The notes under the pieces: model-generated
What the model was told of the DNA's origin: nothing
Databases searched by the model: none
Seen by the model: the letters and a program-made list of their open reading frames with translations, nothing else
Assembly: GCA_919902985.1 (NCBI GenBank)
Contig: CAKKSC010000008.1
Coordinates: 1-48,197 of the forward strand
Length of the DNA stretch: 48,197 bases
Origin: Desulfuromonadales bacterium
GTDB lineage: Bacteria; Desulfobacterota; JAENJC01
Direction: 5' to 3'
Position numbers and translations under genes: made by a program
In this document: positions 1-48,197 of the stretch, piece after piece
How the letters are laid out: each line of letters begins with the position of its first letter
Position numbering within the stretch: position 1 is the stretch's first letter

Positions 1-59
1 CAAAGGTGGCATATGCTGCTTAAAATTTAGATATTTAATTGCCGGAGTAATAATATAAA

Positions 60-2483
60 ATGAACCGCGGTTCCGCAAGGTTCTTCCTCGCGATCTCTCT
101 TGTTTCAGTCTCAACCCTTATCTATGAAATCGGCCTGACCAGGATATTCTCAATATCACAGGGTTATCACTTTGCATTCATGGTGATAAGCATAGCCCTC
201 CTTGGGATAGGTGCAGGGGGGGCGGTAGTAATGGTGGTCAGTGGACGGTGGTCGGTGGTGAGTGGAGAAACAGATTCACCGATTCACGGTTTTCTTGCTA
301 CCCTTTCCGCCCTTTTTTCCATTGTGGCTATCATGTCGTTTCTGGCAGCCAACCAGATCATGTTTGACCCGGTCAAGGCCGCATGGAGCAGGTGGGAGTT
401 TCTGAAGATCCTTGCCCAGTATCTGATCCTCTCTCTTCCGTTTGTGATCTCAGGTATGGTCCTCTCGGTAGCCTACAAGTCCATGAGCAACATGGTCCAC
501 AGGCTCTACCTTGCCGATATGGCTGGGGCAGGAGTTGGGTGTCTGTTTGTCCTGTATATCTTTTCAAAATCCGGCGGGGAGGGAGTTATAACAGTATCTG
601 CCGCTCTCTCCCTTATCGCATCTCTACTTTTTCTCTCCTCATCGACTTTAAAGGGGAAGGGCCTTTTTATTCCAATAATAGCAAAGGTACTCCTGCTGAT
701 AGCTGTCTTTGGCTCAAACCAGTTTATTGAAATCAGGGTGTCGCCATACAGGGAACTATCCTCTGTTCTTAATTTCCCTGGGGCAAGAGTTGTTGATACC
801 TTCCTGTCTCCTTCCGGCAGGATGGATATAGTTGACAGTCCGGCTGTCAGGGCAGCCCCCGGGATCAGCCTTACCTATCAGAAGCCGTTGCCGCTGCAGT
901 TGGGCTTTACTTTAAACGGCGGAGGCCTCTCTACCATCACGGACCCTGAAGGAGACCTCTCCTTCCTGCGCCATCTCCCTTCATCCCTTCCATACCGCCT
1001 CAGAAGGGGAGGGGATGTTTTTGTCGTTGACCCTGGCGGAGGGATGGAGGCTTTATCTGCAATTGAAAACGGCACTAAAGATGTGTCGGGATCGGAAACC
1101 AGGGGGATAGTTCTATCCGCCATGAAAGGGGAACTATCACCTGTCTCCGGAAATCTTTACAATCACATAAATATAGGTCACGGATATGGAAGGGATCTCC
1201 TCAAGGAATCAGGACGAACCTTCGACATTATTCAACTCCCTTTGACCGATACCCTCGGCTCGTCGTCTTCTGGAATAATGGGGCTTCAGGAGGAGTACAA
1301 CCTCACAGTTGAGGCCTTTTCAGAATACTTAAGGCACCTTAAAAAAGACGGTTTTATGGCGGCAACTATTTACCTGCTGCCGCCCCCAAGGCAGGAGCTG
1401 AAGCTGCTGTCTACAATTGCTGAGGCTATTAGAAGAACAGGAAAGGTAGAGGCAAAGGACAGGATGATTGCCATCAGGAGCTGGGGAGTATTGACCATCC
1501 TTGCAAAGAACGGGAACATAACCGAGTCCGATACTGTGGCTGTAAAGGAATTTTGTGAGGCAGAGAGGTTTGACCTGGTCTGGTACCCTGGAATATCTGA
1601 AGACGAGACCAATCTATACAACCGTTTTTCAGAGTCCCTGTATCACAGGGAGTTCAGGAGCATACTTGAAGGCGACAGAGAACAGTTTTATAGAGACTAT
1701 ATATTTGACGTAACACAGTCAACTGATGACAAGCCGTTCTTCGGCCAGACATTCAAGATGACGAGGATGAAGGAGACGTATGAGGGTGTGGGGAAAAAAT
1801 GGGGGATACTGATCGAAGGGGGATATTTGCTTCCCTGGATACTTGTCCAGTCGACATTGGCAAGTATTATCCTGATAGTCTTCCCGCTCCTTCTTTTGAA
1901 AAAAGAAAGAGTGCGCATTGGGCATCTTTTGTCCCTAACGATATATTTCTCTGCCATAGGGATGGGGTACATGTTCCTCGAAATATCACTCATGCAGCGG
2001 ATGATACCATTCCTTGGCGAGCCTGTGTATGCAATATCCTCTGTCCTTTGTTCACTTCTTGTCTCGACAGGGTTGGGGAGTTATATCTCGGGCCGTTTCA
2101 GGTTGATAGAGAGGCAAACGATCCATATCATCCTTATAGTTCCTCTCCTTGCTGTTATATATCTGATTATGATGAGATTTGTTCCAGAGATGATGACAGG
2201 GTTAGGACTTGCGGAGCGCTATTCCCTTACATCTATTTTTTTAGTCCCTCTAGGGATTGCCATGGGGATGCCCTTCCCGACCGGGATATCTATCCTCGGA
2301 AAGGACAGGCCTGACCTGATCCCCTGGGCATGGTGTATAAACGGTTCTTTTTCCGTAATCAGCTCTGTCCTGGCCATGATGCTGGCGCTGTTTTGTGGTT
2401 TCAGCACAGTTCATCTCCTGGCTGCGGGATGCTATATCATCGCATGGCTTGCGATTATTCCCCTGTCATCTTCCCAATCATAG
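60..2483 (+). CDS. Membrane-embedded spermidine-synthase-like protein
   Basis: The 807-residue protein has about seven N-terminal membrane segments (roughly residues 8-220), a soluble SAM-methyltransferase-like middle (about 230-600) and six more membrane segments (about 610-800). The opening [12 protein letters not shown] is typical of the membrane-bound SpeE-like family. The middle contains [11 protein letters not shown], in the place of the family's glycine-rich SAM-binding loop. Polyamine synthesis is not certain, because many members of this family have unknown substrates. Residues 58-70 ([12 protein letters not shown]) are encoded by a GTGG-rich repeat and fall between two membrane helices. 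The 3' end overlaps the convergent pcm gene by 29 bp. The start has only a distant GGAG upstream. Confidence 0.75.
232..289. repeat. In-frame GTGG-rich tandem repeat inside the first gene
   Basis: Degenerate units (GTCAGTGG, ACGGTGG, TCGGTGG, TGAGTGG) followed by ATTCACC/GATTCACGG add a low-complexity loop between predicted membrane helices without breaking the frame. Confidence 0.6.
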
Positions 2484-3168
2484 GCACAAAGGACACGCCC
2501 ATGATCTGTCTTACGTCGAGGTTTCCCTTGACCTTTGTCACAAGGGTAAGGGTCTGGTAATAGGTGGTGCTTCCGACCGGGATGATGAGCCGACCTCCCT
2601 CCTTGAGCTGTTTTATCAGTGGTGGGGGGATGTGGTTTGCCGCGGCTGTCACCATGACGGCATCGAACGGGCCTTCTTCCTCCCAGCCGAAATATCCGTC
2701 CCCGTATTTTACCTTAACATTATTATATCCAAGCTCCTTCAGCCTCTTCCCGGCAGATTCTGCAAGGCCTTTTCTTATCTCTATGCTCCTGACATCCATC
2801 CCCATCTCCGCAAGAACAGCGGCCTGGTAACCTGAGCCGGTCCCTATCTCCAATACCTTCTCTCCCTCCTTGAGTTTCAACTCCTCGCTCATCAGGGCGA
2901 CTATGTACGGCTGGGATATGGTCTGCCCCTCGCCTATTGGAAGGGGGAAGTCTTCATAGCTGGCGTTTCTGACAGAGGGAGGGACAAAGAGGTGTCGTTG
3001 CACCTTTGTCATTGCTGCAAGGACTCTCTTGTCGCTTATTCCACGGCCCTTAATATCCCTTTCAATCATCGTCATGCGCTGGCTTTGGAACTGATCCTGA
3101 TTCGGGAGGGTAGGGGTCTGAAAGACACCTATAAAGAGGAGCGATGGGAGAATATAGTTTAAGAACAT
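2455..3168 (-). CDS. pcm: Protein-L-isoaspartate O-methyltransferase, exported form
   Basis: Pcm methylates isoaspartyl residues in damaged proteins using SAM so that they can revert. The family block [16 protein letters not shown] is at residues 76-91 and SAM motif [10 protein letters not shown] at 105-113, followed by the AANHIPPPL region. The length of 237 residues exceeds the usual ~210 because of a hydrophobic N-terminal leader ([16 protein letters not shown]), which suggests export or membrane anchoring, as in many delta-proteobacterial Pcm proteins. An internal Met34 would give a cytosolic form of normal length. It lies 71 bp downstream of rarA on the same strand and converges on the first gene. 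Confidence 0.92.
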
Positions 3169-3239
3169 GCAGTTAATCTTAGCAGATTTGCAAAGGTTTG
3201 CCAGTGCAGAGTTGTTGTATTATCAGGAAAAAAGGGGGG

Positions 3240-4547
3240 CTAACTGTTTTTGAGCTTTTCCATACGCTCCTTTATTGTCTTTTCATACCCGATCTCTTTC
3301 GGCTTATAGTAGCTCTTTTCTTTCAGATCATCAGGGAGATAGGTTTCCTTAACATACCCTCCGTGTTCATGGGGGTATTTGTAACTCTTTCCGTAACCCA
3401 TCTCCTTCATCATCCTGGTTGGGGCGTTCCTTATGTGAAGCGGGACAGGGAGAGGCCCTTTTGAAACTACATCCTCCTTTGCCGAAAGGTATCCGATATA
3501 GGACGCGTTGCTCTTTGGGGCTGTGGCCAGGTATGTGGCGGCCTGGGCCAGCGGTATCCACCCCTCCGGCATGCCAAGGAAGTGGAAGGCCTGGAATACT
3601 GAGACTGCAACAGATATGGCATGTGGGTCTGCGTTCCCTATGTCCTCCGATGCGAAGATGACCATCCGCCTTGCCACAAAGAGAGGCTCTTCCCCTGCCT
3701 CAAGCATCCTTGCCATCCAGTATAAAGCCGCATCCGGGTCTGAGCCCCTCATGCTCTTTATGAAGGCTGAGATGACGTTGTAGTGTTCCTCCCCGCTCTT
3801 GTCATACAGGAGGGCCTTTCTCTGCAATGCCTCCTCGGCATCTTTCAATCCTATTGTCCTCTGTCCATCTGCATCAGGTATAGAAAGGTTTGCCGCCACT
3901 TCAAGGGCAGTCAGGGCGGTTCTGGCGTCTCCATGGGACGCTTTTACTATGTGGTCAACTGCATCTTCGGAGACTGACAGATTAAGGGCTCCAACTCCCC
4001 GTTCCCTGTCCTCTATGGCCTTGTTCAGGATGGTCTTCAGGTCACTGCCTGTTAAAGGTTTGAGGGTCAGCACCCTGCATCTTGAGAGGAGCGGCGCGTT
4101 TACCTCAAAGGAAGGGTTTTCCGTCGTGGCCCCTATAAGTGTTATGGTCCCCTTCTCTACATGGGGGAGGAAGGCGTCCTGCTGGGCCTTGTTAAAGCGG
4201 TGGATCTCGTCCACAAAAAGGATGGTCCTTACCCCTCTCCTGAACTCAGCCTCTACCTCTTTGACGATCTCCCTTACCTCTTTCACCCCTTCAAGGACTG
4301 CGGAGAAGAAGACAAAGCGGGAGCCTGTGGCGTTTGCAATCACGTTTGCGAGGGTAGTCTTTCCGCTCCCCGGAGGACCCCATAGGATAAGGGATGGGAT
4401 CTTATCCGTCTCTATGGCAGAGCGGAGGAACCGCCCCTTATCAACGATATGTCCCTGCCCGACAAATTCTTCAAGGCTTCGAGGTCTCATCCTGTCTGCG
4501 AGGGGGGCTGATGCCTCTCTGGGTTTTTGTTCTTTGAATAGTTCCAT
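3240..4547 (-). CDS. rarA: Replication-associated recombination protein A (AAA+ ATPase)
   Basis: RarA/MgsA is a clamp-loader-like AAA+ ATPase that acts at stalled replication forks. Walker A GPPGSGKTT is at residues 57-65, Walker B with DEIHRFNKAQQDAFLP from about 110, and sensor 1 GATTENPSFE at 139-148. The C-terminal MgsA-type domain includes SDPDAALYWMARML and PKSNASYIGY. The 435-residue length is normal. The predicted AGGAGG is about 16 nt upstream of the ATG, which is long. It is divergent from nadK, with a palindromic repeat in the shared upstream region. Confidence 0.95.
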   Translation of the reverse strand: MELFKEQKPREASAPLADRMRPRSLEEFVGQGHIVDKGRFLRSAIETDKIPSLILWGPPGSGKTTLANVIANATGSRFVFFSAVLEGVKEVREIVKEVEAEFRRGVRTILFVDEIHRFNKAQQDAFLPHVEKGTITLIGATTENPSFEVNAPLLSRCRVLTLKPLTGSDLKTILNKAIEDRERGVGALNLSVSEDAVDHIVKASHGDARTALTALEVAANLSIPDADGQRTIGLKDAEEALQRKALLYDKSGEEHYNVISAFIKSMRGSDPDAALYWMARMLEAGEEPLFVARRMVIFASEDIGNADPHAISVAVSVFQAFHFLGMPEGWIPLAQAATYLATAPKSNASYIGYLSAKEDVVSKGPLPVPLHIRNAPTRMMKEMGYGKSYKYPHEHGGYVKETYLPDDLKEKSYYKPKEIGYEKTIKERMEKLKNS

Positions 4548-4569
4548 ATAAATAGTGATTTAACCTCCT

Positions 4570-4601
4570 TTCCTCTCCCTTAAATTAAGGGGGGAAGAGG
4601 G
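4570..4601. repeat. Imperfect palindrome between rarA and nadK
   Basis: The arms CCTCTCCCTTAA and TTAAGG..GAAGAGG pair around a short AT centre. The composition resembles the CCTCTCCC-rich palindrome after recN. The rest of the 148-bp divergent gap holds no obvious gene. Confidence 0.5.
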
Positions 4602-4695
4602 TACTGTTCAGTGTTGCATAGTCTATCACACCGGATGCCCCTTTCCAATCTGAATTTGATGGACAAAATGGTGGAAGTTATGATAATTAAAGGGT

Positions 4696-5547
4696 ATGAA
4701 GAGGATAGGGATAATCGCAAAAACAGACAAGCCTCAGGCTGTAGAAGTCTCAAAAGAGCTTATCCCCTGGCTGAAGGGAAGAGGGATTGAGCCTGTTATT
4801 GATGAGGGGCTTGGAGCGCTGTTGGGGATTTCCGGTTGTTGCTCAAAGAATCAGACAGCATCAAAATCCGATATGCTGCTTGTCCTGGGTGGAGACGGCA
4901 CCCTCCTGGCTGCGGCAGGGCTTGTGGGAGTGACAGGTATTCCGATTCTGGGAGTTAACCTTGGCAGCCTTGGATTTCTCACTGAGATAACTATTGATGA
5001 GCTTTATCCTGCAATGGAAAGGGTATTGAAAGGGGAATATGAGATAGAAGAGCGTGTCATGCTTTCTGTCCGTATTGTAAGAAATGGGACTGAAACAGGG
5101 CTATTCACAGTTTTAAATGATGTCGTTGTGAGCCGGGGCAGCACTGCAAGGATCATTGACCTGGAGACAAAGGTAAACGGTGATTATGTGACAACATACA
5201 AGGCAGACGGGCTCATCGTTTCAACACCCACTGGCTCCACTGCCTATTCATTGTCTGCGGGTGGCCCTATCATTTATCCTTCCCTGCGAGTCTTTACACT
5301 TACGCCAATATGTCCTCATACTCTAACCAACAGGCCTGTTATCATATCCGATGATTCACTTGTTACCATATCCCTCCTTTCCAGGGAAGACGTTCTGCTT
5401 ACTACAGACGGGATATCCGGACCTGCAATTCATTACGGAGATACGATTGAGGTCAGCAAGGCTGAAAACACGATAAAGCTTATCAAATCGCCTTATCGCA
5501 GCTATTATGAGGTATTGAGGAAAAAACTCAGATGGGGGGAAAGATAA
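4696..5547 (+). CDS. nadK: NAD kinase
   Basis: This enzyme phosphorylates NAD to NADP. The diagnostic GGDGT motif is at residues 65-69, followed by NLGSLGFLTE and the conserved NDVVV and DGLIVSTPTGSTAYSLSAGG blocks. The length of 283 residues is normal. An AAAGGG lies just upstream of the ATG. It is the first gene of a tight run nadK-PilZ/REC-recN with gaps of 1-2 bp, suggesting co-transcription. The nadK-recN proximity is common in bacteria. Confidence 0.95.
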   Translation: MKRIGIIAKTDKPQAVEVSKELIPWLKGRGIEPVIDEGLGALLGISGCCSKNQTASKSDMLLVLGGDGTLLAAAGLVGVTGIPILGVNLGSLGFLTEITIDELYPAMERVLKGEYEIEERVMLSVRIVRNGTETGLFTVLNDVVVSRGSTARIIDLETKVNGDYVTTYKADGLIVSTPTGSTAYSLSAGGPIIYPSLRVFTLTPICPHTLTNRPVIISDDSLVTISLLSREDVLLTTDGISGPAIHYGDTIEVSKAENTIKLIKSPYRSYYEVLRKKLRWGER

Positions 5548-5549
5548 CA

Positions 5550-6272
5550 ATGGACCAGGGAAGAGAAGACAAGAGGCAGAAAAGGCTGATATTAAAAAAA
5601 GAGGTTATAATAAATAACGCCGTTAAAGGGTACGCTCTGGATGTAAGTATTGGCGGGATGTATATCTATGCGCCCATACAGCAGCCAAAGGGGAACATAG
5701 TTGACCTGAGGTTTGATCTTGAAGACGGTGGTCCACCGATAGTAACAAAGGCCCGTGTCCAGTTTGTAAATCAGGGTGTGGGGATGGGAATGTCATTTTT
5801 TAATCTCAGTGTTGAGAGCGCGGAGAGGATAAAGAAATTTGTAGAAAAAAACCTGCAAGACCATCCTCTCGGTACGGAAGCCTCAAAGACAGACGTGAGA
5901 AAAAAGATTTTGATAGTCGACGATATTCCGGCAGTAAGGCTGATGTTCAAAAACAAGCTGACCTTCATGGGGTACACTGTCAGAGAAGCCGGAAATGGAA
6001 TAGAGGCTCTTCAGGCCATTGAAAAGGAGAGACCGGACCTGATCCTGCTTGATATAATGATGAGCGTAATGGACGGTTTGAAATTCCTCCAGATTCTCAG
6101 GGCCGATGATAAGCTGAAAGGGATAAGGGTTGTGGTAATTTCAGGAAAGCTTGACCCTGTGACCGTTGATAAGGTGTCTGCATACGGGGTGTTGGAATTT
6201 CTCCCCAAGCTTTCGACAACACCGAACAAACTTGGAGATATTGTAAAGCACGTGATGGACGAGGATAAATAG
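5550..6272 (+). CDS. PilZ domain fused to a response-regulator receiver
   Basis: The N-terminal part (about residues 5-95) is PilZ-like, a c-di-GMP-binding fold, with basic RxxxR-type residues at the start and DVSIGG at 31-36. The C-terminal part (about 117-235) is a receiver domain with the acidic pair Asp124/Asp125, phospho-acceptor Asp168 in LLDIMM, and Lys220 in FLPKL. There is no output domain beyond these two. I chose ATG 5550, which has GGGGGA upstream and starts 2 bp after nadK; an ATG at 5532 would overlap nadK by 16 bp. The protein may combine phosphorelay and c-di-GMP signals. The diguanylate cyclase at 11126 is a possible source of c-di-GMP. Confidence 0.85.
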   Translation: MDQGREDKRQKRLILKKEVIINNAVKGYALDVSIGGMYIYAPIQQPKGNIVDLRFDLEDGGPPIVTKARVQFVNQGVGMGMSFFNLSVESAERIKKFVEKNLQDHPLGTEASKTDVRKKILIVDDIPAVRLMFKNKLTFMGYTVREAGNGIEALQAIEKERPDLILLDIMMSVMDGLKFLQILRADDKLKGIRVVVISGKLDPVTVDKVSAYGVLEFLPKLSTTPNKLGDIVKHVMDEDK

Positions 6273-6273
6273 T

Positions 6274-7944
6274 ATGCTCTCCGAGCTCAGCATCAGGAAC
6301 TTTGCCATCATAGACTCACTCCATATAACATTTGAAAAGGGTTTTAACGTGCTTACCGGAGAGACTGGGGCAGGGAAGTCTATTGTTGTTGATGCGGTGG
6401 AGCTCCTGCTTGGAGGGCGGGCGTCTTCAGAGATGATAAGGTCTGGTTGCGATGAGGCAGTGGTGGAGGCCGCATTTGATATCTCGAATATCAAGGGAGT
6501 GAGTGATAAGCTTGCTGAGATGGGGATTGAGGATGACGATACTCTTCTAATCAGGAGAATTGTCTCTGTCTCCGGCAAGAACAAGGTGTTTATAAACGGC
6601 TCCATGGCTACCATCTCCATGCTCTCCGATGTAGGGGAGTTCCTTGTAGATATCCACGGTCAGCATGAACACCAGACCCTGTTTAAGGTGGAACGGCATA
6701 TAGACGTTTTAGATGATTATGCGGCTGTCGGCCGGTTAAGGGATGAGATGGGCTGCATATTTTCAGACCTTAACAAAAAGAAAGGGGAGCTTGAGACCCT
6801 CAAGGCGTCCGAGGCTGACAAGGAGAGGAGGCTTGACCTTCTCAGATATCAGTCCGACGAGATAGAGAAGGCAGCCTTAAAGGACGGAGAAGAGGAGGAG
6901 CTGGCGGAAGAGAGAAGGCTTCTATCCAATGCCGAGAAACTGTATGAATCGTCAAATACGGCGCTGGAACTCCTTTATTCCCAGTCAGGTTCCGCGCTGG
7001 AACTTATAAAAAAGGCCGCTTCAAAAATAACAGACATCTCAGTTATTGATGATTCCATGAAAGAGACCCTTGATGCCGTGACGTCGGCATCCGCAGAAAT
7101 AGAGGATGCTGCTATGTCGCTACGGGACTACCTGGGCAGGATAAGCTTTGATCCTGAAAGGCTCAATGGGATTGAGGAAAGACTGGATGTTATAGGCAGG
7201 CTGAAGAGGAAGTACGGAAACACCGTCTCAGAGGTACTCAAATTAAAGGAAGAGGTTGACGCTGAGCTGGAAGGGATAGAGAAGGCGGAAGAGAGGATAG
7301 GGGAGTTGGAAAGAGAAGGTGAAAGGTTAAAGGCTAAAGGTCTCAAGGTCGCTGAAACGCTTTCTGACAAGAGAAAAAAGGGTTCAGATGAGCTAACAAA
7401 GAAGGTGGTAAAGGAGCTTTCCGACCTGGGGATGAATAAGGCGATATTCGAGGCAAGGATAGAAAGGTTGTCGGATATATCTTCAAAGGGTATTGACAGG
7501 GTTGAGTTCCTACTGTCTTCAAACCCCGGAGAGGCGCCAAAACCGCTTTCAAAGGTCGCATCGGGGGGAGAGTTGTCGAGAATCATGCTGGCCCTGAAAA
7601 AGGTTATGGCGAGACTATCAGGGGTACAGACCATGATCTTCGATGAGGTGGATGCAGGTATCGGCGGAGGTGTTGCCGAAATCGTGGGAAGGAAGCTCAG
7701 GGAGGTGGCTGAAGGAAGGCAGGTACTGTGCATCACCCACCTGGCGCAGATCGCGGCCATGGCAGACCTCCATTATGCCGTTTCAAAGGGTGAGAGTAAG
7801 GGGAGGACAACGACAACGGTGAGTCGACTTAGCGGGGATGAAAGAGTTGATGAAGTGGCCAGGATGCTTGGCGGGATGACCATCACCGAGGCCACTAAGA
7901 GGCATGCGGAAGAGATGATAAAGACAGTGAGACGTGAGACGTAA
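6274..7944 (+). CDS. recN: DNA repair protein RecN
   Basis: RecN is an SMC-like ATPase of double-strand-break repair. Walker A GETGAGKS is at residues 29-36, with QHEHQTLF downstream, a long coiled coil in the middle (about 150-380), the signature GGELSRIMLALK and Walker B IFDEVDAGIGGG near the C terminus. The 556-residue length is normal. It starts 1 bp after the PilZ/REC gene. The last residues (VRRET) and the stop codon lie within a tandem 7-bp repeat, so the native C terminus may have been replaced or extended. Confidence 0.96.
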   Translation: MLSELSIRNFAIIDSLHITFEKGFNVLTGETGAGKSIVVDAVELLLGGRASSEMIRSGCDEAVVEAAFDISNIKGVSDKLAEMGIEDDDTLLIRRIVSVSGKNKVFINGSMATISMLSDVGEFLVDIHGQHEHQTLFKVERHIDVLDDYAAVGRLRDEMGCIFSDLNKKKGELETLKASEADKERRLDLLRYQSDEIEKAALKDGEEEELAEERRLLSNAEKLYESSNTALELLYSQSGSALELIKKAASKITDISVIDDSMKETLDAVTSASAEIEDAAMSLRDYLGRISFDPERLNGIEERLDVIGRLKRKYGNTVSEVLKLKEEVDAELEGIEKAEERIGELEREGERLKAKGLKVAETLSDKRKKGSDELTKKVVKELSDLGMNKAIFEARIERLSDISSKGIDRVEFLLSSNPGEAPKPLSKVASGGELSRIMLALKKVMARLSGVQTMIFDEVDAGIGGGVAEIVGRKLREVAEGRQVLCITHLAQIAAMADLHYAVSKGESKGRTTTTVSRLSGDERVDEVARMLGGMTITEATKRHAEEMIKTVRRET

Positions 7945-7954
7945 GACGTAAGAT
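7927..7954. repeat. Four tandem 7-bp units over the recN stop codon
   Basis: The units are GTGAGAC, GTGAGAC, GTAAGAC and GTAAGAT. The recN TAA stop is formed by the third unit. Confidence 0.8.
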
Positions 7955-7958
7955 GAAT

Positions 7959-8045
7959 CCCACCCTCACCTTAATCCTCTCCCTGAGGGAGAGGAAACTT
8001 TTTTTATTCCCTCTCCTTCAAGGAGAGGGTCAGGGTGAGGATGGG
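7959..8045. repeat. Composite palindromic (REP-like) element downstream of recN
   Basis: The outer arms (ACCCTCACCTTAATCC / GGTCAGGGTGAGGATG) enclose two perfect small hairpins, 7976-7994 and 8009-8029, both of CCTCTCC type. The first is followed by a T-run. Confidence 0.8.
7976..8005 (+). terminator. Probable intrinsic terminator after recN
   Basis: A perfect 8-bp stem CCTCTCCC/GGGAGAGG with a TGA loop is followed by AAAC and seven T residues. It is embedded in the REP-like element and would end the nadK-recN transcript. Confidence 0.6.
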
Positions 8046-8060
8046 GTAAAGGAGTAATGA

Positions 8061-8510
8061 TTGATACGCAAGGCCAAAATAAGCGATGTAAAGGATATCC
8101 AGAAGATGGTGGAGGTATACGCTCAGAAGGGAGAGATGCTTCCGCGCTCTCTGAGTGAGCTTTACGACAACCTCAGGGATTTTTATGTGTATGAAGAAGA
8201 GGGTGAGGTAGCCGGCGTTTGCGCATTGCATATAAGTTGGGACGACCTGGCTGAAGTTAGGTCACTTGTCGTGGCTGAACGCCACATAAGGAAAGGGATA
8301 GGGAAAAAGCTTGTAACGGCCTGCGTTGATGAGGCAAGGGAATTCGGGATAAAGAGGGTATTTGCCCTGACATACCAGCGGCTCTTCTTTGAGAAGTTAG
8401 GTTTTCACGAGATAGACAAGATGCAGCTCCCGCACAAGATATGGGGAGACTGTATCAAATGTTCCAAGTTCCCGGATTGTGACGAGATTGCGATGGTTTT
8501 GGATCTGTAA
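8061..8510 (+). CDS. GNAT N-acetyltransferase, short N-acetylglutamate-synthase type
   Basis: The 149 residues form a single GNAT domain. The acetyl-CoA loop RKGIGKK is at residues 77-83, preceded by the beta-4 strand EVRSLVV. The opening RKAKISDVKDI and the C-terminal cluster Cys131, Cys134 and Cys140 (CIKC..PDC) are typical of the short ArgA-like family proposed to make N-acetylglutamate for arginine synthesis. I chose TTG 8061 because GGAG lies 6 nt upstream and the ATG at 8057 is out of frame. No arginine gene is nearby, so the substrate is inferred from family resemblance only. Confidence 0.8.
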   Translation: MIRKAKISDVKDIQKMVEVYAQKGEMLPRSLSELYDNLRDFYVYEEEGEVAGVCALHISWDDLAEVRSLVVAERHIRKGIGKKLVTACVDEAREFGIKRVFALTYQRLFFEKLGFHEIDKMQLPHKIWGDCIKCSKFPDCDEIAMVLDL

Positions 8511-8536
8511 ACTCAAAAATTCTGCGAAACCGCTCT

Positions 8537-8604
8537 ACCGCTGAGGCGCGGAGACGCTGAGATAAGCCTTTGCTAAGTTCTCTGTGCCTCTGCGTCTCTG
8601 CGGT
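8537..8604. repeat. Inverted repeat of the CCGCAGAGACGCAGAG type
   Basis: The left arm ACCGCTGAGGCGCGGAGACG and right arm CTCTGCGTCTCTGCGGT are imperfect reverse complements. They fill most of the 137-bp gap before pmbA. Confidence 0.75.
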
Positions 8605-8647
8605 AAATCCTGTATTGGTGATATAAATAGACCTGAATGGGGTAATT

Positions 8648-9985
8648 ATGGAAATAAACAAGATTAAAAACCTTATCCTTAACGAGGTCAAGAGCGAAGG
8701 GATAAAGGAGTTCGAGATATATATAAACTTAGGCCGCTCTCTCTCCATTGAATCCAAAGGGGGGAAGATTGATTCCTTTGAGGCCTCGGAAACTTCAGGT
8801 GCATCGTTGAGGGTATTCACTGACGGGAGGCAGGGGTTCTCTTACTGTACCGATTTCAGCAATGATTCAGTAAAGCGGATGGTGGATGATGCCGCCATGG
8901 GCTCACTGCATGTCACCCCCGATGAGTTCAGGATATTGCCTGAATCTGCTGCTTCAATCCCCTCCGTATCAGTTTACGATGCAGGAATGAAGGATGTCCC
9001 TGAAGAGGAAAAGATCGAAAGGGCAAAGGCCCTTGAGGCGGCTGTCCTCTCCTTTGACAGCAGGATTAAAAGAGTAAGGAAGGCTGCATATTCGGAGTCA
9101 GAATATAGTGTGGCTATAGTGAGTTCCAGAGGGGTTGATGTCAGCCACAAAGGTACATTCTGCTCCGCAAGTGTATCTGCCCTGGCCGAGGAGGGTGCAG
9201 AGTCTGAAATGGGTTCGGACTTTGAGTCAGTTAGATTCTATGACGGTCTTGATGTGAAACTTATAGGGAAAAGGGCGGGGGAGAATGCCGTTCGATTGCT
9301 GGGAGGAAGGCGGATAAAGACTGTAAGGTGTCCTGTTGTCCTTGAAAACAGCGTTGCTACTGATTTTTTAGGCGTTATCGCCTCATCTTTCATTGCCGAT
9401 TCGGTCCAGAAAGGGAAGTCTTTGTTTGCCGGTAAGATCGGAACATCCGTTGGCTCGGCAATAATAAATGTCTTTGACGACGGCCTTTATCCAGGTGGAG
9501 TTGGGACAGCTCCTGTGGATGGGGAAGGTGTGCCGAGGCAGAGGACGCCCCTGATTCAGGGCGGTGTGCTTAAAGGTTACCTCTATGACACCTACACTGC
9601 GACAAAGGACAAGGTCAAGTCAACAGGCAATGCTGTAAGACCTGGGATCAAGGCGCCGCCGTCCTGCGGTCTCTCAAATCTATATATAGAAAAGGGTCAT
9701 CTTGGCATGGATGCCCTTTTGAGTGAGGCTGGAACAGGGCTTTTTGTGACAGAGGTGATGGGCATGCATACTGCAAATCCTGTATCAGGTGATTTTTCCG
9801 TTGGCGCTTCCGGGATATGGATAGAAAACGGTAAAAAGGCTTACCCTGTAAAAGGGGTTGCCATAGCCGGAAATATCATAGATATACTTAAGAGCGTGAC
9901 TGCGCTCGGCGGCGACCTAAGGTTCTTTGGTAAGATAGGCGCCCCGTCATTATTAATATCCGAGTTAATGGTCAGCGGTGAATAG
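8648..9985 (+). CDS. pmbA: TldE/PmbA-family metalloprotease subunit
   Basis: The 445-residue protein matches the TldD/PmbA family throughout, with an N-terminal domain (SKGGKIDSFE...GASLRVFTDG) and a C-terminal barrel-like domain (VLENSVATDFLGVIASSF, GTAPVDGEGVPRQRTPLIQGG, SGIWIENGKKAYPVKGVAIAGN). The HExxxH zinc site typical of TldD is not seen, so this is the PmbA/TldE-type partner. In Escherichia coli the TldD/TldE pair processes microcin and CcdA. No tldD partner is adjacent. An upstream GGGG provides a plausible ribosome site. The 3' end overlaps the next gene by 8 bp. Confidence 0.88.
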   Translation: MEINKIKNLILNEVKSEGIKEFEIYINLGRSLSIESKGGKIDSFEASETSGASLRVFTDGRQGFSYCTDFSNDSVKRMVDDAAMGSLHVTPDEFRILPESAASIPSVSVYDAGMKDVPEEEKIERAKALEAAVLSFDSRIKRVRKAAYSESEYSVAIVSSRGVDVSHKGTFCSASVSALAEEGAESEMGSDFESVRFYDGLDVKLIGKRAGENAVRLLGGRRIKTVRCPVVLENSVATDFLGVIASSFIADSVQKGKSLFAGKIGTSVGSAIINVFDDGLYPGGVGTAPVDGEGVPRQRTPLIQGGVLKGYLYDTYTATKDKVKSTGNAVRPGIKAPPSCGLSNLYIEKGHLGMDALLSEAGTGLFVTEVMGMHTANPVSGDFSVGASGIWIENGKKAYPVKGVAIAGNIIDILKSVTALGGDLRFFGKIGAPSLLISELMVSGE

Positions 9986-11126
9986 ATTAAGAACCAAAAA
10001 TCAAATATCAAAATTATGGTGCCTCAATTTTGCATTTTGCATTTTGCATTTTGCATTTTTTTCTTACCATTCCTTTGCCCGGGGATCTCAGGAGACTATC
10101 AGGGTTGCCATATACAAAGGGGCTGCTGTTAGGGTTGGGGGAGACGGGGTAGCGATAAAAGGGGTGATCGGCAGTGATAAGGTATCTACCCTGAGCAATG
10201 CAAACATTGAGGCAAAGGCCGGCAGAGATGGAATAGTTGTTAACGGGACATTGTATTCATCCCTAAAGATAGAATCTAAAGAGTCCGGGATTAAGGTAAA
10301 CGGGAAGCGTTACCGTGGGAAGATAGAGATAGTAATGGATAAATCCAGTCTCCTTCTGACAAATGAGCTTAACCTTGAAGACTATCTGGTTGGCCTCATA
10401 AACCAGGAGATCTCATCAAAGTGGCCAATGGAGGCAGTAAAGGCCCAGGCCGTAGTTGCCAGGACTTACGCCCTTTATCAGAAAAAGAACAGGAAGTATC
10501 CAACGTACGACCTGGAGTCAACAGTTACAAGTCAGGTTTACGGCGGGATGGACAGCGAGGATGAACTTGCCCGTCAGGCAGTGAAAGAGACTGAAGGGGA
10601 GGCAGCTTATTATAATGGCGAGATGATCCAGGCCCTTTATCATTCTTCCTGCGGGGGAAAGACTGAGGATGCTCTGGAGGTCTGGGGAAAAGAGATACCA
10701 TATCTAAAGAGTATAAAAGACCCTCACTGTACCGAGGCCCCCAACTACTTCTGGCAGTATAAGATAGATCTGAACGGTTTGAGAGACAGGCTCAGGCGCT
10801 TCAATAGCGGGATAGGCAATATTGAGTCGGTTTCAATTCTTAAGAGGTCCGGTTCTGGAAGGGTCACCAGAATATCAATCAGGCACAGCAAAGGCTCTTT
10901 TGTGTTAGATGGCAAGGATTTCAGGGAGGCCCTCGGATATGAAAATATCAGGAGCACTGATTTTACTTTAAAGGTTAAGGAGGATTCGGTCTACTTAGCC
11001 GGAAGCGGAGGCGGGCACGGGGTTGGGATGTGTCAGTGGGGAGCTAAGGGGATGGCAGAGGAAGGCAAGAGCTATAAAGATATCCTTAAGTGGTATTACC
11101 CGGGGATAACAATAAGGAGGGACTAA
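9978..11126 (+). CDS. SpoIID/LytB-domain protein, probable peptidoglycan lytic enzyme
   Basis: The 382-residue protein has an N-terminal signal-peptide-like segment (about 12-34) and a SpoIID domain (about 115-380). The candidate catalytic Glu144 lies in LINQEISSKWP, followed by AVKAQAVVARTYAL, SSCGGKTEDALEVWG and the closing GGHGVGMCQWGAKGMA. In Bacillus, SpoIID cleaves glycan strands; in non-sporulating bacteria homologues (LytB/amidase-enhancer) act on cell-wall turnover. The GTG start is supported by the frame and the 8-bp overlap with pmbA. The hydrophobic core of the signal peptide (about residues 17-28, NFAFCILHFAFF) is encoded by a TTTTGCA tandem repeat. Confidence 0.85.
   Translation: MNRLRTKNQISKLWCLNFAFCILHFAFFSYHSFARGSQETIRVAIYKGAAVRVGGDGVAIKGVIGSDKVSTLSNANIEAKAGRDGIVVNGTLYSSLKIESKESGIKVNGKRYRGKIEIVMDKSSLLLTNELNLEDYLVGLINQEISSKWPMEAVKAQAVVARTYALYQKKNRKYPTYDLESTVTSQVYGGMDSEDELARQAVKETEGEAAYYNGEMIQALYHSSCGGKTEDALEVWGKEIPYLKSIKDPHCTEAPNYFWQYKIDLNGLRDRLRRFNSGIGNIESVSILKRSGSGRVTRISIRHSKGSFVLDGKDFREALGYENIRSTDFTLKVKEDSVYLAGSGGGHGVGMCQWGAKGMAEEGKSYKDILKWYYPGITIRRD
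10028..10060. repeat. TTTTGCA tandem repeat encoding a signal-peptide core
   Basis: About four units of TTTTGCA end in a T-run. Because 7 is not a multiple of 3, successive units are read in different frames and give a mixed Phe/Ala/Cys/Ile/Leu/His peptide that is hydrophobic. Confidence 0.85.
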
Positions 11127-12226
11127 TGAAGGTAGATGAAAAGTTTGCAAATCTGAAAGAAGATCTGGAAGGATTGAGAGAAGAGCAAAAGAGTATTGAA
11201 AAGCAATCAAGGAAGCTCGAAGGAAAGATATTGGAACTCTATACCCTTTACAGCATAAGCAAGACCCTTAGCCTTTCACACCAGTTGGATGATCTGTTTA
11301 ACGGGATGATGGAGGTGCTTGGGAATACCCTTGGGATAGATGAATATTGTCTTATGCTCCTTGAGGGGGAATATCTGATTATTAAGGTAGCTCACGGCTT
11401 TAGTGAGGACATTACCAAGATAAGGTTTCATCTTGACGAGGGGATTAGCGGGAAGGTTGCCAGCAGCGGCAAGTCCCTTCTTATTCATGATGTAAGCAAG
11501 GAGAAGGATTTTCTTTATTATAAAGGGCTCAAGCGGGACATCGGCTCATTCCTGTCTGTTCCTCTTGTTGCGGGTGGTAATGTCATAGGGGTACTTAATA
11601 CCCACAGAACAAAAAAGAACGCCTTCAAAAAAGAAGACCTGGATTTTTTTGCGGCTGTTTCCGAGCATGTAACTGTAGCCATAGAAAAGGCAAGGCTTTT
11701 TGAGAAGACAAAGGAGGATGCGGCCAAAGACGAGCTTACCCAGCTTTATAATCGCAGGTTCTTTTTTGAAAAGCTCGGTAAGGAGATGAAGAGGTCGAAG
11801 CGTTATAAGAAGGTCTTTTCCATTGTGATGTTGGATATTGATTACTTCAAGGTGTACAACGACCTTTACGGACACCTCCAGGGTGATAGCGCCCTCAGGC
11901 AGACAGCCAGGGTGGTACAGCAGAATCTCAGAGGCGAGGACACAGTTGCCCGTTTCGGAGGGGAGGAGTTCATACTGCTTCTGCCTGAGATAGGCAGGGA
12001 GGGCGCTGTAACGGTAGCTGAAAAAGTGAGGAGTTGTATCGCTGAAGAGAAAAATGTTGGAGAGGAACTCCTGCCGGGAGGCAAGCTTACTGCAAGCTTC
12101 GGTGTTGCCTCATATCCTGAAGACGGTGAAGAAGGGCTTCAACTGATAGATGTGGCGGACAAGGCTTTGTATTTAAGCAAACAAAAGGGGAGAAACAGGG
12201 TCTTCTCCAGCAGCGATCTGCCCTGA
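11126..12226 (+). CDS. GAF-GGDEF diguanylate cyclase
   Basis: The 366-residue protein makes cyclic di-GMP from GTP. It has an N-terminal coiled coil (about 8-45), a GAF sensor domain (about 45-190) and a GGDEF domain (about 200-355) with active-site GGEEF at 278-282. An inhibitory RxxD site (Arg269-Asp272) sits five residues before it, predicting product inhibition. I chose ATG 11126, which overlaps the preceding stop as TAATG and has AAGGAGG 5 nt upstream. No membrane segments are visible, so the GAF ligand is probably cytosolic. The stop overlaps queA (ATGA). Confidence 0.92.
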   Translation: MKVDEKFANLKEDLEGLREEQKSIEKQSRKLEGKILELYTLYSISKTLSLSHQLDDLFNGMMEVLGNTLGIDEYCLMLLEGEYLIIKVAHGFSEDITKIRFHLDEGISGKVASSGKSLLIHDVSKEKDFLYYKGLKRDIGSFLSVPLVAGGNVIGVLNTHRTKKNAFKKEDLDFFAAVSEHVTVAIEKARLFEKTKEDAAKDELTQLYNRRFFFEKLGKEMKRSKRYKKVFSIVMLDIDYFKVYNDLYGHLQGDSALRQTARVVQQNLRGEDTVARFGGEEFILLLPEIGREGAVTVAEKVRSCIAEEKNVGEELLPGGKLTASFGVASYPEDGEEGLQLIDVADKALYLSKQKGRNRVFSSSDLP

Positions 12227-13311
12227 TGAAGGTATGCGATTTTGACTTTACCCTTCCAGAAGAGCTGATAGCCCAGGAACCATGTGAGGAACGGGACCAT
12301 TCCAGGCTGATGGTAGTGAATAGAGAAGGCGGTGGAATTAAGCACCGGCTTTTCTTTGAAATAATAGATTACCTTAAGCCAGGAGACCTTCTTGTTATCA
12401 ATGACACCAGGGTAATCCCTGCAAGGCTTGTTGGGAAAAAGGGCACAGGAGGAAAGGCCGAGATATTCCTATTAGAAAGGGATAGTGGTATAGAAGATGT
12501 CTGGGAGTGCCTTGTAGGCGGGAAGAGGATAAGGCCCGGAGTGTTTATCCAGTTTAATGATAATTTGAAGGGCGAGGTATTGGAAGAGGTTGGTGATGGC
12601 AGGTTTAAGATAATATTTCATACCGACAGGCCTTTTGAAGAGGTGTTGGAAGAGGTCGGGCAGGTCCCTCTGCCGCCGTATATAAGCAGGAAAGGGGACT
12701 GCCCCGGATTTAGGGACGAAGCGCAGCGTAGTCGTAGAATCGGGACTGTCCCCGTAATGCAGGATAAAGAACGCTACCAGACTGTCTTTGCAGATAAAAA
12801 AGGGGCTGTGGCTGCCCCCACTGCCGGCCTTCACTTCACTGACGCCCTTATTAAAAAGATAAAAGCTAAGGGGATCGATATTGCCTCTGTAACCCTTCAT
12901 GTCGGACCTGGGACCTTTCTTCCTGTCAGGGTTGAGAATATTGAGGAACACAGGATGCTCCCGGAAAGGTATGAGATCCCTTCCGCTTCAGCGGAAAGGA
13001 TAAACAGGGCAAAGGCTGAAAATAGAAGAGTGATAGCTGTCGGTTCGACATCTATGCGGACCCTGGAGGCTGGGTCTGATGAAAAAGGCATTGTGAGAGC
13101 AGGAAAGGGCAAGACGTCTATTTTTATATATCCAGGTTATACCTTCAAGGTTGTAGACACCCTGATAACCAACTTTCACCTTCCCAAATCTACTCTCCTC
13201 ATGCTTGTCTCTGCATTTGTCGGCAAGGAGTTGATATCTAAGGCGTATAGAGAGGCAATTGAAAAAAAATACAGGTTTTACAGCTACGGCGATGCAATGA
13301 TGATTATATAA
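12226..13311 (+). CDS. queA: S-adenosylmethionine:tRNA ribosyltransferase-isomerase
   Basis: QueA transfers the ribosyl part of SAM to preQ1 in tRNA to form epoxyqueuosine. The start FDFTLPEELIAQEP, the LVINDTRVIPARL block, AAPTAGLHFT and the C-terminal DTLITNFHLPKSTLLMLV are diagnostic. The length is 361 residues. Codons 157-176 are exactly a 60-bp palindromic element inserted between PPYISRK and the conserved ERYQTVFA; removing these 20 codons restores a normal QueA. It begins a queA-tgt-yajC-secD-secF-recJ cluster and overlaps the cyclase stop by one base. Confidence 0.95.
   Translation: MKVCDFDFTLPEELIAQEPCEERDHSRLMVVNREGGGIKHRLFFEIIDYLKPGDLLVINDTRVIPARLVGKKGTGGKAEIFLLERDSGIEDVWECLVGGKRIRPGVFIQFNDNLKGEVLEEVGDGRFKIIFHTDRPFEEVLEEVGQVPLPPYISRKGDCPGFRDEAQRSRRIGTVPVMQDKERYQTVFADKKGAVAAPTAGLHFTDALIKKIKAKGIDIASVTLHVGPGTFLPVRVENIEEHRMLPERYEIPSASAERINRAKAENRRVIAVGSTSMRTLEAGSDEKGIVRAGKGKTSIFIYPGYTFKVVDTLITNFHLPKSTLLMLVSAFVGKELISKAYREAIEKKYRFYSYGDAMMII
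12694..12753. repeat. GGGACTGTCCC element, copy 1, in frame in queA
   Basis: The 60-bp element starts GGGGACTGCCCC and ends GGGACTGTCCCC, with an imperfect inner palindrome around GCGCAGCGTAGTCG. It begins exactly at a codon boundary and adds 20 codons (GDCPGF...IGTVP). It closely matches the copy at 37396-37455 and, with an 8-bp internal deletion, that at 13934-13985. Confidence 0.92.
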
Positions 13312-13313
13312 TT

Positions 13314-13364
13314 GTAGGGGCGGCCCTTGCGGCTGACCGGGAGGGGGCAAGCCCCTCCCCTACA
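13314..13364. repeat. TGTAGGGGC-type inverted repeat, copy 1
   Basis: The arms TGTAGGGGCGG and CCCCTCCCCTACA lie between queA and tgt, with inner pairs of the GGCCCTTGCGG type. It fills most of the 74-bp gap. Confidence 0.8.
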
Positions 13365-13367
13365 TAG

Positions 13368-14585
<1,218 letters not shown>

Positions 14586-14640
14586 ATTCCCCTGTACAAA
14601 CAAGAATCATACATTATATATAGGCCAACCTATTTTTCTC

Positions 14641-14669
14641 TTGAAATCTTGACAAAAACCGATTAGATT
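14641..14669 (+). promoter_or_regulatory. Possible promoter upstream of yajC
   Basis: TTGAAA and TAGATT are separated by 17 bp, 40 bp before the yajC start. The AT-rich gap (14586-14708) is one of the few real breaks in this cluster. The -10 match is weak. Confidence 0.3.
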
Positions 14670-14708
14670 AACCCATTAAAATATTTTATTAATTTTAAGG
14701 AGGCAATC

Positions 14709-15023
14709 TTGGAAGGAATAGCTAATGCGATGGGTATGGGTGGGACGCCACAAGGAGGGGGAGTGGCGGCATTCGCCGGTTTTATCCCACTGATAGTCAT
14801 ATTTGCCATATTTTATTTTCTGCTTATTAGGCCGCAGCAGAAGCAGCTTAAGACCCATAAGGGGATGCTGGACTCTCTGAAAGTGGGTGATAATGTTGTG
14901 ACATCCGGAGGTCTTCACGGCAAGATAGCGGGGCTGACTGAGACGATTCTGACCCTGGAGATTGCGAAGGATGTTAAGGTCAAGGTTGATAAGAGCAGCA
15001 TATCCGCTTTAAGAAAAGATTAA
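14709..15023 (+). CDS. yajC: Preprotein translocase subunit YajC
   Basis: YajC is a small inner-membrane partner of SecDF. The 104-residue protein has one membrane helix (about 20-42, FIPLIVIFAIFYFLLIRPQQ), followed by the family signature RPQQKQLK and GDNVVTSGGLHGKI. I chose TTG 14709, which has AAGGAGG with a 5-nt gap. The next Met would shorten the N terminus. It lies between tgt and secD, as in many bacteria. Confidence 0.93.
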   Translation: MEGIANAMGMGGTPQGGGVAAFAGFIPLIVIFAIFYFLLIRPQQKQLKTHKGMLDSLKVGDNVVTSGGLHGKIAGLTETILTLEIAKDVKVKVDKSSISALRKD

Positions 15024-15026
15024 AAC

Positions 15027-15083
15027 TGTAGGGGCAGGGTTTGCCCCTGCCCGGATAGGGCACCCGTAAGGGATGCCCCTACA
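15027..15083. repeat. TGTAGGGGC-type inverted repeat, copy 2
   Basis: The perfect 10-bp end arms TGTAGGGGCA/TGCCCCTACA enclose further pairs (GGGTTTGCCCCTGCCC, GGGCACCCGTAAGGG). It fills the gap between yajC and secD and is related to the 13314-13364 copy by its ends. Confidence 0.85.
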
Positions 15084-15105
15084 ATAATTTTTGAAAGGAG
15101 ATTTT

Positions 15106-16707
15106 ATGGGCAATAGTATAAAGTGGAGGGTGTTACTGATAATCTTATTTACCCTCCTGTCAGTAGTTTTTCTGACCCCAACTCTGGTTGGGACGCTCCC
15201 TGGATGGTGGAAGGGTGTACTGCCGCAGGAAAAGCTACGACTTGGTCTGGACCTGCAAGGGGGGATGCACCTTGTTCTGGGCGTGGAGACGGAAAAGGCT
15301 GTTGAGAACACCCTCGACAGATACGCAGGCGACATTAAGGATGCGCTCAAGAAAAAGGATATGCCCTTTATTGCAGTTGAGAGAAGCGGAAGCAGAGGGG
15401 TATCGGTCAAGGTCCCGACCTCCCTGAGTGCGGATTCCGCCGCAAAGCTTCTTAAAGACGACTTCCCGTATCTCGATGCCTCATCTCCGATAGGTTCGGA
15501 GGGGAACATAGAAATAACTGCGGGCATTACAAAAAAAGAGGTGGATGCCATTGAGGACTTTGCGGTCAGGCAAGGGGTCGAAACATTAAGGAACAGGATA
15601 GACCAGTTTGGTGTTTCGGAGCCTGTTATTCTGAGACAGGGAAGGTATGAGATAGTTGTGCAACTCCCCGGCGTCAAGGACCCAAAGAGGGCGCTTGAAC
15701 TTATTGGCAAGACGGCCCTTCTTGAGTTCAAACTTGTTGACGAAAAAGCCTCTGTGGATGAGGCGCTCAAGGGGAATATCCCCGAAGGCTCCGAACTATT
15801 GTACGAAAAGAATATAAACAATGAAACCGGGAGGGTGACTACATCTCCCATTGTCCTTAAGAAGAAGACTGTATTGTCAGGGGACGTCATCTCCGATGCA
15901 AGGGTTGCAATAGACAGCCAGTACAACAAGCCGTATGTCTCCATTACATTTGATTCAAGGGGTTCGAGGATGTTTGACCAGATAACCGCCGAGAACGTGA
16001 AAAAGAGGATGGCGATAGTTCTGGACGGCACAGTCTATTCGGCGCCGGTGATCCAGGAGAGGATAAGCGGCGGCAGGGCACAGATATCCGGCACATATGC
16101 GATGGAAGAGGCAACCGACCTGGCTATTGCGCTTCGCGCCGGCGCGCTTCCGGCTCCGGTAAAGATACTTCAAAACCTCACTGTCGGGCCCACACTGGGG
16201 CAGGATTCTATTGAGAAGGGTATAAAGGCTGCGTTTCTTGGCGCAATCCTGGTGGTTATCTTCATGGTCGTGTATTACAGGCTCTCCGGAGTTATTGCGG
16301 ACTTCGCCCTTATTCTCAACATCCTCTTTCTTATGGGGGGGCTGGCGGTACTTGGGGCTACGCTGACCCTGCCGGGTATTGCAGGCATAATACTCACCAT
16401 TGGTATGTCGGTTGATTCCAACGTCCTTATCCTCGAAAGGATCAGGGAGGAGTTGAAGCTCGGAAAGACCGTCAGGTCGGCAATTGATGCCGGTTACGAC
16501 AAGGCCTTCTCTACGGTTATGGATTCTCACATAACAACCCTTATTACGGCCATAGTCCTCTTCCAGTTCGGGACAGGCCCGATAAAAGGTTTTGCTGTTT
16601 CCTTGAGCCTCGGAGTGATAATAAACCTGTTTACTGCCATTATAGGGACAAAGGTTGTTTATGACTACATGATCAAGAGAGGCGGACTTAAGACGCTTAA
16701 GCTTTAA
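15106..16707 (+). CDS. secD: Protein translocase subunit SecD
   Basis: SecD is a membrane motor that uses proton flow to help pull exported proteins into the periplasm. The 533 residues show one N-terminal membrane helix, the signature LGLDLQGGMHLV at 46-57, a large periplasmic region and five C-terminal helices after AGALPAPVKIL. The block GMSVDSNVLILERIREE contains the conserved Asp of the SecD family. I chose ATG 15106 with AAAGGAG upstream; a TTG 15 bp earlier would cover the ribosome site. Confidence 0.96.
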   Translation: MGNSIKWRVLLIILFTLLSVVFLTPTLVGTLPGWWKGVLPQEKLRLGLDLQGGMHLVLGVETEKAVENTLDRYAGDIKDALKKKDMPFIAVERSGSRGVSVKVPTSLSADSAAKLLKDDFPYLDASSPIGSEGNIEITAGITKKEVDAIEDFAVRQGVETLRNRIDQFGVSEPVILRQGRYEIVVQLPGVKDPKRALELIGKTALLEFKLVDEKASVDEALKGNIPEGSELLYEKNINNETGRVTTSPIVLKKKTVLSGDVISDARVAIDSQYNKPYVSITFDSRGSRMFDQITAENVKKRMAIVLDGTVYSAPVIQERISGGRAQISGTYAMEEATDLAIALRAGALPAPVKILQNLTVGPTLGQDSIEKGIKAAFLGAILVVIFMVVYYRLSGVIADFALILNILFLMGGLAVLGATLTLPGIAGIILTIGMSVDSNVLILERIREELKLGKTVRSAIDAGYDKAFSTVMDSHITTLITAIVLFQFGTGPIKGFAVSLSLGVIINLFTAIIGTKVVYDYMIKRGGLKTLKL

Positions 16708-16714
16708 AGCGGCT

Positions 16715-16748
16715 TGAACTGTTCAAACGGTTTAAACGGTTCAAACCG
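16715..16748. repeat. TTCAAACGG tandem repeat between secD and secF
   Basis: Three 9-bp units (TTCAAACGG, TTTAAACGG, TTCAAACCG) follow CTTGAACTG. The first and last parts are inverted relative to each other. Confidence 0.75.
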
Positions 16749-16774
16749 ATTACTGATTCGGAGGTTATAAATAA

Positions 16775-17680
16775 ATGGAACTAATTGGTAAAACGGATAT
16801 AGATTTTACAGGAAAGAGGAATTACGCCTTTGCTTTTTCAGGGGTGTTATGCCTTTTAGGGATTATTGCTATAGTTATGATAGGCCTGGGAAAGGCCAAT
16901 ATGGGTGTGGACTTTGCAGGTGGGACATCTGTACAGCTGAAGTTTGAAGGGCCTGTGGTGATAGATCAGGCGAGGAAAACCCTGGAGAGCAATGGAATCC
17001 AGGCTGACCTGCAGCAGTTTGCCGAAGGGAACAAGCTCCTTATAAGGATTAAGAGGGCTGATATTCCACTTGGGCAGGTGTCTGACAAGGTAGTGGAAGT
17101 CTTCACAAAGGAGTATCCAGCCAACAAGTTTGTGGTTGAGAGCAGCACAGAGATAGGTCCAACTGTCGGGAAATCGCTTCAGACGGACGCTCTGATTGCA
17201 GTAATCATATCAATGCTGGCAATAGTCATATATATAGCATGGAGGTTTGAGTTCAAGTTCGGGGTAGCTGCTACCATCGCCACCTTCCATGACGTACTAG
17301 CTGTCCTTGGTGTTGTATTTATCCTTAACATGGAGATTACCCTCCTCACAGTAACTGCGCTTCTTACTATTGCAGGTTATTCCCTGACCGATACAGTGGT
17401 TGTGTTCGACAGGATAAGGGAGAATCTGAGATCAAAGGCAAAAGGAGCGCTGGAGGCTATAATAAACAGGAGCGTAAACGAGGTACTATCAAGGACTATA
17501 ATAACTGTTTTGACCACATTTATAGCTGCTGCAGCGATCTACTTTTTTGGGGGCGAGGTGCTCCATGACTTTGCCTTTGCCTTACTTGTCGGCCTGATTG
17601 TGGGCACATACTCCTCAATCTTTGTTGCAAGCCCTGTCCTTATTCTATGGAAGACTAAAGGTGGAAAGTTGATTAAATAA
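16775..17680 (+). CDS. secF: Protein translocase subunit SecF
   Basis: The 301-residue partner of SecD has an N-terminal helix, the signature GVDFAGGTSVQL from residue 44, a periplasmic loop and five C-terminal helices containing TDTVVVFDRIREN. The length is normal. GGAGG lies 10 nt before the ATG. The stop overlaps recJ as TAATG. Confidence 0.96.
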   Translation: MELIGKTDIDFTGKRNYAFAFSGVLCLLGIIAIVMIGLGKANMGVDFAGGTSVQLKFEGPVVIDQARKTLESNGIQADLQQFAEGNKLLIRIKRADIPLGQVSDKVVEVFTKEYPANKFVVESSTEIGPTVGKSLQTDALIAVIISMLAIVIYIAWRFEFKFGVAATIATFHDVLAVLGVVFILNMEITLLTVTALLTIAGYSLTDTVVVFDRIRENLRSKAKGALEAIINRSVNEVLSRTIITVLTTFIAAAAIYFFGGEVLHDFAFALLVGLIVGTYSSIFVASPVLILWKTKGGKLIK

Positions 17681-19413
17681 TGACTTCCTCTCTTCGCTAT
17701 CAGAGCAAAAAACGGTGGAGGGTCAGGGAGCCGGATATTGTGCTCCAAAAGACCCTTGCCGCATCCCTCAACATATCAACTATTACCAGCCAACTCCTTA
17801 TTAATCGGGGAATCTCCGACATCGAACAGGCAGGAAGGTTTCTTTCATCAACCCTTTCGGATATCCGCTCGCCTCTTGGGATGAAAGGTATGAAAGAAGG
17901 CGTAGAAAGGGTTCTGAAAGCCCTCCATGATAAGGAAAAAATAGCCATATATGGCGATTACGACGTGGACGGGATAACCTCCATCTCAATACTGTTAATG
18001 TTCTTGAAGTCGGCAGGCGCCAATGTCTCATATTACATCCCTGAAAGGATTGCAGAAGGGTATGGGCTCAATGCTGATGCAATAAGCAAGCTCGCCGAAA
18101 GAGGGGTGACGCTCCTTATCACCGTTGACTGCGGGATATCGGACCACGCCGAGTTGAAACTGGCGAAGGAGTTGGGAATGGACGTGATTGTCACAGACCA
18201 TCACGAGGTCCCTGACGACCTTCCTCATGCTTATGCCATTATCAACCCCAAACAATCAGGTTGCCCATTCCCCTTTAAAAACCTTGCCGGTGTCGGTGTT
18301 GCCTTTAACATGATAATTGCGTTAAGGGCAGCCCTTAGGGATGAGGGTTTCTGGAAGGAAAAAGAGGTGCCAAATCTCAAGGAGTACCTGGACCTCGTTG
18401 CCCTGGGAACTATAGCTGACGTGGTCCCGCTGGTGGATGAAAACAGGATATTCGTCAAATATGGCCTGATGGAGCTGACAGCTTCAACAAAGCCAGGAAT
18501 AATAGCCCTTAAGGAGATAAGCGGGCTTAATGATGTTCCGATAAATGCAGGAATGGTCGGGTACAGGCTTGCCCCGAGGATCAATGCTGCCGGTAGAGTT
18601 GGAAAGGGTGCCGACGGGGTAAGGCTTCTGACGTCTGAAAATTACGATGAGGCGGCTTCGATTGCAAAGCTCCTTGACGATGGCAATAAAGAGAGACAGG
18701 GTCTGGAAGAGGTGATCTTGAGAGAGGCCACAGAGATGGCAGAGTCTGCCCTTATTCCCGGCAGGAAGTCGCTTGTCCTTGCCTCTGAGAACTGGCATCC
18801 TGGAGTGATAGGGATAGTGGCATCGAGGATAGCCGAGAAGTATTACCGCCCTACCGTTATGATTGCCCTTAAGAACAAGATAGGCAAGGGTTCGGCAAGG
18901 AGCATACACTCGTTTATGCTGTATGAAGGGTTGAAGGAGTGCTCCCATCTCCTTAATGAGTTTGGTGGACATGATTATGCGGCCGGCCTTTCGATAAGTG
19001 AAGAAAATATTGAGAAGTTCATGGATGCCTTCGAAAGAGTGGCATCAAAAAAATTGACTGACGAGGACATGGTCCCGGAGATAGATATAGATGCTACAAT
19101 GGACCTAAATGATATCACAGAAGATCTCATAAAAGAGCTTGATAACCTGGCCCCCTTTGGGGAGGCCAACCCGGAGCCCCTGCTTTGTTCTACCGGCCAG
19201 AGGATAGTAGATTACAGGGTCGTAGGAAACAATCATCTGAAGATGAAGGTTAAGCAGTGCGGTGCTGTCAGGGATGCCATAGGGTTTGGGATGGGGAACC
19301 TCGATATCTCCCCGGGTATCAATCTCGATACTGCCTTCACTCCTCAGATAAATCTGTGGAATGGGGGGAAGAGCATTCAATTAAAGCTTAAGGATGTAAG
19401 GATATGGGAATAA
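17680..19413 (+). CDS. recJ: Single-stranded-DNA-specific exonuclease RecJ
   Basis: RecJ degrades single-stranded DNA 5' to 3' in recombination and mismatch repair. The DHH-phosphoesterase motifs are present: YGDYDVDG with Asp93-Asp97, TVDCG near 149, TDHHE at 172-176, and the DHHA1 motif FGGHDYAAGL near 427. The 577-residue length is standard. It overlaps secF by one base; secDF-recJ linkage is common. Confidence 0.96.
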   Translation: MTSSLRYQSKKRWRVREPDIVLQKTLAASLNISTITSQLLINRGISDIEQAGRFLSSTLSDIRSPLGMKGMKEGVERVLKALHDKEKIAIYGDYDVDGITSISILLMFLKSAGANVSYYIPERIAEGYGLNADAISKLAERGVTLLITVDCGISDHAELKLAKELGMDVIVTDHHEVPDDLPHAYAIINPKQSGCPFPFKNLAGVGVAFNMIIALRAALRDEGFWKEKEVPNLKEYLDLVALGTIADVVPLVDENRIFVKYGLMELTASTKPGIIALKEISGLNDVPINAGMVGYRLAPRINAAGRVGKGADGVRLLTSENYDEAASIAKLLDDGNKERQGLEEVILREATEMAESALIPGRKSLVLASENWHPGVIGIVASRIAEKYYRPTVMIALKNKIGKGSARSIHSFMLYEGLKECSHLLNEFGGHDYAAGLSISEENIEKFMDAFERVASKKLTDEDMVPEIDIDATMDLNDITEDLIKELDNLAPFGEANPEPLLCSTGQRIVDYRVVGNNHLKMKVKQCGAVRDAIGFGMGNLDISPGINLDTAFTPQINLWNGGKSIQLKLKDVRIWE

Positions 19414-19475
19414 ACCGCTTGCTTAGAGAAGCAGAATAGATTAAAATTCATCCGGTTAATTTAAGGAGCGCATGG

Positions 19476-20114
19476 ATGGCATTGCAGACTGAGGAGATCA
19501 AGAAGATATACGGCGGGTACTCAGGGGCCTATGATTTTATATTCAAGGGTTTTTTCTATCCAAGGATAAAGCACGCAATAGAGACGATGCATATAAAGCC
19601 AGGTGACAGGATACTGGATGTCGGCGTAGGAACTGGTCTGTCTTTACCTCTTTTCCCAGACTACTGCAATGTAACAGGTGTAGACCTTTCTGCCGGTATG
19701 CTGAAGGAGGCAAGAAAAAAGCTTGACAAGCACGGCATAAAGAATGTGACCCTCCTGGAGATGGACGCCTCAAATCTGGCCTTCGGGGATGACTCATTTG
19801 ACCATGTTATCTCTACTCACGTGATCAGTGTGGTCCCGGATCCAGTAAAGGTCATAGCAGAGATGAAGAGGGTCTGTAAGAAGAAAGGGAATATCGTTCT
19901 TGTAAATCATTTCCAGAGCCCTAATAAATACCTGGCAAAGTTCGATGAACTTATCTCTCCTCTTACGAAGAAGATGGGATGGAGGACAGACCTGTCGCTT
20001 GAAAAGTTGATCAGAGATACTAATCTGGATGTCAGATCGCAGTATAAGATGAACAAGATAGACCTCTGGAAGGTAGTCTGGGCTGTAAACAACAAGGGTA
20101 ACAGGGCAGCCTAA
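19476..20114 (+). CDS. SAM methyltransferase, PmtA-like
   Basis: The 212-residue class I methyltransferase has SAM motif [12 protein letters not shown] from residue 47, GVDLS, and the later LVNHFQSP...[11 protein letters not shown]. The order [25 protein letters not shown] and LVNHF is that of bacterial phosphatidylethanolamine N-methyltransferases (PmtA type), which make phosphatidylcholine. A UbiE-like role on another small substrate cannot be excluded. AAGGAG lies 8 nt before the ATG. It converges on folD with a 4-bp overlap. Confidence 0.7.
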
Positions 20115-20956
20115 ACCCTCTTCGCAGACTCCAGGGTATTGTACATAAGCATGGCAATGGTCATGGGGCCTACGCCACCTGGGACAGGGGTTATGGCTGA
20201 GGCAACCTTCTCGGCTGACGCAAAATCCACGTCACCTACAAGCTTTCCGCTTTCGAGCCTGTTTATCCCAACGTCGAGGACTACAGCGCCTTCTTTCAAC
20301 ATGTCCCCTGTTACAAATTCAGGTTTACCAATTGCTGCCACAACGATGTCCGCCCTCTTCACTTCCGCTTTCAGGTCCTTTGTCTTTGAATGGCATATGG
20401 TTACTGTGGCGCTTTTCTGTAAAAGCATAAGGGCGATAGGCTTGCCGACAATGTTGCTGCGTCCGATTATCACTGCATGCTTCCCTTCAACGCTGATATT
20501 GGAATACTCAAGCATCTTCATCATGCCATAGGGCGTGCAGGGCTGGAAGAGTGGCTTACCAACTGCAAGTCTTCCGACGTTATACGGGTGGAACCCGTCC
20601 ACGTCCTTTTCCGGGGATATGGCCTCAAGGACTAAATCCTCGTTTATCTGCTTAGGCAGAGGGAGTTGCACTAGTATCCCGTGGATATTTTTGTCCTTGT
20701 TCAGCTTGTCAACAAGTTTAAGAAGCTCATCCTGACTTGCAGTGACAGGAAGGACATGTTTCTCAGAGTAGAACCCCATCTCTACACAGGCCTTCTCCTT
20801 GCTTCCGACATATACCTTCGATGCAGGGTTATCGCCTACAAGGACAACAGCAAGCCCCGGGGTTACGCCCTTTGCATTTATAAGTTTTTCAGTTGCAGCC
20901 TTAACCTCTGACCTTATTTTTTCAGAAATAGCCTTTCCATCAATAATAGTAGCCAT
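20111..20956 (-). CDS. folD: Methylenetetrahydrofolate dehydrogenase / cyclohydrolase
   Basis: FolD interconverts 5,10-methylene- and 10-formyl-tetrahydrofolate with NADP. Visible motifs are [18 protein letters not shown] (with the active-site Lys), [21 protein letters not shown], the nucleotide-binding GRSNIVGKP and [14 protein letters not shown]. The length of 281 residues is normal. I chose ATG 20956 with GGAGG 5 nt upstream; the TTG just before is the alternative. The 100-bp upstream gap holds no further gene. Confidence 0.96.
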
Positions 20957-21060
20957 CAAGACCTCCTGTAATTTGTTTTTGAGGGGAAAGTATACTTAAA
21001 AATATATGGGTTGTAAACTGTTTTTCACAGCTTGGCTGGAAGGAGGGGTTTACTCTGTGA

Positions 21061-21942
21061 TCAGCGTCTATGCTGTAAATTTTGTATATAAAATTTCAGT
21101 CTTTGAAGCACCTCATACCCGTTACCTTTGATACATGCCAGTTCCACATTTGGCTTTATCTGTTTACCGTGGAAGTCAGATCCGGCAGTGTATAGGATCT
21201 GATGCCTTTTGACCACCTCCAGGTAGTACCTGATCTCCTCCTCTGTATGACGGCTGGAGTATACCTCAAGCCCTGCAAGCCCTTCTTTTATCAACAGTTT
21301 TATCACACCAGGGGGTGTATCAGATGGATGGGCTAGGACAGGCACTCCGCCGAAGCCCTTCACCTTTTTAATGCTGTCAACCGTGTCACATACTGCCAGG
21401 GAGGCATACGCAGGTTTCCCGCCCCTGAGATAGTCGAGGTAGAAATTCAAAGAGGGAGAATCAGATCTCTCTCCGTCGATATAAGGTTTAAGCCGTGGGT
21501 TGCCGGTATTTTCTTTCCTGCTCAGGATTGCCTTGAGGAATGTAGCTCCGCTCGGTATCCTTCCCTTTGAGATCTTTTCAATATCCTCAATATCTAATAC
21601 AAAACCAAGTTCTCTTAGCTTTTCAAACCTCTTAAACCCCTGTTCAACCTTTTCCTGGTTTATCTCATCCAACCATACCTTGAATTTCGGTTCTCTGTAG
21701 TCAATGTAATAGGCCAGGAGGTGCAGGTCGAGCTCATCATATATTGTGTTTATTTCTAATGCTGGGATGAACTCTATCCCAAATTCTTTAGACAGTTCAA
21801 AACCCTCATCCAAGGCAGCAACCGTGTTGTGGTCTGCAAACGCTATGGCTTCAAGACCGATCTTTTTTGCCATTTCGAATATCTCTCTCGGCGTATGCTG
21901 ACCGTCAGAGCTGGCGCTGGTATGGATATGGAGGTCTATCAT
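21061..21942 (-). CDS. PHP-domain phosphoesterase
   Basis: The 293-residue protein has the metal-binding PHP motifs HIHTSASSDG (5-14), ADHNT (36-40), an acidic segment PALEINT, AHPSD and the closing SDFHG. This layout fits the family that includes nucleoside 3',5'-bisphosphate phosphatase and RNase AM. The exact substrate cannot be read from the sequence. An insertion domain (about 100-190) is present, as usual. It is a stand-alone minus-strand gene. Confidence 0.85.
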   Translation of the reverse strand: MIDLHIHTSASSDGQHTPREIFEMAKKIGLEAIAFADHNTVAALDEGFELSKEFGIEFIPALEINTIYDELDLHLLAYYIDYREPKFKVWLDEINQEKVEQGFKRFEKLRELGFVLDIEDIEKISKGRIPSGATFLKAILSRKENTGNPRLKPYIDGERSDSPSLNFYLDYLRGGKPAYASLAVCDTVDSIKKVKGFGGVPVLAHPSDTPPGVIKLLIKEGLAGLEVYSSRHTEEEIRYYLEVVKRHQILYTAGSDFHGKQIKPNVELACIKGNGYEVLQRLKFYIQNLQHRR

Positions 21943-22016
21943 TGGTTGGATAAATTACACGAAAATCAGTAACAAGTCCAGAAGGTAATTGAGATCAGGA
22001 GGGAATGCCGGCTCAA

Positions 22017-23279
22017 CTAAAATATCTCCCACGGATAACCTATAATCATAGTTGTTTCAACACCCTCGTTTCCGTTAGCCACATCTGCCCTGAAAACAAG
22101 CCCTGATGCAGTAACTATCCTGAAACCTGCGCCGTACGATGATCGCATGATGCCGCCAAGTTCTTCGAGTTTGTCAACTATGCTTCCTGTCTCATAGAAA
22201 CAGGCCAGTTGAAGGGCTGTGCGAACATCCTTCATTATGATGATATTAAACGGAGCGGATTCTTCGGTTATATTCCATCTGAACTCCGTTCCGTAAAAAA
22301 GGGAGTGTGCCCCGCTGTACCGGTCGTGGGAGTAAGACCTGAGGCGGCTTGTCCCGCCGAGAGAGCCGACAGTCCCGTAAGTGTTTGCTGCAATCGTATT
22401 ATCAATAAACTGATTGCACCTTTTCTGGTCAACCGGATCGACAATAGTCCCGCAATCCAAGCCCAGTTCCTCGTCAATCTTTGTCCTGTCTGTCTCTCCG
22501 GTTCTCATCACATAGGCATCGGAGCGGAAGTAGTTGAAGGCCCAGGTGCTTCTCTTCCCCAGCGGGATAAAGGCAGTGGCGTTATAATCCATGATGTAAT
22601 AATCGGGGGAGCTGGAGCTTTTTGGGGGAGACCACGCACTGCTGATGTCCAGACGGAGGCCCTTTCGCGGGTCCTGATAATCGTCTGTCAGATCAAGACG
22701 GGTCCCTATAGAGGTGTTTTGCCCTGTTTCTCTTTTGGGGTCTTGGACATCTACGATGATCGCGCCGTCCGGCTCACGGATATTCTTAAGCGCTGACGAG
22801 ACTTCGTATCCCATCCCGTAGATCTCAAACCTGCGGTCTAAGAATGTGGCTGTCAGCCTGGCCAGGTTAAACTCGATATCTCCAAGCTCTATCAGGGTGT
22901 AATCGTTCTTGTCCGTGTCCATCCCGCGTTTTGTGTAGCTTGTCAGAGTTGCCCTGTTTATCCGCTCTGTAGTTGCATCCAGGATCAGAGTCTCAGGGAT
23001 CAGGTGGATATCCAGCACTCCGCCGCCGAAGCCTTCAAGGTCTCCTGTAAAAGCAAATCCGTAGGCATCTGTGTTGGTGTCCATAATGTTCAGGGCAGCG
23101 CCAAGAAGGATGAGCCCCTCTCCTATACCTGTGAGGCGATAGGGGATCGGGGCTATATAGTACCCCGGTGTCCCCTTGAACTGGTCTCTCCTCCTTTCAG
23201 GGAGATACGCCTCAGAATAGGTGCTCAGCATAAATGTAATTATCAGGAAAGATAAAAGGGATTTAGCCGGGACCCTCAT
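22017..23279 (-). CDS. Outer-membrane beta-barrel, Omp85/BamA-like without POTRA domains
   Basis: The 420-residue protein starts with a signal peptide (about 1-24, ending STYSEA). It has alternating beta-strand sequence, RLDLTDDYQDPRKGLRLDIS in the style of surface-antigen barrels, and LGGTSRLRSYSHDRYSG, which corresponds to the Omp85 VRGF/Y-type loop motif. The final residue is Phe, usual for outer-membrane proteins. No POTRA repeats are seen between the signal and the barrel, so it is a short relative rather than BamA itself. It starts immediately after the slipin stop and is probably co-transcribed with it. Confidence 0.75.
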   Translation of the reverse strand: MRVPAKSLLSFLIITFMLSTYSEAYLPERRRDQFKGTPGYYIAPIPYRLTGIGEGLILLGAALNIMDTNTDAYGFAFTGDLEGFGGGVLDIHLIPETLILDATTERINRATLTSYTKRGMDTDKNDYTLIELGDIEFNLARLTATFLDRRFEIYGMGYEVSSALKNIREPDGAIIVDVQDPKRETGQNTSIGTRLDLTDDYQDPRKGLRLDISSAWSPPKSSSSPDYYIMDYNATAFIPLGKRSTWAFNYFRSDAYVMRTGETDRTKIDEELGLDCGTIVDPVDQKRCNQFIDNTIAANTYGTVGSLGGTSRLRSYSHDRYSGAHSLFYGTEFRWNITEESAPFNIIIMKDVRTALQLACFYETGSIVDKLEELGGIMRSSYGAGFRIVTASGLVFRADVANGNEGVETTMIIGYPWEIF

Positions 23280-24041
23280 TCACTTCTTTTCCCCAAGGTT
23301 TAAAAACGGTTTTAACATATCCATTGGCAGAGGGAAGAGTATAGTAGAATTCTTCTCTACCGCTATCTCAGTCAATGTCTGCAAGTATCTCAACTGAAGG
23401 GTTACAGGGTTCTGGGATATCATATCAGCGGCCTTTGCGAGGTTCGCAGCTGCCTCGTACTCCCCTGCGGAGTGGATTATCTTTGCCCTCTTCTCCCTCT
23501 CAGCCTCCGCCTGCTTCGCCATGGCCCTCTTCATCTCATCAGGCAGGTCTATCCCTTTTATCTCCACAGTGCTGACCTTAACGCCCCATGGGTCCGTCTG
23601 CCTGTCAAGTATCTCCTGAAGCTGCCTGTTTATTTTTTCTCTTTCCGAAAGCAGGTCGTCCATCTCCCCCTGCCCGCATACGCTTCTTAAGGTTGTCTGG
23701 GCAAGCTGGGAAGTAGCGTAAAGATAGTTTTCAACGCTGAGAACCGCCTTCATAGGGTCCAGCGCCCTGAAGTAGACAACTGCATTTACCTTTACAGAGA
23801 CGTTGTCCCTCGTGATGACCTCCTGGGGAGGCACGTCCATGGTAACCGTCCTCAGATCAACCTTCACCATCTTGTCTATGACCGGTATGAGGATTATAAG
23901 CCCCGGCCCCTTGGCCCCTATGGCCCGACCCAGTCTGAATATCACCCCTCTCTCATACTCATTTAGCACCCTGACTGAGTTGGCAAGTATGAATATGATC
24001 ACACCTATTGCTACTAAAAACGGTATTGTAAACATTTCCAT
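23280..24041 (-). CDS. Slipin (SPFH/stomatin-family membrane protein)
   Basis: The 253-residue protein has an N-terminal membrane hairpin (about 5-25) and an SPFH domain ([43 protein letters not shown]-like block). The C-terminal helical part contains [16 protein letters not shown] and the conserved [11 protein letters not shown]. Slipins form membrane microdomain scaffolds and are usually encoded beside NfeD. Here nfeD lies about 3.9 kb upstream on the same strand, separated by the accessory island. GGGAGG lies 6 nt before the ATG. Confidence 0.93.
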
Positions 24042-24208
24042 GATAAACCTCCCTTGAATTTTGTGTCAGTGATATTAACATGCTTAGAGATATCTTGCCA
24101 ACAGCACTTGAAAACTTCTTTTATTTCAGAGTGAGGATATAATTGTTGTTCAGGTTCTTTCTTGGCTGTGAAAGATATTGTTTAGATTGTGCGTAAAGTA
24201 GGTAGTAG

Positions 24209-24243
24209 GTAGGTCGGGTTTCGCGTTGCTCTACTCGACCTAC
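24209..24243. repeat. GTCGGGTTTCGCG repeat, copy 1 (REP-like)
   Basis: An imperfect palindrome with ends GTAGGTCGGG and CTCGACCTAC. It is nearly identical and in the same orientation to 25147-25177, and lies in the 244-bp gap downstream of the toxin gene. Confidence 0.85.
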
Positions 24244-24285
24244 TAAACTTGCGTTCCTTGCAAGCTGCATGACAGTAAATCGCAT

Positions 24286-24576
24286 TTAATGTCTGTTTTT
24301 CCAATAATCAGGATGTCGGCGCTGATGCATTACCGCAAGGATAAAAATCCCATCTTGCTCAATGCTGTAGATAATGCCGTAAGGGAAACGGTTTACAAGA
24401 CAGCACCGGACGTCTTCTTCTATGATAGGCCACACAGTTGGATAATCGGCAATATTTTGGATGGCGGCATGCGCCTCAATGGAAAAGTCATAACCGAGGC
24501 CGGGCTCACAATTTTCGTAGTATTCAATAGCCTCGTTAAACTCGTCTTTTGCTTCAGGATGAAACGAGAAGGTCAT
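24286..24576 (-). CDS. RelE/ParE-family toxin
   Basis: The 96-residue protein has the ParE/RelE pattern: FHPEAKDEFNEAIEYYE at the start, a helix pair, and the basic C-terminal strand VMHQRRHPDYWKNR. Family members either cleave mRNA at the ribosome or inhibit gyrase; this one is closest in style to ParE-type proteins paired with addiction-module antitoxins. It overlaps the upstream antitoxin by ATGA. It belongs to the accessory island. Confidence 0.88.
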   Translation of the reverse strand: MTFSFHPEAKDEFNEAIEYYENCEPGLGYDFSIEAHAAIQNIADYPTVWPIIEEDVRCCLVNRFPYGIIYSIEQDGIFILAVMHQRRHPDYWKNRH

Positions 24577-24800
24577 TTCGCGAAACGCTCCCGAATTTTC
24601 GCAAACACTTCATCGCCTGGAATGGCCTTCACGTGGCCAGCCCGTAACTCTGCAAGCCGACGCTTGGCAACCTTCACCCATTCTCTTTCTATTCCCGTGT
24701 CTGGCGGATTGAGCGTTCGGAGCAGCGAATCAACAACTATGGCCCTTTCCTCAACGGGCAGGGAGGCTGCTTCCTGTATTATTTCTTTCATTCCATGCAT
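24573..24800 (-). CDS. Addiction-module antitoxin of the ParE-like toxin
   Basis: The 75-residue protein has EIIQEAASLPVEERAIVVDSLL followed by a Trp-containing segment and KAIPGDEVFAKIRERF, the arrangement of the 'putative addiction module component' family. It is upstream of and overlaps the toxin. GGGGG lies 6 nt before the chosen ATG. Confidence 0.88.
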   Translation of the reverse strand: MHGMKEIIQEAASLPVEERAIVVDSLLRTLNPPDTGIEREWVKVAKRRLAELRAGHVKAIPGDEVFAKIRERFAK

Positions 24801-24954
24801 TAGTTACCCCCTTTATCAGATACCTTAGCACATTGACTTTATGTTGGCAATTCCCATGGCAGAACAGGGTCTATGACAAAAAAATAGGGCCTGCGACAAA
24901 TTTGTTGGTACATTCGATCCGTAACACCCTCCGGGTGCGAGAACCTCTTCAAGG

Positions 24955-24992
24955 CCTCCCCTCCCCTTGCGGGAGGGGATTGAGGGGAGGGG
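24955..24992. repeat. GC-rich REP-like palindrome
   Basis: CCCCTCCC and GGGAGGGG pair around CTTGC, with outer CCTCCCCT/GGGGAGG arms. It abuts the 3' end of the transposase remnant. The remaining parts of the 389-bp stretch 24801-25189 hold that remnant and a repeat; I see no intact gene. Confidence 0.8.
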
Positions 24993-25102
24993 GAACTAAT
25001 CAGTATGACGTTAGATTCATGACATAAAATAGTGCGTCGGTTGTGCGTGATGACCGTAAAAAAGAACGTTGCCCCATTTGCCAGCGATCTTCGGTATTGC
25101 AT
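24990..25102 (-). pseudogene. Remnant of a REP-associated tyrosine transposase (IS200-like, RAYT)
   Basis: The first ~37 codons read MQYRRSLANGATFFFTVITH followed by NRRTILCHESNVILI. This is the usual N terminus of RAYT transposases (Tyr-Arg-Arg, Gly-Ala-Thr, Phe-Phe-Thr-Val, Asn-Arg-Arg). The similarity then ends at a GC-rich palindrome. No HUH motif or catalytic Tyr region follows, so the gene is truncated. A REP-like repeat (25147-25177) lies 45 bp upstream of its start. Confidence 0.75.
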
Positions 25103-25146
25103 GATTCCTCAACAGGGTCATCAATCATAGGAATTGTGTCTATTGT

Positions 25147-25177
25147 GTCGGGTTTCGCGTTGCTCTACCCGACCTAC
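25147..25177. repeat. GTCGGGTTTCGCG repeat, copy 2 (REP-like)
   Basis: A near-identical direct copy of 24209-24243 with a better-matched palindrome (GTCGGG...CCCGAC). The two copies bracket the toxin-antitoxin genes and the RAYT remnant. Confidence 0.85.
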
Positions 25178-25189
25178 CAACTACAAATA

Positions 25190-25681
25190 TTACCAGGACC
25201 AATTTGTTTCTTGAAAATTGATTTTAATGTGTTTCACCAACGGATCTGATATATACTTCTCCTGATATTTGGGTCCCATTTTCCAATCGTCTATAGCTTT
25301 TCCACTGCGGCGATAATTAGCGTCGTAGTTTTCGAGACTCGTCAGATATATGTCAGCCTGATCCATCGCCTCGACGTAGACAGCTAGCCAAGGCTCACAG
25401 GCGAAGGCTTCACAGGCATCTATTGTTTTCTGGCGGTCATCTTTGCCCTTCTGGTATGAAAAGATATTTACAGACGATTCCTCCGTACCAATAGTACGAG
25501 TTCTGGATTTGACTGTGATGCCAAGACGGCGATGAGTAGAAGGGCTATAGGCCACGATATCAATTCCGGTATGATCTACTATCGCTACTTCCCAGCCCGA
25601 ACGTGAGAGCCAATTGCATATAGTCAACTCACCACAATCTCCGATGATCTTTTGATGTCGCGAACTTTTTATAATACTCAT
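25190..25681 (-). CDS. Small PD-(D/E)XK-like nuclease-fold protein
   Basis: I do not recognise a named family. The 163-residue protein has an early helix with Glu (IGDCGELTICNWL), then HTGIDIVAY with an Asp, then RLGITVKSR with a Lys. This spacing of E ... D ... xVK matches the PD-(D/E)XK nuclease core seen in Holliday-junction-resolvase and DUF4365-like proteins. The C-terminal third has SLENYDANYRRSG. It lies in the accessory island, 31 bp downstream of a similar gene, and shows less AGG/ATA codon bias than the core genes. The ribosome site is weak. Confidence 0.6.
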   Translation of the reverse strand: MSIIKSSRHQKIIGDCGELTICNWLSRSGWEVAIVDHTGIDIVAYSPSTHRRLGITVKSRTRTIGTEESSVNIFSYQKGKDDRQKTIDACEAFACEPWLAVYVEAMDQADIYLTSLENYDANYRRSGKAIDDWKMGPKYQEKYISDPLVKHIKINFQETNWSW

Positions 25682-25712
25682 TAGGAAATTCCCATCCGCC
25701 TGTATGTGCTGG

Positions 25713-26213
25713 TCAGAGCCTGCTACTAATCAGGGACCAATTGTTTTTGTAGTCTCGCAAATCAGGCTCGACGATGGAACAATGCAGTGAATCGGGTTTT
25801 CTAGGTCTTATCCCGCCATGAGAGTCTAGCCAACGCGTGTAATTTGCGATTATAATATCCTGAACCTTTGACCATTCAAGTACGAAAAATTGATCCTCCC
25901 CATACTTCTCCGCAGCAAGAACAAACACGCACACCAATTGTTGAATCGGAAAAGGTTTCTTGTCGCCGATAAGCTGTTTGCTTCCATCGAAAGTAATATT
26001 TGCGAACTTATCGATCGAGAATTGCCATGCCCCTCCCTTGATGGTCTTTACCTGTATTGGACAAGAAGAGCCCTTGAAGTCGGTAGCTATAAGATCAAAG
26101 TCAGGAACATTGCCAGAGAAGGTTGCAACAAGAAGCCCTCGTCGAGCTAGCTCGCAGGCAACCAGATATTCACCGATCTGTTTGATTAGCTGATTACTTC
26201 GTCCTGTGGCCAT
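25713..26213 (-). CDS. Second small PD-(D/E)XK-like protein
   Basis: The 166-residue protein shows IGEYLVACELARRG, VPDFDLIATD and PIQVKTIKGG, again an E ... D ... xVK nuclease-like core. It is probably a distant relative of the neighbour at 25190-25681. I chose ATG 26213 (MATGRSNQLIKQIGEY); a longer frame to 26300 would add 29 residues of low-complexity, unlikely sequence encoded by the attC-like hairpin region. The role could be a restriction-type or housekeeping nuclease; none is proven. Confidence 0.6.
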   Translation of the reverse strand: MATGRSNQLIKQIGEYLVACELARRGLLVATFSGNVPDFDLIATDFKGSSCPIQVKTIKGGAWQFSIDKFANITFDGSKQLIGDKKPFPIQQLVCVFVLAAEKYGEDQFFVLEWSKVQDIIIANYTRWLDSHGGIRPRKPDSLHCSIVEPDLRDYKNNWSLISSRL

Positions 26214-26238
26214 ACACTTCCATCCCTTTCCTGAGCTC

Positions 26239-26292
26239 GGTGTCAGGCGCGGAGGCGCGTTAGCGCCGATGTGCCTGGATCTGTTGTTAGCC
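26239..26292. other. GC-rich hairpin with a partial attC-like look
   Basis: On the minus strand the tract starts GGCTAACAAC and contains CAGGC...GGCGC-TAAC-GCGCC...GCGCCTG, a stem with unpaired bases. Integron attC sites have this plan, but the matching GTTRRRY end is not found after the second arm. It separates two cassette-sized genes. Confidence 0.25.
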
Positions 26293-26357
26293 ATTTCCAA
26301 TTAATGGCGCGAACATCTCATAGCTGGCACAGAGAACACCATTGCTCATTAGCCACT

Positions 26358-27095
26358 TTACACAGAGACTACTTTTCTGCACTCTGAAGTGACAATGCAG
26401 TCACTGCAGTTTGGTAGTTTTGGGCGACACCACTTCCTTCCAATTTCCCAACAAGAAAAATCTATTATTCCAGGAAAATCAGGATTCAATTCACGTGCCT
26501 TATAGATAACCATGTCGTTATTGGCATCGGAAGTAACAAAGCCCATTCGTTTCATTACTCTAATGATGTGTACATCGGGAGATATATCGATTGAGTAATA
26601 ATCGGAAAATGGAATCCTGAATTGTCTGGCAAGAATATTAGCCGCCATCGTTGATATTTTGATGCCGCTCCCTTTAAATTCTAAGAATCTATATACAACT
26701 GCTGAACTACTTGGATTGTTGCTCCAGATATTAGCAGCATTACCTTCATACTTATTGTTGATCTGCAATATGGCAGCATGAAACACTGATGCCATAGTAT
26801 CGTTAAATCTGTGGAGCTTATTCATATTAAAAATTCGTTTCAGTTCCAACAGTCCAACCTTTGAGAGGTCCTCTAAGAGAAACGAATTCAATTCTTTGTA
26901 GATTGAATAGGGAATTGCCCACGCACGTTCAGCCTTAATCTGTCGACCCATGAGACATGCAAGTACATACGCGTGAGGATATTTCTTGAGATCATTCAGG
27001 ATGCTATTTGCCTTATCATCATCCACAAAATGCACCATCTGGCTTGTTGGGTGCATGAAGCGCTCTTTGGCAATTCGGACAAGCAAGCTTTCCAT
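26358..27095 (-). CDS. Endonuclease III-like DNA glycosylase with a Fe-S cluster
   Basis: The 245-residue protein has a helix-hairpin-helix region (KGSGIKISTMAANIL, with the Lys in the position of the Nth lyase residue), then SPDVHIIRVMKRMG with the conserved Asp. It ends with Cys223-x6-Cys230-x2-Cys233-x5-Cys239, exactly the spacing of the endonuclease III 4Fe-4S loop. The first ~100 residues are unlike ordinary Nth. It is AT-richer than its neighbours, which suggests acquisition. The substrate could be an oxidised, mismatched or modified base. Confidence 0.78.
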   Translation of the reverse strand: MESLLVRIAKERFMHPTSQMVHFVDDDKANSILNDLKKYPHAYVLACLMGRQIKAERAWAIPYSIYKELNSFLLEDLSKVGLLELKRIFNMNKLHRFNDTMASVFHAAILQINNKYEGNAANIWSNNPSSSAVVYRFLEFKGSGIKISTMAANILARQFRIPFSDYYSIDISPDVHIIRVMKRMGFVTSDANNDMVIYKARELNPDFPGIIDFSCWEIGRKWCRPKLPNCSDCIVTSECRKVVSV

Positions 27096-27229
27096 AGGTT
27101 ATGCTCTTTTCAAGGTTAACAATGTTTTTTCTACGTATCCGTAGAATTTACCAAACCTGCGTATTATACAACTTTATACAGTTTTTTGAATATGTAAATA
27201 ATGCGAGACTCTTGCAAAACTATTCTTTT

Positions 27230-27305
27230 GTGGTTCGACAAGCTCACCACGAACGGAAAAAACAATACTTTCAAACCAAGCCCGTTCAGCCTGAGCCCGT
27301 CGAAG
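27230..27305. repeat. TTCGACAAGCTCA inverted element, copy 1
   Basis: Half A (GTGGTTCGACAAGCTCACCA) and an inverted half B (CCGTTCAGCCTGAGCCCGTC) are separated by about 23 bp. The element lies in the 235-bp gap between the glycosylase-like gene and the DUF4124 gene. Confidence 0.85.
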
Positions 27306-27330
27306 GCGGCTCATGCGTTAACTCCCCGTT

Positions 27331-27921
27331 TCATCGGTTCCCTTCAACTACATGTTCGCCGCCAAGCACCTCCTGAATCGCCTTCTCCTTTTGAGCCTCT
27401 TTCTTCTTCATCGTGTCCGTCATCTCGGTAGAGGCCTTTTTTAGTGTCTGCATATTCTTAGAGACAAAGAACGTTGAGACATAGACGAGGAGGGTTAGCA
27501 TGGATGCAAGGCTGGCGATATTCAGGAGCTTTTTAAACATCCTGTTGTCTATAAAGACCGCTGAGATAAGGGTGCCTAAGAAGATTGATGAGAGTATTGT
27601 AACGTTCAGGTAAGGAAAACCCTGATTCTGGGGCTCAAGGATCTGATTATTAACAGAAGATATGCCTGCCGTATATCTCGCCTCTTCCTTTTGTGGGAGG
27701 AGTGTCTCATCTATCTTGTTTGCCAGAGGCGGCGCTGATATTCTAACCTTTTCATCATCATTTTTTAAAAGTACCGCTTTTTTCCTGTATCTTTCTGGGA
27801 TACTCTTGATATCGTCTGTGAAGGTGGGAGTTCCCTTATCGTCTATATACTTATACGTGTCGGCATTAGAAATACCGCTCCAAAGCAATAATAATAGAGC
27901 TATTGACCAGAGCGGCTTCAT
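27331..27921 (-). CDS. DUF4124-type exported membrane protein
   Basis: The 196-residue protein has a signal peptide (1-20), then TYKYIDDKGTPTFTDDIKSIPERYR, which is the DUF4124 pattern. Two membrane helices follow (about 103-125 and 132-152), with a charged, Lys-rich C-terminal tail. Its function is unknown. It overlaps nfeD by 4 bp and is probably part of the nfeD transcript. Confidence 0.7.
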   Translation of the reverse strand: MKPLWSIALLLLLWSGISNADTYKYIDDKGTPTFTDDIKSIPERYRKKAVLLKNDDEKVRISAPPLANKIDETLLPQKEEARYTAGISSVNNQILEPQNQGFPYLNVTILSSIFLGTLISAVFIDNRMFKKLLNIASLASMLTLLVYVSTFFVSKNMQTLKKASTEMTDTMKKKEAQKEKAIQEVLGGEHVVEGNR

Positions 27922-29210
27922 TTTGCCTCCTTGGAGACCTTAAGTTTCAAGCCCTTCAGGGCTATGACCCTGACCTTCTCCCCTTGCTCTATGACCTCTT
28001 CGCTCTCCGCATCCCAGTATTCCCCAGCCACAAATACCTTTCCTGTTGGGGATATTCTGCTCCTGGCCTCGCCAACCTGACCTATCATACCCTCTGCACC
28101 GGTTTCTGTCTTCCTGAACTGGGCCCTTACGGCATAAGTTATTGCCAGTATGAAGAGCCCGGCAGTAGTAAGGACGGTAGGGATTATTACCAGAAGAGAT
28201 GCTCTAAGGTATGGGAGGGGGGAATCAAACAGCATGATGGAACCCAGGAACATGGCAACTATCCCTCCTATGGCAAGGATCCCATAACTTGTGACCATTG
28301 CCTCAGCTACGAATAGGACAATAGACAGTAGAATCAGGAGAACCCCGGCATAGTTCACAGGGATGGTCTGGAAGGCATAGAAGGCAAGGATGAGGCATAT
28401 GGCGCCTATAACTCCGGGGAATATCGCACCTGGATTTGAGAGTTCAAAGTAAAGGCCTAAAAGACCAAGCATCATCAGGATGTATGCAACATTAGGGTCG
28501 CTGATGGTGTTTAATATCATTCGGGCAAACCCCATATCCTCCCTGACGATCTTTGCCCCTTTGGTATTCAGTGTCACCTCTCCCTTACCTGTCAGAACCT
28601 TCCTGCCGTCTGTCTGATTCAGGAGGTCATCCAGGTCTCCCGCAATGATATCGATTACATTTATCTTCAGGGCCTCTTCAGCAGGGATAGATGCGCTCTC
28701 CTTTACGGCCTTTACAGCCCACTCTGCATTTCTCCCGCGCTTTTCCGCCAGTCCCCTGATATAGGCAACGGCATCATTGGTGATCTTCTCGTTCATTTCC
28801 TTGCTTACCTCGCCGCCGCCCATATTAACAGGGTGTGCCGCCCCTATGTTGGTTCCGTGGCTCATGGCCGCGATATTGGCTGCGATTGTTATCACTGCCC
28901 CCGCAGATGCCGCCCTTCCGCCTCCTGGGTGTACGTAAACTATTACAGGAAGGGGAGGGGAGAGAAGCTCTTTAACTATATCTCTCATGGACGTATCGAG
29001 CCCGCCGGGGGTATCGAGTTCAATTATAATCGCCTCATTTCCCGACACTGCCGCTTTTTTTATGGAACTTATGACGAATTCTGCTATGGTTGGATTTATG
29101 GCTGCCTGTACCTTTATTACGCGGACCTGTCTTCCCTCAGCATGGAGTGTAGTAGAGAGTAAGAGGATCGACGCGGCTGTCAGGAGGAACAAAATTTTCT
29201 TATTGAACAT
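27918..29210 (-). CDS. nfeD: NfeD-family membrane serine protease
   Basis: The 430-residue protein has a signal peptide (1-24), a ClpP-like Ser/Lys protease domain (about 30-230) with Ser102 in ASAGA and Lys142 in NEKITND, about four membrane helices (245-375), and a C-terminal OB-fold (EGMIGQVGEARSRI...GEYWDAES). In the Pyrococcus protein the Ser/Lys pair cleaves the C-terminal region of the partner stomatin. The slipin partner is present at 23280-24041 on the same strand but is separated by an island. It is the first gene of a minus-strand unit with DUF4124. Confidence 0.93.
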   Translation of the reverse strand: MFNKKILFLLTAASILLLSTTLHAEGRQVRVIKVQAAINPTIAEFVISSIKKAAVSGNEAIIIELDTPGGLDTSMRDIVKELLSPPLPVIVYVHPGGGRAASAGAVITIAANIAAMSHGTNIGAAHPVNMGGGEVSKEMNEKITNDAVAYIRGLAEKRGRNAEWAVKAVKESASIPAEEALKINVIDIIAGDLDDLLNQTDGRKVLTGKGEVTLNTKGAKIVREDMGFARMILNTISDPNVAYILMMLGLLGLYFELSNPGAIFPGVIGAICLILAFYAFQTIPVNYAGVLLILLSIVLFVAEAMVTSYGILAIGGIVAMFLGSIMLFDSPLPYLRASLLVIIPTVLTTAGLFILAITYAVRAQFRKTETGAEGMIGQVGEARSRISPTGKVFVAGEYWDAESEEVIEQGEKVRVIALKGLKLKVSKEAK

Positions 29211-29294
29211 AGCGGAATTTTAAACCATTGAATAAATAATGCAAGGGAAAAGGATTTTCCCAGAGATATTGGATTTGACAATGAAAACGGTAAT

Positions 29295-29804
29295 GTGTTA
29301 ATTTTACGCATCATTGCTATGCTCATACGTGCACTTCTTATATGTATTTTAGCAGCATCTTTCCCTTTGGCAGTTGATGCAGAGGTTGTGGAAAGGATTG
29401 TCGCTGTTGTCAATGACAAGGTGATAACCATGAGCGACCTGAAAGAGGAGACGGCCATAAGAAGCCAGTTTGGGGTTAGCGCTGATAAGGCTGAAGTCCT
29501 AAACTATTTAATAGAAAGAGAGATAGTCTCTGCTGAGGCCGGCAGGCTCGGTCTGACCATAACGATGGATGATGTGACTAAGGAGATAGTGCGTTTCGAG
29601 GAGTCCTTTCCATCCAGGAGCGAGTTTAACCGGTTTTTAGAGACTTACGAACTGAGCATTCAAGATCTGTCGAGGAGCTTTGCCTCTTCAGTTGCTGCTT
29701 ACAAGGTCAGGGAGCAAAAGGAGGGAACGTCAGCAGGGAGATATGATAAATGGCTGAGTGAGGCGAAGAAAAAGGCTGATATAAGGATAGTGAACAGTGA
29801 ATAA
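29295..29804 (+). CDS. SurA-N-like periplasmic chaperone fragment-length protein
   Basis: The 169-residue protein has a hydrophobic leader ending at PLAVDA, then VVERIVAVVNDKVITMSDL, which is the start of the SurA N-terminal chaperone domain. It continues with a helical region (NYLIEREIVSAEAGRLGLTIT) and ends without any parvulin (PPIase) domain. Such short SurA-N proteins help outer-membrane protein folding. The start is uncertain: GTG 29295 or ATG 29319, neither with a clear ribosome site. It is divergent from nfeD. Confidence 0.72.
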   Translation: MLILRIIAMLIRALLICILAASFPLAVDAEVVERIVAVVNDKVITMSDLKEETAIRSQFGVSADKAEVLNYLIEREIVSAEAGRLGLTITMDDVTKEIVRFEESFPSRSEFNRFLETYELSIQDLSRSFASSVAAYKVREQKEGTSAGRYDKWLSEAKKKADIRIVNSE

Positions 29805-29816
29805 AGTATAATATAC

Positions 29817-29895
29817 CCTTCGACAAGCTCAGGGTGAACGGTGTTAAAGTTGAATTAGTTTAACTTTCCCGTTCGTGGTGAGCCTGTCGAACCAC
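29817..29895. repeat. TTCGACAAGCTCA inverted element, copy 2
   Basis: Half B (CCTTCGACAAGCTCAGGGTG) and inverted half A (CGTTCGTGGTGAGCCTGTCG) enclose an AT-rich spacer with its own inverted pair (GTTAAAGTT/AACTTT). The order is the reverse of copy 1 at 27230. Confidence 0.88.
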
Positions 29896-29925
29896 TTCAA
29901 GAGGCTCATAATAAAGGAGATTACG

Positions 29926-30297
29926 ATGTATGAATTGATGATAAAGACATCTTTTGCATCAGCTCACAACCTAAGGGATTATGAGGGCGCATGTGAAAGG
30001 CTGCACGGACATAACTGGAGGGTTGATGTATATGTGAAGACAGAGAGTCTTGATTCCATAGGCCTTGCACTTGATTTCAAGATACTGAAGGAAAAGACAA
30101 AGAGTATAGTAGAGGAGCTTGATCATAAGTATCTCAATGAGATTGAACCGTTTACAGAGCTCAATCCCTCATCGGAGAATATGGCAAGGTACCTGTTTAA
30201 GCGCCTTTCTGAGGGGTTGATCCATTATCCTGTAAGGGTAACCAAGGTCACTGTCTGGGAGTCGGAGAATGCCTGTGCCTCGTACTATGAAGAGTAA
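29926..30297 (+). CDS. queD: 6-carboxy-tetrahydropterin synthase (QueD/PTPS family)
   Basis: QueD converts dihydroneopterin triphosphate to 6-carboxy-tetrahydropterin in queuosine synthesis. His14, His27 and His29 are zinc ligands and Cys23 is the catalytic residue in CERLHGHNW; LDFKILK and FTELNPSSENMARYLF follow. The length is 123 residues. I chose ATG 29926 with AAGGAG just upstream. A GTG at 29875 would add 17 residues (starting MVSLSNHF) encoded by the repeat, and is rejected. It overlaps folE2 by 29 bp. Confidence 0.93.
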   Translation: MYELMIKTSFASAHNLRDYEGACERLHGHNWRVDVYVKTESLDSIGLALDFKILKEKTKSIVEELDHKYLNEIEPFTELNPSSENMARYLFKRLSEGLIHYPVRVTKVTVWESENACASYYEE

Positions 30298-31120
30298 GAG
30301 TGTGAAAAAAGAGAGCGCTTCGCCTCTACATGTTACTATGAAAGATATCCAGAGCCTTCCTGATACAAGGAAGATCCAGATAGACAAGGTTGGGGTAAAG
30401 GACATCAAATACCCTATAGTGGTACTGGACAAGATCAACGGCACTCAGCACACTATAGCCAGCATAAACATGTATGTGGACCTTCCTCATCATTTCAAGG
30501 GGACCCACATGAGCAGGTTTGTTGAGGTGCTGAATGAATATAGGCGGGAGATAAGCATAAAGAACTTCTTTGACATCCTTGCAGAGATCAGGAAGAAGCT
30601 GACTGCCAAGTCTGCCCATATGGAGATAGAATATCCCTATTTCATTGAAAAAGAGGCCCCGGTATCGAAGGCAAAGAGCCTGATGGATTACAGATGCAGG
30701 TTCTCAGGATCGGCCAGCGATGATGAAAAGGATTTCTCTGTAGGGATAGTTGTCCCGGTTACAAGCGTATGTCCGTGCTCAAAGGAGATAAGTCTTCATG
30801 GGGCCCATAACCAGAGGAGCATAGTTTCAGTTTCCGTCAGGTTCAAGAAGTTTATCTGGATGGAGGACATAATAAGGATAGTTGAGGATTCGGGGAGTTC
30901 AGAGGTATACTCCCTTTTAAAAAGGCCGGATGAGAAATTTGTGACAGAGCAGGCCTACGAAAAACCTATGTTTGTTGAGGATATAGTCAGGGAGGTGGCG
31001 TCCCGGCTTAGTAAAGACCGTAATATCACATGGTTTCAGGTGGGGTGCGAAAATATGGAGAGCATCCACAACCACAGCGCATATGCATTTGTTGAGTCGG
31101 ACAAGAGGAATAAAAAATAG
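30269..31120 (+). CDS. folE2: GTP cyclohydrolase FolE2
   Basis: FolE2 is the alternative, type IB GTP cyclohydrolase that makes dihydroneopterin triphosphate for folate and queuosine. Diagnostic parts are DIQSLPDTRKIQIDKVGVK near the start, HMSRF-type metal region (GTHMSRFVE), and VCPCSKEIS with Cys168/Cys170 followed by GAHNQRS. The length is 283 residues with this start; ATG 30287 or 30338 are alternatives, and a GGGAG 7 nt upstream favours 30269. It directly supplies the substrate of QueD, with which it overlaps. Confidence 0.92.
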   Translation: MPVPRTMKSKSVKKESASPLHVTMKDIQSLPDTRKIQIDKVGVKDIKYPIVVLDKINGTQHTIASINMYVDLPHHFKGTHMSRFVEVLNEYRREISIKNFFDILAEIRKKLTAKSAHMEIEYPYFIEKEAPVSKAKSLMDYRCRFSGSASDDEKDFSVGIVVPVTSVCPCSKEISLHGAHNQRSIVSVSVRFKKFIWMEDIIRIVEDSGSSEVYSLLKRPDEKFVTEQAYEKPMFVEDIVREVASRLSKDRNITWFQVGCENMESIHNHSAYAFVESDKRNKK

Positions 31121-31150
31121 TGAGCATGAACATCCGTCCCCTTTTTGGTC

Positions 31151-32338
31151 TCATCTCAAGATAATATATTCTATTACTGCAACAACAAATAGAATAGCGC
31201 ATGCGGGTAATATCTTCCTGTAAATCCCCCACATATCTGCGCTGAAATATTCCCTCGTAAGTACAAGGCAGACATGGACCGGAGACATGAGTACTCCTAT
31301 AAAACCCGACGCAAAGGCTAAAGATATTGCCCCTGCCGGGAAGCCGGGCATAAGGTGCATCAGGAGAGGGAATGTGCTGCTAACAAAACCGACTGTCACG
31401 CCGGTAAGAAGGCCGCTGATGAAAGGGAGTATGACCAAAAGCGGCGTGATAGGGACACCCCAGGATAAAAGAAGCTCACCTATATTGTTCACTGCCCCTG
31501 TCGTTTCCATCAGTTCCTTGAAAAGCATCACACCCAGGATCAGCAATACCACATCAAGTGACAGGCCATGCCTTATTGCGCTGAAGATCCTTGGAGGTGA
31601 ATACCTGTAATACAGGAACAGGGCGACTGAGAGCAATAAAAGGGCCATCTGCAGCTCAATATTGAAAAGGATCACGAGCAGGATTATTGATGTAATAGGT
31701 AGGAAGCTAAGCAGGCCTTCTCTGGAAACCCTTGCTGTATCTATCGTCCCAGTTGTGCCTTTCATGCTGAATATGAACCCGGTTAGGAGCATTGTAACTG
31801 CATATATGAGATTAGAAAGGATCAAGGCCCTTAACTCCATGCCGGAGATGGCTGAGGCAAGGAGTATACCTGGATACAGGGGAAGCGTAAACTCCCAGGG
31901 ATGCCTGAACCAGAAGTTGATAAACCCCTTTTCCTCTTTGGAGATATTCAACCCCTTTGTGGACTCTTCCACCATCGGGGCAGAAAAGTAAGCGCCGCCA
32001 AGAGAGGGTAGCATCCCTATGAGGAGGGGCATGGAGATTATTATGAGTTTCCGCTTCCTGAAGAGGGACCTGGATGCCTCCATCATCCCTCTCAAGATAT
32101 TGTTTTCGCGAAGTATAAGCTCTATGACCCTTATTAAAGTCAATGAAAGGGTTAGATTTATCGTAACCTGGTTCGTGACGGCGGCCCCGATACCCACGGC
32201 AATACTCCGGGGTGACATCAGGTAAGCCGCAGCAAGTAGGGCGCTTGCAGCAAGAAGGACGCTCCCAATGCGGAATTTTTTTCTTAAAAGGTAGAAAATA
32301 AGGGTAAGGACAGAAAACAGCTTGGCGATATCTAACAT
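31151..32338 (-). CDS. DUF401-family membrane protein (putative permease)
   Basis: The 395-residue protein has about ten membrane helices and the conserved segments MPLLIGMLPSLGGAYFSAPMVE, INFWFRHPWEF and SPVHVCLVLTREYF, which characterise DUF401. The family looks like an ion/solute transporter of unknown substrate. A TATAAT (minus strand, 32346-32351) lies only 7 nt before the ATG, so the mRNA may be leaderless. It converges with folE2, with a 30-bp gap. Confidence 0.82.
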   Translation of the reverse strand: MLDIAKLFSVLTLIFYLLRKKFRIGSVLLAASALLAAAYLMSPRSIAVGIGAAVTNQVTINLTLSLTLIRVIELILRENNILRGMMEASRSLFRKRKLIIISMPLLIGMLPSLGGAYFSAPMVEESTKGLNISKEEKGFINFWFRHPWEFTLPLYPGILLASAISGMELRALILSNLIYAVTMLLTGFIFSMKGTTGTIDTARVSREGLLSFLPITSIILLVILFNIELQMALLLLSVALFLYYRYSPPRIFSAIRHGLSLDVVLLILGVMLFKELMETTGAVNNIGELLLSWGVPITPLLVILPFISGLLTGVTVGFVSSTFPLLMHLMPGFPAGAISLAFASGFIGVLMSPVHVCLVLTREYFSADMWGIYRKILPACAILFVVAVIEYIILR

Positions 32339-32497
32339 GGCTGGTATTATAACCCAAAGCCTTTTTTCGAAGAAGGTAATTTTATCAAAGGAACAGATAA
32401 GCCTATATTAATTGCTTGAATAATGAGGAAAAAGTGTGATATTAGATTATTTGAACTAGTCTAAAGCTTGTAACCTTAAATATCTAAGGAGGATGAG

Positions 32498-33232
32498 ATG
32501 GACGAGAAGGGATTGTTTGACGAAAAGGAAGGGAAGACAGCTGGGGACGAGTTTGAGGGCTTTGAGGAGACGCCAAAGGCGCCAAAGAAGAGCTATAAAA
32601 ATCTTCTGCTCGGTGGACTCCTGCTGATTATTGTGGCGCTTGCTGCTAATTTCTTTCTGCTGAAGGAAGAAGAACCAGCCGTTCCGGCGGCTCCGGTGAG
32701 AATCCCGATAAAAGAGGCACCTGTTACAGTTGAGGCCAAGGCTGAGGTAAAGCCTGAAGTAAAGCCTGAAGTAAAGCCTGAAGCTGCGGCTAAGGAAGGG
32801 CTTGATGTAATCGTCGGGACATACGCCGCCATGTATGAGGTTGAGGCAGCCAAGGAGAAGCTGAAAGGTATACTTCATGAAGTAAAAGAGATGAAGAAGA
32901 AACTTATGATGAACAGGATTCTTGCCAAAGAGGCGAAAGATAAGGATGAGGCCAATAGTATCGTTGCCGGGCTTAAAGAGAACGGCTATGATCCATTTGT
33001 GGTACAGAAGAAAGATGTTTACAAGGTCTACGCCGTTTCGAACCTAAATGAGACGATATCTAATGCCAATAAGGCAGACCTTGAAAAGCTCGGCTATACG
33101 CCGATGGTTGAAAAGAAGGAGGTAAGAGTTAAGGTCTATCAGTTGATTGCCGGCTCAAAGAGTGAGGAAGATGCAAAGGCCTTGTCTGGAGTGCTTACGA
33201 AGCTGGGGTTCAAACCGGAGATGAATAAGTAA
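32498..33232 (+). CDS. Membrane-anchored SPOR-like protein
   Basis: The 244-residue protein has an acidic cytosolic N terminus, one membrane helix (about 37-55, LLLGGLLLIIVALAANFFLL), a Pro/Glu/Lys linker with three VKPE units, and two SPOR-like regions (about 105-175 and 180-240; DVIVGTYAAMYEVEAAKEKL, VKVYQLIAGSKSEEDAKALS). SPOR domains bind septal peptidoglycan. AAGGAGG precedes the ATG. It is probably the first gene of the SPOR-helical-MglA-mog unit. The 159-bp upstream gap is AT-rich, with possible but weak promoters. Confidence 0.75.
   Translation: MDEKGLFDEKEGKTAGDEFEGFEETPKAPKKSYKNLLLGGLLLIIVALAANFFLLKEEEPAVPAAPVRIPIKEAPVTVEAKAEVKPEVKPEVKPEAAAKEGLDVIVGTYAAMYEVEAAKEKLKGILHEVKEMKKKLMMNRILAKEAKDKDEANSIVAGLKENGYDPFVVQKKDVYKVYAVSNLNETISNANKADLEKLGYTPMVEKKEVRVKVYQLIAGSKSEEDAKALSGVLTKLGFKPEMNK
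32747..32782. repeat. Three 12-bp tandem units in the SPOR-protein linker
   Basis: GTAAAGCCTGAA is repeated three times and encodes VKPE units, in frame and likely variable in copy number. Confidence 0.8.
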
Positions 33233-33301
33233 AATTACAGGTTTCAATTTATACTATACCTGCTTCTTGCAACATACATCTTGAGTTTGAGGAGTCTATT
33301 T

Positions 33302-33853
33302 ATGGAAGAAGAGAAGGCAATGAGTGAAGAAATAGCAGAAATAAAGGTTGAGGGGGAAGAAGTTACGTTCCCCAAGGAGCTTGTGGAGGAAGAAGAACAG
33401 GCCCCGGCGGAGAAACACAAAAGTATTTACCAGCAGATACTCACTATGGGGATATCCGCTAAGATACAGCTTGCGCTCAAGGGGAACAAGGAGGCGAGGA
33501 GCATCCTTGTCAAGGACCCTAATAAGCTCGTTTGCTCAGCGGTCATGAAGAGCCCAAAGCTCAATGATGCAGAAGCGCTTACCTACGCAAAATCAAGGAA
33601 TGTCAGTGATGAGGTACTGCGGCTTATATCAATGAACAAGACATGGATGAGGAGTCATGAAATAGTAGTGGCCCTTGTGAACAATCCCAGGACTCCGGTT
33701 GGGATAAGCATGCAATTAATGCTAAAGCTTAACGATAAAGAGATTACCGACGTTGCCAAGGCCAAGGGGATACCCGGAGCTCTTGTATCCGCTGCCAGGA
33801 GGACACTAATGGCGAAGGCCCAGAAGCTGGCCAAGAAGGAACATAAACACTAA
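33302..33853 (+). CDS. Helical repeat protein of unknown function upstream of MglA-like gene
   Basis: I do not recognise a family with certainty. The 183-residue protein has an acidic, probably disordered N terminus (to about 40) and then amphipathic helical repeats (ALKGNKEARSILVKDPNKLV, SPKLNDAEALTYAKSRNVSD, NNPRTPVGISMQLMLKLND) that look like an armadillo/LRV-type solenoid. The C terminus is very basic (AKKEHKH). I chose ATG 33302 with GGAG 7 nt upstream. It ends 1 bp before the MglA-like gene, so a joint role is likely. Confidence 0.7.
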   Translation: MEEEKAMSEEIAEIKVEGEEVTFPKELVEEEEQAPAEKHKSIYQQILTMGISAKIQLALKGNKEARSILVKDPNKLVCSAVMKSPKLNDAEALTYAKSRNVSDEVLRLISMNKTWMRSHEIVVALVNNPRTPVGISMQLMLKLNDKEITDVAKAKGIPGALVSAARRTLMAKAQKLAKKEHKH

Positions 33854-33854
33854 A

Positions 33855-34880
33855 ATGGCGCTACTTAACTACTCCAGCAGGGAAGTGAATGCAAAGATAG
33901 TCTATTACGGTCCAGGCCTTTCAGGGAAAACGACCAACATAGATTACATTTACAAAAAGATGAAGCCTGAGCAAAAGGGCAAGCTCGTGAGCCTTGCCAC
34001 CCAGACTGACAGAACCTTGTTTTTCGACTTTCTGCCAATAGAGCTTGGCGAGGTTAAGGGTTTTAAGACGAGGTTTTATTTATATACCGTTCCTGGACAG
34101 GTATTTTATAATGCCACACGAAAGATGGTGCTGAAGGGGACTGACGGTGTTGTATTTGTTGCCGATTCTCAGAGGCAGATGATGGATGCAAACATCGAGA
34201 GCCTCAAGAACCTTGAGGAGAACCTGAATGCATACGGCAAGACACTGGAAAAGATACCGCATGTGATCCAGTTCAACAAGAGAGACCTCTCAAATGCCGT
34301 GCCGCTGGAAGAGATGTATAAAAAACTGAACAGGTTTAATGCTCCGTTTTTTGAGGCCGTTGCTATGGAGGGGAAGGGGGTTATGGAGACCCTTTCGGCC
34401 GCTGCCAAGATAGTTCTGAGGAACCTCAGAGATCAGCCGGAACATATCCCATCAGGAGTTATCGCCCCCGAAGCAGGTATTGAAGCCGCTAAGGACGCCG
34501 GATTTGACTTGGCAGTATCGCCTCCCATCAGCTCCCAGAACCTGGAAGGAGGGTTTGGAACCCTGCAGGCTGGTGATGCGGAGAGGATAACTAACAACCT
34601 TTACAGGATACCACTCCGTTTCAGGCTTAAGGATCTGGACAGGGAGTTTTCTGTAAATATCTCGATAAAGGTGGAAGAGCTCCTCCCCCAAAAAACTGAA
34701 GAGCCCCAATTTGAAGCAAAGAAAGAGGAAGAGAAGGAGAAGAGCGGATTGGGCCCCTTGACCAATGAGGAGTTTGAAGAAGGGCGTCTGGTTGAAGAGT
34801 GGTTGAAGGAAGAGGGTGTTGTGAAAAAACCGGTTGAAGATGATTTGACCATAAAGGTTGAAAAGGAGAAAGAAAAATAA
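33855..34880 (+). CDS. MglA-like small GTPase with a long C-terminal extension
   Basis: The GTPase domain (about 1-195) has P-loop GPGLSGKTT at 19-27, switch region TVPGQVFYNATR at 78-89 and the base-recognition motif NKRD at 141-144. This is the MglA pattern, a polarity switch for gliding and type IV pili. Typical MglA ends near residue 195. Here about 145 more residues follow: a linker, a segment YRIPLRFRLKDLDREFSVNI, and an acidic Glu/Lys-rich tail. It lies between the helical protein and mog, with 0-1 bp gaps. Confidence 0.88.
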   Translation: MALLNYSSREVNAKIVYYGPGLSGKTTNIDYIYKKMKPEQKGKLVSLATQTDRTLFFDFLPIELGEVKGFKTRFYLYTVPGQVFYNATRKMVLKGTDGVVFVADSQRQMMDANIESLKNLEENLNAYGKTLEKIPHVIQFNKRDLSNAVPLEEMYKKLNRFNAPFFEAVAMEGKGVMETLSAAAKIVLRNLRDQPEHIPSGVIAPEAGIEAAKDAGFDLAVSPPISSQNLEGGFGTLQAGDAERITNNLYRIPLRFRLKDLDREFSVNISIKVEELLPQKTEEPQFEAKKEEEKEKSGLGPLTNEEFEEGRLVEEWLKEEGVVKKPVEDDLTIKVEKEKEK

Positions 34881-35393
34881 ATGATATCTGTAGGGATCCT
34901 TACCTTGAGCGACAAAGGGGCCAGGGGGGAAAGGGAAGACCTGAGCGGGGTGGAGATAAAGAGGCTCGTGGCCGAAATACCCGCCGAGGTAAAGGCGTAT
35001 GAGGTTATACCTGATGAGAAATACCTCATAAAGGACAAGCTTATAGAATATGCCGATGATCTCGGGCTCGATGTTATAATAACTACAGGCGGCACGGGCG
35101 TAAGCCCAAGGGATGTTACTCCTGATGCCACTCTGGAGGTAATTGATAAGGAGATACCTGGAATGGCCGAGGTAATGAGGTATGAGAGCCTTAAGAAAAC
35201 TCCGAGGGCAATGATATCGAGGGCTGTTGTGGGGCTCAGGGGCCGCACACTGATAATAAACCTCCCCGGCAGCCCAAAGGGAGTGAGGGAAAACCTCTCA
35301 GCTATCCTTCCGGCAATATCCCATGCAGTAGAAAAAATAAAAGGCGATCCTTCGGAGTGCGCCGTTACTGAAAATGAAAAGTGCAAATTGTAA
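34881..35393 (+). CDS. mog: Molybdopterin adenylyltransferase (MogA/MoaB family)
   Basis: The 170-residue protein adenylylates molybdopterin before molybdenum insertion. GGTGVSPRDVTPDAT begins at residue 70 and LPGSPKGV follows near 132, both typical of MogA/MoaB. It starts at the base after the MglA-like stop. The last residues (ENEKCKL) are encoded by the AAGTGCAAATTG repeat, so the natural C terminus probably ends near ECAV. Confidence 0.9.
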   Translation: MISVGILTLSDKGARGEREDLSGVEIKRLVAEIPAEVKAYEVIPDEKYLIKDKLIEYADDLGLDVIITTGGTGVSPRDVTPDATLEVIDKEIPGMAEVMRYESLKKTPRAMISRAVVGLRGRTLIINLPGSPKGVRENLSAILPAISHAVEKIKGDPSECAVTENEKCKL

Positions 35394-35475
35394 AGTGCAA
35401 AATTGAAAAGTCAGTATTTTTGCGGTTACTGTAATTCATCAATTTTTAGCATTTTGCAATTTGAATTTTGCAATA
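35376..35475. repeat. AAGTGCAAATTG / CATTTTGCAATTTG repeat tract
   Basis: Tandem units AAAGTGCAAA-TTG at 35380-35410 and inverted GCATTTTGCAATTTG units at 35450-35475 bracket a 40-bp spacer. The left side encodes the mog C terminus. The TTTTGCA unit is shared with the repeat at 10028. Confidence 0.75.
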
Positions 35476-35484
35476 TTTGAATCT

Positions 35485-36765
35485 ATGTCATATCAGGAAA
35501 TTTTATCTTATCTCTTTGGCCTGCAAAAATTCGGTATCAAGTTCGGCCTCTCCAATATTACCCATCTATTAGAACTCCTTGGCAACCCTCATTGTAGTTT
35601 AAAGTCAGTCCATATCGCAGGGACCAACGGGAAGGGTTCTACATCTGTTACACTGGCATCAATAATTCAGGAAGCAGGATACAGGGTCGGCCTCTACACC
35701 TCTCCTCACCTCATTAACTTCAACGAAAGGATAAGGATCAACGGTAAAGAGATAGATGAGGAGAGGGTAGTTCAACTTACCGAAAAGTTAAGATCAAAGA
35801 TCCAAGACTCAAGGTTCAACGAAGAGCTGAGTAAAATAACCTTCTTTGAATTCACGACAGCAATGGCGCTCCTCTATTTTGCGGAGGAGGGTGTGGATAT
35901 AGCTGTAATGGAAACCGGGATGGGAGGAAGGCTTGATGCTACAAACGTGATAAAGCCCCTTGTTTCCGTTATTACCAACGTATCCATTGAACACAGGGAG
36001 TTTCTCGGAGATACCCTGGAGGCAATAGCCCATGAAAAGGCCGGGATCATAAAAGACAGAGCTCCGGTTGTGACAGGTCTGGAGCAGTCCTCTGCATTAC
36101 TTGTTATTGAAAATATATGTAAAGAGAAACAGGCCCCGCTCTACAAATTAGGGGCCGATTTTTCATTTCATAAGAAAGGGACAGACAGATTTTATTACAG
36201 AGGCATAAAGGAGAGTCTGGATGACCTCATGCTCAACCTCAGAGGGAGTCATCAGTTTTACAATGCCTCCCTGGCTATAGCCGTTATGGAATTGCTACGG
36301 GAAAGGGGATTTTCCATTCACAAGGATGCAATATACAATGGCCTTAGAAATGTTTCATGGCCAGGAAGGCTCGAGACTGTTTCTAAAGACCCGTGGATTA
36401 TCCTTGATGGCGCCCACAACCCTGCCGGGGCAGAGGTCCTTGCCAAGGCCATCTCAGAGGAACTTAAATTTGACAGACTGTTTCTGATAATGGGGATAAT
36501 GGCTGACAAGGAAATAGGCGCCATAATATCTCCACTTGCCCCTCTGGCCCATGAGGTCATACTCTCAAGGCCGAGATACGAAAGGGCCTCTTCTGCTGAG
36601 GGGTTGTTACCGGTTGCAATGAAGCATAACAGCAATTCTGTTGCGTTTGAGGATTTGAGGGAGGCAATAGGTTATACAAGATCAAAGGCCGGAAACAGTG
36701 ATTTGATAATCATTTCAGGCTCTCTTTTTACCGTCGGGGAGGCCAGGGCAATAATTCTGAACTGA
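35485..36765 (+). CDS. folC: Folylpolyglutamate / dihydrofolate synthase
   Basis: FolC adds glutamate to folates and dihydropteroate. The P-loop GTNGKGS is at residues 46-52, followed by TSPHLINFNERI, TFFEFTTAMALLYF, VMETGMGGRLDATN and the C-terminal DGAHNPAG. I chose ATG 35485; upstream in-frame TTG codons lie within the repeat. The length is 426 residues. Residues about 103-113 (RSKIQDSRFNEE) come from a 7-bp repeat tract and fall in a loop. The 3' end overlaps the convergent trpF by 51 bp. Confidence 0.95.
   Translation: MSYQEILSYLFGLQKFGIKFGLSNITHLLELLGNPHCSLKSVHIAGTNGKGSTSVTLASIIQEAGYRVGLYTSPHLINFNERIRINGKEIDEERVVQLTEKLRSKIQDSRFNEELSKITFFEFTTAMALLYFAEEGVDIAVMETGMGGRLDATNVIKPLVSVITNVSIEHREFLGDTLEAIAHEKAGIIKDRAPVVTGLEQSSALLVIENICKEKQAPLYKLGADFSFHKKGTDRFYYRGIKESLDDLMLNLRGSHQFYNASLAIAVMELLRERGFSIHKDAIYNGLRNVSWPGRLETVSKDPWIILDGAHNPAGAEVLAKAISEELKFDRLFLIMGIMADKEIGAIISPLAPLAHEVILSRPRYERASSAEGLLPVAMKHNSNSVAFEDLREAIGYTRSKAGNSDLIIISGSLFTVGEARAIILN
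35792..35819. repeat. Degenerate 7-bp tandem repeat within folC
   Basis: The units GATCAAA, GATCCAA, GACTCAA and GGTTCAA are in tandem and in the coding frame. They are diverged, so this call is tentative. Confidence 0.5.
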
Positions 36766-37383
36766 ATAGGTTTCCTTCGCCCTTTCTATAAACTCCTTCA
36801 CCTTCTTTATATTCTTTTTACCGGGTCTTTCTTCAACTCCGCTTGCCACGTCAACGGCATAAGGCCTAACCTTCCTGACTGCCTCAGAGACATTCTCAGG
36901 GGTGAGCCCCCCCGCAAGAATAATCCTGCCATACCTCTTTGCATCAATTGCCAGATCCCAGTCGAAGGTCTCTCCGGTCCCTCCTGGAAGACCCTCACGG
37001 AGAGTATCAAGGAGATAAGCGCTGACATTGTACCTTGAAAGCTGAGAGGTGTCGGCCTGCTGCTGGCCACCTATCCTGAACGCCTTAATTATCCTTCGGC
37101 CAAACTGCTCACACATCTCCGGTGTCTCGTCGCCATGAAGCTGAACTGTATCGATACCGGTCAAGCGCTTTATCTGTATAATCTTTTCAATAGTCTCGTT
37201 GACAAAGACTCCAACCTTGGAAAGAAATGGCGGAAGCTCGTTTATAATAGATGCCGCAGATGCAGGGGTTATATACCTTGAGCTCTTTTCATAAAATATA
37301 AAACCGAGGGCATCTGCCCCATATTCGGATGCTTCCAGGGCGTCATTGAGATCCGTAATACCGCAGATCTTTATTTTGACCAT
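36715..37383 (-). CDS. trpF: Phosphoribosylanthranilate isomerase
   Basis: TrpF catalyses the third dedicated step of tryptophan synthesis. The start KIKICGITDLNDA, the GADALGFIFYEKSSRYI block, VQLHGDE, LLDT and LAGGLTPENV...VDVASGVEERPG are diagnostic. The length is 222 residues; the last ~18 (from TYSVQ) extend beyond the usual end and overlap folC. The start is 13 bp from a palindromic element, with GGGGG 5 nt upstream. It is the last gene of the trp unit. Confidence 0.95.
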   Translation of the reverse strand: MVKIKICGITDLNDALEASEYGADALGFIFYEKSSRYITPASAASIINELPPFLSKVGVFVNETIEKIIQIKRLTGIDTVQLHGDETPEMCEQFGRRIIKAFRIGGQQQADTSQLSRYNVSAYLLDTLREGLPGGTGETFDWDLAIDAKRYGRIILAGGLTPENVSEAVRKVRPYAVDVASGVEERPGKKNIKKVKEFIERAKETYSVQNYCPGLPDGKKRA

Positions 37384-37395
37384 CGTACCCCCGAC

Positions 37396-37455
37396 GGGGA
37401 CAGTCCCGATTCTACGACTTCGCTACGCTACGTCCGTAAATCTGGGACAGTCCCC
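37396..37455. repeat. GGGACTGTCCC element, copy 3, over the trpC stop codon
   Basis: The 60-bp copy is closest to the queA copy (same length, same ends, and GTCGTAGAATC before the terminal GGGACTGTCCCC on the minus strand). It encodes the last residues GTVPDLRT of TrpC and its TAG stop, then extends to within 13 bp of trpF. Confidence 0.93.
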
Positions 37456-38234
37456 TCATAAACAAACTCTCTAAGCCTCTTTCCTATGTCAACTGCTCTC
37501 ATCAATGTCTCACCTATCAGGAAGGCGTCCACTCCGGCATCCTTGAGAAGGGTTATATCATTTTTAGTGTTTATCCCGCTCTCACTTATGACAATCTTGT
37601 CATCAGGGATTCCATCTATCAGCCTGACAGTAGTATTCAGATCCGTCTTAAAGGTCTGGAGGTTCCTGTTGTTAATCCCGATAAGTTCCGCCCTGGTCTT
37701 TAAGGTCCTTTCCAGTTCTGCTTCGTCGTGGACCTCCACCAGAGGCGCCATTCCAAGATTAAAGGCGAGCTCTACAAAATCATGCAACTCCTTTTCATTC
37801 AGTACCGCCGCAATCAACAGGACTGCATCGGCCCCGTACCCCCTTGCCTCGAATATCTGGTATTCGTCAAAGACAAAGTCCTTTCTGAGCAGAGGAATAG
37901 AAACATGATGCCTTATCTCTGAGAGATAATCTATACTCCCCTGAAAGAAGTTACGGTCAGTGAGGACAGACAGTGCCGATGCCCCGTTCTTTTCGTATGT
38001 TTCAGCAATCTCAAGGTAGTCAAAATCCTCCCTTATAACGCCTTTGGACGGGGAGGCCTTTTTGATCTCTGCTATGACCCTTGTTCTGCCGTCTTGCGCA
38101 GGAAGGAGGGCGTCTTTAAAGCTCAAGGGAAGAGGCAGAGACCAGATGGCTGTTGTTAATATCTTCAAAGGGATATCTGCCTTCCTGGTCTCTAATTCCT
38201 TTCTTTTATAACGTATTATTTCATCAAGGATCAT
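37428..38234 (-). CDS. trpC: Indole-3-glycerol phosphate synthase
   Basis: TrpC closes the indole ring. KKASPSKG (with catalytic Lys) is at residues 58-65, followed by LTDRNFFQGS, LRKDFVFDEYQI, GINNRNLQTFKTDL and SESGI. The length is 268 residues. The natural end is near LREFVYE; the final GTVPDLRT and stop come from the palindromic element. It begins 1 bp after trpD. Confidence 0.96.
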   Translation of the reverse strand: MILDEIIRYKRKELETRKADIPLKILTTAIWSLPLPLSFKDALLPAQDGRTRVIAEIKKASPSKGVIREDFDYLEIAETYEKNGASALSVLTDRNFFQGSIDYLSEIRHHVSIPLLRKDFVFDEYQIFEARGYGADAVLLIAAVLNEKELHDFVELAFNLGMAPLVEVHDEAELERTLKTRAELIGINNRNLQTFKTDLNTTVRLIDGIPDDKIVISESGINTKNDITLLKDAGVDAFLIGETLMRAVDIGKRLREFVYEGTVPDLRT

Positions 38235-38235
38235 T

Positions 38236-39249
38236 TTATACCTTATTGGTTATTTCAATCAATTTTTCCAGCTTCTCCAGCGCCTTCCCAGTGTCTATGG
38301 CCTCTTCCGCAAGTTTGATGCCTTCTGCTATGTCCTTTGACCTGCCGGAAACGGCTATCGCGGCAGCTGCGTTCAGCACCACCACGTCCCTCTTTGCTCC
38401 CTTATCTCCTTTCAATATCTCACGGATTATCCTTGCGTTGTCGTCAGGTTCGCCGCCCTGCAGCTCAAACAGCTTACATGACTTCATTCCAAACTCTTCA
38501 GGTTTAATAAAGTATGTATTCACGGTCCCGTTCTTTAATTCAGTAACCTTTGTCTCGGTTGTCAGGGTCATCTCATCCAGGCCGTCGTTTCCACTGACCA
38601 CGAGCGCCCTGGCAGAACCCAGGTTTTTCAGGACATTTGCCAGTACCTCGGTAAGTTCGCTCCTGTAAACACCCAGCACCTGATACTGGGCTCCTGCCGG
38701 GTTTGTAAGAGGCCCAAGTATATTGAATATAGTCCTTATCCCTATCTCCCTTCTCACAGGGGCGGCATATTTCATCGCACTGTGCATAAGAGGGGCAAAG
38801 AGGAAACCTATCCCTATCGAATCAAGGCACTCCTCGACCTTCTGTACCTCGGCCTCTATATTTACTCCGAGCGACTTAAGGACATCGGCGCTGCCGGACT
38901 TGCTTGATACAGACCTATTCCCGTGCTTTGCAACAGTCAGTCCTGCGCCGGCAGCCACAAAGGCCGCCGCAGTAGAGATATTAAATGTAAAAGACTCATC
39001 TCCTCCTGTCCCGCAGGTGTCAATTACTACAGAGGCCTTTGTCTTTACCTTCAGCGCCTTCTCTCTCATTACCCTGGCAGCCCCTGTTATCTCGTCAACC
39101 GTCTCACCCTTCATCCTCAGGGAAGTGATAAATGCAGCTATCTGGGCCGGTGTCGCCTCACCCTCCATGATCTCCCGCATGACCGAGACCATCTCGTCTT
39201 CCGTAAGGTTCTTTCTTTCTACTACGTTTGCAATGGCTTCTTTGATCAT
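38236..39249 (-). CDS. trpD: Anthranilate phosphoribosyltransferase
   Basis: TrpD joins anthranilate to phosphoribosyl pyrophosphate. The diagnostic [14 protein letters not shown] starts at residue 80, preceded by the helical N-terminal domain and followed by [21 protein letters not shown] and [17 protein letters not shown]. The 337-residue length is normal. It lies 49 bp downstream of a TPR gene rather than directly after trpG. Confidence 0.96.
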
Positions 39250-39298
39250 CTGATTACCGGTAGGTTACGTTTCATATTGGCTCCATGCTGTGAGAGGG

Positions 39299-39952
39299 TT
39301 AACGCTGGTCTAAACCCTTTAACATATTACACGCCGAATTAATCTTCATATTACAGGCCTTCTGAAAATCAGTAGAGGCATGCGTCATATCCGCCTTATT
39401 GAAATAGGCAGTGCCGCGGTTCGTGTATATAGATGCAATGCCCGGGTCAATGGATGCCGCCTTGTTGAAGTCCTCTATTGCCGCGTCTTGCTCCCCTTTT
39501 TTGTCGTAGACATAACCGCGATCAATGTATGTTTGGGCGTTCTCGGGGTCTAAAGATATCGCCTTATTAAAATCTTCAATAGCCTTGTCATACTGACGTT
39601 TGTCTGTATAAGCCTCTCCACGGCTGATAAAATGTGAGGAGTCATCAGAGTCAATGGCAACGGCCTTATTGAAATCTTCTATTGCTTCTTCATATTTTCT
39701 TTGCAAATAATAGATATGCCCGCGATAATTGTATGCCAAGGCAAAATTAGGGTCTAAGGCAATGGCAGCGGTATAAGCCTCTATTGCATCATCAAACTCG
39801 CTCTTAAGTGCATGCTGAAAGCCCTTTTCAACAAGCACATCCGCTGCGATCTTGTTGTAATTTTCTTCGACAACCACTTCTTTGCCTACGGCAAAGCCGG
39901 AATAAGGAGAAAGCAACAGCGCTGCGACAACTAACTGTAATATCTGTTTCAT
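39299..39952 (-). CDS. Exported TPR-repeat protein inside the trp operon
   Basis: The 217-residue protein has a signal peptide (1-23, cleavage near GFAVG) and about four to five 34-residue TPR units with the recurring AIEDFNKAxxxDP motif (about 40-205). Cys residues near the C terminus (QKACNMKINSACNM) resemble Sel1-like ends. TPR units mediate protein contacts. It sits 2 bp after trpG and 49 bp before trpD, so it is very likely in the trp transcript although no tryptophan role is known. Confidence 0.85.
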   Translation of the reverse strand: MKQILQLVVAALLLSPYSGFAVGKEVVVEENYNKIAADVLVEKGFQHALKSEFDDAIEAYTAAIALDPNFALAYNYRGHIYYLQRKYEEAIEDFNKAVAIDSDDSSHFISRGEAYTDKRQYDKAIEDFNKAISLDPENAQTYIDRGYVYDKKGEQDAAIEDFNKAASIDPGIASIYTNRGTAYFNKADMTHASTDFQKACNMKINSACNMLKGLDQR

Positions 39953-39954
39953 AA

Positions 39955-40563
39955 TTATTTCCTCGTCATCTCCAGAAAGTTCCTCAATATGTCCTTACCG
40001 GACTTTGTCAAGATAGATTCAGGGTGAAACTGTATCCCTTCCAGGATTATTCCTTTCTGACCACTGGCCCCTGACCCCTGACCTCTGCCTTTATGCCTTA
40101 CGGCCATGATCTCACCTTCCTTTGTCCAGGCCGATATCTCAAGCTCTTTGGGGAGCGTGTCTTTCTTGATCAGAAGAGAATGGTATCTTGTGGCATCGAA
40201 TGGGTTTTCAATACCCTTAAATACGGTCTTTCCGTCATGGAATATGGGTGATGTCTTTCCATGCATAAGCCGGTCTGCCCTTATGATGTCCCCTCCGAGG
40301 GCATATCCAATGGATTGATGTCCAAGACATACCCCCAGGATAGGGGTCTTCCCCATAAAGCGTTTAATAACATCCACAGAAACACCTGCCTCTTTTGGAG
40401 TGCATGGTCCTGGAGAAATCACAATCCTGTCAGGGTGCATCTTTTCTATCTCTTCTATAGTGATCTTATCGTTCCTGTAAACCCTGACATCCTCCCCTAA
40501 TTCTCCCAGATACTGGACCAGGTTATAGGTGAAGGAGTCATAATTATCTATCATCAGAAGCAT
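39955..40563 (-). CDS. trpG: Anthranilate / aminodeoxychorismate synthase glutaminase subunit
   Basis: The 202-residue class I glutamine amidotransferase supplies ammonia for anthranilate (TrpE) or aminodeoxychorismate (PabB). The nucleophile Cys79 is in GVCLGHQ and the His180/Glu182 pair in FHPES; the start MIDNYDSFTYNLVQYL is typical. Residues about 159-170 (GRGQGSGASGQK) come from an in-frame GGGGTCA repeat just before EGIQFHPES. No trpE or pabB lies in the window, so it may serve both pathways. It is the first gene of the minus-strand trp unit. Confidence 0.94.
   Translation of the reverse strand: MLLMIDNYDSFTYNLVQYLGELGEDVRVYRNDKITIEEIEKMHPDRIVISPGPCTPKEAGVSVDVIKRFMGKTPILGVCLGHQSIGYALGGDIIRADRLMHGKTSPIFHDGKTVFKGIENPFDATRYHSLLIKKDTLPKELEISAWTKEGEIMAVRHKGRGQGSGASGQKGIILEGIQFHPESILTKSGKDILRNFLEMTRK
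40057..40089. repeat. In-frame GGGGTCA-type tandem repeat in trpG
   Basis: Units on the plus strand are CTGACC-AC-TGGCCC-CTGACCC-CTGACCT-CTGCC. They encode the GQGSGASGQ loop, which is absent from typical TrpG. Confidence 0.75.
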
Positions 40564-40608
40564 ACAATACCTGCCTTAATAAGTTATCAATATAGACTTT
40601 CTTGCGTC

Positions 40609-40637
40609 AGAATATCAAAGTAGGGGAGGGGTGTCAA
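40609..40637 (-). promoter_or_regulatory. Promoter of the trp operon
   Basis: On the minus strand TTGACA (40637-40632) and TATTCT (40614-40609) are 17 bp apart, about 46 nt before the trpG start. An overlapping alternative is TTGATA-18-TATATT. I found no leader peptide with tandem Trp codons. Confidence 0.6.
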
Positions 40638-40668
40638 TTAATTAGAACTCCTTTAGTGAGGCGTCTTG

Positions 40669-40702
40669 ATTGTTAACTTTTTATATATCTGATGTTGACA
40701 AT
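40669..40702. promoter_or_regulatory. Biotin-repressor (BirA) operator upstream of bioB
   Basis: The half-sites TTGTTAAC (40670-40677) and GTTGACAA (40694-40701) are a near-perfect inverted repeat with a 16-bp spacer. This fits the BirA consensus TTGTwAAC-N14-16-GTTwACAA, apart from one base in the right half. The right half contains the -35 box of the bioB promoter, so binding would block transcription when biotin is plentiful. Confidence 0.78.
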
Positions 40703-40723
40703 CACTGAGAATAGTTATAGTCT
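40695..40723 (+). promoter_or_regulatory. bioB promoter
   Basis: TTGACA at 40695-40700 is followed by TATAGT at 40716 (15-bp spacer) or TAGTCT at 40718 (17 bp). The predicted transcript starts near 40728-40730, about 30 nt before the TTG start at 40758. Confidence 0.6.
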
Positions 40724-40757
40724 TTGGCTTGGCAGCGATACTATGAGGAGGTCTTTA

Positions 40758-41744
40758 TTGAATAGTGAAGAGATATTAAAGACGGCGGCGAGGGTGATTG
40801 CCGGTGAAGGGATTGGCTATAAAACTGCATGTGACCTGATAAAACTTGAAGGAGGCAGGATTTATGATCTGTTGGCTGCCAGTAGCAGAATAAGGGAACA
40901 TTTCAAGGGGAACCGTGTGAGCCTCTGTTCCATAGTTAACGCCAAATCCGGCAGATGCCCGGAGGATTGTTCATTCTGCGGCCAGTCGGCCTTCTATAAT
41001 ACCGATGCAACAGAATATGGCCTCATTGAACCGAATGCAATAGCGGAGGCAGCCGAAAAGGCAAGAGGGATGAAGTCCAGGGAGTTCAGTATAGTTACCA
41101 GCGGTACCAGGGTCGAGAGCGAAAAGGAGCTGGATCGTCTCTGTCAGGCCCTTCAGAGGATCGGTGATGGGATGGAGAGGTGTGCATCCCTTGGGATAAT
41201 GACCAGAGATGCCCTTTTAAGACTGAAAGAGGCCGGGCTTGAGAGTTATCATCACAACCTGGAGACTGCCAGGTCTTATTTCCCTTATATATGCACAACC
41301 CATGATTACGATGATGATGTCAATACGGTGAAGATAGCCAGGGAGATGGGATTTAAGACCTGTTGCGGAGGGATATTGGGTCTCGGAGAGACACTGGAGC
41401 AGAGGGTTGAATTGGCCTTTACTTTGAAAGATCTGGACGTGGACTCCGTCCCAATGAACTTCCTGAACCCTATAAAGGGGACCAGGATGGAGGGTATGAA
41501 GACCGTCCCACCTCTTGAAGGGCTGAAGGCCATTGCAGTTTACAGGTTCATACTACCCGATAAAAACATCATAGTTTCCGGCGGCCGCGAGGTTACTTTC
41601 CGAGACCTCCAGAGCATGATATTCATGGCGGGGGCAAATGGGACGCTGATCGGGAACTATCTCCTGACAAAGGGACGTAAGCCCGAGGAGCTTTTGCAGA
41701 TGATCGAAGACCTGGGGCTTGAGGTGGAAGGGTATGAGAATTGA
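40758..41744 (+). CDS. bioB: Biotin synthase
   Basis: BioB is a radical-SAM enzyme that inserts sulfur into dethiobiotin. The cluster motif CPEDCSFC uses Cys67, Cys71 and Cys74; [12 protein letters not shown] and [13 protein letters not shown] are conserved. I chose TTG 40758 because AGGAGG lies 6 nt upstream, giving 328 residues. Earlier ATG codons at 40692 and 40743 lie in or beside the promoter and operator. It overlaps bioF by one base (TGATG). Confidence 0.95.
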
Positions 41745-42937
41745 TGGATTTTATCACCGAAGAAATTGAGAATCTTAAGGGTTCCGCTCTCTACCGCACT
41801 TTACGCACCATCGAAGGCGCGCAGGGGCCGAGGGTTAAAATAGATGGCAAAGAGGTAATCCTCCTCTGCTCCAACAACTATCTCGGACTTGCAGACCATC
41901 CAGGGTTGAAAGAGGCTGCTGTGAAGGCCATTGAGAAGTATGGGGTTGGAAGCGGCGCATCAAGGCTGGTCTCCGGGACGATGGGACTTCACCAGGAACT
42001 TGAGGAAAGGATTGCGAGATTCAAGGGGACGGAGGCAGCTCTGGTCTTTAATTCCGGGTATACCGCCAATGTCAGCGTTATCCCTGCTCTTGTTGGTCGG
42101 GGTGATACTGTATTTTCCGACAAACTCAACCATGCCAGTATAATAGATGGCTGTGTCCTATCAAGGGCTGAGTTTAAGAGGTATCCGCATAAGGACATGG
42201 AGGCGTTGGAACGTTTGTTGGTGGGGGCGTATGGCCATACGCCCCTACTGCCCAAAAACCAACGATGTTTAATCGTTACCGACTCTGTCTTCAGCATGAA
42301 CGGAGACATTGCCCCGTTACCAGAAATAATTGAACTTGCACAGAGGTATGGTGCCATGGTGATGGTGGATGACGCACATGCAACAGGCATCCTGGGGGAT
42401 ACGGGAAAAGGAAGCCTTGAATATTTCGGTTTGAAGTCTGATGATGACATCATCCAGATGGGTACTCTGGGAAAGGCGTTGGGGACATTCGGGGCATATA
42501 TTGCAGGGAGCAGGGAGCTCATTGATTATTTGATTAACAAGGCCAGAGGGTTTATATTCTCTACCTCTCTGCCGCCATCCGTCCTTGGCTCAAGCATTGC
42601 CGCCATTGACCTGGTTGAAGATGAGCCCTCCCTGAGGCAAGCGCTTTGGGAGAAAACATGGTATCTTAAGAAGGGGCTTGAGTCTATCGGGTTTGACACC
42701 ATGGGGAGCGAGACGCCTATAATACCTGTCTTTGTTGGGGACGCGGGAAAGACCATGGAGTTCAGCAGAAGGCTGATGGATGAAGGGATATTTGTCTCAG
42801 GGATCAGGCCTCCGACTGTCCCTGAAGGCAGGAGCAGGCTGAGGGCTACTGTAATGGCAAGTCACAGTTATGATGACCTGGATCGAGCCATAGAAGCCTT
42901 CTCAAAAGTGGGGAGAGAACTTTGTCTTATTTCTTAA
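41744..42937 (+). CDS. bioF: 8-amino-7-oxononanoate synthase
   Basis: BioF is a PLP enzyme that condenses pimeloyl-ACP with alanine. The PLP Lys244 is in [10 protein letters not shown], with [23 protein letters not shown] and [10 protein letters not shown] upstream. The length is 397 residues. Residues about 160-173 ([14 protein letters not shown]) form an insert before the conserved [13 protein letters not shown], encoded by a perfect 22-bp palindrome and flanks. Confidence 0.95.
42224..42245. repeat. Perfect 22-bp palindrome in frame in bioF
   Basis: GGGGCGTATGG and its exact reverse complement meet with no spacer. The wider context (TTGTTGGT ... ACCAACGA) adds a second inverted pair. Confidence 0.85.
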
Positions 42938-43728
42938 ATAGAACCGGATTAAGATTGAATTATGATGTCTGCGGGGAAGGAAGGCCTGTCCTGTTTCTCC
43001 ACGGATGGGGGATGTCATCCAGGGTCTGGAAATACCAGGTTGAACATTTATCTAAAAAGTTTAAAACTGTGACACTCGATCTAAGGGGTCACGGTGGATC
43101 CAGCCCATCCGATGACTACACCTTTGAGGCCCTGGCAGGAGATATTAAAGAGTTTATAGAAGCTCTACCATTTGGGCCTGTCTCTCTTGTAGGCTGGTCT
43201 ATGGGAGGTTCTGTTGCCATTATGGTGGCAAATAAATTCCCGGAGATAGTCAACACCCTTGTTTTGGTGAATACAACACCTAAATTTGTTGCATCCGATG
43301 GCTTTCCGCATGGTCAGCCTGAGGCCATGTTGAGGCGGTTGGAAAGGCAGATAGACAGGGACCTTAACAAGGCAATGCTTGAATTCTGCTCCTTGATGTT
43401 CGAACAGGAGGGAATAACTGAAGAGGTATGGGAGACAGTTGCTTTGAAGGAATGGCCGTCAAAAGAGACATTAAAGGGCTATCTGAAGACTCTGGCAGAT
43501 ACAGATTTAAGAGGGGAGCTGATAAAAATAAGCCACCCGACAATGATAATACATGGAATGCTCGACAGGATATCATTCCACGAAGCCGCTGTCTTTATGG
43601 CTGATCGGATTAAAATGGTCCGTCTTGAAACACACCACGATGAGGGGCATGCTCCTTTTCTGACCAGGCCTGACTGGTTTAATACGGAACTTGAGGGTTT
43701 TCTGAATGAATTTAGAAGCTATAATTGA
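42922..43728 (+). CDS. bioH: Pimeloyl-ACP methyl ester esterase (BioH-like alpha/beta hydrolase)
   Basis: BioH removes the methyl group from pimeloyl-ACP methyl ester to end pimelate synthesis. The 268-residue hydrolase has the oxyanion-hole motif HGWG near 27-30, nucleophile Ser93 in GWSMGG, an Asp in HGMLD and a His in DEGHAPF. The TTG start has GGGGAGAG upstream and overlaps bioF by 16 bp. The function is assigned from its place between bioF and bioC; many hydrolases share this fold. Confidence 0.87.
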
Positions 43729-44509
43729 TAAGAGCAGGATCAGGCAGGCCTTTTCCCGTCAGGCCCATGTCTATGAAGAAAATGCGCCTCTGCAGAAAGA
43801 GGTGGCACAAAGGCTTATCTCTTTAGTTTCCCCACGATTCACGAATCACGAATCACGGTTCACGGCTTTAGATATAGGCATTGGAACCGGTTTTGCCAGT
43901 AAAGAGTTTTCAAAAAGGTTCCCCAATGCCGGAATCTTTGGCTGCGATATATCCTATGGCATGCTGAAAGAGGCGGACAAAACCGGTGCAATCCTGGCAG
44001 AAGCTGATGCAGAGTATCTTCCTTATAAAGGTGATACCTTTGAGCTTGCATTTTCAAGCCTTGCCTTCCAATGGACAAACCTTCGTGATTCTATAAATGA
44101 GGCATTCAGGGTTCTCAGGCCCCACGGTAGATTTTATTTTTCCACCTTTGGGGAAAAGACCCTTAGAGAGCTTGCTGATTCCTACAACTCCGCCCTGGGT
44201 CTGCTGAATACCGGGAAGGCAGCAGGGATAATGAAATTTGAGTCTTCACAGAGGATCAGGTCCATCATGGAATCCACCGGGTTCAAGGATGTAGAAGTTA
44301 AAACCGATTTTATAAACGACAGCTACTCCACTCCAGAAGCCCTTTTGCGGTCCCTAAAGGCCATAGGAGCAGGAAACCCTTCAAGGCAGTTTCATCCGTC
44401 CAGAACCTTGTTAAATGAAACTTTCAGGGTATACATGGAAAGATACGGGAATGAAGATGGTGTTTCTGCAACATTCGAGATTCTTTACGTCCAAGGGGTA
44501 AGAGGTTGA
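43706..44509 (+). CDS. bioC: Malonyl-ACP O-methyltransferase
   Basis: BioC methylates malonyl-ACP to prime pimelate synthesis. The start IRQAFSRQAHVYEENAPLQK and SAM motif LDIGIGTG at 55-62 are typical, with SLAFQWTNLRDSINEAFRVL further on. Residues about 43-53 (PRFTNHESRFT) just before the SAM motif are encoded by a tandem repeat. The length is 267 residues. It overlaps bioH by 23 bp. Confidence 0.93.
   Translation: MNLEAIIDKSRIRQAFSRQAHVYEENAPLQKEVAQRLISLVSPRFTNHESRFTALDIGIGTGFASKEFSKRFPNAGIFGCDISYGMLKEADKTGAILAEADAEYLPYKGDTFELAFSSLAFQWTNLRDSINEAFRVLRPHGRFYFSTFGEKTLRELADSYNSALGLLNTGKAAGIMKFESSQRIRSIMESTGFKDVEVKTDFINDSYSTPEALLRSLKAIGAGNPSRQFHPSRTLLNETFRVYMERYGNEDGVSATFEILYVQGVRG
43833..43865. 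repeat. In-frame ATTCACGAATCACG tandem repeat in bioC
   Basis: The units ACGATTC, ACGAATC, ACGAATC, ACGGTTC and ACG are 7 bp long and in tandem. They encode FTNHESRFT between the conserved N-terminal helix and the SAM-binding motif. Confidence 0.88.
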
Positions 44510-44520
44510 CCGGGGATTAT

Positions 44521-46040
<1,520 letters not shown>

Positions 46041-46068
<28 letters not shown>

Positions 46069-46433
46069 TTTATCTTCTCCTTGGAAAAGTTCAGATATTC
46101 TTTTGCTGTGTCCGGCGTAATCTGCAAAGAAAGCTCTTCAATGTCTTCCTTGTATCTGGCGTTAAGATAATACTGAGAAAGAAAATCAATCTTCCTCAAA
46201 TCCGCCGGGCTTATTTCGTCAATAACGCCTGAAATCTCTGCCAGCCGTCTAAGGTTGTGGATCGGTAGTATCTCCATTCCCTTAAACGCCATTAATGCCT
46301 TAAAGGATTTCTCAATGGTCTGCTGACACATGAATACCGTATAGATATACCTGCCTGTTGCATACATCGCATCCGCAGTTTCTATATCATACGTCACCCT
46401 CTCAAGCCATTTTTGATGGATTGTTTTTTCCAT
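46041..46433 (-). CDS. HEPN-domain protein paired with the nucleotidyltransferase
   Basis: The 130-residue helical protein has the HEPN pattern DIETADAMYATGRYIYTVFMCQQTIEKSFKAL in its first half, IHNLRRLAE after it, and YLNARYKED near 95. The RNase motif Rx4-6H that marks active HEPN toxins is not evident, so it may be a binding-only or inactive member, or use another arrangement. It is upstream of and overlaps the MNT gene. The pair is inverted relative to the bio genes. Confidence 0.87.
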
Positions 46434-46536
46434 AAACCGCGACTACGGCCTCCAAGATACGAGTGCATATTAAATCCTGCGTGTAGTTGTGTCAAGGGGT
46501 ATCGAGAATTAGAAGTTGGTCGCATGGAACTTTCAC

Positions 46537-46566
46537 TTGTCGGAACAGCCGTTTTTCGGTTACAAT
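46537..46566 (+). promoter_or_regulatory. Promoter of bioA
   Basis: TTGTCG and TACAAT are separated by 18 bp. The -10 box ends 9 nt before the bioA ATG, so the mRNA would have a very short or no leader. No clear BirA operator is present. Confidence 0.45.
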
Positions 46567-46575
46567 ATCTCAACT

Positions 46576-48018
46576 ATGCGCGGATTTTCAAAAAAAGCGG
46601 TTAAACAACTCGAAGAATGGGACAAGGATTATATCTGGCACCCTTTTACACAGATGAAGGAGTGGGTTTCTGAGTCCAACCTGATTATCGAGAAAGGGAA
46701 AGGGTCATACCTTTACGATATCCGAGGAAACAGATATCTGGACGGAGTTTCCTCCCTGTGGGTCACTGTCCACGGGCATAGGAAGAGGGAGATTAACAAT
46801 GCAATAAAGAAACAGCTTGGAAAGGTGGCCCATTCAACCCTATTAGGGCTTTCCAATGTGCCGGCTGTTGAACTGGCGAAGAGGCTGGTGGAGATAGCAC
46901 CGAGAGCTGAAGAAGAGAAGATGAGAAGATGGGAAGATGGGAAGGTGGGCTCAACCTCTCAACCTCTCAACCTCTTAAATTCATCCTTATCAAAGGTCTT
47001 CTACTCCGACTCCGGCTCTACCTCTGTTGAGATAGCGCTGAAGATCGCATTTCAATACTGGCAGAACAAGGGGGTTAAAGATAAGACCAGGTTCCTGACC
47101 TTCAAGAACGCCTATCACGGCGACACAATAGGTTCTGTGAGCCTAGGGGGGATGGAGCTGTTCCATGATATATACAGGCCCCTTCTGTTTAAGACCATCC
47201 AGGTGAATTCACCCTACTGTTATCGTTGTCATCTGGGCAAGGAATATCCGTCATGCAAGATAGCCTGCCTTAAGGAGGTAGAGGATACCCTGAAGAAGCA
47301 GCATAAGGAAGTGGCTGCCCTTGTCATAGAGCCTCTCGTCCAGGGTGCGGCAGGGATGCTGCTCCAGCCGGCAGGTTTCCTGAAGGAATTAAGAGTTCTC
47401 TGTGACAGATACAAGATCCTTATGATAGCGGATGAGGTGGCCACAGGTTTTGGGAGGACAGGAAAGATGTTTGCCTGCGATCATGAAGGCGTTGTCCCGG
47501 ACATACTTTGCGTCGCCAAGGGGATAACCGGAGGCTATCTGCCGCTGGCTGCAACGCTTACTACAAGAGAGATACATGATGCCTTCCTGGCTGAATACAA
47601 GGAGCTCAAGACATTCTTCCACGGCCACACTTATACAGGAAACCCTCTGGCATGCGCCGCAGCCATAGCGAACCTTGATATATTTGAAAAGGAGGAGACT
47701 CTTAAAAGGCTTCAGCCGAAGATATCTCTTATGGAGAATGAGTTAAAGAGGTTTACGGGATTGAGCCATGTCGGCGATATAAGGCAGAAAGGTTTCATGG
47801 TGGGAATAGAGTTAGTAAAGAAAAAGGATACCAGAGAACCCTACCCCGTCGAACTCAGGATGGGACATAGGGTAATACTTGAGGCAAGAAAGAGAGGGGC
47901 CATATTACGGCCTCTTGGAAATGTGATAGTCCTGATGCCGCCGTTGAGTATCAAGAAGTCAGAATTGGAGAGGCTGCTTAAGATAACGTATGAATCTATA
48001 AGGGTTGTTACGGAATGA
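46576..48018 (+). CDS. bioA: Adenosylmethionine-8-amino-7-oxononanoate aminotransferase
   Basis: BioA uses SAM as amino donor to make diaminopelargonic acid. The start EEWDKDYIWHPFTQMKEW is diagnostic; FYSDSGSTSVEIALKIAFQYW, DEVATGFGRTG and PLP Lys315 in VAKGITGG follow. The length is 480 residues. Residues about 114-135 (EKMRRWEDGKVG...QPLNLL) are an insert from two repeat types. I chose ATG 46576; an upstream in-frame TTG at 46516 would reach through the promoter. Confidence 0.95.
   Translation: MRGFSKKAVKQLEEWDKDYIWHPFTQMKEWVSESNLIIEKGKGSYLYDIRGNRYLDGVSSLWVTVHGHRKREINNAIKKQLGKVAHSTLLGLSNVPAVELAKRLVEIAPRAEEEKMRRWEDGKVGSTSQPLNLLNSSLSKVFYSDSGSTSVEIALKIAFQYWQNKGVKDKTRFLTFKNAYHGDTIGSVSLGGMELFHDIYRPLLFKTIQVNSPYCYRCHLGKEYPSCKIACLKEVEDTLKKQHKEVAALVIEPLVQGAAGMLLQPAGFLKELRVLCDRYKILMIADEVATGFGRTGKMFACDHEGVVPDILCVAKGITGGYLPLAATLTTREIHDAFLAEYKELKTFFHGHTYTGNPLACAAAIANLDIFEKEETLKRLQPKISLMENELKRFTGLSHVGDIRQKGFMVGIELVKKKDTREPYPVELRMGHRVILEARKRGAILRPLGNVIVLMPPLSIKKSELERLLKITYESIRVVTE
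46915..46978. repeat. Two in-frame tandem repeats in bioA
   Basis: The first is GAAGATGG-type units (46915-46949); the second is CTCAACCT units (46950-46978, three copies). Together they add about 21 codons to a surface region before LSKVFYSD. Confidence 0.82.
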
Positions 48019-48148
48019 GTTTTCATATAAGAACTGCAAACCACAGAGCCAGTTGCCCTCGTCGGAAAAAAAACGATTGACACAGTCCAGCGCTTGAAAT
48101 ATATTCGTAACATCCTGAACGATAAGGCTTTAATTTGGAGAACTATAG

Positions 48149-48197
48149 TGGACCCCAATTTTCGGACAATAGTTTAAGATGGTAACCTGCCGTTAAA
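48149..48197. mobile_element. Possible end of an IS3-type insertion sequence
   Basis: TGGACCCCAATTTTCGGACA resembles the terminal inverted repeat of IS3-family elements. The element would continue beyond the window. The 130-bp gap after bioA before it holds no gene that I can see. Confidence 0.4.

Follow-up and report, generated by a model that had tools for sequence, protein, structure and literature searches.

A short palindromic repeat lying in frame within queA and other conserved genes of a Desulfuromonadales bacterium

The window considered here, which is the whole 48,197-nucleotide stretch of DNA that was analysed, contains the adjoining genes queA and tgt, each of which holds a copy of a short palindromic element, and a further copy at the end of trpC. 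The features on which the analysis rests are as follows.

12226..13311, + strand: queA, encoding S-adenosylmethionine:tRNA ribosyltransferase-isomerase, the host gene (open reading frame; PF02547, E = 1.7e-135; PDB relatives 1vky, 1yy3 and 1wdi)
12694..12753, + strand: 60-bp palindromic element, in frame as GDCPGFRDEAQRSRRIGTVP, QueA residues 157-176 (repeat search, fold, AlphaFold)
12694..12705, + strand: left terminal repeat GGGGACTGCCCC, consensus GGGGACTGTCCC (motif matches; copy alignment)
12742..12753, + strand: right terminal repeat GGGACTGTCCCC (motif matches; copy alignment)
13386..14585, + strand: tgt, encoding tRNA-guanine transglycosylase, the second host, adjoining queA (TIGR00430, E = 4.1e-162)
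13934..13985, + strand: shorter copy of 52 bp, lying in frame within tgt (motif and genome searches, congener comparison)
37396..37455, - strand: 60-bp copy at the trpC 3' end, between trpC and trpF (repeat search, domain and congener comparison)

The queA gene starts with an ATG at 12226 and encodes a protein of 361 amino acids, in which the element begins at base 469, the first base of codon 157. Reading this frame bears out the first-pass annotation, which had described an element of exactly 60 bp that starts at a codon boundary, contains no in-frame stop and is followed and preceded by recognisable QueA sequence; specifically, GDCPGFRDEAQRSRRIGTVP is flanked by PPYISRK on its N-terminal side and by VMQDKERYQTVFA on the other. 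The 60 bp are indeed read as 20 residues, but the ancestral linker of queA has not survived in its exact form, and the claim that exactly 20 codons were added therefore follows from the boundaries of the element. In three solved QueA chains the alignment covers either side of the insert and not the insert itself. An AlphaFold model of QueA (25 sequences) has a mean pLDDT of 86.9, and residues 157-178 are its sole segment with a pLDDT below 50. Foldseek recovered the QueA fold from this model (1yy3, E = 3.9e-34), with an rmsd of 9.6 that is perhaps due to a different placement of the two domains.

Two congeneric genomes, G001 and G002, differ at this site; the second of them corresponds to record JACQYJ01, a groundwater MAG labelled Deltaproteobacteria, to which it is 100% identical over 4.1 kb. 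In G002, whose QueA is 90% identical, the same insert is found at the same place with 3 differences over 60 bases, two of which change residues, whereas G001, whose QueA is 87% identical, has no insert and carries an unrelated 14-residue linker. The 20 residues are absent from every distant QueA that can be aligned over the site, and the linkers there are short. The 20 residues are therefore not a conserved part of distant QueA. Since the insert is absent from G001 and distant QueA proteins and is modelled with low pLDDT, it is a lineage-specific, probably disordered loop.

A search of the bacterium's own 2.1-Mb genome (G000) with the 60-mer gave 29 matches, and the congeners hold at least 8 (G001) and at least 40 (G002), all of these counts being search matches and those for the two congeners lower bounds. 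In the window, the end motif GGGGACTGNCCC has 9 matches with no more than one mismatch, against 1.07 expected, and none of 100 shuffles reaches 9; in the whole genome, the 11-mer end occurs 55 times, compared with 7 times for the reversed control. Among 68 copies drawn from the three congeneric genomes, for which both ends were required, 46 are 60 bp long, 16 are 59 bp and 4 are 52 bp. The consensus of the element, GGGGACTGTCCCAGATTTACGGACGAAGCGCAGCGAAGTCGTAGAATCGGGACTGTCCCC, folds as single-stranded DNA into one hairpin that spans the whole element and has a T-T mismatch in its stem (z = -4.3), with z = -7.6 for the 52-bp version and z = -1.8 for the degraded copy in queA. In an alignment of 26 sequences the column pair of the T-T mismatch is constant save for one base, and covariation supports the hairpin, with 97.7% of cells paired and 22 double-sided changes (0 of 500 shuffles), whereas fewer than half of the cells pair in the slid structures used for comparison. 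These data confirm that 12694-12753 is one copy of a dispersed, imperfect hairpin repeat. The proposal that it is a mobile repeat is thus upheld by a genome-wide family that is missing from relatives at the queA site, and the three copies in the window all belong to this one family.

A scan of a collection of sequences for the end-to-end pattern identified a superfamily in at least 118 contigs from many phyla, in which the inner palindromes are clade-specific and the elements measure 48-68 bp, with lengths that are not tied to multiples of three. A literature search with the end sequence GGGGACTGTCCC gave no paper on bacterial repeats. Elements with the same ends also occur in 31 stretches of viral contigs (IMG/VR; L236-L266), and the inner palindromes of two of these, L240 and L244, resemble those of this lineage.

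The further copies in the window are related to that in queA, as had been supposed, but the one in tgt is 52 bp long and not 60 bp. It is shared with G002, and G001 provides a base-exact empty site (GA^GG, where the caret marks the junction). Clean sites of this kind are rare, since at most other loci the linkers have diverged or contain further repeats. The copy at the end of trpC contributes the residues EGTVPDLRT together with the trpC stop codon and lies at the same place in all three congeneric genomes, where it also forms the trpC-trpF spacer; it may contribute to translation coupling or to the stability of the mRNA. A bioF homologue in the window (41741-42937) is without the element. 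Two spacers hold other repeats: between queA and tgt (13312-13366) there is another palindromic repeat (TAGGGGCGGCCC...CCCCTCCCCTAC), which an insert at a different locus of G001 resembles (GGGGCGGCCC...TTGCCCCTAC), and the spacer ahead of the gene at 8648 (8511-8647) has a reverse-strand open reading frame, GFTAETQRHRELSKGLSQRLRASAVE, as from a widespread repeat of the CGCAGAGACGCAGAG type.

In all, about 21 different conserved genes, from the genus and from one other family, have an internal, in-frame element. Eleven of these hosts are found in the bacterium's own genome, with domain matches on or around the insert, and they include queA, tgt, mnmG, queE, cobJ, protoporphyrinogen oxidase, a CHAT-TPR protein, a radical SAM protein (TIGR03960/TIGR03936) and an Fe-S oxidoreductase (locus L062), as well as cbiE, where a shortened copy is joined to a second repeat, and mannose-1-phosphate guanylyltransferase, where the copy is split by a second repeat. 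Additional hosts in G002 are bioF, cobQ, prmC, phosphomannomutase, a GH3 enzyme and an epimerase, which hold the element in that genome only, together with a PP-loop protein, a TPR protein and a second site in a CbiE-CbiT protein, and in G018, which belongs to a different family, the element is found in chorismate synthase. Within contig C9 of the bacterium's own genome, six copies (L034, L055, L042, L043, L052 and L044), several of them in frame, are concentrated in about 14 kb (49623-63809) of a cobalamin cluster comprising cbiM, cbiE, cbiT, cbiG, cobJ and cobU.

The junctions of the element with its surroundings point to a type of enzyme. In 50 of the 68 copies the junction is A^G, or C^T on the opposite strand, against a background of 8.5%, with GA^GG the commonest form, and in the same 68 copies target-site duplications of k = 2-9 show no excess over shuffles. 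TnpAREP enzymes cut at CT beside their hairpins (PMC8266576). Nearly all copies contain GTAG, located 4 nt from the terminal hairpin, and GTAA at the other end. On the strand complementary to the right arm the ends are GGGGACAG, as they are at loci where Y1 transposase genes are flanked by the repeats, and this sequence matches the terminal motif GGGGWSAS, which is given in the TIRYT passages of Di Nocera et al. (2013; PMC3733652) for tyrosine transposases flanked by terminal inverted repeats (TIRs). Y1 genes near elements were sought by profile search. The collection scan has such genes at four loci, three of which, in Eubacterium (L139), Lachnospiraceae (L197) and Planctomycetota (L232), all outside the phylum of the host, have GGGGAC[AT]GTCCCC close to the gene on either side. 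The bacterium's own genome has seven Y1 transposase genes, and no element closely flanks any of these seven or the congener Y1 genes found. The one element near a Y1 gene, at L062, sits within the neighbouring Fe-S oxidoreductase gene.

We consider it likely that the element is a non-autonomous MITE of the RAYT/TIRYT type, which is translated where it happens to lie in frame and is tolerated in loops. The element consists of a pair of inverted terminal repeats, GGGGACTGTCCC...GGGACTGTCCCC, which enclose an inner palindrome specific to the clade, and as single-stranded DNA it folds into one hairpin. It would be mobilised in trans by a transposase that, to judge from ends and junctions, is probably of the RAYT/TIRYT type (HUH, with a single tyrosine, Y1), and which would join the ends into C^T (A^G on the opposite strand) with no target-site duplication. 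In genes this dinucleotide often falls inside a GAG or AAG codon or between two codons. Given that copies of the main subfamily measure 60 bp and that stops occur in just two of their six frames, many genic insertions would stay in frame, presumably yielding about 20 disordered residues in proteins that would still be made and active. Copies in permissive loops would then be kept, probably neutrally, and passed through speciation.

An alternative is that selection, on the element or on the host, has shaped it as a specialised, stop-free coding element of 60 bp or as a source of useful loops. It may be argued for this that the consensus, read directly, is stop-free in four of six frames, that several copies are common to different species, and that 60-bp copies lie within long frames (at least 60 codons) more often than 59-bp copies do (24/46 vs 3/16, p = 0.04; p = 0.02 with hand classification and p = 0.06 with an 80-codon threshold, so p of about 0.02-0.06 by Fisher test). 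By our own estimate, however, four open frames are about what a random 60-mer would give, and the related elements of 48-68 bp do not keep to multiples of three, nor are multiples of three enriched among superfamily copies inside long frames. Moreover, the superfamily is depleted in long frames (29%, compared with 57% at random positions), and, as described above, two of the three base differences between the queA copies of G000 and G002 change residues. The copies within long frames occupy phases +2 (n = 10), -0 (n = 9), +0 (n = 4) and -2 (n = 1). The contrast between the 59- and 60-bp copies fits a picture in which insertions occur at random and are then filtered by purifying selection, and, because only four of six frames are stop-free and the frame-breaking 59-bp subfamily is rarer in genes, coding by the element is probably tolerated and not selected. 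No special adaptation for coding is needed, and we regard the selective explanation as unlikely.

It is also conceivable, but quite unlikely, that the element is a MITE of a classical DDE transposon that moves by cut and paste with target duplication, for which its terminal inverted repeats and MITE-like build would speak, although duplications do not exceed chance at any k from 2 to 9 and the inverted repeats flank Y1 transposase genes at the loci checked. Removal of the insert after transcription or translation, as happens with introns and inteins, which would leave the finished QueA without it, appears very improbable; the hairpin might conceivably serve as an RNA processing site, but the copies within genes keep the frame and contain no stops, neither of which would be needed if they were removed, the frame-breaking 59-bp copies are rarer within genes, and we know of no splicing machinery for the element. 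Finally, that the queA linker is merely variable and resembles a repeat by chance can be dismissed as scarcely credible, for although the length of the QueA linker does vary at this site, the same 60-mer recurs around 30 times, in genes and spacers that have nothing else in common, its ends are defined and its junctions show a preference.

If the element is indeed a RAYT/TIRYT-type MITE, its closest described kin are the TIR repeats of TIRYT transposases (TIRtrons), with which it shares the GGGGWSAS ends and the dispersed copies that are often dimers; at L139, L197 and L232, in other phyla, repeats with such ends also flank Y1 genes in inverted orientation. In the sections of PMC3733652 that deal with them, these families are described as dispersed repeats only, the intragenic survey there being of GTAG and CGTC repeats, whereas here a TIR dimer is read in frame in about 20 conserved genes. 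The GTAG REPs, REPINs and BIMEs of RAYT (TnpAREP) enzymes resemble it in their hairpin, whose stem keeps a conserved mismatch, in a GTAG that lies 5' of the right-end hairpin, and in a CT-type junction with no duplication; they differ in that the GTAG of our element is 4 nt off the hairpin and is not seen in its relatives from other phyla, and in that the element is one long nested hairpin. Intragenic, in-frame copies of GTAG REPs encoding 20-30 amino acids are described in Opitutus terrae and others, and the same part of that study reports in-frame short repeats outside Rickettsia more generally, as GTAG and CGTC REPs of several species whose dimers encode 20-30 residues (PMC3733652).

Coding palindromic elements have been discussed mostly for the Rickettsiales with their reduced genomes. 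The Rickettsia palindromic elements (RPE) and those of Wolbachia are similar to the present element as palindromes that lie in frame in unrelated conserved genes, occur in spacers too and persist between species. The RPE, for which we know of no transposase, are 105-150 bp long and belong to the Rickettsiales, and the element described here, at 52-60 bp, with TIRYT-type ends and a host that is not Rickettsia, is set apart from them by length, organism and end motif, the grounds on which it is presumably unrelated to them in sequence, as the first-pass annotation held. The likeness to RPE drawn by the first-pass annotation accordingly holds for behaviour (in frame, in conserved enzymes, in loops) and not for kind, for which RAYT/TIRYT inverted-repeat dimers are closest. 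In-frame palindromic repeats are known in Rickettsia and Wolbachia (PMC2229807, PMC10969869), and the RPE-bearing enzyme Gmk is translated and active (PMC2229807). ERIC, RU and other enteric MITEs (Delihas, 2007; PMC2229807) are likewise short and non-autonomous, and have open frames that are joined to those of genes, but ERIC has target duplications and TA ends (PMC2229807), both of which our element is without. What differs here is the repeat itself, a TIRYT-type inverted-repeat dimer, as well as the lineage and how many core enzymes are affected: about 20, in queuosine, cobalamin, haem and tRNA modification pathways of an uncultivated, groundwater-type lineage. Given the many phyla in which the superfamily occurs, copies that lie in frame may be widespread and mistaken for natural sequence variation. 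Having subfamilies of both 60 and 59 bp, the family brings its own test of the effect of frame, and the junction at CT links the element to an enzyme that can be tested.

Several of the host loops also hold other repeats. The families that alternate with the GGGGAC element at these linkers are GGTCAGTGGTCAG, palindromes of the CCCCCTTTA type and the GGATGAAGG type: at sites that hold the element in one congener, a second congener often carries a different in-frame repeat, of the GGTCAGTGGTCAG type in the radical SAM protein (TIGR03936) and ManC, a CCCCC...GGGGG palindrome in QueE, and of the GGATGAAGG type in QueA. Such repeats recur in the bacterium's own genome, where GTGGTCAGTGGTCA occurs 11 times compared with none for the reversed control and the pattern CCCCCT...AGGGGG 51 times compared with 8. 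The loops concerned appear to be permissive for repeats of several families. It is a realistic but still tentative possibility that in this genus the linkers of QueE, TIGR03936, ManC and QueA are shared landing pads, at which several independent repeats continually rewrite the loops of core enzymes, and if so, landing pads would be a general means by which free-living bacteria diversify the loops of their proteins.

Composite arrangements were also observed. In cbiE (L055) and mannose-1-phosphate guanylyltransferase (L059) a CCCCC...GGGGG palindrome lies inside the element or replaces half of it with the frame kept, and in the protoporphyrinogen oxidase of G002 (L303) two copies are apparently nested or in tandem, with the frame kept over 525 codons.
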